The notes under the pieces are model-generated. The model was not told the origin of the DNA. It worked only from the letters and a program-made list of their open reading frames with translations, and ran no database searches. The position numbers and the translations under genes were made by a program. Source: an uncultured Eubacteriales bacterium (GTDB taxonomy: Bacteria; Bacillota; Clostridia; Oscillospirales; Acutalibacteraceae). From it: a DNA stretch of 64,000 bases. Positions 1-64,000 of this stretch are shown in pieces. The first letter of the stretch is position 1. Every line of letters begins with the position of its first letter. The stretch is from positions 25,512-89,511 of the forward strand of contig CASFEZ010000004.1 in assembly GCA_949293815.1 (NCBI GenBank), written 5' to 3'.

Positions 1-2
1 AT

Positions 3-296
3 CTTTCCGTGGTGCTGGACGCTGCCAATGCGGCAGGCATTCCGGTTTACGGTTCTGAAATTGAGCAGGTCAAAAAAGGCTGCCTGGCGTCCAATTCCAT
101 GGACTATGTGGCCATTGGCAGAACCACCGGCAATATGGCGGCAGAGGTTCTCGACGGCGCGGACATCACCACCATGGCGGTGCGCACCGTCTCCGACTCC
201 ACCCCCGTTGTCAACACCGAGGTGCTCGAGGCGCTGAACCTGACCATGCCGGAATCGCTGATGAACGAAGCGGAAACCATTGTGACGGAAGAATAA
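3..296 (+). CDS. ABC transporter substrate-binding protein, 3' end only (TrpX/ABC_sub_bind-like)
   Basis: Only the last 97 codons are in the window; the gene begins upstream. The fragment shows the typical end of a periplasmic-binding-type lobe: a stretch read as VLDAANAAGIPVYGSE, then a segment where the protein asks which copy of a ligand site is free (YVAIGRTTGNMAAEVL). This pattern, together with the downstream permease and the ATPase with a DEHTAALD Walker B region, fits the DUF534/PF04392 importer family to which predicted tryptophan transporters (TrpXYZ) belong. In a Gram-positive cell it would be a lipoprotein on the outer face of the membrane. The ligand cannot be read from the fragment. 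It ends with TAA at 294-296 and is separated from its permease by 340 bp of repeats. Confidence 0.8.
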   Translation, partial: LSVVLDAANAAGIPVYGSEIEQVKKGCLASNSMDYVAIGRTTGNMAAEVLDGADITTMAVRTVSDSTPVVNTEVLEALNLTMPESLMNEAETIVTEE

Positions 297-306
297 AGTC
301 ATCATA

Positions 307-343
307 CAGCACAGTGAGAAAGCGCGAGCTGCTCACTGTGCTG
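307..343 (+). other. Perfect 12-bp stem-loop after the binding-protein gene
   Basis: Arms at 307-318 and 332-343 (CAGCACAGTGAG and its complement) lie 10 bp after the stop codon. There is no T-run behind it, so it is not a canonical terminator. Such stem-loops often stabilise the binding-protein part of importer transcripts; that role is inferred. Confidence 0.6.
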
Positions 344-363
344 CACGGAAGGGATATTTTATT

Positions 364-414
364 AGGAGTGAAGAGTGAGTGAAAAGAGTGAAGAGTGAAG
401 AGTGAAGAGTGAAG
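364..414 (+). repeat. Simple tandem repeat of AGAGTGA-type heptamers
   Basis: About seven copies of a GTGAAGA/GAGTGAA heptamer follow each other, the last four exactly. It lies between the binding-protein and permease genes and carries no reading frame of its own. Just after it, 420-435 holds a short palindrome (ACGCCCGTTCGGGCGT). Confidence 0.75.
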
Positions 415-540
415 ATTCGGACGCCCGTTCGGGCGTAGATTATAGATTGTTTGCAGGTGTAGAAAATACCTTGTATATATCTTTCTTCTCTTCAACCCTC
501 TATCTACCCAATTTGACAAAACTATCTACAAATCAAGGCG

Positions 541-600
541 AAGCCTTCCGACACTAACCACTAATCACTAATCACTGGCGCCGCCCAGCGGCGCCTATCC
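541..600 (+). repeat. Dispersed intergenic repeat, copy 1 (CTTCCGACACTAACC core) with GC hairpin
   Basis: The 15-bp core at 546-560 recurs inverted at 38469-38483. It is followed by CACTAATCACTAATCACT and a perfect 8-bp hairpin (578-585 with 589-596). The rest of 297-636 shows no gene; it appears to be a patch of non-coding repeats inserted inside an importer operon. Confidence 0.6.
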
Positions 601-636
601 CTGTGGGCAGTATACGACAAAAAAGGTGTGTAACTT

Positions 637-1569
637 GTGGCAATTTTAAGCTCTTTGGAGGTCTGTTTGGAAGACGGCTTTATGTATGCCATTCTTGCCA
701 TGGGCTTCTATATTACATTTACCATATTGGATTTCCCGGATTTATCCGTTGAGGGCACGGTTTTGACCGGCGGCGTGGTCTGCGCCATTATGATTGAGGC
801 GGGGATTACCCCTTACCTTGCCATGATTGCCGCGTTTCTCGCCGGATGCATTGCGGGCAGCGTAACCGGCATTTTACATGTCAAGCTGGGTATTCGTCCG
901 CTTTTGAGCGGCATTCTGGTATCCACGGCGCTGATTACCGTCAATCTGGTGGGTGCGGTTGTGGGCAACGGCGGCTCCTTCAGCGGCGACGGCGCCCTGT
1001 CCAATGTGACCATCAGCCGTTCTTCCCCCGCGCTTTTCCGGGTATTCCCCTTTACCTTATTGCCGGAAACCGTGGGGCAGGTAAACCTGCGGCAGCTTGT
1101 CTCCTTTTTTGTGATTGCGCTGCTGGTAAAGCTGCTGCTGGATGCTTATCTGAAAACCAAAAGCGGTCTTTTGCTGTTCGCCACCGGTGATAATGCCCAG
1201 TTTACCACCATGCTTGCCAAAAATCCCGGCACCAGCAAAATTTTGGGGCTGGCGCTGGGCAATGGGCTTGCGGCGCTCTCCGGCGCGCTGATAGCCCAGT
1301 CCAGAGGCAACGCCAACCAGGGCATGGGGCTGGGTATGGTTGTTATCGGTATTGCATCGGTGATTATCGGTCTTTCCGTATTCGGTAAGCTTCGGTTTAT
1401 GAAGCCTACAACCATGGTGATTCTCGGTTCGGTCATTTACCAGGCCTGCCTGGGAATTGCCTCGATTCTCGGCGTGCCCTCTGCGTATAATAAGCTGATT
1501 ATGGCGCTGCTGTTTACCATTGCGCTGGTGCTCAGCGGGCGGCTGAACCGCAAAAAGCAGGAGGTGTGA
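637..1569 (+). CDS. ABC transporter permease (TrpY/COG4120-like)
   Basis: A 310-residue integral membrane protein with about eight to nine hydrophobic segments, of the branched-chain-amino-acid/ribose permease fold. It opens with a short amphipathic start followed by a helix (residues 16-35) and contains the glycine-rich LGLALGNGLAALSGALIAQ segment typical of the cytoplasmic coupling region. The start is GTG at 637, 8 bp after AAAGGTG. It pairs with the ATPase that begins 3 bp after its stop, and with the binding protein upstream. The family is known from predicted tryptophan and other small-molecule importers; the substrate is not established here. Confidence 0.85.
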   Translation: MAILSSLEVCLEDGFMYAILAMGFYITFTILDFPDLSVEGTVLTGGVVCAIMIEAGITPYLAMIAAFLAGCIAGSVTGILHVKLGIRPLLSGILVSTALITVNLVGAVVGNGGSFSGDGALSNVTISRSSPALFRVFPFTLLPETVGQVNLRQLVSFFVIALLVKLLLDAYLKTKSGLLLFATGDNAQFTTMLAKNPGTSKILGLALGNGLAALSGALIAQSRGNANQGMGLGMVVIGIASVIIGLSVFGKLRFMKPTTMVILGSVIYQACLGIASILGVPSAYNKLIMALLFTIALVLSGRLNRKKQEV

Positions 1570-1572
1570 CCG

Positions 1573-2346
1573 ATGCTGGAACTGCAAAATATTACCAAAA
1601 AATTTATGAAGGGTACACCGGACGAAGCCACCCTGTTTGACAATTTCTGTTTTTCGGTGGAAAAAGGGGAGTTTGTGTCGGTGGTCGGCTCCAACGGCAG
1701 CGGCAAAACCACCATGCTGAACCTGATTTGCGGCACCTACCGTCCCGATGGCGGTCATATTGTATTCGAGGGCAAGGACATCACCGCCATGCCCGAGCAC
1801 AGGCGCGCTGCGTTTATCGGCAGAGTGTTTCAGGACCCGAAAGCGGGAACCTGCTCCAATTTGACCATTCTGGAAAATATGGCGCTGGCGGATAACAAAA
1901 ACAAGCCCTTTGGTCTCGGGCGGGCGGTCAATAAAAAACGGCTGGATGTTTACCGAACCCTTCTGGAACGCTGCGATATGGGCATGGAAAACCGGCTGCA
2001 AACCAAGGTCGGCGCCCTGTCCGGCGGGCAGCGTCAGGCGCTGGCGCTGGTGATTGCCAATATGACCGAGCTAAAGCTGCTGATTTTGGATGAGCACACG
2101 GCGGCGCTGGACCCGAAATCCTCGGAGCGGATTATGGAGCTGACCGACCGTTTTGTCAAAGACAGCGGCATTACCGCCATTATGGTGACCCACAATCTGC
2201 GCTTTGCGGTGGAATACGGCAGCCGTCTGGTGATGATGCACCAGGGCAAGGCCATTCTCGATAAAGCCGGCGAGGAAAAAAAGAACGCTTCGGTGGATGA
2301 TTTGCTCACGGTGTTCAATTCCATCAGCATTGAGCTGGGCAACTGA
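1573..2346 (+). CDS. ABC transporter ATP-binding protein (TrpZ/COG1101-like)
   Basis: A 257-residue ABC ATPase that powers the importer formed with the preceding permease. Walker A is GSNGSGKTT (around residue 37), the signature is LSGGQRQA, and Walker B is LILDEHTAALD; the DEHTAALD form with His after the Glu is characteristic of this importer subfamily rather than a defect. The switch His lies in MVTHNL. The ATG at 1573 is preceded by GGAGGTG overlapping the end of the permease gene, so translation is probably coupled. A strong terminator follows. Confidence 0.88.
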   Translation: MLELQNITKKFMKGTPDEATLFDNFCFSVEKGEFVSVVGSNGSGKTTMLNLICGTYRPDGGHIVFEGKDITAMPEHRRAAFIGRVFQDPKAGTCSNLTILENMALADNKNKPFGLGRAVNKKRLDVYRTLLERCDMGMENRLQTKVGALSGGQRQALALVIANMTELKLLILDEHTAALDPKSSERIMELTDRFVKDSGITAIMVTHNLRFAVEYGSRLVMMHQGKAILDKAGEEKKNASVDDLLTVFNSISIELGN

Positions 2347-2368
2347 CGGTATCCATCATAAAAGAGAT

Positions 2369-2399
2369 GCGGCGCGGCGGTCTTGCCGTGCCGCTTTTT
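2369..2399 (+). terminator. Rho-independent terminator after the ABC importer operon
   Basis: GCGGCGCGGC pairs with GCCGTGCCGC around a six-base loop and is followed by TTTTT at 2395-2399. Confidence 0.85.
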
Positions 2400-2458
2400 G
2401 CCGGAAAACGGAAGATTGAAAAATGCGTTTTCCCTTTTTGCAGCGGCGTCGGAAACAA

Positions 2459-2488
2459 TTGACAGCCCGTGTCGCTTTGTGTTACAAT
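2459..2488 (+). promoter_or_regulatory. Promoter of the GPH symporter gene
   Basis: TTGACA at 2459-2464 and TACAAT at 2483-2488, 18-bp spacer, about 55 bp ahead of the start codon. Confidence 0.7.
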
Positions 2489-2544
2489 ATACCTATTCCG
2501 CACATCGGCGGAGGTCTTCTTTTGAGTTGGAAGGGGTTTTGCAG

Positions 2545-3972
2545 ATGAAAAACAAGCTCGCCGCCCTGAAAGGCAATGTGTTTTACGGCGTCGGCGCCAT
2601 CGGTCTGGATTTGAGTTACGGTCTGTTTTACAACTGGCTTGCCAAATACATGACCGATATTTTACATTTGAATAAGCGGTTTTTATTGCTTTTAACGCCT
2701 ATTGCCCGTATTTGGGACGGCATCAACGACCCGATGATGGGCGTTATTGTGGATCAGACCAACACGAAATTTGGTCGCTATAAACCGTGGGTGATTTTCG
2801 GCTCGTGTACCAATGCCATTGTGCTGACGCTGATTTTCCTGACCCCCTCCGTCTTTGATTTGAACGGCGGTATCGGCATTTATATTTACATGGCCATTCT
2901 GTATGTGCTTTGGGGGATGACCAATACCACCGCCGATATCCCCTATTGGTCCATGATTCCTTCCTTTACCTCCGACCCCGGTGAGCGCAATATGCTGGCC
3001 ACCATTGCCCGTACCTTTTCCGGTTTGGGACAGGGCATTATCACCATTGCTTCGCCGCTGGTTTACAGCTGGTTTTCCCGCACCACCGACAGCGCCGGCA
3101 ATAAGGTGTACGATGTATACAGCTACCGCTATTGGGCAATGATCTGCGCGGTGCTGCTTATTGGTTTTTCCGTGCTGTCCATGGCGAAAATCAAAGAGGT
3201 CAACCATATTAAGAGTGATGAAAAATTCAGCTTTAAAAAGATTTTCAAGATTATAAAAGACAATGACCAATTGCAGGTATTTATGGTCTTTGCTGCGATT
3301 TCCAATACCGGCTGGTATATGATTTCCGGTGTCGCCGCCTATTATTTTGATGTGGTGGTCGGCAACCCCGACGAGCAGTCCCTGTTCAGTGCGTTCGGCG
3401 CGGTGGGGTCGATTCTCGGGCTGGCGATTATTCCGGTGATGACGAAATTTACCACCAAGCGCCGCACCTATCAGTTTTCGCTGGCGCTGAGCTTTGTGGG
3501 CTATGTGCTCATGGGCATCGGCGGCTGGGCAATGGATTCCGCTGTTGTGCTCGGCATCGGCTACCTGATTGGCTCCACCGGCATGGCGTCCATGTTTATT
3601 GCTCAAACCATTTTCCTTGCGGATATTGTGGATTACGGCGAAGTCAAAATGGGCTATCGCGCCGAATCCGGCACCTTCTCCATGAAGGGCTTTTTGCAGA
3701 AAATGGCATACACCATCGAAACCATTATTCTGTTCGCCGGTTTGGATATTACCAAATATGATGAAAATCTGCATGCAGCCAATGCCATCGGCGTTAAGAA
3801 TGCAATTAACAGCATGATGTTTATCGTGCCCGCCGTGTGCGTGCTGCTGTCGCTGATTATCTATACCGCCCGCTTTAAGCTGCACGGCAAATTTATGGAC
3901 GATGTGACTGCCGAGGTCACCCGCCGCCGGGAAGCGCGGGAAGAAAAGCTCGCACAAGGCGAACAGACCTAA
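2545..3972 (+). CDS. Glycoside-pentoside-hexuronide (GPH) family sugar:cation symporter
   Basis: A 475-residue, 12-helix membrane transporter of the MelB/XynB type. The diagnostic loop between helices 2 and 3 is present ([11 protein letters not shown] followed by [10 protein letters not shown], the D-x(n)-GR-x-x-PW signature). Members import sugars, glycosides or uronides with Na+ or H+. An upstream in-frame extension exists, but ATG 2545 is chosen because GGAAGGGG lies 8 bp ahead, the promoter is at 2459-2488, and the protein then starts as family members do ([19 protein letters not shown]). It is a single-gene unit; no glycosidase is adjacent, so the substrate is unknown. Confidence 0.88.
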
Positions 3973-3985
3973 TTTTCACCACAGC

Positions 3986-4197
3986 GTAGGGGCGGGTCTT
4001 GTGCCCGCCCGAGGGCGTGGATGGCAATGCCCTTTGCCGGTACAGGTCGGGCGTGGCAGAAAGCCGTTGTTTTGCGATAGATGGCATCCAATATCCAATA
4101 TATTTCCCGAAATCAATCCATTTGAGCGTCTTCATTGGTGCATAGAAAATAAAAAATTTCTGCTTCTTCCCCGGGCGGGCACAAGACCCGCCCCTAC
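3986..4197. repeat. 212-bp inverted-repeat element (MITE/REP-like) with 26-bp perfect ends
   Basis: The left end, 3986-4011, starts GTAGGGGCGGGTCTTGTGCC; the right end, 4172-4197, is its exact reverse complement. The 160-bp interior has no convincing gene of its own. The element ends 44 bp before the chosen ung start, so it supplies or displaces the ung promoter. No obvious target-site duplication is visible. Similar GC-rich GGGGCGGGTCTTGTGCCCGCCC palindromes are known as dispersed repeats in Firmicutes. Confidence 0.8.
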
Positions 4198-4240
4198 GAG
4201 AGTGGATATTATTGAATTGAATCAAAAAGCAGGTGACCCC

Positions 4241-4912
4241 TTGGTACGGCTGAACAATTCCTGGGATATGCTTCTTCAGGAGGAATTTCAGAAGGAGTAT
4301 TACTTAAAAATACGGGAGTTCTTGAAAAAGGAATACGCAAATCCCGCCTATCCGGTTTATCCGAACATGAACGACCTGTTTAACGCGCTGAAAATTACCG
4401 ATTATGATGCCGTCAAGGCGGTGATTCTCGGTCAGGACCCTTACCACGGTCCGAACCAGGCGCATGGTCTGTCGTTTTCCGTGCGGGACGGGGTAAAACC
4501 GCCGCCGTCGCTGATGAATATTTTTAAGGAATACCACGATGATTTGGGGTATCCCATCCCCCCCAGCGGCAATTTGACCCCTTGGGCGGAGCATGGCGTG
4601 CTGCTGCTGAATACCGTGCTTTCGGTGCGCGGCGGCATGGCGGCCAGCCACCGGGGCATTGGCTGGGAAATTTTTACCGACCGTATCATAGAACTGCTGA
4701 ATGCCCGGGAAAAGCCCATTGTTTTTCTGTTGTGGGGACGGTTTGCCAAAGACAAGGCGGCGCTTATCACCAATCCGAACCACCATATTCTGACAGCGGC
4801 GCACCCCAGCCCGCTTTCGGCATACAACGGATTTTTCGGATGCCGCCATTTTTCCAAAACCAACGCGCTTTTGGGGAACGACCCGGTAGACTGGCGCCTG
4901 CCCTGCGACTGA
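4241..4912 (+). CDS. ung: Uracil-DNA glycosylase, family 1
   Basis: Removes uracil from DNA in base-excision repair. The hallmarks are all present: [14 protein letters not shown] with the catalytic Asp, NTVLSVRGG, and the [14 protein letters not shown] loop with the catalytic His. The open frame extends back to 4001 through the inverted-repeat element, but that part encodes an arginine/proline-rich stretch with no family likeness. TTG 4241 is preferred: AGGTGA lies 4 bp ahead, and the protein (223 residues) then begins [15 protein letters not shown], matching the normal start and length of Firmicutes Ung. GTG 4202 or TTG 4217 remain possible. Confidence 0.93.
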
Positions 4913-4938
4913 GGCGCCGCAGCGTACCAATACCCGGT

Positions 4939-4968
4939 AAGAACGGCGTCATCTGCCGTTCTTTTTTA
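4939..4968 (+). terminator. Terminator after ung
   Basis: AAGAACGGC and GCCGTTCTT form the stem, followed by a six-T run at 4962-4967. Confidence 0.85.
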
Positions 4969-5016
4969 TCTATACATAAAAAACAGCGGAACGCCGCAGA
5001 AAGCAAAGGTGTGCCT

Positions 5017-5961
5017 ATGGCGGATAAAAAGGCCAAAAACAACAGAACCATCGATACGCCCCTTGCCCAAGGGCAGGATTTTCTGCGCCGCTGTGTGACA
5101 CTGACGCAAAAAACAAGCGACCTTGCGGCGGTGCTGGATAAAACCATTTGCGGCGATATGCATGCGGTTTGCCCGCTGCTGCCGGAAAAAAGTGTGGATT
5201 TGCTCATTGCCGACCCGCCCTATAATTTGACAAAATCCTTTCACGGCAGCACCTTTTCCAAAAAGAAAGCGGCGGATTACGAGGAGTATACCCGTGCATG
5301 GCTGCAAGCGATCCGACCGCTGCTGAAGGACACTGCCTCGGTTTATGTGTGCTGCGACTGGGAAACCAGCCTGATTGTGGGTCGGGTGCTCGGCGAGTTC
5401 TTCCGCATCCGCAACCGCATCACCTGGCAGCGGGAAAAGGGAAGGGGCGCTAAGGCCAACTGGAAAAACGGCATGGAGGACATTTGGTTCGCCACCGTCG
5501 GCGCAAACTATACTTTCCATCTGGACGCGGTGAAAATCCGCAAAAAAGTCATCGCCCCCTATCACCGCGCAGACGGTCAGCCAAAAGACTGGCAGCAAAC
5601 CCCGGACGGGAAGTACCGGGATACCTGTCCGTCTAATTTTTGGGATGATATGACCATTCCCTTTTGGTCGATGCCCGAAAATACCGCCCACCCGACCCAA
5701 AAGCCGGAAAAGCTGCTGGCAAAACTGATTTTGGCAAGCTCCTCGGTGGGGGATGTGGTGCTTGACCCGTTCCTGGGCTCGGGAACGACCAGTGTGGTTG
5801 CCAAAAAGCTGCATCGCCGCTATATTGGCATTGAGACAGAACCCCAGTATTGCGTGTGGGCAGAGCAGCGTTTGGAAATGGTCGAGCAGAACCCAACCAT
5901 TCAAGGCTATGCCGATGGTGTTTTTTGGGCACGCAACACCCATGGCGAGCAAAAACGATGA
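5017..5961 (+). CDS. Site-specific DNA methyltransferase, beta class (N6-adenine or N4-cytosine)
   Basis: A 314-residue AdoMet-dependent methyltransferase that modifies an exocyclic amino group. The catalytic motif IV is LIADPPYNLT (near residue 70) and the AdoMet-binding motif I, DPFLGSGTT, comes later in the chain, which is the beta-class order. HPTQKPEKL precedes motif I as in DpnA-type and YhdJ-type enzymes. ATG 5017 has AAAGG 7 bp ahead; an upstream open extension overlaps ung and is rejected. No restriction endonuclease or specificity subunit lies nearby, so it seems an orphan enzyme with a possible regulatory role. The recognition sequence cannot be predicted from here. Confidence 0.87.
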   Translation: MADKKAKNNRTIDTPLAQGQDFLRRCVTLTQKTSDLAAVLDKTICGDMHAVCPLLPEKSVDLLIADPPYNLTKSFHGSTFSKKKAADYEEYTRAWLQAIRPLLKDTASVYVCCDWETSLIVGRVLGEFFRIRNRITWQREKGRGAKANWKNGMEDIWFATVGANYTFHLDAVKIRKKVIAPYHRADGQPKDWQQTPDGKYRDTCPSNFWDDMTIPFWSMPENTAHPTQKPEKLLAKLILASSSVGDVVLDPFLGSGTTSVVAKKLHRRYIGIETEPQYCVWAEQRLEMVEQNPTIQGYADGVFWARNTHGEQKR

Positions 5962-5982
5962 GCGCTTTTTAATTTATATGCA

Positions 5983-6035
5983 AAAAACCGATGAAACAAG
6001 GGCAGGAAGCCCGTTTCATCGGTTTGTTTTTTTGC
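5983..6035. terminator. Bidirectional terminator between methyltransferase and MATE genes
   Basis: AAACCGATGAAAC (5985-5997) pairs with GTTTCATCGGTTT (6013-6025), with A-run on the left and T-run on the right, so it can end transcripts from both converging genes. Confidence 0.88.
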
Positions 6036-6047
6036 CGCAAACGCGGT

Positions 6048-7415
6048 TTAGCCGGTTGTTGCCGGAGTAAGGGTATCGGTATCCGGCGCGTGCAGCTCTT
6101 TTTTGTATTTACGCAAAAGAATTCCGGACAAGATGGCGGCCAATACAGCCGTGCCCGCAAAGTTCAGCCAGATGCCCGTAAGTCCCAGCGCCCAGAACAC
6201 GCCGACCAGAATCACCGGGAAGACCAGCGCGGTGCTCACCGAGATAATGGAGGCGGGCAGCGGTTTTTCAATGGCAAGCATATAGCTCTGCGCCGCGAAA
6301 GAGTACCAGCGGGTCAGATAGGTCAGGCTGAACAGCCGCAGTGCGCCCACAGACATGACCTGGATTTCTGCCGTGGTTTCCGACATAAACAGGGCGGTGA
6401 TTTGCGCGGGGAACAGGGCAAGCACAACGACCGACAAAAGCGATACCACGGCGCTGGCAACAAAACAGCATTTTTCGATTTTTCGCACCCGTGAAAACTG
6501 TCCCGCGCCCCAGTTATAACCCACAGCGGGCTGCAGCGAGTCGCACATGCCGTACAGCAGCGGCTGGATAAACCCGTCGGCGTACATCAAAATGCCGTAG
6601 ACGGAAACGGCGGCTTCTCCCCCCAAACGCACCAAAACGGCGTTGAGGAAAATGGAGGTAATGCGTCCGGCGATATTGTTCAAAAAGTTCGGGCTGCCGC
6701 AGGCGATCATCTGCCGCAAATCTTGCGGGCGGAATTGCGGTTTGCAGAAGCGCAGCAGCGTTTTTTTGCGCAGAAAAGGAATCAGCGCCAAAATGACGCA
6801 GATCGTCATGCCGAAGCAGGTTGCGCCCGCCGCCGCCCAAACGCCCCAGCGGAAGACCGCGAGAAATAAAATTTCCATACCGGCAATCAGCGCCGACATG
6901 AGAACATTCAAAAACATGCTGTAGCGCACCATGCCGCAGATGCGCAAAAAGTTATCCATGGCAAAAACAATGGTCGTCAGCGGGGAGAACAGCGCGTAGG
7001 TGCGCATATATTCCACTGCCAGTTCGGCAAATTCCCCTTCCGCCCCCATCAAACGAATCAGCAGGGGCGCGAGTGCATATAAAAGGGCGCCAATGGCAAC
7101 GCCCGCGCCAACAATCAGCAGACAGGCACAGGTAAACAGGTTGCATGCCTCTTTTTCCTGTTTTTTTCCGAGTGCTACGGAAATGGGCACCGCCGACCCG
7201 ACACCGATAAGATCTGCCAGTGAGAAATTGATAATGACAAAGGGCATGGCAAGATTTACGGCCGCGAACGCCGTTTCGCCCAAAAATCGCCCTACAAAGA
7301 TGCCGTCCAGCGTCTGGTACAGCGCCGACGCAAGCATTCCCACGGCGCCGGGCAGCGATGCGATGAAAAATAGTTTAACCGGCGGCGTTTTTGCAAACAA
7401 AACCGTCGAATTCAT
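6048..7415 (-). CDS. MATE family efflux transporter
   Basis: A 455-residue, 12-helix antiporter of the multidrug and toxin extrusion (MatE) family. The first half carries the usual pattern of a helix-1 start (FFIASLPGAVGMLASALYQ) with DGIFVGRFLG after it, and the second half repeats the fold (PNFLNNIAGR, then LYGMCDSLQPAVGYNWGAG, the conserved P-x-x-GYN-GA segment). Such proteins export cationic drugs or metabolites using Na+ or H+ gradients. It is the last gene of a MarR-kinase-like-MATE operon, and the MarR repressor probably controls its expression in response to a toxic ligand. Confidence 0.92.
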   Translation of the reverse strand: MNSTVLFAKTPPVKLFFIASLPGAVGMLASALYQTLDGIFVGRFLGETAFAAVNLAMPFVIINFSLADLIGVGSAVPISVALGKKQEKEACNLFTCACLLIVGAGVAIGALLYALAPLLIRLMGAEGEFAELAVEYMRTYALFSPLTTIVFAMDNFLRICGMVRYSMFLNVLMSALIAGMEILFLAVFRWGVWAAAGATCFGMTICVILALIPFLRKKTLLRFCKPQFRPQDLRQMIACGSPNFLNNIAGRITSIFLNAVLVRLGGEAAVSVYGILMYADGFIQPLLYGMCDSLQPAVGYNWGAGQFSRVRKIEKCCFVASAVVSLLSVVVLALFPAQITALFMSETTAEIQVMSVGALRLFSLTYLTRWYSFAAQSYMLAIEKPLPASIISVSTALVFPVILVGVFWALGLTGIWLNFAGTAVLAAILSGILLRKYKKELHAPDTDTLTPATTG

Positions 7416-7512
7416 AAAAAATAACGCTCCTTCGTTCTACTCTGTTGTTTTGGCAGCCTATGGCATTTTGCCGTTCGGGCTGCCGGTGCAGCAGAGCGAT
7501 TCGATATTACTA

Positions 7513-8133
7513 TTATTTAATTTCCATAATATGCCGCGCGTAGTCCGCCACGGCGGCGGCAATGGTCTTTATCGGCAGACCGGTGGTATTTACGCAGAGC
7601 CGGTATCCGCCCCTCTCGCCCCACTTGACCCCGGCGCTCCATTGAATGATTTTGGCGCGCTGGGCGTCCACCTGGCGGATTTTTTTCATCAGCTCTTTGT
7701 CGGATAAGTTTTCCGATTCCGGCGCCCGCTCCCGGCAGCGCGCCAGCTTCGACTCCATATCCGCGTATACAAAAATCGAAAACGGTTTCCACGGCTCCAA
7801 AAGCGCCGCCGCGCCCCGTCCCACGATAACGCAATTGCCCTTGTCCGCCAGGCGGCAAAGCACCTTTTGCTCGGCGACCATCAATTTGACGGTCTGCTGG
7901 GTCGTGGGGGATTGGTAGGCGGTAAAGGTGCTGCCGAAATGCAGCGGAATGGAAGCGGAAAAATTGCGTTCCAGCAGATTTTCCGCATACCATTCGCCGG
8001 TGTCGGTTTGTTTGGCAATTTCTTCCAATATTTCACGGTCATAATAGGCAAAGCCCAAATTATCGGCAAGGCGCTTGCCCAATTCTCTGCCGCCGCTGCC
8101 GAATTCGCGGCTGATGGTAATGATTTTTGACAT
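7513..8133 (-). CDS. Cytidylate kinase-like family protein
   Basis: A 206-residue P-loop protein of the AAA_26/cytidylate-kinase-like family (PF13189). The N-terminus ITISREFGSGGRELGKRLA holds an atypical Walker A (EFGSGGRE) in which GSGG replaces the usual GxGKS/T lysine, as is normal for this family. CVIVGRGAAALL and the arginine-rich lid (KIRQVDAQRAKII) follow. Its function is not known; family members are frequently encoded beside MATE or MarR genes in Clostridia. It lies 12 bp downstream of the MarR gene and shares its promoter. Confidence 0.82.
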   Translation of the reverse strand: MSKIITISREFGSGGRELGKRLADNLGFAYYDREILEEIAKQTDTGEWYAENLLERNFSASIPLHFGSTFTAYQSPTTQQTVKLMVAEQKVLCRLADKGNCVIVGRGAAALLEPWKPFSIFVYADMESKLARCRERAPESENLSDKELMKKIRQVDAQRAKIIQWSAGVKWGERGGYRLCVNTTGLPIKTIAAAVADYARHIMEIK

Positions 8134-8145
8134 AATAAAACCTCC

Positions 8146-8628
8146 TTAGTTCTCTTTCGGTTCGGATTGTTCTGTTTTTTGTAAAAACGGCGATAACTCC
8201 GCCTGTAAATAGTCCCCCCGTTTTTGCATCAGCGTCAAAAGCTGCTGCTGTTCTTCTTCCGAGAAATGCAAAAACGCCGCCTCTTCCGCCTGTAAAAGCG
8301 GCTCGATGACCCGGCGGGCATAGCGCAGACCGGCTTCGGTGAACATGACGGTTTTGTTTTTTCGATTGGTCACTTGGGGCTGTAGAAAAAGCACCCCCTG
8401 TTCCTCCAGCCGCTTGAGCGCACTGTTGACAGTTTGTTTGGAATAGGACCATAATTGGCAGATATCCTTTTGGGTACTTTCCTCATCCTGGGTAACGGCA
8501 ATATACAAAATCCAAAACGCCGAGTCCGACAGACCGTGCCGCTGGGCATAGTGGTGGTATAAATCGTCCAGCAGCTTATCGGCCTGGTTCAGGCGGGATA
8601 ACAGCGCAGATACATCCGGTGGCATCGG
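8146..8628 (-). CDS. MarR family transcriptional regulator
   Basis: A 160-residue winged-helix repressor. Helices 3-4 (STQKDICQLWSYSKQTVNSALK) and the wing (RLEEQGVLFLQPQVTNRKNK) are clear, with the usual dimerising helices at both ends. An upstream TTG (8679) would give 17 more residues, but ATG 8628 has AGAAGG 8 bp ahead, while the TTG would sit at the transcription start. It heads the operon with the kinase-like and MATE genes, and an inverted repeat overlaps its promoter, so autorepression relieved by a small molecule is likely. Confidence 0.88.
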   Translation of the reverse strand, partial: PMPPDVSALLSRLNQADKLLDDLYHHYAQRHGLSDSAFWILYIAVTQDEESTQKDICQLWSYSKQTVNSALKRLEEQGVLFLQPQVTNRKNKTVMFTEAGLRYARRVIEPLLQAEEAAFLHFSEEEQQQLLTLMQKRGDYLQAELSPFLQKTEQSEPKEN

Positions 8629-8672
8629 CAAAACCTTCTTTCCATAAGGCACAGCACAAAATAGTCTGTATT

Positions 8673-8719
8673 CGGACAATTTATAGGATTAGTATAGTCC
8701 GAAACAAGACAAAAGTCAA
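8673..8719 (-). promoter_or_regulatory. Promoter and putative MarR operator
   Basis: On the minus strand TTGACT (8714-8719) and TATACT (8691-8696) are spaced 17 bp. The dyad CGGAC (8673-8677) / GTCCG (8697-8701) brackets the -10 box, a good position for autorepression. Confidence 0.7.
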
Positions 8720-8783
8720 GAAAACCGGAAAATTTTTCTGTAGCGCAGCGCAATCTGTCGCAAAGCGGGGCTTTTTTTGCCGT

Positions 8784-8812
8784 TTGCGGAGCCGAATAAT
8801 TTATGGTATACT
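8784..8812 (+). promoter_or_regulatory. Promoter of the hypoxanthine-DNA glycosylase gene
   Basis: TTGCGG (8784-8789), 17-bp spacer, TATACT (8807-8812), 35 bp before the start codon. Confidence 0.55.
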
Positions 8813-8847
8813 ATAAGCATCATTTTCCAAACGAAAGGGGAGGCTTT

Positions 8848-9342
8848 ATGCTGGTGCATCCCATCCCGCCGTTGTTTGATGAATGGTCAGAAATTTTAAT
8901 CTTAGGTTCGTTCCCGTCGGTGAAATCCCGGGAGGAGGGCTTTTTCTATGGTCATAAGCAGAACCGCTTCTGGCGCGTGCTGGCCAATCTCTGCGGCAGC
9001 GCCGTACCCGCGACCATCGAGGAAAAACGGGCGCTGATTTTACAGAACCATTTTGCCCTGTGGGATGTCATACACGCTTGCGATATTACCGGCTCGTCCG
9101 ACAGCAGCATCCGCAATGTGACGCCGAACGATTTAACGGTCATTCTCTCCCGCGCGCCCATTCGGCAGATTTTTGTCAACGGCAAAAAAGCCGAAGCTCT
9201 TTATCAAAAATACATTGAGCCAAACATTCACCGCAAAGCCATTGTCCTGCCCTCCACCAGCCCCGCCAACGCCGCCTGGAGCGAACAGCGGCTGACCGAA
9301 GCCTGGCGCGAGGCAGTCCTATCCCCCATGGACCCAGCATAA
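8848..9342 (+). CDS. DNA-deoxyinosine (hypoxanthine-DNA) glycosylase, UDG family 6
   Basis: A 164-residue member of the uracil-DNA glycosylase superfamily. Family-6 features are visible: ILILGSFPSVKSREEGFFYGHKQ with conserved GSFPS and Asn-Arg-Phe-Trp (NRFWRVL) following, WDVIHACDITGSSDSSI, FVNGKKAE, and the C-terminal LPSTSPANA loop corresponding to HPSP of Ung. The family excises deamination products, mainly hypoxanthine, from DNA. ATG 8848 has AAAGGGGAGG close by; an earlier in-frame start at 8803 lies inside the promoter and is rejected. It is a single-gene unit. Confidence 0.87.
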   Translation: MLVHPIPPLFDEWSEILILGSFPSVKSREEGFFYGHKQNRFWRVLANLCGSAVPATIEEKRALILQNHFALWDVIHACDITGSSDSSIRNVTPNDLTVILSRAPIRQIFVNGKKAEALYQKYIEPNIHRKAIVLPSTSPANAAWSEQRLTEAWREAVLSPMDPA

Positions 9343-9357
9343 TGCTGAATACGCAAA

Positions 9358-9392
9358 AAATGCCGTCTTCCGGTTTGTGGAAGACGGCATTT
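9358..9392. terminator. Bidirectional terminator
   Basis: AAATGCCGTCTTCC (9358-9371) pairs with its complement at 9379-9392, flanked by A-run and T-run. It ends both the glycosylase gene and the converging ABC permease gene. Confidence 0.88.
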
Positions 9393-9404
9393 TTACCAAT
9401 GTGA

Positions 9405-11960
9405 TTATTCCGTATTGCGCAAAAGCTCTGCCAGATTTTCCCGGTAGGTCGGTCGTAGTCCGAAAAGACTGATCACAAGGGCAAGCAGCAGGAGAAGCCC
9501 CAGCGCCAGCAGCGGGCGCTGCCAGGGGTAGGTTTCGGCAAAGGTGTAAGAAAAGCAGAACAGGTGCAGCGGCAAACTCAACAGCGTGCCCAGCGCGGTG
9601 GCGGGCAGCAGCATCATCGCAAGCTCCCCCCAAAGCGCCCGCACGGCCTTGCCGTAGCCGAATCCCAGGCTGCGGGTCAGCGCTACCGTGCGGCGCTGCT
9701 CCAGCTGTTTTTTGCGAATCATATTGAAAAGCGTCACAAACACAAAGCAGCCGATAATCAGGTTGACCGCCGATACCACCACCTCGGTTACTGCAATCAG
9801 CGATTGCAGCCGGGCGTTCTCCGACCGGGCGGAAATCAGCCGGGCGTCCGGGTACAGGGACTGTAAATCGGCAAAAAACGCATCGATGGCGCCGGTGTCC
9901 GCCTCCTCGCCGCTGAACAGGAACAGGTGGGTGTAATTGAGCACGACCGGCAAACGCGCCAGCGCCTCTTCGCTGCAAATCACGCCGTAGGAACCGGCCA
10001 GCAGGGATTCCAGCCACCGATCCTCCACCCCCGCAAGGCTGATCACCGCCGTGCAGGTGGTATACAGGTCAAATCGCTCCACCTGCGCCGTTCCCGCAAA
10101 AAAATCCCCTTCGGTGACAAAAAGCTGGGAAAAATGTAAGTTTTTCCCCAAATGGCTCTCGCCGCTGCCGCTTTCCACTACCCGAATCACCGCTTCTCCC
10201 GCCCGAAAGGCTTCCGGGTCGATTGAACCGGCGGTGATATAAGGGGTAATCCGCCCCAGCAGCTCCTCGCTGAAGCCGGTAAGCCCGGAATAGAGCAGAT
10301 ATTCCTCCTCGGCGTAGCCGTATTGCCGTTTGGCGGCAGCAACGCCTGCGGCGTCCCCGGCGTCGTCTTGGTCAAAATGGGAGGCGTCTTCGTATTCCGC
10401 CCTCTCGCTCGTCACCTGTTTCATCTGAAGCCCTTTCATGCCATAGGCTTCCTCCACACCGGGCAGGACTTTGGCCCGCTCGAACAGGGCTTGGGTAAGC
10501 CCCGCTTCGGGATTTACAGGAATTTCCAGCGCGGTAACAAAGTTTGTATTAGATATGGCCGCCTGATAGTCATAATCGAACTGGGAGGATAGATCCCGCA
10601 GCAGCATATCCGACAAGGTCTGTCCGCCGGTGAACAGCAGCACGCACAGCGCGGTCAACACAAGACAAACCCGCATCCGTTTGCGGTCGTGGAAAAAGCC
10701 CTTGATGCGCAAATTGCGCACCGCCGAACGGGTGCGAAGGCTGCGGTTGAGGATAAAATGGTGGTCGCTGATTATCTCCTCCGACTCCAGCGGCAGCAGG
10801 CGGCAGGCTTTGCCGATGCTTGCCAGCTGGAACAGCGCCGCCAGCAGAAAAACGCCCAAAAGCGTCAAAAGCAGCAGTGGCACGGAAAGATGCAGCGTGA
10901 AAATTTGCCAGAAGTCCCCAATCTGCCCCCGAAACCACAGCGCCGCCAACGCCGTCGCCAGCGCGGCAGGCGGCAGGGCACAGAGATAACAGACCGCACA
11001 GCGCAGCAGGAAAAAGGCGCGCACCTCCCGGTTTCCGCAGCCCGCGAATTTCAGCCGCTGCACTTCCTCCCGGCTGCGCTGCCGGTTCATATACGGGTTC
11101 AAAAACAGGCTGCAAATCGCCGTCAGCAGGCAGCCCGCCATCAACACGCCGAAAATATATTTTAACTCCGCTTCATCGGATACGGGGTACAGGCTGTAAA
11201 GTCCCAGCGCGCTTGCCGCCGCGTTCCTATTTGCGTAAAAGGCTCCGCTCGCCTTGCCGGTGGCCTCTTCGTACCAGGCGGCAAAATCTGTCGGAACTGA
11301 GCCGCTGCGAAATTGCAGCAGCGCCATATAGAGGGCGGGCGTTTCCATCGAAAACGGAGAGGCATAGACAAGTGCGTTTGGCAGACAGTCGCCGATTTCC
11401 TGCTGACGCTCGATGCCGCTCTGGGAGAGGGAGTAGTCCTCGCAGACCCCCACAACCGTAAGGCGCACCGTCTGCGCCGCCTCTTCGCCGATGGGAACGA
11501 TGGCAAAATCCAGCGTCTGTCCCATCTCAGCGTTCAGCGCCACCAGCATCCGGTTCTCCAGCAGTACTTCTCCCGCTTTTTCCGGGTAACGCCCGGCGGA
11601 AAGCTGCAAATACAATAAATCCCGGGCGGCCTCGTCCGCCGTGCCGAATACCAGCTGTCCGTCAAAAACCGCTTTCGGGATATTCTGGCTGCCCCAAAGG
11701 GCAACGGTCCCAAGCCGGCGCACCTCATCCCGCTCGAGGGAAGACAGCTCCTCTTCGCTTTCGATATAGGAAAACAGCACATCCTGCCGCCCGTTCTGCT
11801 GCCATTCGTTTTCCTGCAAGGTCTGCCCGAAGCTCACGAGCAAGGTCAACAGCAGCAGCACACAGGTAAGGCAGAGAAAATAGCAGAGGATATCCGGCGC
11901 CATTTTTTTGCGGTTCCTGCGTAAATACCGGCGGGTGTAAAAGAAAATATTTTTATTCAT
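9405..11960 (-). CDS. MacB/FtsX-type ABC transporter permease (large)
   Basis: An 851-residue permease with an N-terminal helix followed by a large extracellular domain (residues about 45-260), three helices of a first FtsX core, a second helix and extracellular domain (about 430-700), and a final three-helix FtsX core. This ten-helix layout is that of the BceB/lipoprotein-type MacB superfamily, which moves peptides or lipids out of the membrane, or senses and detoxifies antimicrobial peptides, rather than importing solutes. It overlaps its ATPase gene by 8 bp. No two-component system lies nearby, so peptide-resistance control of the Bce kind is not seen. The neighbouring secreted protein may be the substrate or partner; this is inference. 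Confidence 0.85.
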   Translation of the reverse strand: MNKNIFFYTRRYLRRNRKKMAPDILCYFLCLTCVLLLLTLLVSFGQTLQENEWQQNGRQDVLFSYIESEEELSSLERDEVRRLGTVALWGSQNIPKAVFDGQLVFGTADEAARDLLYLQLSAGRYPEKAGEVLLENRMLVALNAEMGQTLDFAIVPIGEEAAQTVRLTVVGVCEDYSLSQSGIERQQEIGDCLPNALVYASPFSMETPALYMALLQFRSGSVPTDFAAWYEEATGKASGAFYANRNAAASALGLYSLYPVSDEAELKYIFGVLMAGCLLTAICSLFLNPYMNRQRSREEVQRLKFAGCGNREVRAFFLLRCAVCYLCALPPAALATALAALWFRGQIGDFWQIFTLHLSVPLLLLTLLGVFLLAALFQLASIGKACRLLPLESEEIISDHHFILNRSLRTRSAVRNLRIKGFFHDRKRMRVCLVLTALCVLLFTGGQTLSDMLLRDLSSQFDYDYQAAISNTNFVTALEIPVNPEAGLTQALFERAKVLPGVEEAYGMKGLQMKQVTSERAEYEDASHFDQDDAGDAAGVAAAKRQYGYAEEEYLLYSGLTGFSEELLGRITPYITAGSIDPEAFRAGEAVIRVVESGSGESHLGKNLHFSQLFVTEGDFFAGTAQVERFDLYTTCTAVISLAGVEDRWLESLLAGSYGVICSEEALARLPVVLNYTHLFLFSGEEADTGAIDAFFADLQSLYPDARLISARSENARLQSLIAVTEVVVSAVNLIIGCFVFVTLFNMIRKKQLEQRRTVALTRSLGFGYGKAVRALWGELAMMLLPATALGTLLSLPLHLFCFSYTFAETYPWQRPLLALGLLLLLALVISLFGLRPTYRENLAELLRNTE

Positions 11961-12615
11961 ACGACAGCACCCCGTCCCGAATCACCACCGAAAAATCGGC
12001 GGCGGCCGCCACTTCCGTGTCGTGGGTCACCAGCAATATGGTAGTGCCGGTTTCTTTATGGATGGCGGTGAGCATGCGGATCACATCTTTGGCGGACTCC
12101 TCGTCCAGATTGCCGGTGGGCTCGTCCAACAGCAGAATTTCCGGTTTTAGGACCAGGGCCCGGGCAATGGCGGCGCGCTGCATCTGTCCGCCGGAAAGCT
12201 GCGCGGGCAGATGATGGAGCCGCTCCTCGAGCGCCAATGCATTCAGAATATAGTCCAAATAGTCATCATCGGGGACGGTTTTGTCAATCTTTGCCGGGAA
12301 CAGCACATTTTCCAATAGCGTCAGCTCTGGCAGCAGGTTGAAAAACTGGAACACAAAGCCGATATGCTGTCTGCGGAAAATTGCCAGCTCCTTTTCCTGC
12401 ATTTTGGCAATATCCTGCCCGCCAATGAGCACCATCCCCGTATCCGGCGTATCCAGCCCGCCTAAGATATGCAAAAGCGTCGATTTCCCCGACCCGCTTT
12501 TGCCGCGCACCGCCACAAACTTTCCGTCCTCCACCGAAAAGGTGATATGGTCCAGCGCCCGGATTTCGGTATCGCCCATCAGATAGGTTTTGGAAACATT
12601 GTGCAATTCAATCAT
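11953..12615 (-). CDS. MacB/LolD-type ABC transporter ATP-binding protein
   Basis: A 220-residue ATPase of the exporter/MacB class. Walker A GKSGSGKST, Q-loop FVFQFFNLLPELTLLENV, signature LSGGQMQR, Walker B LLLDEPTGNLD and His in VTHDTE are all intact; the FFNLLPELT Q-loop is typical of the group. Start ATG 12615 has AAAGGAGG upstream. It lies 47 bp after the secreted-protein gene on the same strand and overlaps the permease gene, so all three are probably one transcript. It drives the extracytoplasmic work of the permease. Confidence 0.92.
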   Translation of the reverse strand: MIELHNVSKTYLMGDTEIRALDHITFSVEDGKFVAVRGKSGSGKSTLLHILGGLDTPDTGMVLIGGQDIAKMQEKELAIFRRQHIGFVFQFFNLLPELTLLENVLFPAKIDKTVPDDDYLDYILNALALEERLHHLPAQLSGGQMQRAAIARALVLKPEILLLDEPTGNLDEESAKDVIRMLTAIHKETGTTILLVTHDTEVAAAADFSVVIRDGVLSYE

Positions 12616-12638
12616 TGTGTTTCCTCCTTTTTAATTAA

Positions 12639-13191
12639 AAAATAGGATGTCGGATGGAGAGATTAGCTGGCGGCTATGTAGTCTCTATTGATGAGTTGAA
12701 AGTGTTTTGCATAAATCTGATTGCCGTCATTATTGTGAATCTTAAAATAATTTCGGTAAGCGTAGGGCGGATATCCATCAATAATATAATTCCACATATT
12801 GCCAACCCAAGTGTTTTCATCAACGAGTGAAGGCAGATTTTCGCAGGTCAGTACTGTTCTGTATATAATTGAAGTTGGCGAATTATATCGTCTGACATAA
12901 AAATCAAATGTGGCATTTACTACGGCACAGGAACTATCGCGGTATCTAAATCCAAGATGAGGATATTCCCACAAGTCGTCATAGTCGCTTAAAAAATTTT
13001 TTGAAAATCTTAAATAGGTTTCACGCACATACTCAGCAGCGTTTGCGGAAAGAGTACAGGTAAGAATCAATGTTGTAATAATTATAAAAACTGCTATGAT
13101 TTTTTTTAACGATTTGCATTTCATTGCTTATACCATCCTTTCTTTTTAATACAAGATAAAAGAATACAATATAAATCCGACATCCTATTTT
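12639..13191. repeat. 17-bp perfect inverted repeats bracketing a secreted-protein gene
   Basis: AAAATAGGATGTCGGAT at 12639-12655 and its exact reverse complement at 13175-13191 enclose the 12663-13124 gene with little else. The 553-bp block is AT-rich compared with its surroundings. It may be a cargo-carrying mini-element; alternatively, because the promoter lies outside at 13213-13241, both repeats are in the mRNA and could join the 5' and 3' untranslated regions. Confidence 0.7.
12663..13124 (-). CDS. Small secreted protein of unknown function
   Basis: A 153-residue protein I do not recognise. It has a clear signal peptide (KKIIAVFIIITTLILTCTLS, cleavage predicted after SANA), leaving about 124 residues rich in Tyr, Asn and aromatic residues with two cysteines (SSCAVV and LTCENL) that could form a disulfide. 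ATG 13124 has AAAGAAAGGATGG upstream. The gene is AT-rich with A/T-ending codons, unlike its neighbours, and sits between 17-bp inverted repeats, which suggests acquisition. It is first in an operon with an ABC ATPase and FtsX-type permease. The arrangement resembles lactococcin-972-type bacteriocin loci (secreted peptide, large membrane protein, ATPase), but I see no sequence motif of that family, so this is only a suggestion. Confidence 0.75.
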   Translation of the reverse strand: MKCKSLKKIIAVFIIITTLILTCTLSANAAEYVRETYLRFSKNFLSDYDDLWEYPHLGFRYRDSSCAVVNATFDFYVRRYNSPTSIIYRTVLTCENLPSLVDENTWVGNMWNYIIDGYPPYAYRNYFKIHNNDGNQIYAKHFQLINRDYIAAS

Positions 13192-13212
13192 ATACTTGTA
13201 TATTCTATCTAT

Positions 13213-13241
13213 ACTATAATTTAATTGTGCTATTTTGTCAA
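13213..13241 (-). promoter_or_regulatory. Promoter of the secreted protein / ABC exporter operon
   Basis: Minus strand TTGACA (13236-13241), 17-bp spacer, TATAGT (13213-13218). It lies outside the right inverted repeat. Confidence 0.75.
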
Positions 13242-13522
13242 TACTTTTTATCTTTTTTGTATAATTATATAAAATTTATACCATAAAATTGGTAATGTTG
13301 TATAGTAATAAATTGTAATTTTATGTCAAAAACTGACATGCTTGCATTTTTAAATTATCAAATATTTTTTTGCTGACAATGTTTTCTGTAAGGGTTGCGA
13401 ACTAAATCAAATAGCAGGTCTTGATAACAATAATCGAAGTTGGCTAAACATACAATTTTATTAAATATTATTAAGTTTTCTTTGGTGCTTTGCACAAATC
13501 CCGCAAAAGTTTACAAAAGTGC
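13242..13522. other. AT-rich intergenic stretch
   Basis: Between the divergent promoters of the ABC exporter and ilv operons lie 280 bp of strongly AT-rich DNA. I see no gene, clear hairpin or further promoter in it. Confidence 0.6.
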
Positions 13523-13551
13523 TTGCAATCGCTTTTCCGTTGTATTATAAT
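13523..13551 (+). promoter_or_regulatory. Promoter of the ilv-leu operon
   Basis: TTGCAA (13523-13528), 17-bp spacer, TATAAT (13546-13551). The transcript would begin near 13558, giving a 280-nt leader. Confidence 0.8.
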
Positions 13552-13594
13552 ACAGAAAAGTATTTTTTCAGTCCGATAAGAGGTTGTTCCGGCT

Positions 13595-13708
13595 ATGAAT
13601 CAGTTTATGAACACCAGTGGAATCGTCCTTATCAACGCTGCTGTCCTTGTCCTACTAGTAGGTCTGGCCAACGGCGATGTTTGTGATGCAGCCACAAGGG
13701 TTCAGTAA
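13595..13708 (+). CDS. ilv-leu operon leader peptide (attenuator peptide)
   Basis: A 37-codon frame between the operon promoter and a terminator. Its middle is dense in the operon's products: IVLI at codons 10-13 and VLVLLV at codons 17-22, with further Leu and Val. This is the composition of the ilvB/ilvG leader peptides of enterobacteria and actinobacteria. ATG 13595 has AAGAGG about 11 bp ahead. Codons GAT-GCA-GCC near its end (13687-13693, TGCAGCC) could pair with the 5' arm of the terminator (GGCCTGCG, one bulge) when the ribosome stalls upstream, while a ribosome at the stop codon would cover it. Stalling when Ile, Val or Leu is scarce would thus allow read-through. The pairing is inferred. 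Confidence 0.75.
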   Translation: MNQFMNTSGIVLINAAVLVLLVGLANGDVCDAATRVQ

Positions 13709-13761
13709 TTCGTCCATCCGCCCCCTCTTATAAATAGGCAATGGAGTTTTGATATTACAAG

Positions 13762-13792
13762 GCCTGCGGTTGTATCCGCAGGCTATTTTTAT
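13762..13792 (+). terminator. Leader terminator (attenuator) ahead of ilvB
   Basis: GCCTGCGG (13762-13769) and CCGCAGGC (13776-13783) form a perfect stem with loop TTGTAT, followed by TATTTTTATT. It lies 54 bp after the leader-peptide stop and about 50 bp before ilvB, where it would reduce expression when branched-chain amino acids are plentiful. Confidence 0.82.
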
Positions 13793-13837
13793 TGTCTGTT
13801 CGGCAAAAGAAAACGATTGAAAGGATGTATGCTGACT

Positions 13838-15520
13838 ATGAAAATCCCCGGCGCACAAATCATCATAGAAACCCTGATAGAGCAGGGCTGCGATACTGTT
13901 TTCGGCTATCCCGGCGGCTCTGTTTTGAATATTTATGATGAACTATATAAAAATTCCGACCGGATTCGTCATGTGCTGACTGCCCACGAGCAGGGCGCGT
14001 CCCATGCCGCCGACGGCTACGCCCGCGCTACCGGCAAGGTGGGTGTGGTGATTGCCACCTCGGGACCGGGCGCTACAAACCTGGTGACCGGCATTGCTAC
14101 GGCGTATCTGGATTCGGTGCCCATGGTCGCCATCACCGGCAATGTTTCGGTGGATCTTCTGGGGCGCGACAGCTTCCAGGAAGTGGACATCATGGGCGTG
14201 ACGCTGCCTGTGACCAAACATAATTATATTGTGAAAAAGACCGAGGACCTCGCGGATACCATTCGGGAGGCATTCAAAATTGCCAAATCTGGCAGACCCG
14301 GTCCGGTGCTGATTGATATTCCGAAGGATGTGCAGATTACCTCAGCGGAATACATCCCCCAAACAGAGGTTGCGCCCTATCCGAAGCTGTTGGCGGCGGA
14401 CGATGAGCTTTCAGTTGCCGTACAGATGCTCCAGGACGCCGAACGCCCGTTTATCTATATGGGCGGCGGTATTTACCGCACCGATGCGGGCAGCGAGATA
14501 CTCGCCCTGTCCGAGAAAATCGACGCGCCCATTGCCTCGAGCATGATGGGACTTTCCGCCATTCCCTATGACAACCCCCGTTTCTTGGGCATGCAGGGCA
14601 TGCACGGCGACTATGCCGCCTCCAAAGCCATGGCGGAAGCGGATTTGATTCTGGCCGCCGGTGTGCGCTTCAGCGACCGCGCTACGGGCAATAAGGAAAA
14701 ATTCAATCCGGGCGCCAAAATTATTCATATTGATACCGATACGGCGGAGCTTTCCAAAAATATCAGGGCGCATTTAGGCATTGTGGGCGATATTAAGGAC
14801 GCGCTTTCGCGCATTACTGCTGCCATTGCGCCCAGAGAGCATAAACAATGGAACGCGGATTGTGCCGCCATCAAGGAGCTGGCAGCGACTGCCTATAAAA
14901 ACTACGGCGATATCTCGCCTTATTCGATTATTCAGGAGGTTAACAACCGCTATCCCGCCGATACGGTTATTGCCACCGATGTGGGACAGCACCAGATGTG
15001 GGTTGCGCAGACCTATCATTTTACAAAGCCGCGTACCTTTTTGACCAGCGGCGGTCTGGGCACCATGGGCTACGGCATGGGCGCTGCCATCGGCGGCGCG
15101 GTTGGCACCGGCAAAAAGACCGTGCTCTTTACCGGCGACGGCAGCTTCGGCATGAACCTCAACGAGCTGACCACCGCCGTATCGCAGAACCTGCCGCTGA
15201 CCATTATTATTATGAACAACGGCGTGTTGGGCATGGTGCGCCAGTGGCAGACCCTGTTCTATGAAAAACACTATTCCAATACCACCTTGAACCGCGCGAC
15301 GGATTTTGTCAAGCTCGCCGAAGCCTTCGGCGCAAAAGGCTACCGGGCGAATACCATTGATGAGTTCCGCGCCATTATGGATACGGTAGAAAAGGACAAC
15401 GGCGTCAATTTGATTGACTGCCTGATTGATGAAGATGAAATGGTGCTGCCCATGATGCCCCCCGGCGGCACGGTGGAACAGATTATCGTCAACAGAAAGG
15501 AGCTGCCCGGCAATGAGTAA
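13838..15520 (+). CDS. ilvB: Acetolactate synthase, large (catalytic) subunit
   Basis: Thiamine-diphosphate enzyme that condenses two pyruvates to acetolactate (valine and leucine) or pyruvate with 2-oxobutyrate (isoleucine). About 560 residues, normal for the family. Visible marks are TVFGYPGGSVLNIYDELY, the cofactor-activating Glu in HEQGASHAADGYARA, the FAD-contacting middle domain (MMGLSAIPYDNPRFLGMQGM) and the ThDP motif GDGSFGMNLNELTTAV...MNNG. Starts at TTG 13817, ATG 13829 and ATG 13838 are in frame; 13838 gives the family-like start MKIPGAQIIIETL, though spacing to AAAGGA is long. It overlaps ilvN by 8 bp. Confidence 0.95.
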   Translation: MKIPGAQIIIETLIEQGCDTVFGYPGGSVLNIYDELYKNSDRIRHVLTAHEQGASHAADGYARATGKVGVVIATSGPGATNLVTGIATAYLDSVPMVAITGNVSVDLLGRDSFQEVDIMGVTLPVTKHNYIVKKTEDLADTIREAFKIAKSGRPGPVLIDIPKDVQITSAEYIPQTEVAPYPKLLAADDELSVAVQMLQDAERPFIYMGGGIYRTDAGSEILALSEKIDAPIASSMMGLSAIPYDNPRFLGMQGMHGDYAASKAMAEADLILAAGVRFSDRATGNKEKFNPGAKIIHIDTDTAELSKNIRAHLGIVGDIKDALSRITAAIAPREHKQWNADCAAIKELAATAYKNYGDISPYSIIQEVNNRYPADTVIATDVGQHQMWVAQTYHFTKPRTFLTSGGLGTMGYGMGAAIGGAVGTGKKTVLFTGDGSFGMNLNELTTAVSQNLPLTIIIMNNGVLGMVRQWQTLFYEKHYSNTTLNRATDFVKLAEAFGAKGYRANTIDEFRAIMDTVEKDNGVNLIDCLIDEDEMVLPMMPPGGTVEQIIVNRKELPGNE

Positions 15521-16049
15521 TACCGGTAAAGAAATGATTATTGCCATCCGCGTGCAGGATCAGTTCGGCGTGTTGTCCCGGGTCGCGGGCATGGTTTCCC
15601 GCAGGGGCTTTAATATCGACACCCTGACCGTCTCCGCCACCGAAACCCCCGGTGTATCGCGCATGACCCTTTCCTTAAAAGGGGATGAATACACCCGCAA
15701 GCAGCTGATTAAACAGCTGACCAAGCTGCACGAGGTGTTGGAGATTACGGAAATCGACCAAACCGCCGTCACCCGGGATTTATTGCTGATTAAGATTAAA
15801 ACCACCTCCGAAAACCGGCAGGACGCCATGGACGCGGTCAATGTGTTCCGCGGCAGCGTGGTGGACTTTGCGCGGGATTCGCTTATCATCCAGCTGGCAG
15901 GAGATGAGGCAAAAATTGACGCCTTTGTGGATTTGATGCGTCCCTTTGGTATTCTGGAAATGTGCCGCACCGGTCTGATATCCCTCGAACGCGGCGCGGA
16001 ATGCCTGAAGGACCGCAATATGAACTATATCAACCGGATGGATCAATAA
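15513..16049 (+). CDS. ilvN: Acetolactate synthase, small (regulatory) subunit
   Basis: A 178-residue regulatory partner of IlvB. The N-terminal ACT domain is plain (VQDQFGVLSRVAGMVSRRGF, with NIDTLTVS following), where valine normally binds to give feedback inhibition; the C-terminal ALS_ss_C domain follows (DLLLIKIKTT to about residue 155). Translation is coupled to ilvB through an 8-bp overlap. The product stimulates catalysis and confers end-product control on the first common step. Confidence 0.95.
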   Translation: MSNTGKEMIIAIRVQDQFGVLSRVAGMVSRRGFNIDTLTVSATETPGVSRMTLSLKGDEYTRKQLIKQLTKLHEVLEITEIDQTAVTRDLLLIKIKTTSENRQDAMDAVNVFRGSVVDFARDSLIIQLAGDEAKIDAFVDLMRPFGILEMCRTGLISLERGAECLKDRNMNYINRMDQ

Positions 16050-16074
16050 ACGTTTAGATAGAGAGGGAATTATC

Positions 16075-17628
16075 ATGGCAAAATTGATTAAAATTTTTGA
16101 TACCACTTTGCGCGACGGTGAACAGTCCCCGGGCTGCAGCATGAACGCCCGGGAAAAGCTGCAAATTGCCGACCGGCTGCAAAAAATGGGCGTAGATGTG
16201 ATTGAGGCGGGCTTTGCCATCTCCTCCCCGGGAGATTTTCAATGCGTAAAAGACATTGCCGACAATATCCGCAATACCTCGGTCTGTTCCCTGGCAAGAT
16301 GCCTGGAAAAGGACATTGACGCGGCATACGAGGCGATTCAGAACGCTTCCAATCCCCGGATTCATGTTTTCCTTGCCACATCGCCGGTACATATGCAGTA
16401 TAAATTAAAAATGACCCCCGAGCAGGTTTTGGAGAGCATAGACCACCATGTGCGCTATGCCAGGAACAAATGCGCCAATGTGGAGTTCTCCGCCGAGGAC
16501 GCCACCCGCAGCGAGCCGGAATTTTTGGCAAAGGTTGTGGATGTGGCCATTAAAGCCGGCGCGACCACCATTAACATCCCCGATACCGTCGGCTATACCA
16601 CCCCCGATGAAATGCGCGAGCGCATCCGTTTCCTGCGTGAGACGGTGCCGGGCAGCGATCTGGTTGATTTTTCGGTGCATTGCCATAACGATTTGGGTAT
16701 GGCGACCGCCAATTCTCTGGCGGGCGTATTGGGCGGCGCCACGCAGATTGAATGCTGCGTCAACGGTATCGGCGAACGCGCGGGCAACACCGCCCTGGAA
16801 GAGGTTGTTATGGCGCTGAAGGTGCGCGGTGCCCTGTTCGACGCCTATACCAATATCGACTCCACCCAGATTTACAAAACCAGCCGAAAGGTTTATAATA
16901 TTATCGGTCAGACTGCCGCGCGTACCAAGCCCATTGTGGGCAAAAACGCCTTTGCCCATGAGTCCGGCATTCACCAGCACGGCGTTTTGGCGAACAAGGA
17001 AACCTATGAGATTATGACGCCCGAATCGGTGGGTGTGCCGACCAACGAGATGGTGCTCGGCAAGCACTCCGGTCGCCATGCCTTTGAGGCGCATCTGAAG
17101 GATATGGGCTACGATTTGCCCGAAAAGCGGATTGCGGAAACCTTTGAAGCGTTCAAAAAGCTCTGTGATAAGAAAAAAGAGGTTACCGACCGGGATATTG
17201 ACGCGCTGATCAGCCACGGTGCCGCCGCCCTGCCGGTGCAGGAGGGCATGTACCACTTCGACCGGTTTGATGTCCACGCGGGCAATTTCTCCACGCCTAC
17301 CTCCGTTGTGCGTTTGAAGAAAGGCGATGAGCTGATCGAGGAAGTGGCGTTGGGCGATGGTCCGATTAACGCTTCCTTTGAAGCGATTAACAAGATTGTC
17401 CACCCGCCGGTACACAGCTTTGAAAACTTCTCCATCCAGTCCGTTTCCGAGGGCAATGATACCATGGGTGATGTGCGCGTAACCTTGCAGTATGACGGCA
17501 GGGATTTCAAGGGCAGAGGTCTTTCTACCGATATTATTGAATCCAGCATTATGGCGTATATCAACGCCATTAACCAGCTGATGGCTTACAGCGACGCCAA
17601 AGAAAAGCAGAGCGAGGGCGTATCATGA
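16075..17628 (+). CDS. leuA: 2-isopropylmalate synthase
   Basis: Condenses acetyl-CoA with 2-oxoisovalerate, the first committed step of leucine synthesis. The TIM-barrel catalytic domain has the metal- and substrate-binding start [16 protein letters not shown], the [14 protein letters not shown] motif and the [16 protein letters not shown] motif; the C-terminal LeuA dimer domain (about residues 385-510) is the site of leucine inhibition. At 517 residues it is full length. SD GAGAGGGA precedes ATG 16075. Its last four bases overlap the citramalate synthase start. Confidence 0.95.
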
Positions 17629-19196
17629 GCCGTGTGCGCGTTTTTGATTCCACTTTGCGGGACGGCTCACAGGCGGCGGGGATTTCCTTTTCCGTGCAGG
17701 ATAAGCTGAATATCGTCTCGGCGCTGGACGCCTTCGGCGCGGACTATATCGAGGCGGGCAATCCCGGCTCGAACCCGAAGGATTTGCTGTTTTTTGAAAA
17801 AGCGAAACAGCTGACGCTGCAAAACGCGAAGCTCTGCGCCTTTGGCAGCACCTGCCGGTTCGGTGTCGAACCCGCCGAGGACGCGAATATTCAAAGCCTG
17901 TTGGGGGCGAACACCCCGGCGGTGGCGGTATTCGGCAAAAGCTGGAAATTGCACGTCACGGAAATTCTAAAAATTTCCCCCGAAGAGAACCTTGCGATCA
18001 TCCGCGATACCCTGCGGTATTTAACCGAGCAGGGCAAAGAAGTGATTTTTGACGCCGAGCATTATTTTGACGGCTATAAAAACGACCCGGTCTATGCCCT
18101 CAGCGCCCTGGGCGCGGCGGTAGAGGGCGGCGCTTCCTGCCTGTGCCTTTGCGACACCAACGGCGGGTGTATGCCCTGGGAGATTGAAGAAATCACCCGA
18201 AAGGCGGTCGAATCTTTCCCTGCGGTTACCGTGGGCATCCACTGCCACAACGATACCGGCTGCGCCGTTGCCAACTCGCTGGCGGGCGTGCGCGCGGGCG
18301 CAAAGCATGTGCAGGGTACCTTTACCGGCTTCGGCGAGCGCTGCGGCAACGGGGATTTGAGCGTCATTGTGCCGGACCTGATGCTCAAATGCGGTCAGAC
18401 AACCGGCTGTGATTTGCCCGCGCTGCGCAATACCGCGCTGAAAATTTCGGATATTGCCAATATCCACCTCTCCGGCTCCGCTCCCTATACCGGCGCGAAC
18501 GCCTTTGCCCATAAAGGCGGTATGCATATCGACGGGGTGATGAAGCTGCCCCGGTCCTTCGAGCATATCCCGCCGGAAACCGTGGGCAACAACCGGCATT
18601 TCCTGACCAGCGAGGTATCCGGTCGGGGTACGGTATTGCCGGTGATTCAAAAATTTATCCCGAACGCCGAAAAGCATTCCGAGAGCACCGGCAAGGTTGT
18701 TGAGGTGCTTAAGCAGAAGGAGCTGGAAGGCTATCAATACGAGGCGGCGGAGGCCAGCTTTGAACTTCTGGTGAAAAAATCGTTGGGACTGGCACAGAGC
18801 TTTTTTGACGTGACCTTCTTTAAGGTATCCGACGATGTGCCTTACCCCAACGGGCATATGCCCTCCAGCGCCATTGTGGAAATCCGCGTGGGCGATGAAA
18901 GCCGGATCGCCGGTTCGGTGGGCAACGGTCCGGTCAACGCGCTGGATCTGGCGATGCGCGACGCGCTGAAGAATTTTTACCCCGCCATTGCCGGTATGCA
19001 CCTGACCGATTATAAGGTGCGCGTGATTTCCTCCGGCAGCGCGACGGATTCCACCATTCGGGTTCTAATCGATTCCACGGACGGTCAGGCGGTTTGGACA
19101 ACGGTGGGCGTTTCCACCGACATCACGGAGGCCAGCTTCCGTGCCCTGACCGATTCCTATGAATATTTACTCTCTAAAAACAGAAGCGAAGGGTAA
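17625..19196 (+). CDS. cimA: (R)-citramalate synthase
   Basis: Joins acetyl-CoA and pyruvate to citramalate, which LeuCD and LeuB convert to 2-oxobutyrate; this makes isoleucine without threonine deaminase. The protein is a paralogue of LeuA with the same barrel (FDSTLRDGSQAAGISFS, HCHNDTGCAVANSLAGV, GFGERCGNGDLS), but the 523-residue length, DGSQ instead of DGEQ and the CDTNGGCMPWE segment place it in the citramalate synthase (TIGR00977) group. The C-terminal LeuA dimer domain is present. It starts within the leuA stop (ATGA overlap) so translation is coupled. Confidence 0.92.
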   Translation: MSRVRVFDSTLRDGSQAAGISFSVQDKLNIVSALDAFGADYIEAGNPGSNPKDLLFFEKAKQLTLQNAKLCAFGSTCRFGVEPAEDANIQSLLGANTPAVAVFGKSWKLHVTEILKISPEENLAIIRDTLRYLTEQGKEVIFDAEHYFDGYKNDPVYALSALGAAVEGGASCLCLCDTNGGCMPWEIEEITRKAVESFPAVTVGIHCHNDTGCAVANSLAGVRAGAKHVQGTFTGFGERCGNGDLSVIVPDLMLKCGQTTGCDLPALRNTALKISDIANIHLSGSAPYTGANAFAHKGGMHIDGVMKLPRSFEHIPPETVGNNRHFLTSEVSGRGTVLPVIQKFIPNAEKHSESTGKVVEVLKQKELEGYQYEAAEASFELLVKKSLGLAQSFFDVTFFKVSDDVPYPNGHMPSSAIVEIRVGDESRIAGSVGNGPVNALDLAMRDALKNFYPAIAGMHLTDYKVRVISSGSATDSTIRVLIDSTDGQAVWTTVGVSTDITEASFRALTDSYEYLLSKNRSEG

Positions 19197-19280
19197 GGCG
19201 GATGAAATACCGCGCGCTTTTCGCGCCGTGCGGCTGTTTCGTCGGCGTTTATCGAAACTATTGGAAAGGACTGATTCGTC

Positions 19281-20546
19281 ATGGGTATGACAATGACCCA
19301 AAAAATTCTCGCCAAACATGCGGGACTGCCTGAAGTCAAAGCCGGACAGCTGATTTTTGCCAATCTGGATTTGGTCTTGGGCAACGACATCACTTCCCCG
19401 GTTGCTGTTGCGGAATACGGCAAGCTCGGGTTCGATCAGGTGTTTGACAAAAAGAAAATTGCGATGGTCATGGACCATTTCGCCCCCAACAAGGACATTA
19501 AGGCTGCCGAGCAGTGCAAAATGTGCCGGGATTTCTGCCATGAAAAGCAGATTGAAAATTTTTACGATGTGGGAAAAATGGGCGTTGAACACGCGCTTCT
19601 GCCGGAAAAAGGTCTGGTAACCGCCGGTGATGTGGTGATTGGCGCGGATTCCCATACCTGCACCTACGGCGCGCTGGGCGCGTTTTCTACCGGCGTCGGT
19701 TCTACCGACATGGCGTGCGGCATGGCGACCGGCAAGGCCTGGTTCAAGGTGCCCTCCGCCATTCAGTTTAAGCTGACCGGCAAATTGAACCCCTGGGTCT
19801 CGGGCAAGGATGTCATTTTGCACATCATCGGTATGATTGGCGTGGACGGCGCTTTGTACCAGTCCATGGAATTTACCGGCGAGGGCGTCCATAACCTTTC
19901 GGTCAGCGACCGGCTCTGCATTGCCAATATGGCCATTGAGGCGGGCGGCAAAAACGGTATTTTCCCGGTGGACGATTTGACCGTCGAATACTTAAAAGCC
20001 CATGGCAATAAGCCCTATACCGTATTCGAGGCGGATGAGGACGCGGAGTATACCGCCGTTTACGAAATTGACCTTTCCACCATAAAGCCCACCGTTTCCT
20101 TCCCCCACCTGCCGGAGAACACCCATACGGTGGAATCCATCGAAGAACCCATTGCCATCGACCAGGTGGTCATTGGCTCCTGCACCAACGGCAGACTGGA
20201 GGATTTGCGCATTGCTGCCGAGATTATGAAGGGCAAACAGGTTGCCGACGGTGTGCGCTGCATTGTTATTCCCGCCACCCAGCAGATTTATTCCGACGCC
20301 ATGGAAGAGGGGCTTCTGAAAATCTTCATCGACGCGGGCGCGGCGGTATCCACCCCCACCTGCGGTCCGTGCCTTGGCGGTCATATGGGTATTTTGGCCA
20401 AAGGCGAGCGGGCGGTGGCAACCACCAACCGCAACTTTGTCGGGCGCATGGGGCACCCCGAATCCGAGGTCTATCTGGCTTCTCCCGCCGTGGCGGCCGC
20501 CAGCGCCCTGACCGGCAGAATTTCCGAGCCAAAGGAGGTACTCTAA
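19281..20546 (+). CDS. leuC: 3-isopropylmalate (and citramalate) dehydratase, large subunit
   Basis: Aconitase-family large subunit of the 3-isopropylmalate isomerase; it will also isomerise citramalate in this operon. The three [4Fe-4S] cysteines are in VIGSCTNGR and [12 protein letters not shown]. The 421-residue size and early sequence ([29 protein letters not shown]) fit the shorter HacA-like/archaeal-type subgroup that pairs with a small LeuD. ATG 19281 follows GGAAAGGA. leuD begins one base after its stop. Confidence 0.95.
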
Positions 20547-20547
20547 G

Positions 20548-21042
20548 ATGAAATTTGCAGGTAAAGTCATTAAGTATCAGGACAATGTGGATACCGATGT
20601 TATCATCCCCGCCCGGTATTTGAACACCATCGATAAAAAAGAGTTGGCGTCCCACTGCATGGAGGATTTGGACAAAACCTTTGCTTCCCGGGTAAAACCC
20701 GGCGATATTATGGTAGCGGGCTGGAACTTCGGCTGCGGCTCCTCCCGGGAGCACGCGCCCATTGCCATTAAGGAGAGCGGCATTTCGCTGGTCATTGCCA
20801 AGAGCTTTGCCCGGATTTTTTACCGCAACAGCATCAACATCGGTCTGGCGATTCTTGAATGCGAAGAGGCTGCCGACCGTATCCAGGAGGGCGATGAAGT
20901 GGAAGCCGACCTGTCCCGGGGCGTGATTGTGGATAAAACCACCGGCGAAACCTTCAAAGCCGAGCCGTTTCCTCCGTTTATTCAGGAAATCATCTCCTGC
21001 GGCGGATTGGTTGAAGCCGTCAAACAGGGTAAAATTCAATAA
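20548..21042 (+). CDS. leuD: 3-isopropylmalate dehydratase, small subunit
   Basis: A 164-residue swivel domain that completes the LeuCD active site. The motifs are [14 protein letters not shown] near the start and [16 protein letters not shown], the conserved substrate-binding loop. Its compact length matches the LeuC subtype encoded just upstream. Works in both the leucine and citramalate-isoleucine routes. Confidence 0.95.
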
Positions 21043-21057
21043 AAGAGGTTGCTGACG

Positions 21058-22131
21058 ATGGAATTTAAGATTGCACTATTGAAAGGTGACGGCATCGGAC
21101 CGGAGATCGTGGACAGCGCTGTTGCCGTCCTGAATAAGGCGGGCGCAAAGTACGGTCATACCTTTCATTATGAAGAATATTTAATGGGCGGCTGCGCCTA
21201 TGACGCCACCGGCGAACCCCTGCCCGAGGAAACAGTCAAGGGTTGTCTGGCATCAGACAGCGTGCTTTTGGGCGCGGTAGGCGGTCCGAAGTGGGATACC
21301 CTGCCCGGGCACCTGCGTCCGGAAAAGGCGCTTTTGGGCATCCGTTCCGCGCTGGGACTGTTTACGAATATCCGCCCTGCCAAGCTCTACAAGGCGCTGA
21401 AGGCCGAATGCCCCCTGCGCCCGGATCTGATCGAAAACGGCTTTGATTTAATGATGATTCGCGAGCTGACCGGCGGCATTTACTTCGGTGAGCGGGGTCG
21501 CCGCGAGGGCAAATACGGTCCCGAGGCGTATGACACCGAATGCTATTCCGAAATGGAAGTGGAGCGCATCGCCCGTGTCGCTTTCAACTCTGCCATGAAG
21601 CGACGCAAGAATGTGATCAGCATCGATAAGGCGAATGTGCTGGAAAGCTCCCGCCTGTGGCGCGAGGTCATTCACCGGGTCGCCAAGGAATATCCCGAGG
21701 TCACCTGCACCGATATGCTGGTGGACAACGCCGCCATGCAGCTGGTGAAAAATCCCGGGCAGTTTGATGTGGTGGTCACCTCCAATATGTTCGGCGATAT
21801 TCTTTCCGATGAATCCTCCCAGATTACCGGCTCTATCGGTATGCTGCCCTCCGCTTCGCTGGGCGAGGGAAGCCGCGGGATGTATGAGCCGATTCACGGC
21901 TCCGCGCCGGATATTGCCGGTCAGAACAAGGCGAACCCCATTGCCACCATCCTCTCCGCCGCCATGATGTGCCGCTTCTCGCTGGATATTCCCGAGGTGG
22001 CCGACGATATCGAACAGGCGGTAGATGAAGTGCTCAACGCCGGCTGGCGCACCGCCGATATTGTCGGCTCTACCGGTGTATCTCCCATCTCCTGTACAGA
22101 AATGACAGACAAAATTCTGGCTGCCATCTGA
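21058..22131 (+). CDS. leuB: 3-isopropylmalate dehydrogenase
   Basis: NAD-dependent oxidative decarboxylase that yields 2-oxoisocaproate; it should also act on 3-methylmalate from citramalate. 357 residues. Marks are [11 protein letters not shown] at the start, the substrate arginines in [29 protein letters not shown], and the metal/NAD part [20 protein letters not shown] with [13 protein letters not shown] 21058 has AAGAGG 9 bp ahead; the in-frame TTG at 21049 overlaps this site. Confidence 0.95.
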
Positions 22132-22168
22132 ATAAATATACAGAAATTGCAAAAAGAAGGTTTGACTC

Positions 22169-23236
22169 ATGCAGGAAATTAAAGTGACATTAACCACCCA
22201 CAAAAAAGAAAAACCCGCCGCCGATAAGCTCGGCTTCGGCAACTATTTTACCGACCACATGTTTATCATGGATTACTATGCCGATAAGGGTTGGGTTGAC
22301 CCGCGCATTGTACCGTACGGCGATTTATCCCTGTCCCCCGCCGCGGTGGTGCTGCATTACGGGCAGGAAATTTTTGAGGGCATGAAAGCCTATCATACCC
22401 CCGCCGGTAAAGCGGTGCTGTTCCGCCCCGAAAAAAATATGGAGCGTCTGAACCTCTCTGCGGAACGCCTTTGCCTGCCGAAAATTGATGAGGACTTCTG
22501 TGTGCAGGCCATTAAAAAGCTGGTTGCCATTGATGAAGATTGGATTCCCGAGGGGGAGAACACCTCGCTGTACATCCGTCCGTTCATGATTGGCGTAGAC
22601 GCCCACCTGGGCGTGCACCCGGCGCAGCACTGTATGTTTATTGTCATCATGTCCCCGGTAGGCTCTTACTACAAAGAGGGGCTGGACCCGGTCAAAATCT
22701 TTGTGGAGCAGGAATATGTGCGTGCGGTTCGCGGCGGCTATGGCTTTACCAAAACCGGCGGCAACTATTCCGCCTCGCTCAAATCCCAGGAGAAAGCGGA
22801 AGCGCTGGGTTATTCCCAGGTGCTTTGGCTGGACGGCGTAGAGCGCAAGTATATTGAAGAAGTCGGCACCATGAATGTGATGTTCAAAATAAACGGCGAA
22901 ATTGTAACGCCGTCTTTGGAGGGCAGCATTCTCGGCGGCATTACCCGCCGTTCCTGCCTGGAGCTGCTGCGCGCCAGGGGCTACAAAGCCACCGAGCGCA
23001 AAATTGCGTTGCAGGAGATTTTGGACGCGGCACATAACGGTACGCTGGAGGAAGCCTTCGGCACCGGCACCGCGGCTGTCATTTCGCCCATTGGCGAATT
23101 GATTGTGGGCGATGAGCATATTGTAATCAACGGCGGCAAGATTGGCGAAACCGCCCAAATGCTCTATGACACCATCACCGGCATTCAGAACGGTCTTATC
23201 CCCGATGAATTTGGCTGGATTCAGGAAGTAAAATAA
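22169..23236 (+). CDS. ilvE: Branched-chain amino acid aminotransferase
   Basis: PLP enzyme of fold type IV that makes or consumes Val, Leu and Ile by exchange with glutamate. 355 residues, the longer (TIGR01123) type, starting LTTHKKEKPAADKLGFGNYF. Also visible are HYGQEIFEGMKAYH, YIRPFMIG, the PLP-lysine region GGNYSASLKSQEKA, and EVGTMNVMF with the conserved Glu. It is the last gene before a strong terminator. The operon lacks ilvC and ilvD, so acetolactate reduction and dihydroxyacid dehydration must be encoded elsewhere. Confidence 0.95.
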   Translation: MQEIKVTLTTHKKEKPAADKLGFGNYFTDHMFIMDYYADKGWVDPRIVPYGDLSLSPAAVVLHYGQEIFEGMKAYHTPAGKAVLFRPEKNMERLNLSAERLCLPKIDEDFCVQAIKKLVAIDEDWIPEGENTSLYIRPFMIGVDAHLGVHPAQHCMFIVIMSPVGSYYKEGLDPVKIFVEQEYVRAVRGGYGFTKTGGNYSASLKSQEKAEALGYSQVLWLDGVERKYIEEVGTMNVMFKINGEIVTPSLEGSILGGITRRSCLELLRARGYKATERKIALQEILDAAHNGTLEEAFGTGTAAVISPIGELIVGDEHIVINGGKIGETAQMLYDTITGIQNGLIPDEFGWIQEVK

Positions 23237-23310
23237 CTGAAGCAGGAAATGTCCCCGCATACAGAGGCGGCAGGCATCAGCAGCCGGTTATATCTCTTGT
23301 CAGAGCATGC

Positions 23311-23346
23311 GGAACCGAAAGGCGACCACCTTTCGGTTCCTTTTTG
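23311..23346 (+). terminator. Terminator of the ilv-leu operon
   Basis: GGAACCGAAAGG (23311-23322) and its complement (23329-23340) form a perfect 12-bp stem, followed by TTTTTGTTTT. Confidence 0.92.
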
Positions 23347-23398
23347 TTTTAAAGATTGGGGCTGGAAAGAAAAATGGCCGGTGAACACTAAAAAAAGA

Positions 23399-23449
23399 TT
23401 GACACGGTGTCAGTATTGTGATATAGTATAAACACTGACAGAATGTCAG
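23399..23449 (+). promoter_or_regulatory. Promoter with two TGACA...TGTCA operators (putative TetR sites)
   Basis: TTGACA (23399-23404), 17-bp spacer, TATAGT (23422-23427). The palindrome TGACACGGTGTCA (23400-23412) overlaps the -35 box and CTGACAGAATGTCAG (23435-23449) covers the transcription start. Both share the TGACA/TGTCA half-site, so one dimeric repressor could block the promoter. The TetR gene encoded 1.9 kb downstream is the obvious candidate. Confidence 0.75.
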
Positions 23450-23529
23450 AATAAATGCCGTGTATTGTGTCCTCCGGGACGGAAAATGCGGCATTCGGTA
23501 AGAGAAAAAATCGATTGGAGTCTTGTTTT

Positions 23530-24699
23530 ATGCTTGGAACATTCACCTATTGTAACCCGACCAAACTGTATTTTGGTGAGGACGCGCTGCAAAATCTTCC
23601 GCGCGAGCTTGCAAATTATGGAAAAAATATTGTGCTGATTTACGGCGGCGGTTCCATTAAAAAGAACGGCATTTACGATGCGGTTACGAAAATTTTGGCG
23701 GACTGCGGGAAAAATGTCGCCGAAATTGCCGGCGTTATGCCCAACCCGACCGTGGATAAACTGTATGAGGGCATCGAAATTGCCAGAGCGCACAATGCAG
23801 ATCTGCTGCTTGCCGTGGGCGGCGGCTCGGTTTGCGACTATGCTAAGGCGGTTTCGGTATCCGTCAACTGCCGGGAAGATCCCTGGGAGAAGTATTATCT
23901 GCGTTTTGAGGAGCCGGATTGTGAGGTATTGCCAGTAGGATGTGTGCTGACCATGGTGGGCACCGGCTCGGAAATGAATGCCGGTTCGGTGATCACCAAT
24001 CCCCATACACACCAGAAAATTGGACATGTATTTGCCGATGAAAAGATAATGCCGCGCTTTTCTATCCTGAATCCGAAGTATACTCTGACATTGCCGCATT
24101 ACCAGATGGTTGCCGGAATTTATGATATTTTCAATCACATTTGTGAGCAGTATTTTTCCGGCGAGGACGACAATACCAGCGACTATTTGAGCGAGGGGCT
24201 GATGCGTTCGGTTATCCATGCCAGCCGTATTGCCAATCAGAATCCGCAGGATTATGAGGCGCGCAGCAATCTGATGTGGAGCGCCACCTGGGCGCTGAAT
24301 ACGCTGGTTTCCCGCGGCAAATCCACCGACTGGATGGTGCATATGCTCGGGCAGGCGGCGGGCGCGTACACCGATGCGACCCACGGCATGACACTTTCTG
24401 CGGTATCTCTTCCTTACTACCGGCATATCATGCCTTACGGTCTTGCGAAATTCAAACGCTTTGCTGTAAATGTATGGGATGTGGAGCCCACCGGCAAAAG
24501 TGATGAGGACATTGCCGTCCAAGGGCTTGCCGCCATGGAAGACTGGATGCGGGAGCTGGGGCTTGTCATGAAGCTTTCCGATTTGGGCGCAACGGAAGAG
24601 ATGCTCGAAGGGATTGCCCATGGCGTGCTTGTGATGTCCGGCGGTTACCATGTGCTTGACAGAAAGGAAATTTTGGAAATTTTGAAGGAGAGCTTATAA
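23530..24699 (+). CDS. Iron-containing alcohol dehydrogenase (YqhD/BdhA-like)
   Basis: A 389-residue type-III, NAD(P)H-dependent alcohol dehydrogenase. The nucleotide loop is LLAVGGGSVCDYAKAV and LTMVGTGSEMNAGSVIT; metal ligands fit IYDIFNHICEQYF and the HMLGQAAGAYTDATHGMTLS segment. YNPTK-like opening CNPTKLYFGEDA matches YqhD/BdhA enzymes, which reduce a wide range of aldehydes. ATG 23530 has TTGGAG upstream; the in-frame extension to 23455 crosses the operator region and is rejected. TAATG overlap with the flavodoxin gene indicates coupling. Together they look like an aldehyde or redox-stress response operon controlled by TetR. Confidence 0.9.
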   Translation: MLGTFTYCNPTKLYFGEDALQNLPRELANYGKNIVLIYGGGSIKKNGIYDAVTKILADCGKNVAEIAGVMPNPTVDKLYEGIEIARAHNADLLLAVGGGSVCDYAKAVSVSVNCREDPWEKYYLRFEEPDCEVLPVGCVLTMVGTGSEMNAGSVITNPHTHQKIGHVFADEKIMPRFSILNPKYTLTLPHYQMVAGIYDIFNHICEQYFSGEDDNTSDYLSEGLMRSVIHASRIANQNPQDYEARSNLMWSATWALNTLVSRGKSTDWMVHMLGQAAGAYTDATHGMTLSAVSLPYYRHIMPYGLAKFKRFAVNVWDVEPTGKSDEDIAVQGLAAMEDWMRELGLVMKLSDLGATEEMLEGIAHGVLVMSGGYHVLDRKEILEILKESL

Positions 24700-25172
24700 T
24701 GAATCAGGTGCTTGTCGCTTATTTTTCCGCCAGCGGTGTGACCGCCCGTGTAGCACAGGAAATGGCAGAAGCCATTGGGGCGGATCTATACGAAATCGCG
24801 CCGGCGGAGATATATACCTCTGCCGATTTGAATTGGATGAATAAAAAGAGCCGCAGCTCGGTGGAGATGAATGACCCTGCCTGCCGTCCCGCCATTGCGA
24901 AGACAGCGGAAAACATGGCGCAGTATGATACCGTTTTTATCGGTTTCCCTATCTGGTGGTATGTGCAGCCGCGGATTATCGATACCTTTTTGGAAAGCTA
25001 TGATTTTACCGGCAAAACGCTGATCCCTTTCGCCACCTCCGGCGGCAGCGGCATCGGCAAGGCGGAGAAAAGCATGCAGACCATGGTGCCGAACGCCAAT
25101 TGGAAAGAGGGCGCGCTGCTGCATCCCGGCACAGCCGCTGCTTGGGCAAAGGAAGTTATAAAGCAGCTGTAA
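24699..25172 (+). CDS. Flavodoxin family protein
   Basis: A 157-residue FMN-binding electron carrier or small flavin reductase. The P-loop-like phosphate site is VAYFSASGVTARVAQEMA near residue 6; FIGFPIWWYVQPRIIDTFLE is the conserved first FMN-ring loop and LIPFATSGGSGIGKAEK the second. This GFPIWW pattern is the short flavodoxin_4-type (PF12682) seen beside alcohol dehydrogenases and aldo-keto reductases. It starts in the stop codon of the dehydrogenase gene and probably works with it in redox detoxification. Confidence 0.88.
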   Translation: MNQVLVAYFSASGVTARVAQEMAEAIGADLYEIAPAEIYTSADLNWMNKKSRSSVEMNDPACRPAIAKTAENMAQYDTVFIGFPIWWYVQPRIIDTFLESYDFTGKTLIPFATSGGSGIGKAEKSMQTMVPNANWKEGALLHPGTAAAWAKEVIKQL

Positions 25173-25227
25173 AAACCGCGGTCAACCGCGCAAACAGCAC
25201 GCGGAAAACCAGCCGACGGTTTCTTGT

Positions 25228-25256
25228 TTGACATATCCTGAAAAACCGCCTATAAT
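25228..25256 (+). promoter_or_regulatory. Promoter of the tetR-family gene
   Basis: TTGACA (25228-25233), 17-bp spacer, TATAAT (25251-25256), a full consensus promoter 57 bp before the start codon. Confidence 0.82.
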
Positions 25257-25312
25257 AGAGACGATATGCGTCGTTTTTTGCCGCAAAGATTACGATGGGA
25301 AGGAAGAGCGCC

Positions 25313-25942
25313 ATGCCAAAGGGTTCTCAGGAGCTGACAAATGCCAGAAAAGAGGAAATTCTCAACGCCTGTGCCGCTTTGTATGAGACGATGGGCTTTA
25401 AGGAGATCACCATTTGTGATATCGGGAAGAAAACCTCCTTTACCCGCACTTCCATTTATAATTATTTCCAGACCAAAGAGGAAATTTTTCTCGGTTTGTT
25501 TCAGCGTGAGCATGAGTTGTGGGCTGCGGATCTTTATGCCATCGCCGCCGAGGATGCACCTTTGACAGCGCAGGCTTTTGCGCAGCGCGTAGCTGCTACC
25601 CTGGAAAAGCGCGGCTGTATGCTCAAGCTGATGAGTATGAATCTTTATGATATGGAAGATAACTGCCGTCTTGAAAATTTGGTGTCGTTCAAAAAAGCCT
25701 ATGCGCAAACGCTGAAGGCGATGACCGACTGTCTTTCGCATTGCTTCCCCGCTATGAGCGAAAAAGAGAAGCAGGAGATTCTTTACGCTTTTTTCCCGTT
25801 TCTGCACGGCGTTTATCCATATACCAGCCATACCCAAAAGCAAAAAGCCGCCATGCAAATCGTGGGGCTTACACCGCCGCCCTGCACGGTGCAATCGCTG
25901 GTGCAGTCCTTGCTGCTAAAATTATTGTCCGATTACGCCTGA
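25313..25942 (+). CDS. TetR family transcriptional regulator
   Basis: A 209-residue repressor. The N-terminal HTH is clear: ARKEEILNACAALYETMGF, then EITICDIGKKTSFTRTSIYNYF, the canonical TetR recognition helix with FTRTSIYNYFQTKEE. The C-terminal ligand domain is variable. ATG 25313 has GGAAGGA 8 bp ahead; an earlier ATG at 25295 is possible and would add six residues. It sits after the alcohol dehydrogenase-flavodoxin pair but has its own strong promoter, and probably represses that pair through the paired TGACA/TGTCA sites at 23400-23449. Confidence 0.9.
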   Translation: MPKGSQELTNARKEEILNACAALYETMGFKEITICDIGKKTSFTRTSIYNYFQTKEEIFLGLFQREHELWAADLYAIAAEDAPLTAQAFAQRVAATLEKRGCMLKLMSMNLYDMEDNCRLENLVSFKKAYAQTLKAMTDCLSHCFPAMSEKEKQEILYAFFPFLHGVYPYTSHTQKQKAAMQIVGLTPPPCTVQSLVQSLLLKLLSDYA

Positions 25943-26001
25943 AAAACCAATTTTTTCATTTTTCAAAAATAAACTTCAGACGGCAATTCTTTGGCAATCA
26001 A

Positions 26002-26045
26002 CGCCCTGCCCGTAAGGCTGTTCGCCTTACGGGCAGGGCGTTTTG
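26002..26045 (+). terminator. Terminator after tetR
   Basis: A perfect 17-bp stem (26002-26018 with 26024-26040) and loop TGTTC, followed by TTTTGTTT. It also faces the converging permease gene. Confidence 0.9.
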
Positions 26046-26054
26046 TTTGAGGAA

Positions 26055-28511
26055 TTATTCATGGCAGCGTACTGCGTCGGCTACGGGAGCGCAGTACAGT
26101 CGGGATACCGGCAGCTGACCGGCCAGCGCCGCCAGCGCGAGATAGCTCAGGTCAAACAGCAGCAGCGCCGTCAAGGGCAGACTGCCGTACCCCACAGAAA
26201 AGAAGGTGCGGTTCAAAAGCACGCAAATGCCAAGGGCGGCTCCGGTGCCCAACAGAAGCGGAATGCCGATTTCCAGCAGCGTCTCCAACAGCAGAATGCG
26301 CCGGAAATCTCCTTTTTGCAGCCCCACCGCCCGCAAAAAGCCCCAAAGGCTTCTGCGCCGGTTGACCTTCAGGTTGCTGTGCAGCGCCATGGCGAACAGG
26401 GAAAACACCGCCAGAGCCGTGCCGCCGATGGCGCTGAGCTGCGAAAGACTGTTCGCCAGCGTTTCCAGCTGCTGCCGCTCCTGTAAATTCTGGCGGACAT
26501 CCAATTGCTTCCCTTCGGTTTGGTACCAGTCGGAAAGGTTCGTCAGCAGCCTTTCCAGCTCTTCGGTATCATCGGGACTTTTGACGCTGAGATAAACAAA
26601 GCTGCTGGCCATAGGCATTTGCAGGGCGGAAAAACTTTCCGATGACCACATGAACTCTCCAATCGCCAGAGCGTCCATGCTGTTTTCGGAAAGCCCCGCG
26701 GTGTCCAGACAGGCGGCAACCGTAACGGTCAAATCCTGCCGCCGCCAGCTTCCGTTATCGGGTAAAACAGCGGTCAATACAAGGGTGTCGCCCGTCTGCC
26801 AGGCGGGCGTTTCGCTGCGGCTGTCATAGGTGTAAAGAACTGCCGTGCCATTGCTGAGTGCTTCGGGGGAGAGGTTCCCTTCGTGGGGCAGGGCAGCAAG
26901 GCGGGTCAAAAAGGACGGATTCACCCCAATAATCAGTCGGGGCGTCAGGCTCTCCTGTGGTGTAAAACCAAAGGTTTGCCGCTCTTCGGCGGTAAAGGGC
27001 ACCGGATTGCTGCCCTCGTGGGAAAAACAGTACAGCCGTTTGATGGCGGCCATGGTTTGCACCTCGGGATGGTTTTCCAAAAGCGATATGTCGCTGTCCG
27101 ATATGCCATAATATGGATTCATGGCAATGGTGCCGGTGCTGTCGTAGGAACCGCTGCTACAGACCAGCGTGTAGTCGGCGGGCGCAATTTGCGCGCTGCG
27201 CTCCCGAAAAGCGTCGGCGCAGAACAGACCGCAGCCGAACAGAATCAGCGATATAAAGACCATCACTGCGGCGCTTCCGGCGCTCTCGCCGTTGAGCTGA
27301 TAGCTTTTGATGGCATAGAGCAGAACCGGGTTGTTTGAGGTAAAACCGGACTTTTTTGCCGCCGGCGGAACATCGTTGTAGTACAGCAGGTTCCGCAGAA
27401 CCGGGGCTTTCATTTCCTTCAGGCAGCTGCCGTAAAGCAGCAAAAAGACGGGCAGAACGCTAAGGCACCAAAGCAGCAGCAGAACCGCCGGATGAAAGAA
27501 AAAGGCAAAGGGCGCGGTATCCCGTCCAAGGAACCATCGCACCATGGCGCACCCGAGCCCTGCGCCCACAAGGGAAGCGGGCAGCAGCTCGGCAAAAATG
27601 CTCCACAGGTAATAGCGCTTGAGGTCGGCAACCGTCAGACCGCCGAGCTTCAAATGACCGATTTGCTCGCTGCGGTCTTTTTTTTCGGCGGTAAAGATAC
27701 AGACGATGAAAAACACTGCGGCAGCGCCGGTGGCTATGGCGCTCAGATATACAAAGGCCCCTTCGTTCAGTCCCAGCGCGGCGGAAAGGGTTGCCCCATA
27801 GTTCGGCTGGGCAGAAACCACCCCGGCAAGGTTCTCGATTTCCGCCAAAGACGGCGCGGTGTTCCCCTCAAAGGTAAGCGCATAAAGCCGGTAGAGCGGC
27901 GACAGGTTTTCTTCTTTTGCAAAGCTGTCCGCAACCAGCGCGTTTGGCAGCGGCGCGGTATCGCTTTGGCTCTGGTTAGCGGAGGTATCGGCTAAAATGC
28001 CGCAAAGGGTAAAGGTTTTGCGCATGGTCTGCTCGTTATGGGCAAACAGGGTCAGGGAAATGGTTTGCCCAAGGTCGGCGTCGGGATAAAACAGAGAAAG
28101 CAGCGATTCTTCCACGGCGATTTGCGTGCCTGTTTCGGGCAAAACGCCCGCCGTAAGGCGTATATGCTGCATATCCCGCGCCGTCGCATCTGCCGTGCCA
28201 ATGACAAGGCGCCGTGTGGACAGCTCCTCTGTGGTGCTGCCGTACGCCAGCACCGTAAGGCTTCCCGACGTGCAGCGGGAATAGGTTTGCCGTATCGTTT
28301 GCAGCGCCTGTTCGTTTTCGGCGGCAATCAAAAAATCCTGCTCCCCGTAAAGCATGGCGCGGTTTTCCTTTTGGGTGCAAAGAAAGCTGTACAGCAGCAT
28401 CCCTTCGCCGATGATGAAAGCGCTGCATAAAAGGTATAGCACCGCTTTTTTCAGGTAGGTTTTCGGATGGGCGCGCAAAAAACGCAGCCAAAGGAGAAAT
28501 AGGGGTCTCAT
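26055..28511 (-). CDS. MacB/FtsX-type ABC transporter permease (second system)
   Basis: An 818-residue membrane protein laid out like the permease at 9405-11960: N-terminal helix (LYLLCSAFIIGEGMLLY), extracellular domain, three-helix FtsX core (about residues 250-375), second helix and large extracellular domain (about 430-690), and a final FtsX core with RAVGLQKGDFRRILLLETLL, a typical coupling segment. Start ATG 28511 has GGGGAGG 7 bp ahead and overlaps the ATPase stop as ATGA. Similarity in layout but not in close sequence suggests a distant paralogue of the first system. Substrate unknown. Confidence 0.83.
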   Translation of the reverse strand: MRPLFLLWLRFLRAHPKTYLKKAVLYLLCSAFIIGEGMLLYSFLCTQKENRAMLYGEQDFLIAAENEQALQTIRQTYSRCTSGSLTVLAYGSTTEELSTRRLVIGTADATARDMQHIRLTAGVLPETGTQIAVEESLLSLFYPDADLGQTISLTLFAHNEQTMRKTFTLCGILADTSANQSQSDTAPLPNALVADSFAKEENLSPLYRLYALTFEGNTAPSLAEIENLAGVVSAQPNYGATLSAALGLNEGAFVYLSAIATGAAAVFFIVCIFTAEKKDRSEQIGHLKLGGLTVADLKRYYLWSIFAELLPASLVGAGLGCAMVRWFLGRDTAPFAFFFHPAVLLLLWCLSVLPVFLLLYGSCLKEMKAPVLRNLLYYNDVPPAAKKSGFTSNNPVLLYAIKSYQLNGESAGSAAVMVFISLILFGCGLFCADAFRERSAQIAPADYTLVCSSGSYDSTGTIAMNPYYGISDSDISLLENHPEVQTMAAIKRLYCFSHEGSNPVPFTAEERQTFGFTPQESLTPRLIIGVNPSFLTRLAALPHEGNLSPEALSNGTAVLYTYDSRSETPAWQTGDTLVLTAVLPDNGSWRRQDLTVTVAACLDTAGLSENSMDALAIGEFMWSSESFSALQMPMASSFVYLSVKSPDDTEELERLLTNLSDWYQTEGKQLDVRQNLQERQQLETLANSLSQLSAIGGTALAVFSLFAMALHSNLKVNRRRSLWGFLRAVGLQKGDFRRILLLETLLEIGIPLLLGTGAALGICVLLNRTFFSVGYGSLPLTALLLFDLSYLALAALAGQLPVSRLYCAPVADAVRCHE

Positions 28512-29182
28512 GTGCACCCCTCCCCGCAGATACCGCCGTCGGCAATGCGGATGGTGCGATCCGCCAAAGCCGTAAAATCCGCATCGTGGGTGACGATAAC
28601 CAGAATGGGACGGTACAGCTTCTGCAAGGCAAACAATACCTGCTTTACGGTTTCGGCGGAAGCGGAGTCCAGATTGCCGGTCGGCTCATCGCACAAAATC
28701 ACCTTGGGGCGGTTAATCAGCGCGCGGGCGATGGCGCAGCGCTGCTGCTGCCCGCCGGAAAGCTGGCTGGGCAGATGGGAAAGCCGGTCTTTCAAATCCA
28801 GCTGCTCGACAAGACTGTCAAGATACCAATCCGAAAGCTCCTTGTCCGCCAAAAGGGCGGGCAGCTTGATGTTTTCCCGAACCGTCAGCTCCGGTATCAG
28901 ATGGTAGGATTGGAACACATAGCCAATATTTTCCCGCCGAAAGACGGAAAGCGGCGCCTCCGGCAGGGCGGTGATTTCCTGTTTGTCGAAAAAGATTTTC
29001 CCGCTGTCCGGCGTATCCAATCCGCCCAGCATATGCAGCAGCGTGGATTTGCCGGAACCGCTTTTGCCCATGATGCAGACGCTTTCGCCGTCTTCCATGC
29101 GCAGCGATAGATTGCGCAGGGCATATACTTCGTTTTCCTTGCCTTTGTTGTAGATTTTTGTCAGATTGTTTACGGTAATCAA
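28508..29182 (-). CDS. MacB/LolD-type ABC transporter ATP-binding protein (second system)
   Basis: A 224-residue ATPase: Walker A GKSGSGKST, Q-loop YVFQSYHLIPELTV, signature LSGGQQQR, Walker B ILCDEPTGNLD, His switch IVTHDAD. The open frame continues 105 codons upstream across the preceding gene, but TTG 29182 has a perfect AAAGGAGGTG 7 bp ahead and gives the family start (ITVNNLTKIYN), so it is the real start. It overlaps the permease gene and follows the VanZ-like gene by 4 bp. Confidence 0.9.
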   Translation of the reverse strand: MITVNNLTKIYNKGKENEVYALRNLSLRMEDGESVCIMGKSGSGKSTLLHMLGGLDTPDSGKIFFDKQEITALPEAPLSVFRRENIGYVFQSYHLIPELTVRENIKLPALLADKELSDWYLDSLVEQLDLKDRLSHLPSQLSGGQQQRCAIARALINRPKVILCDEPTGNLDSASAETVKQVLFALQKLYRPILVIVTHDADFTALADRTIRIADGGICGEGCT

Positions 29183-29186
29183 GGAA

Positions 29187-29783
29187 TTACACCTCCTTTT
29201 CCTGCCCGTTCGCAGTGCGAAGCTGCCGTTTCGCAGAAAGATACCGGGCGAGGATGCTGCCAATACACAGTCCGGCGAGCAGTAAAATCCCGTTGCCCGG
29301 GTCGATATAAATGGTTGAACCGCTAACGGATTGCAAAAAAATCCACCCTTCTGCCAGCACAAAATAGACAATGGTCCATAGGACCTGTAAGCGCCTGCCC
29401 TGCCGGTCGAACCGGCAAACGGCGGCAATGCTCCAAACAAGCGGCAGCAGGAAACAGACCAGATAGGTTTTGATAACGCCGGGCAGATGGAACGCACGCA
29501 TATCGCCCAGCCGGTCGCTCAAAAGCAGACCGAAGGGGATCAGGGTGTTCAGCCGGTCATTGGCAATCGCTTCCGGCTGAAAAGCGGCGGCATAGCGCGA
29601 AAGGTCTGTGGGGACATGAAAATCCGGTGCGCGCAGCGCCAGATAGCCGACCGCCGCAGCCAAAAGCACGGTGTTCCAAAACAGAATCCGCTTTTCCGTC
29701 CGGCGGCGAATCAGCTGTAAGACGAGCACCAGCATATACAAAATGGCAATGGCGCTGCCCCAGGTTTCAAAGGGAATCATCAT
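29187..29783 (-). CDS. Membrane protein, possibly VanZ-like
   Basis: A 198-residue protein with about five hydrophobic helices. The segment LNTLIPFGLLLSDRLG followed by a helix, and the C-terminal YIDPGNGILLLAGLCIGSIL, recall the NxxIPFG and DDxxxNxxGxxxG marks of VanZ-family proteins, but the match is loose. ATG 29783 has AAAGGAG 9 bp ahead. As first gene of the unit with the second MacB-like ATPase and permease it may be an accessory or immunity component; this is inference. Confidence 0.6.
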   Translation of the reverse strand: MMIPFETWGSAIAILYMLVLVLQLIRRRTEKRILFWNTVLLAAAVGYLALRAPDFHVPTDLSRYAAAFQPEAIANDRLNTLIPFGLLLSDRLGDMRAFHLPGVIKTYLVCFLLPLVWSIAAVCRFDRQGRRLQVLWTIVYFVLAEGWIFLQSVSGSTIYIDPGNGILLLAGLCIGSILARYLSAKRQLRTANGQEKEV

Positions 29784-29973
29784 GGCAAAAATCTCCTTTC
29801 CATCTTTGGTTTATTCTGCATAAAACGGACGACCGTTCTTTCAGTTAAATTTTAAAAAACAAAACAAAAGATTTGGTAATCAAATTCTTACAAATTAGAA
29901 ACGAAAAGGAAAAAATTGCTTAAAATTTAGAAAATGATTCCGTCTTTTGCTCCATGCTGCCGGAAAGAGAAAC

Positions 29974-30003
29974 AAAAAAACCGGCGCTTTGCAGCGTCGG
30001 TTC
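29974..30003 (-). terminator. Terminator after trpS
   Basis: On the minus strand ACCGACGC pairs with GCGCCGGT (one G-U) and is followed by TTTTTTTG. The remaining bases of 29784-30061 are AT-rich with no gene. Confidence 0.75.
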
Positions 30004-30061
30004 CGTTTTGTGTTGTATTAGCATGCGTGAAATATTCTTATTTACTGATAAGAGCCGGTGG

Positions 30062-31066
30062 TTATTTCCACAGACCAACCTTTTTCATAACCTTGCCTAA
30101 GGTTCGGTTCGCGAGGCGGGCGGCTTTTTCGGCGCCTTTTTGGGCGGTTTCTTCTAAGTAGGCTTTTTCGCCCTGGAGCTCCGCCAGCCGCTTCTGTACC
30201 GGGCGCAGCTCTTCCACCACCGCTTCGGCGACGGCGGCTTTGAAATCGCCGTAGCCCTTGCCCTGAAATTCGTCGGTAATCGCCTCGCGGCTTTTGCCGG
30301 TGCAGGCGGCGTAGATGTCCATCAGGTTGGACACGCCGGGCTTTTCGGGGCTATAGTAGACCGCCGCTTCGGAGTCGGTGACGGCGCTTTTTATTTTCTT
30401 GACAATCACATCCGCCGGGTCGGTCATCAAAATAAAGGACTTGGTATTCGGGTCGGATTTGCTCATTTTCTTTTCCGGCTCTTGCAGCGACATGACCCGC
30501 GCGCCGCTTTTTCCGATAAACGGCTCGGGCACCTTGAACACATTGCCGTAAATACCGTTAAAGCGCTCGGCAATATTCCGCGCCAGTTCCATATGCTGCT
30601 TCTGATCCGCGCCAATCGGCACATAATCCGCCTGATAAAGCAGAATATCCGCCGCCATCAATACCGGATAATCAAACAGTCCCACATTGACATTGTCGGC
30701 GTGTTTTTGGGATTTATCCTTAAACTGGGTCATGCGCGCAGCCTCGCCGAACTGGGTATAGCAGTTCAAAATCCACCCCAGCTGCGCGTGGGCGGGCACA
30801 TGGCTCTGCACAAAAATAATATTTTTTTCCGGATCCAGCTCCAGCGCCAAAAGCAGCGCGTATAATTCCAGTGTGCGGCGGCGCAGAAGCGGCGGCTCGG
30901 TGCGGATGGTCAGCGAGTGCAGATCCGCCGCGCCGAACAGGCAGTCGTAGTCCTTTGCCATTTGCGACCAGTTTTTCAGCGCGCCCAGATAATTGCCCAA
31001 GGTCGGCGTGCCGGTGGGCTGAATCAGGCTGAGTACGGTTTTGCCTGCGGTATTTGTCGGTTCCAT
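30062..31066 (-). CDS. trpS: Tryptophan--tRNA ligase
   Basis: Class I synthetase charging tRNA-Trp. 334 residues, the normal bacterial length. The start SLIQPTGTPTLGNYLGAL is the HIGH-type motif region and KKMSKSDPN is the KMSKS loop; GADQKQHMELARNIA binds tryptophan. Of two in-frame ATGs, 31066 is chosen since GGGGGA lies 4 bp ahead, while 31078 has no ribosome site. Its leader contains a hairpin with a T-run between promoter and start, so attenuation is possible. Tryptophan starvation sensing is suggested by this, but not proved. Confidence 0.94.
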   Translation of the reverse strand: MEPTNTAGKTVLSLIQPTGTPTLGNYLGALKNWSQMAKDYDCLFGAADLHSLTIRTEPPLLRRRTLELYALLLALELDPEKNIIFVQSHVPAHAQLGWILNCYTQFGEAARMTQFKDKSQKHADNVNVGLFDYPVLMAADILLYQADYVPIGADQKQHMELARNIAERFNGIYGNVFKVPEPFIGKSGARVMSLQEPEKKMSKSDPNTKSFILMTDPADVIVKKIKSAVTDSEAAVYYSPEKPGVSNLMDIYAACTGKSREAITDEFQGKGYGDFKAAVAEAVVEELRPVQKRLAELQGEKAYLEETAQKGAEKAARLANRTLGKVMKKVGLWK

Positions 31067-31094
31067 AAAATCCCCCATTTTGTATCGTTATTAT

Positions 31095-31137
31095 CAAAAA
31101 AGACCGAATTTCACCCGAACGGGTGAAAGCCGGTCTT
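31095..31137 (-). terminator. Terminator-like hairpin in the trpS leader
   Basis: On the minus strand AAGACCG...CGGTCTT and an inner TTTCACCC/GGGTGAAA form a long stem followed by TTTTTTG. It lies between the promoter at 31180-31208 and the trpS start, and could also end read-through from the upstream hydrolase gene. GAGCCG near the 5' end of the leader is complementary to CGGCTT in the hairpin and could act as an antiterminator. Confidence 0.7.
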
Positions 31138-31179
31138 GGCATGCGTATCTTGGCTTTTCTTGCAGCAACGGCTCTTTTC

Positions 31180-31208
31180 AGTATACCATGGTTGCCGCGG
31201 TCTGTCAA
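31180..31208 (-). promoter_or_regulatory. Promoter of trpS
   Basis: Minus strand TTGACA (31203-31208), 17-bp spacer, TATACT (31180-31185). The leader is about 105 nt. Confidence 0.78.
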
Positions 31209-31217
31209 TGAAACGGC

Positions 31218-32951
31218 TCAGTCTACAGATTTCTTTTTGTTTACGCCGTAAACCACGCCTACAGATACCACAACGACCGTCAGAATCGCGAAAACTGCAA
31301 TGCCGACCTTTGCGGTGGTGGTCAGGGTTTGGGGCTGCTCCGGTGCCGTAAGACCGGTAGTGGTAGGAACCGTCGCGGATTCCGGCGGGTCTGTAATCTC
31401 CACCAGAATAATCTCGGTCAATGTTTCCCCGGCGGGATTTGTCAGCGTAATGCGCGTGGTATTGGGTACGGTAGCGGCAGCGTCCGTTTGCAGCACCGCG
31501 CCGCCGGTCATCTGGTCATACTGACCGGATGAGGAAGAGGAAGAATCGTTGGTTGTCGGCGGCGTATAAACCGTATACAGGTTGCTTGGCGTATAGTTGA
31601 CGATATCGCCGTTCCCTGCCGCATAATATTCCTGAATGGACGGCAGGCTTGTCAAATTGAAAGCATAAGCGGGAATCAAATCCATCAGCACCTGCGCACC
31701 CAAATCGGTCAGATGGGCACCGTCGGTGGTATACGGCGCATAAATGCGGGTTTTGTCCTGCGGGTCATTCAGCGCCGTAACGCTGATATAGCCATCTGAG
31801 CCTGAGAAATAACGCAGCCAGTTGTTCAACTCTGCCAGCTTGTCGTCCGCTTGCTGCGACCAGACCAGGTCGCCCTCTTCGGAACCGTAGAACTCACGGG
31901 TATATCCTTTCCAGGATTGCCGTCCGAAAAAGTAAATTTTAATGCCTGCTTCTTTTGCCATATTGATTAAGGATTGATATCCGGCAATAATTTCATCCAC
32001 CGTAGGCGCCGGAACCAGTCCGCTCATGGATTTTGTCAGCGGGTGAAGAATATCATTCAGCCCGATTTTTACAAAAACCGCCTTTACGCCGGATTGATCG
32101 AGCACATCCTCCTGGAAACGGGTAAGACCCGCTTCGCCATACAGGTTGCTGATATTGGTAGCGCCGGTAATATCATGCAGCAGCTGGTTGCCGATAATCG
32201 CTTCCTGCGCTACGCCGACATTGGTTGCACCGCTCAAATACAGCTTTTCCGCCAGATACATGGGCGAGTTGTTTGCAAGGGTGGAATCGCCGAACAGCAC
32301 CACGCAGCTGTTCCCCGGACCATATGTATCCAGTCCGCAAAGGAAGGGCGTGGTGTGGTAGGTGATCGAACCGGAGTTCAGCGTCAGCGGTGCATTGGCG
32401 GAAAAAGTCAGATTATCAATGGCATTGCCCATTTCCACATAGGAAAGGGCGTTAATCAAGCCGCCGGTGGCAATGGCGGAAAAAGATTGATAATAAGCGG
32501 AAACAGACAGCTTTTCCAAATTTTCGGTATGCATGTCCACCGCGTCGGAATAGATGGTTTCGCCGGCGGGAATGCTGACCGATTCGCTGCCGTTAAAGGT
32601 TACGGGCAGCGAGGTTCCCTCGATAATTGCCGTGTCGCTCATGGAAGAGGTACGCGCAATGCGAACCGCCGTAATGTTCAGCGCAGAGGTACCGTAACGG
32701 TTGGAAAAGCGCAGCCGGACCTTTTCGCCGCCGACTGAGGTTTGAATCACGGTGCGCACACTGGCGTTCAGTAAAAAGTCGCTGAATACACGCGAACCGA
32801 CATAGTAGCCGGTGTTGACCGGCGAGGTGCTCCAGGATGCTGCCCAGGCGCTTTCCTCCTCGGCGGAAGCAAGGCAGCCCAACGGTGCGAAAGCGGAAAA
32901 ACAGAGCACGGCGCACAAAAGAATACTGAGCAGTTGATTGCGAATCTTCAT
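31218..32951 (-). CDS. Secreted, membrane-anchored SGNH/GDSL hydrolase (XynE-like)
   Basis: A 577-residue surface esterase. It has a signal peptide (cleavage near LASA, residues about 28-30), a jelly-roll-like N-terminal domain opening AWAASWSTSPV, the hydrolase domain with block I CVVLFGDSTLAN (catalytic Ser), block III KIGLNDIL and block V DGAHLTDLG (catalytic Asp and His), a Ser/Thr/Pro-rich linker from about residue 470 to 545, and a C-terminal helix with a KKK tail as anchor. Family members remove acetyl groups from xylan, pectin or other glycans. The specific substrate is not evident. It is monocistronic with its own promoter. Confidence 0.88.
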   Translation of the reverse strand: MKIRNQLLSILLCAVLCFSAFAPLGCLASAEEESAWAASWSTSPVNTGYYVGSRVFSDFLLNASVRTVIQTSVGGEKVRLRFSNRYGTSALNITAVRIARTSSMSDTAIIEGTSLPVTFNGSESVSIPAGETIYSDAVDMHTENLEKLSVSAYYQSFSAIATGGLINALSYVEMGNAIDNLTFSANAPLTLNSGSITYHTTPFLCGLDTYGPGNSCVVLFGDSTLANNSPMYLAEKLYLSGATNVGVAQEAIIGNQLLHDITGATNISNLYGEAGLTRFQEDVLDQSGVKAVFVKIGLNDILHPLTKSMSGLVPAPTVDEIIAGYQSLINMAKEAGIKIYFFGRQSWKGYTREFYGSEEGDLVWSQQADDKLAELNNWLRYFSGSDGYISVTALNDPQDKTRIYAPYTTDGAHLTDLGAQVLMDLIPAYAFNLTSLPSIQEYYAAGNGDIVNYTPSNLYTVYTPPTTNDSSSSSSGQYDQMTGGAVLQTDAAATVPNTTRITLTNPAGETLTEIILVEITDPPESATVPTTTGLTAPEQPQTLTTTAKVGIAVFAILTVVVVSVGVVYGVNKKKSVD

Positions 32952-33037
32952 CGGAAAAAGATCTCCTCTCGAAGCGGTTCAAAGACAAAAACCATAGAGA
33001 AAAAGGGCATGGCATTGCCTCTGACGATACATCATTT

Positions 33038-33066
33038 ATTGTAACATTGTTGCAGACGCAAGTCAA
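33038..33066 (-). promoter_or_regulatory. Promoter of the SGNH hydrolase gene
   Basis: Minus strand TTGACT (33061-33066), 17-bp spacer, TACAAT (33038-33043). The mRNA leader is about 80 nt. Confidence 0.7.
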
Positions 33067-33130
33067 TAAAAACACATTTAATTCATATGCTGTTCATTTT
33101 TTACTGTTGTAAAATTTCCCTGTAATGCAG

Positions 33131-33163
33131 CAAAAACCGAACCGCTTTTTGCTGCGGTTCGGT
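33131..33163 (-). terminator. Terminator after the small membrane protein gene
   Basis: ACCGAACCGC (33136-33145) pairs with GCGGTTCGGT (33154-33163); on the minus strand it is followed by TTTTTG. Between it and the gene stop lies a second imperfect hairpin (33205-33238). Confidence 0.65.
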
Positions 33164-33252
33164 TGCTTCAGCTGTTTTGGGGGATGCGGTATGGATTTTT
33201 AACAGCAAACCGTACGGCGGTAAACGGTACCGTGCGGTTTTTGGCGCATAAT

Positions 33253-33519
33253 TTATGCCGCCCGGTCGGGAAAGTCCGGGCAAGGGGACGGCAGCGCCGG
33301 CATATACAGGCATTTCTGATTAAAATGCAGGTGTTTTTTCAGCCTGCGCTGACGGATGGCGCTGCGTATATGCCGCAGGATGCGTCTTTTGCCATAGCGC
33401 AGCAGCACAGCGGTTCGTTTTTCAAAGGCGACCAGCCGCTCCTGCCGCATGAACATCACAACCAAGCCCAAACCGAACAGCAGCTCCAATGCGGTAATGA
33501 TAATATTGAAAGCAGTCAT
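33253..33519 (-). CDS. Small membrane protein of unknown function
   Basis: An 88-residue protein I do not recognise. It opens with one hydrophobic helix (FNIIITALELLFGLGLVVMF) and continues as a very basic tail with many Arg and Lys (GKRRILRHIRSAIRQRRLKK), so it is probably a bitopic inner membrane protein with a cytosolic, perhaps nucleic-acid- or phospholipid-contacting, tail. ATG 33519 has GGAGGG 8 bp ahead. It stands alone between terminators and is served by two tandem consensus promoters, each with a dyad in its spacer, which supports it being a real and regulated gene. Confidence 0.6.
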   Translation of the reverse strand: MTAFNIIITALELLFGLGLVVMFMRQERLVAFEKRTAVLLRYGKRRILRHIRSAIRQRRLKKHLHFNQKCLYMPALPSPCPDFPDRAA

Positions 33520-33578
33520 ATGTCTTTCCCTCCAGAGCAAAAATGATAAGAACAAATGTTTTTGTGCTCATCGGCGTT

Positions 33579-33607
33579 ATTATAGCGCTTTTTCGAGCGC
33601 GTGTCAA
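33579..33607 (-). promoter_or_regulatory. Proximal promoter with dyad spacer (small membrane protein)
   Basis: Minus strand TTGACA (33602-33607), 17-bp spacer, TATAAT (33579-33584): full consensus. The spacer holds GCGCT...AGCGC, a hairpin or operator. Confidence 0.8.
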
Positions 33608-33631
33608 GATGTTGGGGAACAAATTTTCGCT

Positions 33632-33657
33632 AAGGTGTCGGAATATTTCGACACCTT
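33632..33657. promoter_or_regulatory. Dyad GGTGTCG...CGACACC between two promoters
   Basis: A 9-bp inverted repeat (AAGGTGTCG / CGACACCTT) with an AT-rich centre. Read as DNA it is a 22-bp near-palindrome suited to a dimeric repressor. As RNA it would be a stem-loop in the distal transcript; the T-run behind it is short. Confidence 0.6.
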
Positions 33658-33679
33658 TTCGGTATTTGCTACTATCCAA

Positions 33680-33708
33680 ACTATACCACAATATATTGTG
33701 GCTGTCAA
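33680..33708 (-). promoter_or_regulatory. Distal promoter whose spacer is a perfect 16-bp palindrome
   Basis: Minus strand TTGACA (33703-33708) and TATAGT (33680-33685), 17 bp apart; CCACAATATATTGTGG (33686-33701) fills 16 of the 17 spacer bases. A protein bound there would block polymerase directly. Confidence 0.8.
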
Positions 33709-33827
33709 GTTTTCGTATACAATTTGTGCTTCTTCGACAGAAAAAAGCATAAAAACAGGCTTTTTTTCTTTTTTTGCTCATGCAGAAGCAAAAAGAAGAG
33801 ATGAAAAGAATTAAAAAATTTTTACAC

Positions 33828-33874
33828 TTGACAAAGAAAAAGGGATTTATATTTTATCCATAATGTGGTAGAAT
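33828..33874 (+). promoter_or_regulatory. Candidate promoters of obgE
   Basis: TTGACA (33828-33833) has TATTTT 16 bp further (33850-33855); a second, extended -10 (TGGTAGAAT, 33866-33874) lies closer to the gene. Either could serve. Confidence 0.5.
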
Positions 33875-33965
33875 ACAATGTAAAATAGTTTTTCTGTCCT
33901 CGCGGCAGGGCAGAACGCAGACGCGGCAGTTCGCCGCGAGTGGGTACAGCAAAGGAATTGTAACG

Positions 33966-35246
33966 ATGTTTGTAGATAAAGCAGTGATTAAAATCAAAGC
34001 GGGGGACGGCGGCGACGGCGCGGTTACCTTTCACAGGGAGAAGTACATCGCTTCCGGCGGTCCGGACGGCGGCGACGGCGGTCGGGGCGGTAATATTGTA
34101 TTTGAAGTGGACAGCAATCTTTCCACCCTGGCTGATTTTCGTTATAAGCGAAAATATAAGGCGGAAAACGGGCAGCCCGGACGGGGCAGCCGTTGTTTTG
34201 GCAAAAAGGGCGAGGATTTAATCATTCGCGTACCGAAAGGAACGGTGATTCGCGAGGCGGAAACCGGTCGTGTGATGGCGGATATGTCCACCGGCGAGCG
34301 GTTCATTGCCGCAAAAGGCGGTCGCGGCGGCTGGGGCAACGCTCATTTTGCCACCGCCACCCGCCAGGCGCCCCGTTTTGCCAAAAACGGCGTGCCCGGC
34401 GAGGAATGGGAAGTGGAGCTGGAACTGAAGCTGCTGGCGGATGTGGGGCTGCTGGGCTTCCCGAATGTGGGCAAGTCCACGCTGATTTCGGTGGTCAGCG
34501 ATGCAAAGCCCATTATTGCCGACTATCATTTCACCACCCTGACCCCGGTTTTGGGCGTGATTCGCATGGGTCCGGAGAGCAGCTTTGTGATGGCGGATAT
34601 TCCGGGGCTGATTGAAGGCGCGGGCGACGGCGTGGGGCTGGGGCACGCATTCCTGCGGCATGTGGAGCGCTGCCGTCTGCTGATTCATATTGTGGATGCG
34701 GCGGGCAGCGAGGGCAGAGACCCCATTGAGGATTTTGAAACCATTAACCGGGAGCTTGCAAAATTCAACCCGGATCTGGCCGATTGCCCGCAGATTGTCG
34801 CCGCCAATAAAGTGGATTTGGCGACCGAAGAGCAGCTTGCCCGGTTCCGTCATTTTATTGAGGACGAAAAGCAATTGCCCTATTTTGAAATCATTGCCCC
34901 CATTGCCGAGGGCACCAAAGCGCTGATTGACTATACGGCTGCGACCTTGGCGAAGCTGCCGCCGGTAAAAATCTATGAGCGGGAGGAAATCCCCGCCGAA
35001 ACGCTGGCGCAGGGGCGGGCGAAGCGCAACGCCTTTACCGTTACCGCAGAAAACGGCGTTTACTATATCCAGGGCGACTGGCTGGTGAATATATTGAATA
35101 AGACCGACCCGGACGATTACGAATCCCTGCAATATTTCCAGCGGGTGCTGCGCAAAAGCGGCATTATTGACGCGCTGGTGGAAAAGGGGATTCAGGACGG
35201 GGATGTGGTGGATATTTACGGATTGGAGTTTGAGTATGTGCCCTGA
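33966..35246 (+). CDS. obgE: GTPase Obg (CgtA), ribosome assembly factor
   Basis: A 426-residue essential GTPase acting in 50S subunit maturation and stress control. Domains in order: glycine-rich Obg fold (GDGGDGAVTFHREKYI, DGGDGGRGGNIVF), G domain with P-loop GFPNVGKSTLI, DIPGLIEGA and NKVD, and the C-terminal OCT domain (about residues 345-426) found in Firmicutes Obg proteins. ATG 33966 lies after AGGAATTG. The start of mrnC overlaps its stop region. Confidence 0.96.
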   Translation: MFVDKAVIKIKAGDGGDGAVTFHREKYIASGGPDGGDGGRGGNIVFEVDSNLSTLADFRYKRKYKAENGQPGRGSRCFGKKGEDLIIRVPKGTVIREAETGRVMADMSTGERFIAAKGGRGGWGNAHFATATRQAPRFAKNGVPGEEWEVELELKLLADVGLLGFPNVGKSTLISVVSDAKPIIADYHFTTLTPVLGVIRMGPESSFVMADIPGLIEGAGDGVGLGHAFLRHVERCRLLIHIVDAAGSEGRDPIEDFETINRELAKFNPDLADCPQIVAANKVDLATEEQLARFRHFIEDEKQLPYFEIIAPIAEGTKALIDYTAATLAKLPPVKIYEREEIPAETLAQGRAKRNAFTVTAENGVYYIQGDWLVNILNKTDPDDYESLQYFQRVLRKSGIIDALVEKGIQDGDVVDIYGLEFEYVP

Positions 35247-35682
35247 ATGCGAAAATGTCCAACCGGCGGACGTTTTGCTCGGAACCCGCCGCATGAGCGA
35301 GCGGGAAGCGGCGGCGCTGAGCGTACATGTTCTGGCGTTTTTGGGCGACAGCGTGTATTCCCTTCTGGTGCGGGAGATGCTGGTGCTCACTGTCGGCGGC
35401 AAGGCGGGCGAGTTGCACCGGCGCAGCGTACAGGCGGTGAACGCCGCCTCCCAGGCGGCAGGGTACCGGCGGATTCAAGCGGAGCTGACCGAGCGGGAAG
35501 CGGCGGTGTACCGGCGGGCGCGCAACGCCCATTCAACCCATACCCCAAAACATATGTCCGAGGGCGATTATCACTGCGCCACGGGCGTGGAAGCATTATT
35601 CGGCTATTTATATTTGAGCGGACAGCATGCGCGTATGTGTGAACTGCTGCAAAAAATGCTTGCTGATAAAACAGAAAAATAA
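35236..35682 (+). CDS. mrnC: Mini-ribonuclease III
   Basis: A 148-residue RNase III catalytic domain without a double-stranded-RNA-binding domain. It matures 23S rRNA ends in Firmicutes. The catalytic segment VLAFLGDSVYSLLVREML has the Asp of the RNase III signature, and YHCATGVEALFGYLYL carries the second metal-binding Glu. ATG 35236 lies inside the end of obgE with GGAG 8 bp ahead; ATG 35293 is the alternative. Overlap with obgE, another ribosome-assembly factor, suggests shared expression. Confidence 0.92.
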   Translation: MCPECENVQPADVLLGTRRMSEREAAALSVHVLAFLGDSVYSLLVREMLVLTVGGKAGELHRRSVQAVNAASQAAGYRRIQAELTEREAAVYRRARNAHSTHTPKHMSEGDYHCATGVEALFGYLYLSGQHARMCELLQKMLADKTEK

Positions 35683-35728
35683 GAACGGCGCGGGCTGCGT
35701 AATAGGTATAAGCGAAGGCGGTGTTTGG

Positions 35729-36607
35729 ATGTCTGATAAGAAATATAAATTTTCTCCAAAGGTTTTGCTGGTGGATTTTCTGGCTTTCTTAGCAGGCAGC
35801 GCCTGTGTTTCCCTGTCGGTCAATATGTTTACCGCCCCGAACCAGATTGCCCCCGGCGGCGCCACCGGTCTTGCCACCGTCATCAATTACCTGACCGGTT
35901 TTCCCATTGGTATGGGGATTCTTGTCATTAACATTCCGCTGTTTTTGATTGCCTGGAAGGTGTTCGGCTGGCAGTTTTTGGCAAAAACCGCTGTGATGAC
36001 GGTAATGAGCTCGGTTTTTATTGATATTTCCGCCGTGTTTATTACCCCCTATTCCGGCGATAAGCTGCTGGCGTCGTTATTCGGCGGCGTTTTGTCCGGT
36101 ATTGGATACGGGCTGGTTTTTATTCGGGGGGCGACCTCCGGCGGTACAGATATTATCGGTATGCTGATTAAGCGTAAGTTTTCCCATATCCCTATGGGTA
36201 CGCTGGTGATGCTGCTGGATATGGTTATTGTCGGCATTTCCGGTCTTGTGTACCGGAATATGGAAAGTATGCTTTATGCGGTCATTGTATTCTTTATTTC
36301 CGGTCGTGTGGTCAACTATCTGGTCTACGGCGCGGGTAACGGGAAAATGATTTTAGCGGTCAGCAACAACGGCAGTGAGATTGCCGAAAAGGTGATTTCC
36401 GAAACCCGTCGGGGCGTTACCGTCATTCCCGTGCAGGGCGCGTATACCGGTGAAAATAAAAAAATGCTGGTCTGTGTTGTGCGCCCCAGCGAAGTGCAGA
36501 AGATTTATTCCATTATCCGCCGCTGCGATAAAGAGGCGTTTGTGATTATTACCCGTGCCGATGAAATTCTCGGCTTTGGATTCAAGCAGGACGATACGGG
36601 CGTCTGA
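35729..36607 (+). CDS. YitT family membrane protein (DUF161/DUF2179)
   Basis: A 292-residue protein with five to six helices (DUF161), including the characteristic [20 protein letters not shown] segment and [18 protein letters not shown], followed by a cytosolic DUF2179 domain of about 80 residues ([18 protein letters not shown] and [20 protein letters not shown]). The function of the family is unknown. ATG 35729 is preferred over upstream in-frame starts that overlap mrnC; GAAGGCGG lies ahead. Confidence 0.9.
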
Positions 36608-36630
36608 AAACGAAAATGAGGTTTGTTACC

Positions 36631-38445
36631 ATGCAGATAAAAAAAGAGCATATTCGGAATTTTTCCATCATTGCCCATATTGACCACGGCAAATCCACCC
36701 TGGCGGATCGGCTTTTGGAGCTGACCGCCTCGGTTGCCAAGCGCGATATGAAACAGCAGCTTTTGGACGATATGGATTTGGAACGGGAGCGGGGCATTAC
36801 CATCAAAGCCCATGCCGTTACCTTAAACTATACCGCCAAGGACGGCGAGGACTATACCCTGAATTTGATTGACACCCCCGGTCATGTTGACTTCAACTAT
36901 GAGGTTTCCCGTTCACTCGCCGCCTGTGAGGGCGCTTTGCTGATTGTAGATGCAACGCAGGGTATTGAAGCGCAGACCATTGCCAATACGTATCTTGCGC
37001 TGGATCACAATCTGGAGCTGGTGCCGGTTATCAATAAAATTGACCTGCCCGCCGCCGACCCGGATCGGGTAGCGGCGGATGTGGAGGAAATCATTGGGCT
37101 GGACTGTTCGGACGCGCCGCGGGTTTCCGCCAAAACCGGCGAAAATGTTCAGGAAGTGCTGGAACATATTGTACGGGATATTCCCGCCCCGGTGGGGGAC
37201 GACGACGCGCCGCTGCGGGCGCTGGTGTTCGACTCGGTTTACGACAGCTACAAGGGCGTGATTGTCTATGTGCGTATTGCCGACGGGCAGATTAAACCCG
37301 GCGATACCATGCGCATGATGGCTACCGGCGCGGAATTTACCGTGGTGGAAACCGGGCATATGCGCGCCACCAGCCATGAAAGCTGCGAAAGGCTCGTGTC
37401 CGGCGAGGTGGGCTATATTACCGCCTCCATCAAAACCGTGCGGGACGCGAAGGTGGGCGATACGGTGACCACCGCGGAAAACCCCGCCGCTGAGCCGCTG
37501 GCAGGCTACCGCAAGGTGAACCCCATGGTGTTCTGCGGCGTGTACCCCGCCGACGGCGCGGATTATGAAAACTTAAAGGACGCGCTGGAAAAGCTGCAAT
37601 TAAATGATGCCGCCCTGTCCTTCGAGCCGGAAACCTCCGGTGTCTTGGGCTTCGGCTTCCGCTGCGGCTTTTTGGGACTATTGCATTTGGAGATTATCCA
37701 GGAGCGGCTGGAGCGGGAATACGATTTGGATTTGGTGACCACTATTCCCAGCGTGATTTATAAAATCTATCTGCGGGACGGAAGCATGGTGGAGATTGAT
37801 AACCCGACCAAATACCCCGACCCGGCGGTGATTGATTACTGCGAAGAGCCCATTGCCGACGCGCATATTTTTTCGCCCCCCGACTATGTGGGCGCGATTA
37901 TGGATTTGTGTCAGGAACGGCGCGGCGTGTTTAAGAATATGGACTATATCTCCCCGGACCGGGTGGATATTCACTATGAGCTGCCGCTGAATGAAATCAT
38001 ATATGATTTCTTCGACGCGCTCAAGTCCCGTACCCGGGGCTACGCCTCCTTTGATTATGAGATGAAAGGCTACGCCCGCTCCCAGCTGGTGAAGCTGGAT
38101 GTGCTGCTCAATGGCGATGTGATAGACGCCATGTCGTTTATCATCCATGCCGACAAGGCCTACGGTCGGGCGCGGAAAATTGCCGAAAAGCTCAAGGAGA
38201 ATATCCCGCGCCAGATGTTTGAAATTCCGATTCAGCTGGCCATCGGCGGCAAAATCATTGCCCGCGAAACCGTGAAAGCGCTGCGCAAGGATGTATTGGC
38301 GAAGTGCTACGGCGGCGATATTACCCGTAAAAAGAAGCTGTTGGAAAAACAGAAAGAGGGCAAAAAGCGCATGCGCAGCTTCGGCACGGTCGAGGTGCCC
38401 CAGGAGGCGTTTATGGCGGTGCTGAAGTTGGATGATGATAAGTAA
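36631..38445 (+). CDS. lepA: Elongation factor 4 (LepA)
   Basis: Ribosome-associated GTPase that supports translation fidelity and 30S assembly. 604 residues, full length. P-loop [14 protein letters not shown], switch [26 protein letters not shown], and the LepA-specific C-terminal domain starting around residue 400 ([20 protein letters not shown] and [19 protein letters not shown]). ATG 36631 has ATGAGG 9 bp ahead, so the ATG at 36616 is not used. Ends at 38445 just before a dispersed repeat. Confidence 0.96.
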
Positions 38446-38510
38446 CTTTTTAGCGATTAGTGGATAGCGGTTAGTGTCGGAAGCCCTGCGGGCTTGCATG
38501 ATAGATTTTT
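38446..38510 (-). repeat. Dispersed intergenic repeat, copy 2
   Basis: GGTTAGTGTCGGAAG (38469-38483) is the exact inverse of the core at 546-560, with the same GATTAGTGGATAG flank pattern. It fills the gap between lepA and the next gene. Confidence 0.7.
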
Positions 38511-38537
38511 GTGTATTTCATATATAGAAAGGATTTT

Positions 38538-40058
38538 ATGCGTATGGCAGAACAATTTCCTGTGATTATCCTGCCCGGGATTGGGCAGTCCAGAGTGCAG
38601 GTTATAGACGAGAGTGGCAATGCGGTGCGGGATGCCTGGCCGATTTCCGCAGATGCGGAGAAGCTCATGGGACCGCTGAAAGGACCGCTGATGAAAATGA
38701 TGCTGTTCCGGCGGGACGGCGGTTTTTCCGATGCGGCGGCGCGGGCGGTGGCGTCTCTGGCGGAGGATTTAACCTCCTACCCGGACGGCAGCACCAAATA
38801 CCCCTTAAAAGCGGACCGCTGGGAGTTCCCTTTGAGCGAGTATGACCCGAAACAAAGAGCCTATCTGAACCGCATGGTTCCCGCTGAACGGCTGGCAAAG
38901 GCGGTTGGCGAGGAAAATGTATTTTTCTTTGCCTATAACTCTTTCGGTGATGCTTACCAGATTGCCGGGGAATTGGACGCCTACATACAGCAGGTCAAAG
39001 CGCGTACCGGCAGCGAGCAGGTGCACCTGATGGCGGTCAGTCTGGGCGGGGTGCTGCTTTTGGCGTATCTGGATGCGTTCGGCAAAAAAGGCGATGTCAA
39101 GCGCGTGGTCAATGTGGTCGCTGCCTTGGGCGGTACGCATCTGGCTTCGGATATTTTGGAAGCAAACTTCGACTTGAGCGACCCGAAGCAGCTGCTGCAC
39201 GCTATGGGTAAATCCACCGAGGAAACCTTCAGCGGACTTTTGGATATGCTGCCCGAGGGCGTGGCAGAGGCCACCTTGGAAAAATGCGCCGAGGCGCTGT
39301 CTGAAACCATTGCCGTTAATTCCACCATGATGTGGGGAACTGTTCCCCGCGACCGGTATGTGTTCCTGAAACAGAAGTATTTATTGGACGGGGATCATGC
39401 GCATATTGCGGCGGACGCCGACCGGCTGCATAAAATACATGTCAATCAAAAGGAATTTTTCCAGCCGTTTATCGATGCGGGGCTGGAGATATTCAGTCTT
39501 TGCGGTTACGGCAAACGGCTGTTCCCGCTCTGCGGCAGCGGCGAGGTGCTCAGCGATGGGATTGTGGATACCGCTTCCGCCTCTTTGGGGGCGGTGTGCG
39601 CGATACCGGGCGAAGCCCTGCCCGAGGGGTATGAACCCCAGAACCCGGCGGAGGAAAATGCGCTTTCGCCCGACGGCTGTGTGGACGCTTCCGCCTGTCT
39701 GTATCCGCAGCGCACCTGGTTTTTCGCCAATCAGGGGCACGACGCCATGGGCGGCAACGATGCGGCGCTGAAGCTGATTTCGCGTATTTGCAGCGATGAC
39801 AGCTTTACCGGTGTTGCGTCCGACCCGGCGTTCCCCCGCTTTAACGGCACACGGAATGTCAAGCGAATGGAACGGGAGGCTGCGCCCGCTTTCTTTGCGA
39901 TAAACAAAGAGACGCTAAGCGAGGAAAAGCGCGCCCTGTACGACACCCTTTTGGCTCGGTATCAGGCTTGGGAAGTGCAAACCGTACTGGATAAGGACGC
40001 CCAGGAGGAAACCGATAAGCTCTGCTGGGATTTGCAGCACTTTGCCGAAAGTGTTTGA
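38538..40058 (+). CDS. Cytosolic alpha/beta hydrolase, lipase-like
   Basis: A 506-residue protein with no signal peptide. It begins FPVIILPGIGQSRVQVIDE, a lipase-like oxyanion-loop start, and has the nucleophile elbow LMAVSLGGVLLLAYLD (AxSxG in place of GxSxG, as in several bacterial lipases). NQGHDAMGGNDAA late in the chain likely carries the catalytic His. It is a paralogue of the secreted protein at 48416-50359, with which it shares PVxLLPG, the elbow followed by YLxxxG, and the xxALGG segment. Substrate unknown; lipid or ester hydrolase activity is inferred. ATG 38538 has AAAGGA 4 bp ahead; ATG 38544 is the alternative. Confidence 0.7.
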   Translation: MRMAEQFPVIILPGIGQSRVQVIDESGNAVRDAWPISADAEKLMGPLKGPLMKMMLFRRDGGFSDAAARAVASLAEDLTSYPDGSTKYPLKADRWEFPLSEYDPKQRAYLNRMVPAERLAKAVGEENVFFFAYNSFGDAYQIAGELDAYIQQVKARTGSEQVHLMAVSLGGVLLLAYLDAFGKKGDVKRVVNVVAALGGTHLASDILEANFDLSDPKQLLHAMGKSTEETFSGLLDMLPEGVAEATLEKCAEALSETIAVNSTMMWGTVPRDRYVFLKQKYLLDGDHAHIAADADRLHKIHVNQKEFFQPFIDAGLEIFSLCGYGKRLFPLCGSGEVLSDGIVDTASASLGAVCAIPGEALPEGYEPQNPAEENALSPDGCVDASACLYPQRTWFFANQGHDAMGGNDAALKLISRICSDDSFTGVASDPAFPRFNGTRNVKRMEREAAPAFFAINKETLSEEKRALYDTLLARYQAWEVQTVLDKDAQEETDKLCWDLQHFAESV

Positions 40059-40135
40059 AACCGGCACGGGATGTATGTTTTGTCGCAGTATATCTACTAT
40101 TTATATATAAATGAAAAGCAGAAAAGGGGAGCGTT

Positions 40136-40849
40136 ATGTCCGAAAACATTGTAACGATTGAACATCTGCGCAAGTCTTACGGCAAACGGCTGGTGCTGGA
40201 TGATATCTCGCTGGGGATACCGCAGGGAAAAATTGTTGGGCTGCTGGGCGCCAACGGCTGCGGCAAAACCACACTGATGAAAATTATCACCGGTTTGATC
40301 CATGATTATTCGGGAACGGTACTGTTCAACGGGCACCGACCCGGCGCCTATTCCAAAGCCCGTGTGGCGTATTTGTCCGAGCGCTCGTATTTGGCGGACT
40401 GGTTCAAAGTATCGGATGCTATCGATTATTTTGACGATTTCTTCGAGGATTTTGACCGCAAAAAGGCATCGGAGCTGACGGAGCGCTTCGGGTTGGACAG
40501 CAATCAGCGTATCAAAACCATGTCCAAAGGTATGCGCGAAAAGGTGCAGCTGCTGCTGGTCATGTCCCGTCGGGCGGAGCTGTATGTGATGGACGAGCCT
40601 TTGGGCGGTGTAGACCCGGCTGCCCGCAAGGTGATATTGGATATCATTATGAAAAACTATGCCGAAAATTCCACGCTGCTGCTCTCGACCCATCTGGTAC
40701 ATGATTTGGAACAGTCGTTTAACCACATTATCATTCTCGGGCACGGTAAGGTGCTTTTGAGCAGCGATATTTATGATATTCGTATGCAGGGATTGACCGT
40801 GGAAGAAAAATATCAGGAGGTGTACGGCGATGCTTGGGAAGTTGATTAA
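40136..40849 (+). CDS. ABC transporter ATP-binding protein (YtrB/EcsA-like)
   Basis: A 237-residue ATPase: Walker A GANGCGKTT, signature MSKGMREK (lacking the common LSGG form, as often seen in this branch), Walker B YVMDEPLGGVD, His switch LSTHLV. SD AGGGGAGCG precedes ATG 40136. It overlaps the membrane subunit gene by 20 bp. Members of this group export antibiotics or remodel cell envelopes and are often controlled by GntR regulators; none is adjacent here. Confidence 0.88.
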   Translation: MSENIVTIEHLRKSYGKRLVLDDISLGIPQGKIVGLLGANGCGKTTLMKIITGLIHDYSGTVLFNGHRPGAYSKARVAYLSERSYLADWFKVSDAIDYFDDFFEDFDRKKASELTERFGLDSNQRIKTMSKGMREKVQLLLVMSRRAELYVMDEPLGGVDPAARKVILDIIMKNYAENSTLLLSTHLVHDLEQSFNHIIILGHGKVLLSSDIYDIRMQGLTVEEKYQEVYGDAWEVD

Positions 40850-41654
40850 GCACGATATGCAGTCCATGTTCCGGGGCGTATCCAATATCTATGTCGCTGC
40901 CATGATTGCCGTGGCGGCCATGGGCATTTGCCTGTTCGCCGATGTGGGCGTGGGCAAAACCATCTCCTCTCTGGCGCTGATGGCCGTCAGTATTGCCGCC
41001 ATTATTGTAACCATTATGGCGACTTTGGGGGATTTTAAGAAAACCATGTTCGGCGACCGGGGGTATTTGACCCATACCCTGCCGGTCAAAGGTCCCTCGC
41101 TGCTGCTGGCCAAATGGCTGACCTCCATGTTCTGGATTACCGTCAGCTATGCGGTGGTGTTCCTCTGCCTTTGGCTGATTTATTACTATTGGACAGGGGA
41201 AAGCTCTTCGGCGGCGCTGACTTATATTTTGCAGTCTCTGCCCGATGTGGGGCTGCCCACCCAGGATATTTTGGTGAAAACCATTATCTTAATCGCAATA
41301 AAAGGGCTGCTGCTGCTGTCGGTTTTTGTATTGGAAGTGTTTTTTGTTTTAACCCTTGCCAATGTGCGTCCTTTTGACGCGGCGGGCGGGGTAGGACCGG
41401 TGCTGTATTTCTTTGTGGTATTCGGTCTTGTCACCATTTGTTCTTCCCGGCTGGAGGATGTGTTCAAATCCGCGCTGTTGATTCACGCCGACGGCAGCAT
41501 TTCCCTTTCAGCGGATATCGCCACCATCAATTCCATTCAGGCGGCCGGCGGGGCTTCGGTGACCTTAACGCAGATTTATTTTCAGGTGGTTGTTGCCATT
41601 TTACTGTTTATTGTAACCGCAGAGCTTCTGGATAAAAAAGTCAATATCAAATAG
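40830..41654 (+). CDS. ABC transporter membrane subunit
   Basis: A 274-residue, six-helix membrane protein. It opens MLGKLIKHDMQSMFRG, a common start of ABC-2-type permeases of the YtrC/CcmB-like kind, followed by helices at about residues 22-42, 49-67, 100-122, 150-180, 187-207 and 250-268. It partners the ATPase whose gene it overlaps; the start ATG 40830 has TCAGGAGG upstream. Substrate unknown. Confidence 0.8.
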   Translation: MLGKLIKHDMQSMFRGVSNIYVAAMIAVAAMGICLFADVGVGKTISSLALMAVSIAAIIVTIMATLGDFKKTMFGDRGYLTHTLPVKGPSLLLAKWLTSMFWITVSYAVVFLCLWLIYYYWTGESSSAALTYILQSLPDVGLPTQDILVKTIILIAIKGLLLLSVFVLEVFFVLTLANVRPFDAAGGVGPVLYFFVVFGLVTICSSRLEDVFKSALLIHADGSISLSADIATINSIQAAGGASVTLTQIYFQVVVAILLFIVTAELLDKKVNIK

Positions 41655-41685
41655 CGCCGTAAGTTCGGCGCAAAGGAGGGGTTTT

Positions 41686-42288
41686 ATGCTGTACGATATT
41701 TCCGCCGATATGCTGAAAGCAAAGGTATATCCCGGCGACCCACAGCCGCGCCTTGCGCGGGTGCAAACCATCGATAAGGATTCCGATTGTAATCTATCCG
41801 CGCTGTTCTGCTGCCTGCACAACGGTACCCATGCCGATGCGCCGCTGCATTTTATGGATCAAGGGGATAGCATTGACCGGCTTGCGCTGGAGCACTTTAT
41901 CGGCGAATGCTATGTGCTCTCCGTGCCGCCCGGACCAATTACCGGCGACTATGTGGAGCGTAAATTCCCGGTCAAATACCGCCGGCTGCTCATCAAGGGC
42001 AACGGCCATGCCTATTTTCACGAAAGCGGCGCCGCGGTTCTTTCGGAGCGTAAGATGCTCCTGATTGGAACCGATTCCAATTCTGTGGGCATCAGCGGCA
42101 GCCAGGCGCGGGTGCACCGGGCGTTTCTGCGGGAGCATATCGCGATTCTGGAGGGACTGGTGCTCTCCGAGGTGCCGGACGGCGAATACTTTTTAATGGC
42201 GCAGCCGGTCAAGATTGGCGGCGCGGAAGCCGCACCGGTGCGGGCGGTGCTGGCGTCAGGGCATATTTTCTGGAACGGGAGAGCGTAA
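41686..42288 (+). CDS. Cyclase family protein (kynurenine formamidase-like hydrolase)
   Basis: A 200-residue metal-dependent hydrolase of the PF04199 cyclase family. The metal-binding signature HNGTHADAPLHF is exact (HxGTHxDxPxHF). GTDSNSVG and HIAILEGL are the further conserved parts. Family members open cyclic or N-formyl amide bonds (arylformamidase, isatin hydrolase). No tryptophan degradation genes are adjacent, so the substrate remains open. ATG 41686 has AAAGGAGGGG upstream. Confidence 0.88.
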   Translation: MLYDISADMLKAKVYPGDPQPRLARVQTIDKDSDCNLSALFCCLHNGTHADAPLHFMDQGDSIDRLALEHFIGECYVLSVPPGPITGDYVERKFPVKYRRLLIKGNGHAYFHESGAAVLSERKMLLIGTDSNSVGISGSQARVHRAFLREHIAILEGLVLSEVPDGEYFLMAQPVKIGGAEAAPVRAVLASGHIFWNGRA

Positions 42289-42357
42289 AGATTGCCTCTT
42301 CTGTCTATTTATCATAAAAAAAGCGGGGGAATTTTATGAGTTTTTCCGCTTTGTCTA

Positions 42358-42477
42358 TTGCAATAATCGGTAAAAAATTATAAAATTATACTGCGGATAT
42401 GCGGCAATTCCATTTTTTGCCTTGTCGCAGGCTTTCTGTTTTGTTGATTTTGCTATATTATAAAAGGAGTATTGTAT
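42358..42477 (+). promoter_or_regulatory. Candidate promoter and structured leader of pgk
   Basis: TTGCAA (42358-42363), 17-bp spacer, TAAAAT (42381-42386). The leader then forms CTGCG...CGCAG with an inner GGCAA/TTGCC (about 42391-42431). AAAGGAG lies 7 bp ahead of ATG 42478. The preceding 42289-42357 shows a weak hairpin after the cyclase gene, which may be its terminator. Confidence 0.5.
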
Positions 42478-43671
42478 ATGAGTGTTTTAAACAAGAAAAC
42501 CGTTGAAGATCTCGATGTCAAAGGCAAACGCGTTCTCGTGCGCTGCGATTTCAATGTAAAAATGGAAAACGGCGTCATTACCAGCGATAAGCGCGTTGTC
42601 GCTTCGCTTCCCACCATAAAATACCTGCTTTCCCAGGGCGCGCGCGTTATCCTCTGCTCGCATCTGGGTCGGCCGAAAGGCAAGGTTGACCCGGAATTTT
42701 CCATGGCGCCCGTTGCCGAATGCCTGTCCAAATATCTTGGTCAGGAAGTCAAACTTGCTTCCGATGTGGTCGGTGAATCCGCTCAGGCGCTGGCTTCTTC
42801 CCTCAAAGACGGCGAAGCCATGCTTTTGGAAAATGTCCGCTTTGAGCCGGGCGAAACCAAAAACGACGAAGAGCTGAGCAAAAAATTCGCCGCTCTGGCG
42901 GATGTTTATGTGAACGACGCTTTCGGCTCCGCGCACAGAGCCCATTCCTCCACCGCCGGCGTTGCCGCTTTTGTCAAAGAGAGCGCCATCGGCTACCTGA
43001 TGCAGAAGGAAGTTGAAGTGATGGGCAAAGCACTGGAAAATCCGGTGCGTCCCTTTGTTGCCATCCTGGGCGGCGCCAAGGTTTCCGATAAGATTGGCGT
43101 CATTGAAAACCTGTTGGAAAAATGCGATACCCTGATCATCGGCGGCGGCATGGCCTATACCTTTATGAAAGCGCTGGGTCACCAGATCGGCGATTCGCTT
43201 TTGGAGGCGGACAAGGTTGATCTGGCCAAAGAGACCATGGCAAAAGCCGAGGAAAAAGGCGTTAAATTCCTGATTCCCGTTGACAATAAAGTGGGCAAAG
43301 AATACAAACCCGATACCGAAGCCATGATAGTTAATTCCGATGAAATCCCCGACGGCTGGATGGGTCTTGATATCGGACCTGAAACCCAGAAGCTGTTTGC
43401 TGACGCAGTAAAGGGTGCGGGCACGGTTATCTGGAACGGACCGATGGGCGTTTCCGAGTGGGAAAACTTTGCGGCGGGCACCATTGCCGTAGCCAAAGCG
43501 GTTGCTGATTCCGGCGCTATTTCCATCATCGGCGGCGGCGACTCTGCGGCTGCGGTGAAAAAGCTGGGCTTTGCGGATAAAATGACCCATATCTCCACCG
43601 GCGGCGGCGCTTCGCTGGAATTTTTGGAGGGCAAAGAGCTGCCCGGCATTGCCGCGATTGACGATAAATAA
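42478..43671 (+). CDS. pgk: Phosphoglycerate kinase
   Basis: Glycolytic enzyme making ATP from 1,3-bisphosphoglycerate. 397 residues, full length. Marks are [16 protein letters not shown], the substrate-binding [22 protein letters not shown], the hinge region [12 protein letters not shown], and [13 protein letters not shown] with the nucleotide loop. It begins the pgk-tpiA-gpmI group. Codons end in U or C and favour a highly expressed pattern. Confidence 0.96.
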
Positions 43672-43701
43672 TCCCCCACGGGTGAAAGGACGCATAGTAT
43701 T

Positions 43702-44472
43702 ATGAATAAAGCTCTCAGACGCCCGGTGATTGCGGGCAACTGGAAAATGAATAAAACCCCCGCCGAAGCCAAGGCGCTCATTGAGGAAATGAAACCGCTG
43801 GTGGCTGGTGCGGATTGCGATGTGGTACTTTGTGTACCCTATGTGGATTTGAATGCCGCGCTGGAGGCCGCCGCAGGCTCCAATATTCAGATTGGCGCTG
43901 AAAACTGCCATTGGGCAGCAAGCGGTGCGTTTACCGGCGAGGTTTCCGCCGAGATGCTCAAGGCCATGGGTGTGCCCTATGTGATTATCGGTCACTCCGA
44001 ACGGCGGCAGTATTTCGGTGAGACCGACGAAACCGTGCAAAAGCGCGTGCGCGCCGCGTTGGATGCGGGGTTGACCGTTATCCTCTGCGTGGGCGAATAT
44101 TTGCAGCAGCGTGAACAGGGCATCACCGAAGAAGTGGTGCGCCTGCAAACCAAAATTGCCCTGGGCGGTGTTTCTGCCGAGGAGCTGAAAAAGATTATCA
44201 TTGCCTATGAGCCTGTTTGGGCGATTGGCACCGGCAAAACCGCTACGGCGGCGCAGGCCAACGAAGTGAACAAAGCCATTCGCGACTGTGTTGCCGAATT
44301 GTACGGCAAGGAGGCGGCGGACGCTTTGGTGGTGCAGTACGGCGGCTCAATGAACGCGGGCAACGCGGCAGAGCTTCTGGCGCAGCCCGATGTGGACGGC
44401 GGACTGATTGGCGGCGCTTCGCTGAAAGCAGCGGATTTTTCGGTTATTGTAAAAGCCGCTTCTGAAAACTAA
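43702..44472 (+). CDS. tpiA: Triose-phosphate isomerase
   Basis: TIM-barrel enzyme interconverting dihydroxyacetone phosphate and glyceraldehyde 3-phosphate. 256 residues. [14 protein letters not shown] near the start, [10 protein letters not shown] (catalytic His), [17 protein letters not shown] (catalytic Glu) and [15 protein letters not shown] at the phosphate site are intact. It follows pgk by 30 bp with GAAAGGA upstream. Confidence 0.97.
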
Positions 44473-44477
44473 TCACA

Positions 44478-44509
44478 CAGCCCTCCGCGTATCCAGTGGC
44501 GGAGGGCTG
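44478..44509 (+). terminator. Hairpin between tpiA and gpmI
   Basis: CAGCCCTCCGC (44478-44488) pairs perfectly with 44499-44509, followed by only TCTTTC. It may act as a partial terminator or mRNA-stabilising hairpin. Confidence 0.6.
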
Positions 44510-44558
44510 TCTTTCGGCGGAGCAATCCGCAAATGTACGATAAGGAGAGCATTTATCT

Positions 44559-46076
44559 ATGAAAAAACCCTATGTTCTTTGTATTATGGATGGGTTCGGC
44601 ATCAATCCGGGCGCAAAAGGCAATGCGATTGAGGCTGCCAAAACCCCGAATCTGGATCGGTTGTTTGCGGAAAATCCCCATACGCAGATCAGCGCTTCCG
44701 GTCTGGATGTCGGTCTGCCGGACGGGCAGATGGGCAACAGCGAGGTCGGACATACCAATATCGGCGCCGGCCGCGTGGTATATCAGATGCTGGTGAAAAT
44801 ATCCAAAACCATTCAGGACAGGGAATTGATAAAAAATAAGCCGCTTTTTGATGCTATGCAGCACTGCAAGGAAAACGGTACTGCGCTGCACCTGGTAGGT
44901 CTTCTGTCCGACGGCGGTGTGCACAGCCATATCGAGCACCTGTTTGGTCTGTTAGACATGGCAAAGGAGATGGGTCTTGAAAAAGTCTATGTCCACGCCA
45001 TTACCGACGGGCGTGATGTTTCCGTGGAATCGGGCATCGGCTTTGTAGGACAGTGCGAGGATAAATTTGCCGAATTGGGCATCGGCAGCATTGCCACCAT
45101 TTCCGGCAGATATTACGCCATGGATCGGGATTTTGCCTGGGATCGCGAGGAGAAAGCCTATGCCGCCATGGTGTACGGCGAGGGCGAGCAGTGCGCCGAC
45201 CCGGTGAAAGCCATGCAGCATTCCTATGATAAAGGCGTTACCGACGAATTTGTGGTGCCGGTTGTGGTGGATAAAACCGGTATGGTACAGGCGAACGATT
45301 CCGTCATTTTCTTTAACTTCCGCCCCGACCGCGCCCGCCAGCTGACCCGTATTTTTGTTGACCCGGACTTTAACGGGTTTGAACGCAGAAACGGCTTCTT
45401 CCCGGTGCATTTTGTTTGCATGACCAGCTATGATGCCACCATGCCCAATGTATCCGTCGCTTTTGAAAGCGAGGATTTGAAAATGACCATGGGCGAGTAC
45501 ATTTCTTCGCTGGGGATGACCCAGCTGCGGATTGCCGAAACGCAAAAATATGCCCATGTCACCTTTTTCTTTAACGGCGGCGTGGAAAACCAGTTCCCCG
45601 GCGAGGACCGTATTCTGATTCCCTCGCCCGATGTAGCGACCTTTGATTTGAAACCGGAAATGAGCGCTTATGAAGTGACCGACGCGGTGGTCGAACAGGT
45701 GCTTGCCGGGAAATATGATGTGATTATCATCAACTACGCCAACTGCGATATGGTCGGTCACACCGGTATTTTCGAGGCGGCGGTCAAAGCGGTGGAAGCG
45801 GTGGATACCTGTGTCGGACGCCTGGCGGACGCGGTCGCCAAAATGGGCGGCAAAATGGTGATTACCGCCGACCACGGCAACGCAGATAAAATGCTTGACG
45901 AAAACGGCGAGCCGTTTACCCCCCATTCCACCAATCCGGTGCCGGTCATAACCATCGGACAGAACAAGCCCCTGCGCAGCGGCGGTCGTCTTTGCGATTT
46001 GTGTCCCACACTGCTGGAAATGATGGGTCTTGCCAAACCGGTTGAAATGACCGGCGAGAGCCTGATTGAAGCATAA
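44559..46076 (+). CDS. gpmI: 2,3-bisphosphoglycerate-independent phosphoglycerate mutase
   Basis: Mn-dependent mutase interconverting 3- and 2-phosphoglycerate. 505 residues, full length. CIMDGFGINP and PDGQMGNSEVGHTNIGAGR hold the metal ligands and the phosphoserine; the substrate Arg and His are in HIEHLFGLLDMA and HAITDGRDV; TADHGNADKML is the second metal cluster. ATG 44559 has AAGGAG upstream. With pgk and tpiA it forms the lower-glycolysis cluster common in Clostridia, here without gap and eno. Confidence 0.97.
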   Translation: MKKPYVLCIMDGFGINPGAKGNAIEAAKTPNLDRLFAENPHTQISASGLDVGLPDGQMGNSEVGHTNIGAGRVVYQMLVKISKTIQDRELIKNKPLFDAMQHCKENGTALHLVGLLSDGGVHSHIEHLFGLLDMAKEMGLEKVYVHAITDGRDVSVESGIGFVGQCEDKFAELGIGSIATISGRYYAMDRDFAWDREEKAYAAMVYGEGEQCADPVKAMQHSYDKGVTDEFVVPVVVDKTGMVQANDSVIFFNFRPDRARQLTRIFVDPDFNGFERRNGFFPVHFVCMTSYDATMPNVSVAFESEDLKMTMGEYISSLGMTQLRIAETQKYAHVTFFFNGGVENQFPGEDRILIPSPDVATFDLKPEMSAYEVTDAVVEQVLAGKYDVIIINYANCDMVGHTGIFEAAVKAVEAVDTCVGRLADAVAKMGGKMVITADHGNADKMLDENGEPFTPHSTNPVPVITIGQNKPLRSGGRLCDLCPTLLEMMGLAKPVEMTGESLIEA

Positions 46077-46189
46077 GCCGTCTGTCATTTTTTAGAAAAG
46101 CGTGGAAAAAACAGGGGATTTTGTGTAATGTTCTGAAAATTAACATCTTTCCCCCGTTATATTTCTAATATTTTCTATACATATTTGGC

Positions 46190-46218
46190 TTGACTTTTCT
46201 TGCGCCTTGGTGTAGAAT
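46190..46218 (+). promoter_or_regulatory. Promoter of the short dockerin protein gene
   Basis: TTGACT (46190-46195), 17-bp spacer, TAGAAT (46213-46218). The gap from 46077 to here is AT-rich and carries nothing else I can name. Confidence 0.7.
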
Positions 46219-46275
46219 ACTTCATGAAGCAGCAAATGTTGCTTGTACAGTATTATATTTTACGGAGGAAAAGAA

Positions 46276-46821
46276 ATGATCAGAAAGAGTTCAAAAAATG
46301 TTCTTGCTGTTCTTCTTGTGCTTTGCATCAGCGCGGTTGCCTTGTTTACCGCTTTTTCCGGTGATGTTCTTGTTCCGGAGGTAGCCGGTACAACGGAAGC
46401 CACTACAGAAGCACCAATTGAAGACACCACTGTCGCTGAAGAAACCACCGCTCCTGTTGAGCCTTCCGAAGAACCCTCTTCCGAAGAGCCTTCTTCCGAT
46501 GTCCCGGAGGATGAGAGCACCACGGAACAGCCCGGTACGGTTGTCGGTGTTGTTGGTGATGTAAACCAGGATGACCGCATCACTTCTGCGGATGCCCGTC
46601 TTGCTCTTCGTATCTGCGTACAGCTTGAAGAGCCCACCGAATTGCAGCTGGTTCTGGCGGATGCCAATGGCGACAAAGTGCTTCGCACTGCTGACGCGCG
46701 TCTGATCCTCAGACATGCTGTTCAGCTGTCCAATGAAGATGTTGTCAATGTTATCGGCAGCAATGTCAGACTGATTGAAGGCGAATCTGCCGGTGTCACT
46801 ATCGTTGTAGACGCTGACTGA
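46276..46821 (+). CDS. Short secreted or membrane-anchored dockerin protein
   Basis: A 181-residue exported protein. An N-terminal hydrophobic segment (about residues 8-28) serves as signal or anchor; there is no clear AxA cleavage site. A Thr/Glu/Ser/Pro-rich linker (about residues 40-92) follows, then a type-I-like dockerin: DVNQDDRITSADARLALR and DANGDKVLRTADARLILR, two calcium-binding loops each followed by an F-helix. A short tail closes the protein. No catalytic domain is present. ATG 46276 has GGAGG 7 bp ahead. Such a free dockerin would bind a cohesin, presumably the one at 56717-57376, and may be an adaptor, a competitor or a linker to the membrane. Confidence 0.85.
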   Translation: MIRKSSKNVLAVLLVLCISAVALFTAFSGDVLVPEVAGTTEATTEAPIEDTTVAEETTAPVEPSEEPSSEEPSSDVPEDESTTEQPGTVVGVVGDVNQDDRITSADARLALRICVQLEEPTELQLVLADANGDKVLRTADARLILRHAVQLSNEDVVNVIGSNVRLIEGESAGVTIVVDAD

Positions 46822-46866
46822 GATTTTCGCGCTCCTGTGCTGGCAGGATAATATCGTCTTGTAAAG

Positions 46867-46898
46867 CCGAGGTTTCTTTGATGAAGCCTCGGTTTTTT
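46867..46898 (+). terminator. Terminator after the short dockerin gene
   Basis: CCGAGG (46867-46872) pairs with CCTCGG (46887-46892), followed by TTTTTTG. Confidence 0.82.
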
Positions 46899-46936
46899 GT
46901 TTTGCCTGAATCTTTTGCATTATGTACAAAATTTGC

Positions 46937-46965
46937 TTGCATAGCTCTGTAAAATATGGTATTAT
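46937..46965 (+). promoter_or_regulatory. Promoter of the MFS-lipase-DUF4091 operon
   Basis: TTGCAT (46937-46942), 17-bp spacer, TATTAT (46960-46965), 36 bp before the start codon. Confidence 0.6.
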
Positions 46966-47000
46966 TCTCTTGTGATATTGTTTGTAAAAGAGGGATCGGT

Positions 47001-48395
47001 ATGCAGAAAAAAGAAAGAATCCGCAGTACACGCCTGGGCGGGCGGATACTGTGGAACCTGATTATGTTCGGGTTTATGGGACAGGTCGCCTGGAACGTGG
47101 AAAATATGTTCTTTAATACCTTTTTATTTAACTCGGTTTATGCCGATGCTTCCCAGCAGGCGGTGGACGGCTCCATCGGCGTGGTTAGCGCCATCAATAT
47201 TATGGTGGCTCTGTCGGCGGCCACGGCGGTCATTACCACCTTTATTATGGGTGCGCTCAGCGACCGGCTGCGCCGCAGAAAAATTTTCATCTCTGCCGGC
47301 TATCTGGTTTGGGGCGTTACGGTTATGGTTTTTGGTGTCATTACCAAAGGAAATACCGCAGCGCTGTTCCAGTTATCCGATCCGGTTGCCATTTTAACGG
47401 CAACCGTTACGATTGTCATTGTTATGGACTGTGTGATGACCTTTATGGGCTCTACCGCCAACGATTCCGCCTTTAACGCCTGGGTGACGGATGTTACCGA
47501 CAGCACCAACCGCGGAACGGTCGAAGGGATTCTGGCGATTATGCCTTTAGCTGCCATGGCTGTGGTTATGGGGCTGGGCGGCGCGATCAGCGCCATCGGC
47601 TATCAAACTTTCTTTATCGCGTTGGGCGTTTTTGTTTCGCTTTGCGGACTGATTGGCTTTTTCTCCTTAAAGGATTCGCAAACCGGTCAACGGGAGACCG
47701 GCGGCAGCTATTGGAAAGAGTTGGTTTATGGGTTCCGTCCCTCTGTCGTCAGGGAAAATGCGCGTCTGTACCTGACTCTGGGAGCGGCATGCCTGTTTAA
47801 TGTGGCGGTACAGGTGTTCTTCCCCTATCTTTTTATCTATTTACAGCACGGACTGGGACTGGATTTGAACGAACTGCTTGCCGGCCTGACCCCGGGGCTG
47901 ATTGCCGGCCTTGTGGCGGCAGTCGTGGTTGTTGTCGGGGCAATCATCGGCATGGGCAAGCTGGTGGATCGGTACGGCAAAAAGCATTTTATCAACCTCT
48001 CTGTCATTTTGTTTATTGTCGGTCTGCTTGCCACGGCTTTTGCGGACAGCCTGATGCAGTTCGTCGTTTGTTTTGTTCCGGCGCTGATTGGCTATGGGAT
48101 GCTGATGATTATGCTGAACGCGGCGGTGCGTGATTTTACGCCGGAGGGCAAGGTCGGTTTATTCCAGGGGGTGCGCATGATTTTTATTGTGCTGCTGCCA
48201 ATGATTATTGGTCCGACCATCGGCAATATATCCATCCGCTTTTTCGATTCGGTGCCTTATGTCAACGATTACGGCATTGTGACCGAATGCCCCGGCAGCT
48301 CAATGTTTGCGGCAGCTGCCGTGGTATCGCTGTTTATCTTCCTGCCGGTATACTTCCTGCAAAAGAAGGGTATTGATAAAAAAGAAAATTCTTAA
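47001..48395 (+). CDS. Major facilitator superfamily transporter
   Basis: A 464-residue, 12-helix secondary transporter. GALSDRLRRRKIF after helix 2 is the MFS motif A (G-x-L-x-D-R-x-x-R-R), and a related GKLVDRYGKKHF stands in the second half. The N-terminal region with WNVENMFFNTFLF resembles the sugar-handling or LacS-like MFS/GPH boundary group. It heads a unit with a secreted lipase-like protein and a GH123-like enzyme, so uptake of a degradation product is plausible. ATG 47001 has AGAGGGA upstream; the earlier in-frame start overlaps the promoter. Confidence 0.85.
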   Translation: MQKKERIRSTRLGGRILWNLIMFGFMGQVAWNVENMFFNTFLFNSVYADASQQAVDGSIGVVSAINIMVALSAATAVITTFIMGALSDRLRRRKIFISAGYLVWGVTVMVFGVITKGNTAALFQLSDPVAILTATVTIVIVMDCVMTFMGSTANDSAFNAWVTDVTDSTNRGTVEGILAIMPLAAMAVVMGLGGAISAIGYQTFFIALGVFVSLCGLIGFFSLKDSQTGQRETGGSYWKELVYGFRPSVVRENARLYLTLGAACLFNVAVQVFFPYLFIYLQHGLGLDLNELLAGLTPGLIAGLVAAVVVVVGAIIGMGKLVDRYGKKHFINLSVILFIVGLLATAFADSLMQFVVCFVPALIGYGMLMIMLNAAVRDFTPEGKVGLFQGVRMIFIVLLPMIIGPTIGNISIRFFDSVPYVNDYGIVTECPGSSMFAAAAVVSLFIFLPVYFLQKKGIDKKENS

Positions 48396-48415
48396 TCGTT
48401 TCAGGAGGGGTTTTT

Positions 48416-50359
48416 ATGAAACGGGTATTTGTTAAAAAAGTGTTGGCTCTGGTTGTTGCGTTATCGCTTGCGGTTGCCGTATTGCCGGTAGCTTCCGCCG
48501 AAGAGGCGTATTCCGATTATCCGGTGGTGCTGCTGCCGGGCTACAGTTCCTCGGGGCTGGAGCGGGTGTATGAGGACGGCTCCGCCAAGCAAGTTTGGGG
48601 CGTGAATACCGACGCCATTTTACAGGCGGTGCTTGCCCGTATTGCTGAACTGGCGTTGGGGCTGGGGCTGGCCGCCAGCGGCAGCGACCCGGCGTATCTG
48701 GCGAAAGTGGTGGGGGAGGAGTCCCGCGCCATTCTGGACGGCGTGCGCTGCAATCCCGACGGGAGCTCGGTTTATTCCGTGCGCCGGATTTACAGCGAAC
48801 CGGAGAACACCAACAACGCCTATTATCTGGCGCATCCGGATGAAATCGGCGGGATGTACGAGCGGGATATTATGGGCGACATCGGCGATTTGATTGGGGA
48901 TGCGCTGCTGTTCAACTTTAATACCGACTTTCGTATGGGCGCCATCGCCTGTGCTGAACAATTGCAGGAATATATTCTGAAAGTATTGGAGTACACCGGC
49001 GCCGAAAAGGTGAATCTGCTGGCCATCAGCCATGGCGGGCAGGTGGCAGGCACCTATTTAAGCCTGTACGGCACCCAGGGGCTGGTGAACAACGCGGTTC
49101 TGGTGGTACCCGCGTTGGGCGGCGCAGGGATTGCCTATGACTTTTTTAACGGAGATATTGACTTTGATGAGCTGACTCTGGTAAAATTTATTGAGCATGG
49201 CTTTATGAGTGAAACCGACTACCATTGGCTGGTGCGCGCTGAGGCGACCGGTTTTCTGGACGATGTGATTCGCGAGCTGGTGCCGTATTTGCTGGAATCG
49301 GTGCTGTATTGGGGCAGTCTGTGGGATTTTATGCCGCCCGAATACTATGAGCAGATGAAGGCGCGGTATTTGGATTCGGAAGAATCGGCGGCGCTGATTG
49401 CCGCGTCCGACCGGATGCACTACGAAATTATGCCCCATTATGCCGAAAATTTTGCCGCCTGTCAGACGGCGGGCGTGAAGATTCATATCATTGCCGGTAC
49501 GGATTCCCCGATTGTCACCGGTCTTCAGGAAAACTCGGATGCGATTATCACCACCCATTCTTCCACCGGCGCTCTCACCGCGCCCTATGGACTGCGCTTT
49601 GCGGATGGCTACCGGGGGCAGGATACCACCTGCCAAAACCCGGAGCATGTGCATATCTCGCCTGCCATGACGGTGGACGCCTCCACGGCGTATCTGCCGG
49701 AAAACACCTTTTTTATCGAAGGGCTTTTCCATGGCATGGTGTATTGGGATGACTATTCTTCGGATTTGTTGGAAATTCTATTGCTGACCGACCAAATTGC
49801 GGATGTACACACCGACCCGCGCTATTCTCAGTTCCACGCGACCACCAACGCCGAACAGGCGGTAACGGCATATTTTGACCAAAGCCCCGAGGGGCAGCTG
49901 GGCGCAGACGACCAATATCTGATTGTCAAAAATTTGTCGTCGACCCATTCGCTGACCCTGTTGAATATCAGCTGTTTTGGTCAGGAGCTGCTGATTCCCG
50001 CCGCCGGGAAGCAGTTGGCGCCCGGCGAGGCGCTGCGCCTGCCGGTGCAGGGGGAGCCCGAGGCGGTGTCCTACCGGAAAATGCAGCTCACCGTCCGTTA
50101 TTATACTTCTATTGCTGCCGGAACGCCCGTGGGCACACGCACGCTCAGCTTCCTTGTCATGAACGGAGAACCGGCGGTATATGACGGGCAAACGCCCTAT
50201 GCGCCGCTGATGTTGACGGAAAGCGCGTTCCCGCAAATTGCCGGAGATCGGGCAACGAGTGTGTTGGAAAAAATCGGCATTTTGGATTTTGTAGAAATGT
50301 TTTTCGATATCTTTTATGCAATATTGCAGAATATTCGGCTTTTGTTCAAGCTGGGATAA
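48416..50359 (+). CDS. Secreted lipase-like alpha/beta hydrolase
   Basis: A 647-residue extracellular protein. Signal peptide (residues 1-28, cleavage after ASA), then a lipase-like start YPVVLLPGYSSSGLERVYE, nucleophile elbow LLAISHGGQVAGTYL (AxSxG) and HVHISPAMTVDAST as a possible His region. The last 150 residues look like a beta-sandwich domain (LIVKNLSSTHSLTLLNISCF) and the extreme C-terminus is hydrophobic, perhaps a membrane tether. It is a paralogue of the cytosolic protein at 38538-40058. ATG 48416 has AGGAGGGG 8 bp ahead. Acyl-ester or glycolipid hydrolysis at the surface is inferred, not shown. Confidence 0.72.
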   Translation: MKRVFVKKVLALVVALSLAVAVLPVASAEEAYSDYPVVLLPGYSSSGLERVYEDGSAKQVWGVNTDAILQAVLARIAELALGLGLAASGSDPAYLAKVVGEESRAILDGVRCNPDGSSVYSVRRIYSEPENTNNAYYLAHPDEIGGMYERDIMGDIGDLIGDALLFNFNTDFRMGAIACAEQLQEYILKVLEYTGAEKVNLLAISHGGQVAGTYLSLYGTQGLVNNAVLVVPALGGAGIAYDFFNGDIDFDELTLVKFIEHGFMSETDYHWLVRAEATGFLDDVIRELVPYLLESVLYWGSLWDFMPPEYYEQMKARYLDSEESAALIAASDRMHYEIMPHYAENFAACQTAGVKIHIIAGTDSPIVTGLQENSDAIITTHSSTGALTAPYGLRFADGYRGQDTTCQNPEHVHISPAMTVDASTAYLPENTFFIEGLFHGMVYWDDYSSDLLEILLLTDQIADVHTDPRYSQFHATTNAEQAVTAYFDQSPEGQLGADDQYLIVKNLSSTHSLTLLNISCFGQELLIPAAGKQLAPGEALRLPVQGEPEAVSYRKMQLTVRYYTSIAAGTPVGTRTLSFLVMNGEPAVYDGQTPYAPLMLTESAFPQIAGDRATSVLEKIGILDFVEMFFDIFYAILQNIRLLFKLG

Positions 50360-50371
50360 GAGAGGTAGTAT

Positions 50372-52003
50372 ATGAAAGAATTGTATTTTGTCAATTCGCT
50401 GGAAAAAGTTTTTCCGGACGAAGCGCCGGGCGGACGGCTGGAAAAAATCTCGATGCTGAGAAACGAACGGTATTCTTTTCAGCTGGCCATTTTTTGCGAA
50501 AAAGAGGAAACACCGGTGACCATTACGCCGCCGGCCGAACTGGCGGATTGCCTGCATCTGTATACCGTCGGGCTGATTCCGGTACATGTGGATGCCAAGG
50601 AGAAGTGCGAAGATGATTTCCTGCTGCGGGAGGGCAAACCCGGGCTGTATCCCGATTTGCTGGTTCCGTGTGATACGCAGCTGACCCTGCGGGGTAAGGG
50701 CTGGCGCAGCATCTGGCTGGAAATCGAGCCGAAAGAGCCCCTTGCCGCCGGCAGGCGGGAATGCGCCTTTTCGGTTGTTTTGCCGGAAGGCAAGGCGACC
50801 GTTTCGCTGACGCTTGCGGTGGTCAACGCGCTTCTTCCGGAGCAGAGCTTGATTTGCACCCATTGGTTTTATTGCGATTGTCTCGCGGACCAGTACCAGA
50901 CCCCGGTTTTTTCGGAAGCGCATTGGCAGATTATTGAAAAGTATATCCGTTTCGCGGTCAAGCACGGCATCAATATGATTTTAACGCCTCTGTTTACTCC
51001 GCCGCTGGATACCGCCGTCGGCAAAGAGCGTCCCACGGTGCAGCTGGTAGGCGTGACCGCCAAAGATTATCAATATACCTTTGATTTTTCCCTTTTGGAT
51101 CGGTGGATCGATCTGTGTCTTTCCTGCGGGGTGCAGTATTTTGAAATGTCCCATCTGTTTACCCAGTGGGGCGCCAGGCATGCGCCCAAGATTATGGCCG
51201 AGACCGCCGATGGCGAAAAACGGCTGTTCGGATGGGAAACCAACGCCTCCGGCGCGGAGTATAAGCATTTTCTCAAGTGCTTTGCCGCTGCGCTGAATCC
51301 TTTTCTGGCACAGAAAGGCGTACAGGATCGCTGCTTCTTCCATGTTTCCGATGAGCCGGGCTTTAAGGATTTGCTCAGCTATAAAAAGGCGTCGAAAATC
51401 ATCGAGGAATGCTTTGGACAGTACCGCTGCATCGATGCGCTATCAGAATATGTCTTTTACCAAAACGGTTTGACCAAAACGCCGATTCCCAGCATTGGTG
51501 CCATTGATGCATTCAGGGGCAAGGTGCCCGAGCTGTGGGCGTATTATTGCGGCGGTCCGGCAAAAGAAAACTATATCAATCGCTTTTTGTATTACCCCTC
51601 AGTGCGCAACCGTGCGCTGGGCGCGGCGCTGTATGCCTATGACTGCAAAGGATTTTTGCACTGGGGCTATAATTTCTGGTATACCGTACTTTCGACTGCC
51701 CGTATCAATCCCTTTGAGGATACTGCCTCCGGCGGCGGGTTCCCGGCGGGCGACGGCTTTGTGGTATATCCCGGTGAAAACGGCGAGCCTCTGCCCTCCC
51801 TGCGCTTAAAAGTATTTTACGACAGCTTACAGGATGAGCGTGCGCTTCGGCTGTTGGAAGCTATTGCCGGCAGAGAGGCGGCGATGCAGGTTTTGCAGCA
51901 GGCGTATGACGGGTATTCCTTCCGCTCCTATCCAGCTACTGCCGAGGGCTTTTTATCCCTGCGCGAGCAAATCAACAACGCAATTGCCGACCGTTGTTCG
52001 TAA
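50372..52003 (+). CDS. DUF4091 / GH123-like glycoside hydrolase
   Basis: A 543-residue cytoplasmic protein with no signal peptide. The N-terminal part (to about residue 150) is beta-sandwich-like; the rest fits a barrel with FHVSDEPGFKDLL, where the Asp-Glu pair matches the catalytic DE of GH123 N-acetylgalactosaminidases, plus the downstream YYCGGPAKENYINRF and CKGFLHWGYNFWY segments of the DUF4091 domain. The substrate is unknown; hexosaminides are the best guess. It lies 12 bp after the secreted lipase-like gene (GAGAGG upstream), so import by the MFS transporter followed by intracellular cleavage is a reasonable model. Confidence 0.8.
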   Translation: MKELYFVNSLEKVFPDEAPGGRLEKISMLRNERYSFQLAIFCEKEETPVTITPPAELADCLHLYTVGLIPVHVDAKEKCEDDFLLREGKPGLYPDLLVPCDTQLTLRGKGWRSIWLEIEPKEPLAAGRRECAFSVVLPEGKATVSLTLAVVNALLPEQSLICTHWFYCDCLADQYQTPVFSEAHWQIIEKYIRFAVKHGINMILTPLFTPPLDTAVGKERPTVQLVGVTAKDYQYTFDFSLLDRWIDLCLSCGVQYFEMSHLFTQWGARHAPKIMAETADGEKRLFGWETNASGAEYKHFLKCFAAALNPFLAQKGVQDRCFFHVSDEPGFKDLLSYKKASKIIEECFGQYRCIDALSEYVFYQNGLTKTPIPSIGAIDAFRGKVPELWAYYCGGPAKENYINRFLYYPSVRNRALGAALYAYDCKGFLHWGYNFWYTVLSTARINPFEDTASGGGFPAGDGFVVYPGENGEPLPSLRLKVFYDSLQDERALRLLEAIAGREAAMQVLQQAYDGYSFRSYPATAEGFLSLREQINNAIADRCS

Positions 52004-52010
52004 ATTCGTC

Positions 52011-52039
52011 TTGCTTTTGCCCCGTTTCCATGGTATACT
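52011..52039 (+). promoter_or_regulatory. Promoter of dapF-dapL
   Basis: TTGCTT (52011-52016), 17-bp spacer, TATACT (52034-52039). Confidence 0.65.
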
Positions 52040-52096
52040 TAGTATGCTTATTCGTGGAAATGGGGCATTTTTTGTCCCAGAGGAAGGAACATGGCT

Positions 52097-52957
52097 ATGA
52101 AATTTACAAAAATGCACGGCGCCGGCAATGACTATGTGTATGTCAATTGCTTTGAAGAAACCATTCCCGACCGCGTAAAGACTGCGGCGGCGGTCAGCGA
52201 CCGCCACTTTGGCATCGGTGCGGACGGTCTGATTTGTCTGGATCCGTCTGAAATTGCCGACTGCAAGATGGATATGTACAACGCCGATGGTTCCCGCGGT
52301 AAAATGTGCGGCAACGGCGTTCGCTGTGTGGCAAAGCTGGCGTATGACAGCGGTATTGCCAAAAAAGATGAGATTTCGGTGGAAACCCTGAGTGGGATTA
52401 AGTATATTAAAATCATAAAAGATGAGGACGGCGAAGTGGTCGGCGCCCAGGTGGATATGGGCGAGCCGATTTTGAAGCCGGAGGAAATCCCTGCGCTGTT
52501 TGATGGCGAACAGGCGGTTTCCGCGCCGTTGGCTGTTGGGGATCAGGAATATTCTGTTACGCTGGTTTCCATGGGGAATCCCCATTGCGTGGTCTATGTA
52601 GACGATGTGAAAACGCTGGATATTGAAAAGATTGGTCCCCATTTTGAAAACCACGCCCGTTTCCCGGATCGTATCAACACCGAATTTGTCCGTGTGCTCA
52701 GCAGCCGGGAACTGGATATGCGCGTATGGGAGCGCGGCTCGGGCGAAACCTTGGCCTGCGGCACGGGCACCTGCGCTTGCGTGGTCGCCAGCATTTTGAA
52801 CGGCTATTGTGCGCCGGATACCGATATCAAGGTAAACCTCTTGGGCGGCACGCTGACCATCCGCTGGAGCACGATGGATAACCATGTTTATATGACCGGT
52901 CCGGCTGAAACGGTTTTTACCGGTGAATACGATTTGAAAAAACACGGCTTGCTGTAA
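52097..52957 (+). CDS. dapF: Diaminopimelate epimerase
   Basis: Converts LL- to meso-diaminopimelate for lysine and peptidoglycan. 286 residues. The start KFTKMHGAGNDYVYVN, the two catalytic cysteines in KMCGNGVRC and ACGTGTCA, and the fold's internal repeat are present. ATG 52097 gives a better ribosome-site distance than ATG 52091. It is followed by dapL, so the LL-diaminopimelate aminotransferase route is used and cell walls should contain meso-Dap. Confidence 0.95.
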   Translation: MKFTKMHGAGNDYVYVNCFEETIPDRVKTAAAVSDRHFGIGADGLICLDPSEIADCKMDMYNADGSRGKMCGNGVRCVAKLAYDSGIAKKDEISVETLSGIKYIKIIKDEDGEVVGAQVDMGEPILKPEEIPALFDGEQAVSAPLAVGDQEYSVTLVSMGNPHCVVYVDDVKTLDIEKIGPHFENHARFPDRINTEFVRVLSSRELDMRVWERGSGETLACGTGTCACVVASILNGYCAPDTDIKVNLLGGTLTIRWSTMDNHVYMTGPAETVFTGEYDLKKHGLL

Positions 52958-53002
52958 CTCTGAGCCGTAAAACCATTAAAATTTTGAGGAGTGCTGCAAA
53001 AA

Positions 53003-54217
53003 ATGAAAATCAATGAAAACTTTCTGAAAATTCAAAACAACTATTTGTTTTCTGATATAGCCAAAAAAGTCGCCGCCTATAAAGAGGCAAACCCTTCGGC
53101 GGACTTGATTCGCCTGGGGATCGGTGATGTGACCCGCCCGCTGCCCGAGGCGGTCACCGAGGCGATGAAAAAAGCGGTCGAGGAACAGGAAACCGTCGAG
53201 GGCTTCCGTGGGTATCCGCCCGAGTACGGCTATGACTTTTTAAGAAGTGCCATCAACCGGAACGACTATGCCGCCCGAGGCGTCAGCCTTTCGGATGATG
53301 AAATCTTTGTCAGTGACGGCGCAAAAAGCGACTGCGGCAATATCGGCGATATTTTTTCTGTTGATAATCTGGTTGCTGTCTGCGACCCGCTGTATCCGGT
53401 TTATGTGGATACTAATGTGATGGCCGATCGTTCCGGCGTTTTGCAAAACGGGCTGTGGAGCAATTTCCACTATATGCCCTGTACGGCGGAGAACGGTTTT
53501 TTGCCGCAGATTCCGGACAAAAAGGTGGATATCATCTATCTTTGTTTCCCCAATAACCCGACGGGCATGTCCATTACCAAAGAAGAGCTTGCCAAATGGG
53601 TTGCTTATGCCAATGCAAACGACAGCCTGATTTTGTACGACGCGGCGTATGAGGCCTATATTACCAGCGAGGATGTACCTCACAGCATTTTTGAAATCGA
53701 GGGCGCAAAAAGCTGCGCCATTGAGTTTAAGAGCTTTTCCAAAACGGCGGGCTTTACCGGTGCGCGGTGCGCTTATACCGTTGTGCCCCACGAATTAAAG
53801 CGCGGCGGGGTAGAGCTGAACGCCCTTTGGGGCAGACGGCAGGCAACCAAATTCAACGGTGTTTCCTATATCACCCAGCGCGGCGCGGAAGCGGTGTATT
53901 CCGAACAAGGCAAACAGCAGGTGCGCGCCAATATTGCCTATTACCAAAACAATGCCAAAGTCATTGCCGATGGGCTGCGCAAAGCCGGTTTTACCGTATA
54001 CGGTGGTGTGGATTCCCCCTATATCTGGCTGCGCACGCCGGATGATTTGACCTCCTGGGAATTTTTTGATTTACTTCTGCACAAGGTGCAGGTCGTGGGC
54101 ACCCCCGGTTCCGGTTTCGGTCCCTCCGGCGAAGGGTATTTCCGCCTGACTTCCTTCGGCGACAGCGAAAAAACCAGGGAAGCGGTTGCGCGTATTGTCA
54201 GCGTTTTTAGCGATTGA
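53003..54217 (+). CDS. dapL: LL-diaminopimelate aminotransferase
   Basis: PLP enzyme that makes LL-diaminopimelate directly from tetrahydrodipicolinate, skipping the acylated steps. 404 residues. KINENFLKIQNNYLFSDIAK, LGIGDVTRPLPE, FPNNPTGMSITKEEL, and KSFSKTAGFTGARCAY (PLP lysine) are hallmarks of DapL. ATG 53003 is chosen over GTG 52991 because the family starts there; GAGGAGT is upstream. It follows dapF by 45 bp. Confidence 0.94.
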   Translation: MKINENFLKIQNNYLFSDIAKKVAAYKEANPSADLIRLGIGDVTRPLPEAVTEAMKKAVEEQETVEGFRGYPPEYGYDFLRSAINRNDYAARGVSLSDDEIFVSDGAKSDCGNIGDIFSVDNLVAVCDPLYPVYVDTNVMADRSGVLQNGLWSNFHYMPCTAENGFLPQIPDKKVDIIYLCFPNNPTGMSITKEELAKWVAYANANDSLILYDAAYEAYITSEDVPHSIFEIEGAKSCAIEFKSFSKTAGFTGARCAYTVVPHELKRGGVELNALWGRRQATKFNGVSYITQRGAEAVYSEQGKQQVRANIAYYQNNAKVIADGLRKAGFTVYGGVDSPYIWLRTPDDLTSWEFFDLLLHKVQVVGTPGSGFGPSGEGYFRLTSFGDSEKTREAVARIVSVFSD

Positions 54218-54283
54218 TTCGGAAATCTTACTAAAAATAGCAGGATTTGCACAGACAAATCTTTATATAATTTGAAAAAGTCA

Positions 54284-54312
54284 TTGACACGGCATGCGTT
54301 TCGATGTATAAT
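54284..54312 (+). promoter_or_regulatory. Promoter of the leucine-rich-repeat dockerin gene
   Basis: TTGACA (54284-54289), 17-bp spacer, TATAAT (54307-54312): full consensus, 80 bp before the start. Confidence 0.85.
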
Positions 54313-54391
54313 TCTATTGTATATAATGCAGTTGGATTCTGCACTTGTTTATTTTCTCTATTCCAATTAAAAAACGGAAGGAAGTTTTGAG

Positions 54392-56365
54392 ATGAGGAAC
54401 AAAAAAAGTTTTGTCCTAAGGCTTGTGGCAATCCTGATGGTTTGCTGCATGTCAGTGGGCATATTGCCGATTGTATCTTCTGCGGCGGATACAACCTTGA
54501 CGCAGGTTGATCCTGCAACGGCTGTCGGCGAGTATGTCATCCCGGACGGCACGGTCGCCATTGCTGACAATGCGTTCAGCGGCTGCACGGAGCTGACCTC
54601 GGTTGTTATTCCGGCCAGTGTAAAGACCATCGGTTCTTATGCGTTCAGCGGCTGTACGGCGCTGGCAAGCGTGAAATTTAACGGCACGCTGGACTCGGTC
54701 GGTCTGCTTGCTTTCCAGGATACGGCATGGTACAAAAACTATCCTACGGATTTTGTATATGCCTCTTCTCCCAGCGGGTTTAATGTGCTGGTTGGCTATA
54801 AGGGCAGCGATGAAGAAGTAACCGTTCCCGCTTCTACCACAATGATTGCCGATGGTGCGTTTTATAACAATAAAACCATTACTTCCGTAACCATTCCGCT
54901 TCGTACCACCGAAATCGGCGATTATGCGTTTTACGGCTGCGAAAAGCTGGAAGACATCACCATCAAAGGCGCGCTGAATGAATGCGGCTTTATGGCCTTT
55001 GAGGGTACTGCCTGGCTGAACAACTTTGCGGGCGAGTTCGTTATTTCCGGCACCATGCTGATTAAATATAACGGCAATAAAGATGTTGTTTATATTCCCA
55101 ATACGGTAACCAAAATTGCCAGCTATGCGTTCTATGACTGCAAAGATGTCACCACGGTTCGTGTGCCCGCGTCCGTTACAGATATCGGCACCAACGCATT
55201 CTATTTGTACAATGACGGCGGCAACGATAAATACGCCGAAATTTACTGCTGGGCAGATACCTATGCGGAAACCTATGCCAAAGAAAATGCCTTGTCTATT
55301 GCTTCCTATATGTATTATCCCGGCGATGTCAACGGTGACGGCAATGTGTTTACCAGCGATGCGCGTGTTGCGCTGCGGTACGCAGCCAAGCTGGAACGCG
55401 ATTTGACCGACGCCCAGTTTATTGCCGCCGACATCGGCTGTGACGGCATCATCAATTCCTCCGATGCGCGCCTGATTCTTCGTCTGGCTACCGATCTTGC
55501 TGAGTATACGCCCGAAGACCTGCTCTTTAAGCCCAATACGGACTTTGAAATCCTGATGGCTTATACGGAGAGCGTTCGTCTGGCTTATATTAAAGAGGCA
55601 GGCTATAATTTGCAGGAATATCAAAGCATTGACGAAGTCAAGGTCGGTCCTTCCATTATCCGCACCACGCTGAACAATCCGTTTAAGACCGATTTGACCA
55701 GCGAAAAGAAATCGGAAGTGCAAACCCTATCGGCTGATACCGTAGAAGCGCTTGAAAGACTGTATCTTTGCGATTTGACCAATAACTCCATTATTAAAGA
55801 AGCCGAATGCGTTTTGACGGAGAGCAACAAATATTACATCACCATCGTATTGAATGACGAAGTGGATGTAGAAGAAACCGAATCACTGACTTCCTGCATG
55901 TTCCCCGTGGTTGCCCGTGAGGATATGAACCGTCTGTTGGAAGAAGAAGAGTGGATTTGGTACAACGCAGCAAATACTGACTTTAACTACAAAATTACCT
56001 ATCAGAATTGCACGCTGAACGCGATTGTGGATGTGTTTACAGGCAATATCGAAAATCTGGAAATGCAGATGGGTTATCGCTTTGATGTCTGGGGACAGAT
56101 TCGCCTGACCAAGATTCGTCACAGCGACGACAAGAACAATCCGGTTGGCTATGCCACCAGAACCGATACTGTTAAATACACCGATTTTGACTACACGGTA
56201 AAAGAGTTTACCACCACAACAACCGAGCCCACTACGATTGTTGAGGGGGAAGACCCTGAGAACCCTGTAACCGTTCCCTCTACCACAACAAATAACGATG
56301 CGGGCAATTTCCTTGCCGGTATCGGCGATTCCCTTGCCGGTCTGTTCGGCGGACTGTTTGGTTAA
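54392..56365 (+). CDS. Secreted BspA-like leucine-rich-repeat protein with dockerin
   Basis: A 657-residue exported protein. Signal peptide about residues 1-31 (cleavage near SSA). Residues about 48-300 are BspA/LRR_5-type repeats, seen as SYAFSGCTAL, DYAFYGCEKL and SYAFYDCKDV with IP...V..I..YAF spacing; these usually bind host or other proteins. A dockerin follows (about 310-370): DVNGDGNVFTSDARVALR and DIGCDGIINSSDARLILR. The remaining 290 residues I do not recognise; they end in a Thr-rich stretch and a Gly-Leu-rich tail. ATG 54392 has GAAGGAAG upstream. The dockerin would dock it onto the cohesin protein encoded next. Confidence 0.87.
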   Translation: MRNKKSFVLRLVAILMVCCMSVGILPIVSSAADTTLTQVDPATAVGEYVIPDGTVAIADNAFSGCTELTSVVIPASVKTIGSYAFSGCTALASVKFNGTLDSVGLLAFQDTAWYKNYPTDFVYASSPSGFNVLVGYKGSDEEVTVPASTTMIADGAFYNNKTITSVTIPLRTTEIGDYAFYGCEKLEDITIKGALNECGFMAFEGTAWLNNFAGEFVISGTMLIKYNGNKDVVYIPNTVTKIASYAFYDCKDVTTVRVPASVTDIGTNAFYLYNDGGNDKYAEIYCWADTYAETYAKENALSIASYMYYPGDVNGDGNVFTSDARVALRYAAKLERDLTDAQFIAADIGCDGIINSSDARLILRLATDLAEYTPEDLLFKPNTDFEILMAYTESVRLAYIKEAGYNLQEYQSIDEVKVGPSIIRTTLNNPFKTDLTSEKKSEVQTLSADTVEALERLYLCDLTNNSIIKEAECVLTESNKYYITIVLNDEVDVEETESLTSCMFPVVAREDMNRLLEEEEWIWYNAANTDFNYKITYQNCTLNAIVDVFTGNIENLEMQMGYRFDVWGQIRLTKIRHSDDKNNPVGYATRTDTVKYTDFDYTVKEFTTTTTEPTTIVEGEDPENPVTVPSTTTNNDAGNFLAGIGDSLAGLFGGLFG

Positions 56366-56545
56366 TCTCTGTTTTCCTGCGGCAACCGCAGCTTGTGTTT
56401 GCCGCAGGATGTAAAAAACTTTCTGGTATCGACATTTGTAAACTGAAGAAAATACAATCAGGCACGGAACACTGCATTGTAAAAAATCAACAATATTAGT
56501 ATGCGATTTTTGTTGTATTTTATGCGTGAGAGAATGAAAAAGCGT

Positions 56546-56574
56546 TTGACATTTGTGAACCGTTATGCTACAAT
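56546..56574 (+). promoter_or_regulatory. Promoter of the cohesin gene
   Basis: TTGACA (56546-56551), 17-bp spacer, TACAAT (56569-56574), with a leader of about 135 nt. The preceding gap 56366-56545 holds a 10-bp hairpin (56379-56411) with no T-run. Confidence 0.75.
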
Positions 56575-56652
56575 AAACCGTGTTAAGATTCATTTTTCTT
56601 GGCTTATGTCTGTTGCACGGACAGACTGCGATGCTAAATTTTATCGATATTG

Positions 56653-56689
56653 TATATAAATGAATCAGCACCGCATGATTCTTTATATA
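56653..56689 (+). other. Stem-loop in the cohesin mRNA leader
   Basis: TATATAAA-T-GAATCA (56653-56667) pairs with TGATTC-TTTATATA (56676-56689), one bulge. It ends 14 bp before the ribosome site and could control translation or mRNA stability. Confidence 0.6.
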
Positions 56690-56716
56690 AAAAATTTTTC
56701 AAAGGAAGGTTCTAAA

Positions 56717-57376
56717 ATGAAACTTGCAAAAAAAGCCCTTGCTGTTGTAGTAGCAATCGCTCTCATCAGCACCCTTGCAATCAGCGCCTTCGCTGCTGAT
56801 GCTGCGCTCGTTTTGACTCCCAGCACTTCGACCGCTCAGATTGGTGACACCGTTACGGTTGACCTGTCCCTGAGCAATGCTGCCGGTCTGGAAAATCTTG
56901 GTCTGATTGTTTCTTTCGACCAGGATAAACTTGAGCTCACCAATGTTGTTTCCGGCAACGACAACGCGATTGCTGAAAAGAACTCCGCTGGTGATGTTAG
57001 TGTTGGTTATATGAACATGAACTCCAACAAAGCTGATACTCTTGCTCTCGCCACCATGACTTTCAAAGTTCTTGCTGAAGGTTCTGCCAATATCACTGCT
57101 GAGCTGATCGTAACTGACGGCAAAGCTGATATCAATGGTGTTACCGTTTCCAGCAACAGCACCACGATCACCCTGACTGGTACTGAAAAAACGACTGCAG
57201 CTCCCACCGAGCCCACTGTAGCTCCCTCTGCTGACGACTCCACCACTCCTTCTGGCGATGACACCACCAAAGCTGAAGACGAAATTCCTCAGACCGGTGA
57301 TGCTGGCATCGCTGTAGCCGCTGGTCTTGTTGTTCTTGCCGGTGCTGCTTTCGTAGCTTCCAAGAAAAGAAAATAA
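56717..57376 (+). CDS. Sortase-anchored single-cohesin surface protein
   Basis: A 219-residue mini-scaffoldin-like protein. Signal peptide to about residue 27 (cleavage after AFA). Residues about 30-165 form one cohesin domain: AQIGDTVTVDLSLSNAAGL, LGLIVSFDQDKLELTNVV and ADTLALATMTFKVLAEGS match the successive cohesin strands. A Thr/Ser/Pro-rich spacer (AAPTEPTVAPSADDSTTPSG) and the anchor IPQTGD, a hydrophobic helix and KKRK tail follow, that is an LPxTG-type sortase signal. ATG 56717 has AAGGAAGG 7 bp ahead. Codon usage (many GCT, GTT, GGT) differs from neighbours and suggests high expression. It lies between two dockerin genes, which are its likely partners. Confidence 0.9.
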   Translation: MKLAKKALAVVVAIALISTLAISAFAADAALVLTPSTSTAQIGDTVTVDLSLSNAAGLENLGLIVSFDQDKLELTNVVSGNDNAIAEKNSAGDVSVGYMNMNSNKADTLALATMTFKVLAEGSANITAELIVTDGKADINGVTVSSNSTTITLTGTEKTTAAPTEPTVAPSADDSTTPSGDDTTKAEDEIPQTGDAGIAVAAGLVVLAGAAFVASKKRK

Positions 57377-57396
57377 GAACCAGTAAATGGTTAACA

Positions 57397-57433
57397 AAAG
57401 AAAGGGATCTCCAGTAGATCCCTTTCTTTGTTG
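57397..57433 (+). terminator. Terminator after the cohesin gene
   Basis: Perfect 14-bp stem (57397-57410 with 57416-57429), loop CCAGT, then GTTGTT. Confidence 0.82.
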
Positions 57434-57538
57434 TTATCTGCGTTTTTGACCGGTAGGGAAGACCGCGAATTATAGCCTTGCAACAAGGCAGATTCTTAAT
57501 CACTTCGTTTAGTGCAGGAGCGGCAGATTGAAAGAATA

Positions 57539-58282
57539 CTAATCCAGTTCAACCGCTTGCCGCAAGATGTCGCGGGCGTCCGATGAGGTTACCTTGCCGT
57601 CGCCGTTCACATCGGCGGCTTTTTTTGCGTCCTCCGACAACTCTGTAAGTCCGGTTGCTGCTCGCAGCGCCTCCCGGGCGTCTGCCGTTGTCACTTTGCC
57701 ATCGCCGTTGACATCACCGCTAATAGCAGATTCCTGATACCTAACTCCAACGATACCGCAAAGGCTTTTTGCTATAGCATTGGCAATTGCGTCAAAACGG
57801 GTATCCAGAGCCTCGTTATCCTTATCCGAGGTGATAAATCCCATTTCCAGCAGGGCAGATGCACAATCGGTGTCGCGGTTGACTGCAAAATTATCATAAG
57901 ACGGCGCGCCTTTTTTTACGCCCCGATTTGCCAAACCATCTGACTGGCATACTGTTGCGAGAATTTGCGCCGCCTTGCTGACAGTCGCATCGGTAGCGGT
58001 GCGAATCACCCAGATTTCATTCCCCGTGGCAGTGCCGTCAAAGGAGTTGCGGTGAATGGACAGATAATAGTCGGAACCCCATTGATTTGATTCATTGGTG
58101 CGTGTTCGAAGCAGCGGATTGCTGTCATCCGTTCGGGCGTATTTAACTTCAACATTTTGCGCCGCTAATAATTTTCCAACAGCCAGCGCCATGCGCAGCG
58201 TGTCATCCTTTTCTCTGCGACTGCCAAAAACCGCACCGCTGTCGCTGCCTCCATGACCCGCGTCTAAAAAAATCTTAGCCAT
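57539..58282 (-). CDS. N-acetylmuramoyl-L-alanine amidase with C-terminal dockerin
   Basis: A 247-residue zinc amidase of the Amidase_3 family that cleaves the bond between muramic acid and the peptide stem. IFLDAGHGGSDSGAVFG (zinc His), the Glu in RREKDDTLR, YLSIHRNSF (second His) and ALLEMGFIT (catalytic Glu) are all present, residues 1-180. The last 65 residues are a dockerin: DVNGDGKVTTADAREALR and DVNGDGKVTSSDARDILR. No signal peptide is visible. ATG 58282 has GGAGGTG 6 bp ahead; ATG 58291 would add three residues. A wall-cutting enzyme docked on a surface cohesin would trim or remodel peptidoglycan; how it leaves the cell is unclear. Confidence 0.88.
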   Translation of the reverse strand: MAKIFLDAGHGGSDSGAVFGSRREKDDTLRMALAVGKLLAAQNVEVKYARTDDSNPLLRTRTNESNQWGSDYYLSIHRNSFDGTATGNEIWVIRTATDATVSKAAQILATVCQSDGLANRGVKKGAPSYDNFAVNRDTDCASALLEMGFITSDKDNEALDTRFDAIANAIAKSLCGIVGVRYQESAISGDVNGDGKVTTADAREALRAATGLTELSEDAKKAADVNGDGKVTSSDARDILRQAVELD

Positions 58283-58402
58283 ATATTTCACCTCCAGATA
58301 TGATTGGCTAGGTCAAAAGCCTATCCAATGCATGATATGCACAGATTCAGATAAGGTGCATCGCAGCAACAGTGAAAAATTTTCCACCCAAATATTAGAA
58401 AT

Positions 58403-58428
58403 ACCGGCCTTGCCAGAGCAAAGCCGGT
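58403..58428 (-). terminator. Terminator after the GAP-family gene
   Basis: ACCGGC/GCCGGT with an inner TTGC/GCAA form the stem; on the minus strand TATTTCTAATATTT follows. It also precedes the amidase gene on the same strand. Confidence 0.6.
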
Positions 58429-58516
58429 GGATAGAGATAAAAGGGGAATAGGCTCACCAAAACAGAAAAAAGCAGCAGTATCCCAAGAGCGATGTAGCGT
58501 TGCTAATGCTTTGATA

Positions 58517-59206
58517 TTACAAAGGGATTAGCAAGTTCTTCGCTCCGTGCACAAGGCAGAATAGCCCCAAAATGCAGACAGCCGCCGGTACAATATACCG
58601 GGAAACCTTTTGCAGCACCCGTTCCAGCCGCTGAATCAGACCGGTGCCCTGCACTTTGTTGTAAACAAAATAGAGCAGAATCAGTGGAAAGGCGTAGACA
58701 AAGGTATACAGACAAACAAAGGCGACAACCAGCGGCGCGGCAAGCTGATATTCCGCCAAAATCGCCAGAAAACCAAAGTAGGGCATGGCGCTGGTCAGCT
58801 CCACCATACAAAACGCGGCGCCGAGCACAAACAGGGAAACCGGCGAGAGACTTGCCGGTGTTTTTGGCGTTTGAGCCGCATCAGCTGTTATCTTTTGGCG
58901 GATTGTTTTGCGCAGCAGCCAAAGACCGATCCCCCCAATCATGACGCCCGCAGCCGTTTCCGCGCCATAAAAGGGGAGGGGATATTGCGTCGAGCCTTGT
59001 TCCAATAATCGAGAAATCCAGGCGGCAATCCCGTAATAAATGGCAAGCCCCATCAGAATATTCGCAAGGCTGATTCCCAAAATAAAAAACCAGGTATGCC
59101 GCTTCTTTTTCACCATAGCCTGCAGCACCATCTGCTGGGCAATGGCAGAGGGATTCAGGCTGTCAAAAAAACTGGTGGTCAGCGTGGTCGCAAGCAGTGT
59201 CAACAT
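58517..59206 (-). CDS. GAP/CcdA-like six-helix membrane transporter
   Basis: A 229-residue polytopic protein with about six helices and an alpha-beta-type N-terminus (LTTSFFDSLNPSAIAQQM, the NP-containing first helix typical of LysE/CcdA/GAP families). It closely resembles the GAP (SfLAP, PF11139) or cytochrome-c-biogenesis CcdA-type groups; the exact substrate is unknown. ATG 59206 is chosen: AGGAGGT lies 6 bp ahead. The frame stays open up to ATG 59311, which is about 3 bp from the predicted transcription start, so an N-extended, leaderless form is conceivable. The extension coincides with an attenuator-like hairpin. Confidence 0.68.
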   Translation of the reverse strand: MLTLLATTLTTSFFDSLNPSAIAQQMVLQAMVKKKRHTWFFILGISLANILMGLAIYYGIAAWISRLLEQGSTQYPLPFYGAETAAGVMIGGIGLWLLRKTIRQKITADAAQTPKTPASLSPVSLFVLGAAFCMVELTSAMPYFGFLAILAEYQLAAPLVVAFVCLYTFVYAFPLILLYFVYNKVQGTGLIQRLERVLQKVSRYIVPAAVCILGLFCLVHGAKNLLIPL

Positions 59207-59220
59207 AAAAATACCTCCTG

Positions 59221-59283
59221 AAAATAAAAAAAGAAGCGCTCTGCTGACACCACTAAGACCTACGGTGTCAGCAAAACGCTTCT
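59221..59283 (-). terminator. Attenuator-like hairpin in the leader of the GAP-family gene
   Basis: On the minus strand AGAAGCG...CGCTTCT encloses TGCTGACACC...GGTGTCAGCA, a long stem followed by TTTTTTTATTTT, between promoter and ribosome site. Premature termination and ligand control are possible. Confidence 0.7.
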
Positions 59284-59320
59284 CCATCCGGTGACGGATT
59301 TCCTTTTTCATTTCCTGCTT

Positions 59321-59349
59321 ATTCTATCACACCCCGCCGGGGTTGTCAA
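59321..59349 (-). promoter_or_regulatory. Promoter of the GAP-family gene
   Basis: Minus strand TTGACA (59344-59349), 17-bp spacer, TAGAAT (59321-59326). Confidence 0.75.
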
Positions 59350-59445
59350 CAACATTTTTTTGCATAGAAGCGATGCTGCCCTCTTGCAAAACAGGCGAAA
59401 CAGCTGTCGTAAAATTCGACAGAATTTCTTTATTTTTATAAAGCC

Positions 59446-59474
59446 TTGCCAAAATATGAAATATATGTTACACT
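59446..59474 (+). promoter_or_regulatory. Promoter of the SPFH-TIR operon
   Basis: TTGCCA (59446-59451), 17-bp spacer, TACACT (59469-59474), 75 bp before the start codon. Confidence 0.6.
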
Positions 59475-59548
59475 GTAGACACATATGTTTGCTGATTTTG
59501 TTTGCAAGTGAAGTAGTTGGTTTTTGATGGGCTAAGGAGGATATGGGT

Positions 59549-60796
59549 ATGGCCAAAATTGCCGATATTATTAAATATGAAGGGGATAACAGCACCTTCA
59601 TCTGGAAACATCCCAGCGAGGATTTCAACAGTCTGACGCAGCTGATTGTGCATGAAAGCCAGGAGGCCGTTTTCTTTTTGAACGGTCAGGCGCTGGATTT
59701 GTTCGGTCCGGGGCGCTATACGCTGGAAACGCAGAACCTGCCGGGCATTGGGCGGTATTTGAACCGCACCACCGGCGGCGATTCCCCGTTCCACTGCGAA
59801 GTGTACTTTATCAATAAAACCGAGCAGATGTCCATTAAGTGGGGCACGGACAGCAAGGTGCAGTACATCGAGCCGACCTATGGCTTCCCGCTGGCCATCG
59901 GCGCATCCGGCGAAATGAGCTTGCGGGCAGAGGACAGCCGCAAGCTGCTGGTGAAGCTGGTCGGTACGGAAAAAGTGCTTTCCCAGCAAAGGCTCACGCT
60001 GTTTTTCCGCGCTTTTTTGATGACCCGGGTCAAAACCTATATTGCCCAAACCATGAAAAACAGCGCCATCAATATTTTTGAAATTGACGAGCAGCTTGCC
60101 GCCTTTTCCGAAAGCCTGCGAAAGCTCTTATTGCCGGATTTTGAGGAATATGGCGTGCGGCTGGAGCAGTTTTTTGTCACCAATATTGTCAAGCCCGACG
60201 GCGACAGGCAATATGAAAAATTCAAGGAGCTGCATTTCCGCCAATATGCCGATATTGCCGAGGCAAAGCTGCGGCAGCAAACCGATTTGATTTACGCCGA
60301 AACCGAGGCGCAAAAGGTGGTTATCGACTCCAAAGCCCAGGCGACCAAACGCGCGCAGGAAGGGTATACCTACCAGCAGGAGCGGGGCTTTGATGTGGCG
60401 ACCGAAGTGGCGCGCAACGAAGCGGTCGGCGAGCTGACCAATTTGGGGGTTGGCTTGGGAACCATGGCGGGTGTCGGCGGCGCGGTTGCCGGTACGGTCA
60501 GCGGCGCCATGAACGATGCGCTGTCCCCCATGGCGCAGCAGAAAAATACCGCCGAGACCTGTGCCGCCTGCGGTGCGGCGCTGCCGCCTCAGGCAAAATT
60601 CTGTCTGGAATGCGGCGCAAAGGTTGAGCAAAAAGCGCCCGCAGGAATGGTTGTCTGTCCCGCTTGCGGTCAGACGGTTGCGAAGGGCAAATTCTGCCCG
60701 GCATGCGGCGCAAAAATGCAGACCGTATGTCCGAATTGCGGCAAAGAGGTCCCCCCGGGGGCAAAATTCTGTCTGGAATGCGGCAATAAACTGTAA
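59549..60796 (+). CDS. SPFH (band-7) domain protein with three zinc ribbons
   Basis: A 415-residue protein. Residues about 10-240 are an SPFH/YdjI-like (virion-core-like) domain with LTQLIVHESQEAVFFLNGQA and GPGRYTLETQNLPGIGRYL; a helical, Ala/Glu/Gln-rich coiled region follows (about 225-285), a glycine-rich stretch, then three paired CxxC zinc ribbons (CAACG/CLECG, CPACG/CPACG, CPNCG/CLECG) in the last 85 residues. Such proteins organise membrane microdomains and often sit with stress or envelope functions. ATG 59549 has AAGGAGG 8 bp ahead; ATG 59543 is too close to it. It starts an operon with a membrane protein and a TIR protein. Confidence 0.85.
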   Translation: MAKIADIIKYEGDNSTFIWKHPSEDFNSLTQLIVHESQEAVFFLNGQALDLFGPGRYTLETQNLPGIGRYLNRTTGGDSPFHCEVYFINKTEQMSIKWGTDSKVQYIEPTYGFPLAIGASGEMSLRAEDSRKLLVKLVGTEKVLSQQRLTLFFRAFLMTRVKTYIAQTMKNSAINIFEIDEQLAAFSESLRKLLLPDFEEYGVRLEQFFVTNIVKPDGDRQYEKFKELHFRQYADIAEAKLRQQTDLIYAETEAQKVVIDSKAQATKRAQEGYTYQQERGFDVATEVARNEAVGELTNLGVGLGTMAGVGGAVAGTVSGAMNDALSPMAQQKNTAETCAACGAALPPQAKFCLECGAKVEQKAPAGMVVCPACGQTVAKGKFCPACGAKMQTVCPNCGKEVPPGAKFCLECGNKL

Positions 60797-60813
60797 GAGG
60801 GAGGGTTCTTACC

Positions 60814-61515
60814 ATGAATAAACTTTTTAAATCCTATTTAATTCTCTGGGCGGTGCTGTTTGCGGTCTTTCAGGTCGTTGCTTTTGCGCTGGTTCGCCTG
60901 ACCGGGCAGACGCTGTTTACGCCCTCGTTTTGGTGCGGCTATATTTTGATTGATTTATCGCTTCTGGGCGATTTGATCTGCGGCTATTTTGCCTTAAAAG
61001 AGGAAAACGCCCACAAAGCCTTTTATTCCATTTCCCTGTTATACACCGCCTATATCGGTCTGGTGCTGACCTTTGTGGTGGGCGGGCTTTGCATGCTGCT
61101 GCCGTTCCTGCCGTTCTGGCTGGGAGGCGTGCTTTGCGCGGTTGTATTGGGCATCAATATTGCCGCGCTGGTCAAAAACGCTGCCGCGATTGATATCGTG
61201 GAAGAGGTTGACCATAAGGTACAGGGCAAAACCCTGTTTATCCGCTCCTTAACTGCCGATGCCGAGCTGCTTTTGACGCTGGCGCGCTCCGAGGAAGCCA
61301 AGGTGCAGTGCCATAAAGTATATGAAGCCATCCGCTATTCCGACCCCATGTCCGACGATTCCCTTGCGGCGCTGGAGAACGATATTTCCCTGCGTTTCGC
61401 CCACCTGCGGGAGGCGGTCGAAACCGATGATCCGGCGCAAATGAAGCAGCTTGCGGATGAAATGCTTCTATTGCTCAAAGAGCGGAACAAACGGGTGCAG
61501 CTGCTCAAAGGGTAA
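60814..61515 (+). CDS. Four-helix membrane protein of unknown function
   Basis: A 233-residue protein not recognised by family. Four helices occur in the first 125 residues (about 7-27, 38-60, 70-92, 95-122), then a cytosolic, charged and probably helical tail (about 125-233) with many Glu, Lys and Leu, possibly coiled coil (AHLREAVETDDPAQMKQLAD). ATG 60814 has GAGGGAGGG upstream, 17 bp after the SPFH gene, and the TIR gene starts 21 bp after it. It may link the SPFH and TIR proteins at the membrane; this is inference. Confidence 0.75.
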   Translation: MNKLFKSYLILWAVLFAVFQVVAFALVRLTGQTLFTPSFWCGYILIDLSLLGDLICGYFALKEENAHKAFYSISLLYTAYIGLVLTFVVGGLCMLLPFLPFWLGGVLCAVVLGINIAALVKNAAAIDIVEEVDHKVQGKTLFIRSLTADAELLLTLARSEEAKVQCHKVYEAIRYSDPMSDDSLAALENDISLRFAHLREAVETDDPAQMKQLADEMLLLLKERNKRVQLLKG

Positions 61516-61536
61516 AGTAGAAAGGGGTAGTAATAG

Positions 61537-64000
61537 ATGGCAGTATTTAAGTGTAAAATGTGCGGCGGCAGCATGGAAATCGATGCGGGTTCCAGCGTGG
61601 CCACCTGTGAATATTGCGGCACACAGCAGACCTTGCCGAAAATCGACGACGACCGGCGGGCGAATTTATACGACCGCGCCAATCATTTCCGCCGCAACAA
61701 TGAGTTCGACAAAGCCATGGGGCTGTATGAGCAAATTTTAACCGAAGACCCTACCGATGCGGAAAGCTATTGGTCGTTGGTTCTCTGCCGCTATGGCATT
61801 GAATATGTGGAGGACCCGACCACCCATCGGCGGGTTCCTACGGTGAACCGGGCGCAGTATACCTCGATTTTTGACGACGATAACTACCGCTCCGCCCTGC
61901 AATATGCCGACGCCGCCCAGCGGCAGTTGTATGAGCAGGAGGCCAAGACCATCAATGAAATCCAAAAGGGTATTCTTGCCATTTCACAAAAAGAAGAGCC
62001 CTTTGATGTATTTATCTGCTATAAAGAAACCGACACCGCCGGTCGGAGAACGCCGGACAGCGTGCTTGCCACAGAGCTGTACCAGGAGCTGACCAGGGAC
62101 GGCTTTCGGGTGTTCTTTTCCCGTATTACCTTAGAGGATAAGCTGGGCACCGCCTATGAGCCGTATATTTTCGCCGCCCTTCATTCGGCGAAGGTGATGG
62201 TGGTCCTGGGCACCAAGCCGGAATATTTCAATGCGGTTTGGGTCAAAAACGAGTGGAGCCGGTATCTGGCGCTCATTCGTGCCGGGGAAAAGAAAACCCT
62301 GATTCCCGCCTACCGGGACATGGACCCCTACGATTTGCCTGAGGAATTTTCCCATTTGCAGGCGCTGGATATGGCGAAACTGGGCTTTATGCAGGATTTG
62401 GTGCGCGGCATCCGGAAAATCACCGCCGCCGAAGCTCCCGCTGCTGCCACCACCGAGAAGACCGTGGTCAAAGAGAGCAGCAGCAATGTAAGCGCTCTGC
62501 TGCGCCGCGCCTTTCTATTCTTAGAGGACGGCGACTGGGCCAGCGCCGACGAGTATTGCGAAAAAGTCCTCGACCTCGACCCAGAAAACCCCCGCGCCTA
62601 CCTCGGCAAGCTCATGGCGGAGCTGCATGTGAGCAAAGAAGACCAATTGATTGAGCTCAAACAACCGTTTGACGGGCTTGCCAATTACCAAAAAACCATG
62701 CGCTTCGCCGATGAAGCGCTGCGCAACCAGCTGCAAAGCACCGTAGAGCAGATCAAGGAAAGAAACCGCACAAACACATATCAGCATTTGCTGGCAGATG
62801 GCCGCAGCAAAATGCAGGAAGCGCAAAAACAGATTGCGGACTATGACAAAAAAGCGGTATTCCACGCAACGAATATCACCCAGCAGCGGGTTCAGGAAGC
62901 GCTGGATGCTGCAATCAAGGCGTTCACACAGGCCGAACAATACGGAGAAACGCCGGAAGAACTGGAACAATGTACAAGCCTGCGCCAGACCTTTCAAAAT
63001 CAGGTAAACTATGACCGCGCACTTGCGCAGATGGATACCAAAACAATGTCGCTTTACCGAGAGGCGTTAAAAACATTCGAGCAGCTTGCCGACTTCAAAG
63101 ATTCCGCCGAACAAGCCACAACCTGCCGCCAGCGCATCGCAGAACTGGAAGAGAAGGAAAAACGCGAAGCAGAGGAACGCAAAATCGCCGCCGAGAAAAC
63201 AAAGAAAAAAAACCGCAAAGCTGCCATGATTGGAATACCGATTATCGTAATCGTTGATATTTTTTTGATTTTGCTTGTAACTGTTATTTTACCACTAGCG
63301 AAGTACAATCAAGGACTTGACCTTGCAACTGCGGGTGACTATGACGCAGCCATTCAGCTGTTTACGGAATTGGGAGATTTTAAAGATAGTAAGACGCAAC
63401 TCAATGAAACGCTTTACCAAAAAGGGGTAGCTCTTGAAAAAGGCGGCAACTTGCGTGGTGCTCTTGCTGCTTATGACGCAGCGGGAGCAATTAAAGATGC
63501 GGAGGGAAAAAGTGAAGCCATTCGCAGAGCACTTGCGCAAAGAATGACGATTTCTGCGAATGATTCACATTCTCTTGGGCTAAAATCAGATGGAACGGTG
63601 GTTGCAGCTGGATGGAATAGTGATGTGTCTGACTGGACGGATATAGTTGCAGTATCCGCTGGAGGATCGCACACGATTGGGCTAAAATCAGATGGTACAG
63701 TGGTTGCAGCTGGATGGAATGGGGCTGGTCAGTGTGATGTGTCTGACTGGACGGATATAGTTGCAGTATCCGCTGGAGGATCGCACACGATTGGGCTAAA
63801 ATCAGATGGTACAGTGGTTGCAGCTGGAGGGAATGAGGATGGTCAGTGTGATGTGTCTGACTGGACGGATATAGTTGCAGTATCCGCTGGAGGATGGTAC
63901 AGGATTGGGCTAAAATCAGATGGTACAGTGGTTGCAGCTGGAGGGAATGAGGATGGTCAGTGTGATGTGTCTGACTGGACGGATATAGTTGCAGTATCCG
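61537..64000 (+). CDS. Zinc-ribbon, TIR, membrane and RCC1-repeat protein, partial at 3' end
   Basis: At least 821 residues, running past the window end. N-terminal zinc ribbon (CKMCGG and CEYCGT), a helical TPR-like stretch (about 38-150), a TIR domain (about 154-290) starting EPFDVFICYKETD, with SRITLEDKLGTAYEPYIFAA where the Glu of AYEP falls where TIR NAD-cleaving enzymes have their catalytic Glu. Then long helical, coiled regions (to about 555), one membrane helix (about 563-588), a short repeat of helices, and from about residue 672 RCC1-type propeller repeats (GLKSDGTVVAAG, W-x-DIVAVSAG). NAD hydrolysis or signalling is inferred from the fold only. ATG 61537 follows AAAGGGG. Confidence 0.86.
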   Translation, partial: MAVFKCKMCGGSMEIDAGSSVATCEYCGTQQTLPKIDDDRRANLYDRANHFRRNNEFDKAMGLYEQILTEDPTDAESYWSLVLCRYGIEYVEDPTTHRRVPTVNRAQYTSIFDDDNYRSALQYADAAQRQLYEQEAKTINEIQKGILAISQKEEPFDVFICYKETDTAGRRTPDSVLATELYQELTRDGFRVFFSRITLEDKLGTAYEPYIFAALHSAKVMVVLGTKPEYFNAVWVKNEWSRYLALIRAGEKKTLIPAYRDMDPYDLPEEFSHLQALDMAKLGFMQDLVRGIRKITAAEAPAAATTEKTVVKESSSNVSALLRRAFLFLEDGDWASADEYCEKVLDLDPENPRAYLGKLMAELHVSKEDQLIELKQPFDGLANYQKTMRFADEALRNQLQSTVEQIKERNRTNTYQHLLADGRSKMQEAQKQIADYDKKAVFHATNITQQRVQEALDAAIKAFTQAEQYGETPEELEQCTSLRQTFQNQVNYDRALAQMDTKTMSLYREALKTFEQLADFKDSAEQATTCRQRIAELEEKEKREAEERKIAAEKTKKKNRKAAMIGIPIIVIVDIFLILLVTVILPLAKYNQGLDLATAGDYDAAIQLFTELGDFKDSKTQLNETLYQKGVALEKGGNLRGALAAYDAAGAIKDAEGKSEAIRRALAQRMTISANDSHSLGLKSDGTVVAAGWNSDVSDWTDIVAVSAGGSHTIGLKSDGTVVAAGWNGAGQCDVSDWTDIVAVSAGGSHTIGLKSDGTVVAAGGNEDGQCDVSDWTDIVAVSAGGWYRIGLKSDGTVVAAGGNEDGQCDVSDWTDIVAVS
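63580..64000 (+). repeat. Near-identical tandem 114-bp repeats inside the TIR/RCC1 gene
   Basis: CTAAAATCAGATGG starts recur at 63580, 63682, 63796 and 63910. The last two periods are exactly 114 bp (38 codons); the first is 102 bp, lacking four codons. The copies differ by only a few bases, and more are likely beyond the window, which suggests recent duplication or repeat-number variation. Confidence 0.9.

Follow-up and report, generated by a model that had tools for sequence, protein, structure and literature searches.

Our analysis points to a genus-wide docking network of cohesins and dockerins in Clostridia, together with phage lysins whose dockerin serves as their wall-binding part, which we regard as the best explanation of the data and a probable one. 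According to this explanation, a class B sortase would link a single-cohesin protein encoded in the window (the whole stretch of 64,000 nucleotides analysed here) to the cell wall, and secreted LRR adhesins, peptidoglycan enzymes, a foldase and other dockerin proteins would plug into the cohesins through their calcium loops, with proteins that carry both a cohesin and a dockerin acting as putative adaptors. The lysin of a phage would pass the holin, dock on a wall- or membrane-linked cohesin of the host and cut the peptidoglycan nearby. The data directly show the domains and anchors, the set of parts across the genome, the missing signal peptide, the phage context and the recurrence of the dockerin on different lysins, whereas the cohesin-dockerin binding, the delivery of the lysin and its role are what we infer from them.

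The sortase-anchored cohesin and its dockerin neighbours

The protein encoded at 56717-57376 on the forward strand had been predicted to be a sortase-anchored single-cohesin protein, and this is borne out by the Pfam, NCBIfam, PDB-profile and fold evidence. It begins with a signal peptide, as judged by eye, and carries a cohesin domain (approximately 56798-57181) followed by the sorting signal IPQTGD and a membrane tail (approximately 57263-57376). The domain, whose failure to match cohesin profiles had been named as the case against the prediction, scored 34.4 bits with the Pfam Cohesin model (PF00963, curated cut-off of 24.1), while the C-terminal end passed both Gram_pos_anchor in Pfam (22.0, cut-off of 20) and the NPXTG model of NCBIfam (32.8, cut-off of 23.5). 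A profile built from the orthologues of the cohesin matched the solved cohesins 1g1k, 2vn5 and NagJ 2jh2 in the PDB, and the AlphaFold2 model of the protein (mean pLDDT of 77.8) returned cohesin entries in 48 of the 50 Foldseek matches listed, the best with an E value of 5.6e-9. The domain is thus a cohesin by profile and by fold, and the protein combines the signal peptide, the cohesin, the LPXTG-like signal and a sortase in the genome that characterize a nonSLH anchoring scaffoldin. Full-length orthologues occur in all seven genomes of the genus, including the one studied here. That the domain is instead a cohesin-like Ig-type adhesin domain without dockerin binding appears quite improbable: the two remaining entries among the 50 listed matches are non-cohesin adhesin or pilin domains (9ifr and 8gsy) and in 18 of 21 genome pairs the domain showed lower conservation than any of the other three anchored cohesins, but true cohesins head its Pfam, PDB-profile and fold matches, and a gene for an LRR protein with a dockerin adjoins the cohesin gene in four of the seven genomes, its own included.

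This neighbour (54392-56365, forward strand) is a BspA-type LRR protein (LRR_5, 135 bits, 1.3e-39) with a central dockerin (Dockerin_1, 28.4 bits) and a C-terminal domain without an assigned fold, for which the structure model gave a pLDDT of 36 and no usable fold; its orthologues in three relatives, with 62-81% identity, also adjoin the cohesin gene. Two further dockerin proteins had been predicted nearby, and all three were found, with paired 12-residue loops and Pfam scores over the cut-off, as type I dockerins by sequence. The first is a secreted "free" dockerin protein (46276-46821, forward strand) with a signal-peptide-like N terminus, a Thr/Glu/Pro-rich linker, paired dockerin loops barely over the Dockerin_1 threshold (PF00404, 23.1 bits, cut-off of 22.9) and a short tail; the second, an amidase, is discussed below. 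The suggestion that the free dockerin occupies or regulates the docking slot found no support as to a regulatory role, and the genome has two more short dockerin proteins (C16_30873 and C5_145133) in which Pfam finds no other domain. The comparison of related loci that had been proposed as a check showed, besides the conserved cohesin and its LRR neighbour, an amidase syntenic with the cohesin in three of the seven genomes (three species) and a syntenic orthologue of the free dockerin, 51% identical, in one relative (G001).

The docking network in the genome and the genus

The original prediction of a minimal, one-slot system does not hold, and the 12-kb view on which it was based captures only a small part of a system spread over the whole genome. 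The whole-genome search that it had called for revealed four anchored cohesin proteins, with three tandem membrane-anchored single-cohesin genes lying elsewhere in the genome, besides two or three proteins with both a cohesin and a dockerin, 38 dockerin ORFs sharing one common recognition pattern, and two sortases, one of which passed the class B model (170.6, cut-off of 153.75) while the other fell below it (140.7). A further cohesin candidate, C43, was discarded (weak Pfam match with an E value of 0.05, unsupported by the genus profile). In contrast to the size of the system, the nature of its cargo was predicted well, being adhesin-like, peptidoglycan-acting and non-cellulolytic genome-wide: nine of the 38 dockerin ORFs carry LRRs, six a peptidoglycan-acting domain, one a GH5 domain and 15 no other Pfam domain, GH25 and GH5 being the only glycoside hydrolase families found on them with Pfam, and a foldase also occurs among the dockerin-bearing secreted proteins. 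The search for a domain common to the dockerin proteins was unproductive, with BLAST giving only LRR or related repeats, amidases and a few other pairs, and hhalign a single clear pair (c5a/c5b).

A classical cellulosome was rejected for this genome, in which neither a multi-cohesin scaffoldin nor a set of dockerins placed mostly on plant cell-wall enzymes was found; no frame had two cohesin matches, in a draft genome that is 96% complete and in a search that divergent cohesins can escape. By Pfam, the dockerins are likewise not located on mucin-degrading glycoside hydrolase families, as they would be in a mucinolysome.

Both anchored cohesin types, by sortase and by membrane segment, are present in all seven genomes of the genus, as is the triplet of tandem cohesin genes, all 21 of which encode a strongly hydrophobic C-terminal segment. 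Dockerin matches ranged from 34 to 112 per genome, and GH9 was found in none of the seven; GH48 also had no match in the seven genomes, in a search where no control gave a match. Among 60 genomes, including the one studied here, 40 had both cohesin and dockerin matches, three only cohesin, six only dockerin and 11 neither, and some had many dockerins with few or no cohesin matches (19 and none, respectively, in G007). The profile of the first cohesin of the triplet matched three of 200 sampled genomes of the family; since these are the only listed members of the genus in the sample, which left the other four genus genomes outside, the triplet looks genus-restricted.

Docking of this kind has precedents. 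ScaE of Ruminococcus flavefaciens is likewise a single-cohesin anchoring scaffoldin with an LPXTG signal, and the genome of that species also encodes LRR dockerin proteins, as well as peptidase dockerin proteins; it differs in its rich set of scaffoldins and in having about half of its dockerins on carbohydrate-active enzymes, whereas here no multi-cohesin scaffoldin and one GH5-dockerin were found. Lachnoclostridium sp. MSJ-17 resembles our genome, according to the excerpted text of its report (PMC11557425), in being presumably non-cellulolytic and in having few cohesins, two of them on C-terminal transmembrane helices, and 39 dockerin proteins, but it has a two-cohesin scaffoldin, and a sortase anchor, a tandem triplet and a phage link are not described in that excerpt. 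The Limousia mucinolysome (PMC12997984) has an LPxTG cohesin protein, cSca5, as surface anchor and dockerins of predicted broad binding, as here, but also multi-cohesin scaffoldins and many mucin-degrading dockerin glycoside hydrolases, neither of which we found. Dockerin-bearing peptidoglycan hydrolases, finally, and a proposed "lyticome" are cited in the available part of PMC6403190, together with lysozyme activity in the cellulosome of R. champanellensis. Because these four systems precede it, the suggestion that the docking system itself may be undescribed was too strong. The excerpted review treats the lyticome as made of cellular components, without mention of a phage origin, missing signal peptides or holin neighbours, and in this it differs from the lysins considered below.

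Dockerin-bearing lysins of the window and of phages

The protein encoded at 57539-58282 on the reverse strand is an Amidase_3 (128 bits) with a C-terminal dockerin (approximately 57542-57727; Dockerin_1, 47.1 bits), whose start codon at 58282 follows a strong ribosome-binding site, GGAGGTG. A signal peptide was looked for in this protein and none was found, in contrast to the 37 of 44 dockerin frames of the genome that look secreted, and its best PHROG matches were endolysins (6.9e-45). Leaderless and of phage-endolysin type, the amidase is therefore not the ordinary displayed cargo that had been predicted. The adjacent holin and phage genes expected of a phage endolysin were not found for the window amidase when the window was compared with the holin, the small ORF and two tail proteins of the prophage, but they accompany its paralogue (70%), which is located between tail genes and a holin in a prophage of the same genome (G000:C6) that also has sheath, tube, capsid and baseplate genes. 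Moreover, the copy in G001 is followed by the same small ORF and by a holin that shares 84% identity with that of this prophage, and the copy in G005 lies behind tail genes. The location of the paralogue in a prophage lysis cassette suggests that in phage endolysins a dockerin may take the place of the wall-binding domain, with the cohesins of the host as its target.

Full-length amidase-dockerins were found in four of the seven genus genomes, and the amidase is therefore not a core part of the docking system. The tree of its copies, with two long branches, did not decide whether those adjacent to the cohesin gene have a single origin. Most likely, the window amidase represents a phage-derived lysin kept beside the gene of its putative receptor. 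It is also possible, although doubtful, that the amidase is cargo of an ordinary non-cellulolytic surface display, in the style of Ruminococcus or Lachnoclostridium MSJ-17, which leaves the cell by an unrecognised export route and whose gene, a host autolysin, was copied by phages. This would agree with its recurrent synteny with the cohesin, with the dockerin-bearing cell-wall hydrolases cited in the excerpted review (PMC6403190) and with a dockerin-bearing NlpC/P60 protein of R. flavefaciens reported, as unpublished results, to bind ScaE; the missing leader, the endolysin matches, the three genus copies in lysis or tail contexts and the dockerin loops on other types of lysin described below argue against it.

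Leaderless cellular amidases exist, such as those of the CwlC type, and the orphan gene might encode a cytoplasmic amidase that serves the programmed lysis of the cell itself or of a mother cell and docks on cohesins once the cell has lysed, a role compatible with a phage origin that we nevertheless hold to be unlikely. The lack of a leader and the conservation beside the cohesin in three species would fit such a role, as would the fact that nothing in the window resembled the holin, the small ORF or two tail proteins of the prophage (best E value of 0.08), whereas the NCBIfam CwlD model matched the amidase far under its cut-off (62 against 221 bits).

Returning to phage lysins with dockerins as putative wall-binding domains, we examined 20 chosen IMG/VR contigs that encode lysin-like proteins with dockerin loops; a Pfam hydrolase domain was present in 19 of these proteins and a signal-peptide-like start in none, and Dockerin_1 passed its cut-off in 13, stayed below it in six and had no match in one. 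Lysins of the GH25, Amidase_2 and CHAP types from other contigs also carry the loops, and phage-type neighbours were present in six of the eight contigs tested, the neighbours in L263 and L272 (one ORF each) having no PHROG match. Wall-binding domains of endolysins are usually C-terminal, and in 15 of the 20 lysins no more than 30 residues separated the start of the last loop from the C terminus. A competing view, tenable but rather doubtful, is that cohesins are not the partners of these loops, which would instead be calcium-binding stabilisers or generic EF-hand modules. Only a single loop was found in eight of the 20 lysins, and a broad IMG/VR scan, in which lysins made up 12 of 49 loci, detected dockerin-like EF loops in phage tail and other proteins as well, with loop pairs in tail proteins that have no obvious cohesin partner. 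Six of the 20 lysins also have other targeting modules (LysM in two, CW_7, PG_binding_1, and SPOR in two), so that wall binding need not rest on the dockerin alone. Against generic modules stand, besides the C-terminal position of the loops, the dockerin of our prophage lysin, which keeps the host pattern (S/T at position 10, DAR, and LR at 17-18) and shares up to 60% identity with dockerins of other proteins of the same genome. For four lysin dockerins from phages or prophages, the best matches in bacteria were dockerins of the genus, with 57-66% identity.

Paired loops were seen in only two of 80 Amidase_3 homologues kept from IMG/VR, and no isolated phage with a dockerin lysin was seen when INPHARED was searched with four dockerin queries; the matches there were six unverified faecal scaffolds, of which the four inspected had bacterial-looking neighbours by eye, and a single gene of a Ruminococcus phage, whose product starts like a secreted protein with a signal peptide. 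A broader proposal, for which belief and doubt are evenly balanced in our judgement, is that phages of cohesin-displaying Clostridia repeatedly add dockerins to their endolysins with the host socket as receptor, that the host may keep such a lysin gene next to the gene of the socket, and that the rapid divergence seen in the sortase-anchored cohesin may reflect this contest.

Dockerins as a possible phage receptor module

Phage endolysins are known with C-terminal wall-binding domains such as LysM, SH3, CW_7 and PG_binding. The dockerin lysins are similar to them in the N-terminal hydrolase, the lack of a signal peptide, the holin neighbour where shown and the presence of a C-terminal targeting part, and differ in that this part is, or includes, a dockerin; we found no paper on phage endolysins with a dockerin as the C-terminal part.

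Cohesin-dockerin pairs are familiar from the assembly of polysaccharide-degrading complexes; in this genus of Clostridia they seem to serve more generally to fasten adhesins and wall enzymes to the cell surface, with sockets in both membrane and wall. If the lysin dockerins do bind host cohesins, a bacterial assembly module would also be a phage receptor module, the wall target of an endolysin would be a protein and not a glycan, and the cause of the cohesin divergence would be open to a simple test. Besides, the "cellular" lysozymes and amidases that carry dockerins in genomes with cellulosomes would then deserve re-examination, since some of them may be prophage lysins.

Anchored cohesins of the genome

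The protein encoded at 56717-57376 (plus strand) combines a Pfam Cohesin domain with an LPXTG anchor, assigned by NCBIfam as an NPXTG signal, and Pfam also placed Dockerin_1 in three neighbours: a free dockerin (46276-46821, plus strand; just 0.2 bits over the cut-off), an LRR-dockerin (54392-56365, plus strand) and an amidase-dockerin (57539-58282, minus strand). The four features on which the original prediction was built are thus present, and the cohesin assignment itself was upheld. Besides the Pfam match, a profile of eight orthologous domains (two rows coming from the same contig of one relative) matched solved cohesins of Clostridium and Acetivibrio and the NagJ cohesin of C. perfringens, and an AlphaFold2 model made with two sequences (pLDDT 77.8) was recognised as a cohesin by Foldseek, with cohesins supplying 48 of the 50 matches listed. 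A full-length orthologue occurs in all seven genus genomes, own included. When the four cohesins were compared across 21 (overlapping) genome pairs, this domain was the least conserved in 18, with a median identity of 33% against 55, 46, and 48% for the other three.

Those three belong to tandem genes outside the window (contig C1, 143726-146260; locus L038, 7727-10261), each encoding one cohesin domain, a C-terminal segment of strong hydrophobicity and, judged by eye, a signal peptide. Two of them passed the Pfam cut-off, while the first remained under it at 18 bits and scored 143 bits with a genus profile that includes these very sequences. The triplet was found in 7/7 genus genomes, own included, and a profile of its first cohesin matched in three of 200 family genomes, precisely those that the sample included from this genus. 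The triplet proteins mostly have acidic tails, and GH4-, NanE- and ROK-kinase-like genes (named by eye) lie directly downstream.

The genome-wide search (2.46 Mb, 69 contigs, 96% complete) also revealed cohesin-like domains in dockerin-bearing proteins at C5:151362 (E 2.5e-6), C10:15251 (E 6.4e-5) and, doubtfully, C37:13359 (E 0.06), as well as further dockerins. Two adjoining sortase genes lie on contig C47, with one gene between them and a SpoIID-dockerin gene. In this 96% complete genome, the search turned up no frame matching cohesin more than once. With three additional anchored cohesin genes and cohesin-dockerin proteins elsewhere, the single slot originally proposed gives way to a network.

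Dockerin cargo and its distribution among relatives

Profile searches found 46 dockerin places in the genome at E up to 1, two of them second loops of frames already counted, so that 44 frames were read. Of these, 38 exceeded the Dockerin cut-off, two only together with neighbouring loops; C47 and C16_36182, counted among the 38, were 0.2-0.5 bits under it in whole-protein scans. Cargo assigned by Pfam at E up to 0.001, including the three window proteins, comprised LRR_5 in nine frames and peptidoglycan-acting domains in six (three Amidase_3, GH25, M23, and SpoIID), with single occurrences of beta-lactamase-like, PPIase, metallophosphatase, GH5, PQQ, Big_3/SH3 and DUF6273 domains and an LCAT-like match slightly under its cut-off. 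Dockerin was the sole Pfam domain in 15 frames, two of which hold the cohesin-like domains of C10 and, doubtfully, C37. With one GH5 among 38 frames, this repertoire bears out the expectation of a non-cellulolytic surface system. On contig C5 (150-155 kb; L093), a secreted Amidase_3, a cohesin-dockerin protein and two related proteins without assigned function form a cluster, which a relative's locus resembles by eye (G005:C83; L138).

Across 79 repeats from 43 frames, S or T occupies loop position 10 in 78 cases, A or S occupies position 11 in 63, and R occupies position 18 in 78; uniformity at positions 12-14 and 17 is not evidence, because the search pattern itself constrained them. For dockerins, PMC4081043 names repeat positions 10, 11, 17, and 18. 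The simplest reading of these repeats is that all cargo would share one recognition class. A simple hydrophobicity rule classified 37 of the 44 frames as secreted; the other seven are the window amidase and its paralogue, both with clear starts, and contig-edge, fragment or uncertain-start frames. The docking parts established here are sockets with two kinds of anchor and secreted cargo whose plugs follow a single pattern.

Dockerin matches at E up to 0.01 numbered 34 to 112 per genome across the seven genus genomes, own included (in one, 150 of 171 candidates were scored), and some relatives encode larger cohesin-bearing frames, several also with dockerins. Among 60 genomes including our own, 40 had both domains, three cohesin only, six dockerin only and 11 neither (Fisher p 9e-6, merely indicative because genomes are not independent); without the genus, the counts were 33, 3, 6, and 11. 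One family member, G007, had 19 dockerin matches and no Pfam cohesin match, and may carry divergent cohesins or dockerins without sockets. Conservation of the neighbourhood was partial: an LRR-dockerin orthologue (62-81% identity) adjoins the sortase cohesin in four of seven genus genomes, and the amidase-dockerin adjoins it in three of seven. The remaining three genomes have different neighbours around the cohesin, as seen over 9 to 14 kb of sequence that in two cases is an entire short contig. An SfLAP-like membrane protein gene (58517-59311, minus strand; under the Pfam cut-off) lies upstream of the amidase-dockerin and adjoins it in G004 (L128:7729-8397), with no match in the G001 stretch. 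A GH123-family catalytic protein (50372-52003), encoded between a lipase-like gene and dapF, has neither a dockerin nor a visible signal peptide; it is syntenic in two relatives.

The amidase-dockerin and phage lysins

The amidase-dockerin (57539-58282, minus strand) begins MAKIFLDAGHGG, immediately 3' of GGAGGTG, and matches PHROGs endolysins (6.9e-45), as does its 70% identical paralogue (3.3e-49) on contig C6 (61005-61742). Baseplate and tail genes precede the paralogue, and a small ORF plus a holin (9.8e-24) follow it; sheath, tail tube and capsid genes are located upstream on that contig. Among the best rows of 124 annotated phage records, the closest relatives were endolysins or amidases (35-39% identity). 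Six full-length relatives occur in four genus genomes, three adjoining the cohesin; off that locus are the C6 paralogue, a copy on G001:C33, whose contig begins 197 bases upstream and which also has that small ORF and a holin after it, and one on G005:C79, which is preceded by tail genes. A leaderless lysin-type enzyme bears the same plug as secreted cargo, and relatives of its gene lie in prophage lysis modules. The protein tree does not separate one origin from several for the three cohesin-side copies.

IMG/VR was queried with the amidase, an amidase alignment (80 of 131 retained), two single queries and two dockerin alignments, whose counts are lower bounds. At least 20 distinct contigs encode a lysin-looking, dockerin-bearing protein, selected by eye and scanned one by one. 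A Pfam hydrolase domain was present in 19 of the 20 chosen (all except L295): GH25 in 11 (one also M15, one also CHAP), Amidase_2 in three, Amidase_3 in two, CHAP alone in two, and M23 in one. Dockerin_1 was over the cut-off in 13, under it in six (all single-loop) and unmatched in L272, whose single loop was recognised by eye; the loop pattern occurs twice in twelve proteins and once in eight. The same hydrophobicity rule found no signal-peptide-like start in any of the 20, and six carry additional wall-targeting modules (LysM in two, SPOR in two, CW_7, and PG_binding_1). Phage context was inspected for eight contigs: neighbours were holin and integrase (L171), tail and holin-like genes (L261), integrase (L262), holin and virion protein (L267), holin (L270) and a weakly matching virion protein (L266), and the single neighbouring ORF tried on each of L263 and L272 gave no phage-type match. 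The lysin-dockerin link is not exclusive, since lysins made up 8/13 loci among matches listed in a dockerin-only scan and 12/49 in a broader one (many others being tail-type or unrelated EF-loop proteins), and just 2/80 Amidase_3 homologues have paired loops. Four phage or prophage lysin dockerins had best bacterial matches of 57-66% identity among the genus loci compared.

Lysins whose end is a single dockerin-like loop, or half dockerin, occur on L266, L272, L283, L286, L288, L301, and L323, two after SPOR domains. Small non-lysin ORFs of ~110-150 aa with two EF loops were seen on L265, L268, L273, and L324. Ruminococcus phage NatCom_28274 (PV036439.1; L276:538-1626) encodes a dockerin-like protein (tblastn E 4e-3; annotated hypothetical) with a signal-peptide-like start, possibly phage-encoded surface cargo for the host.

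Precedents and proposed mechanism

The suggestion that such a system may be undescribed goes too far for the docking itself, as published work already reports single-cohesin sortase anchors, LRR and peptidase dockerin proteins, transmembrane single cohesins in the presumably non-cellulolytic Lachnoclostridium sp. MSJ-17 (PMC11557425) and dockerin-bearing wall hydrolases (PMC6403190), alongside related literature (PMC2930009, PMC4081043, PMC9112005, PMC3573020, PMC6700490, PMC4022735, PMC5967307, PMC5817068, PMC12997984). A dockerin-like gene without an assigned role is noted in a Vibrio phage (PMC3558961). In the titles, abstract openings and passages covered by the literature search, which reached few subscription papers, no paper was found to describe a dockerin acting as the wall-binding domain of an endolysin.

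Secreted dockerin cargo would bind the cohesin sockets, and phage lysins would pass a holin and be retained at the wall through cohesin. The membrane cohesins could be the first sockets met by a lysin arriving from inside. Keeping a lysin on debris is a role proposed for wall-binding domains generally, and the dockerin might instead serve that role. The window amidase would be a phage-derived copy kept by the host. Overall, surface docking itself has precedents; what was unexpected is that lysins carry a dockerin.
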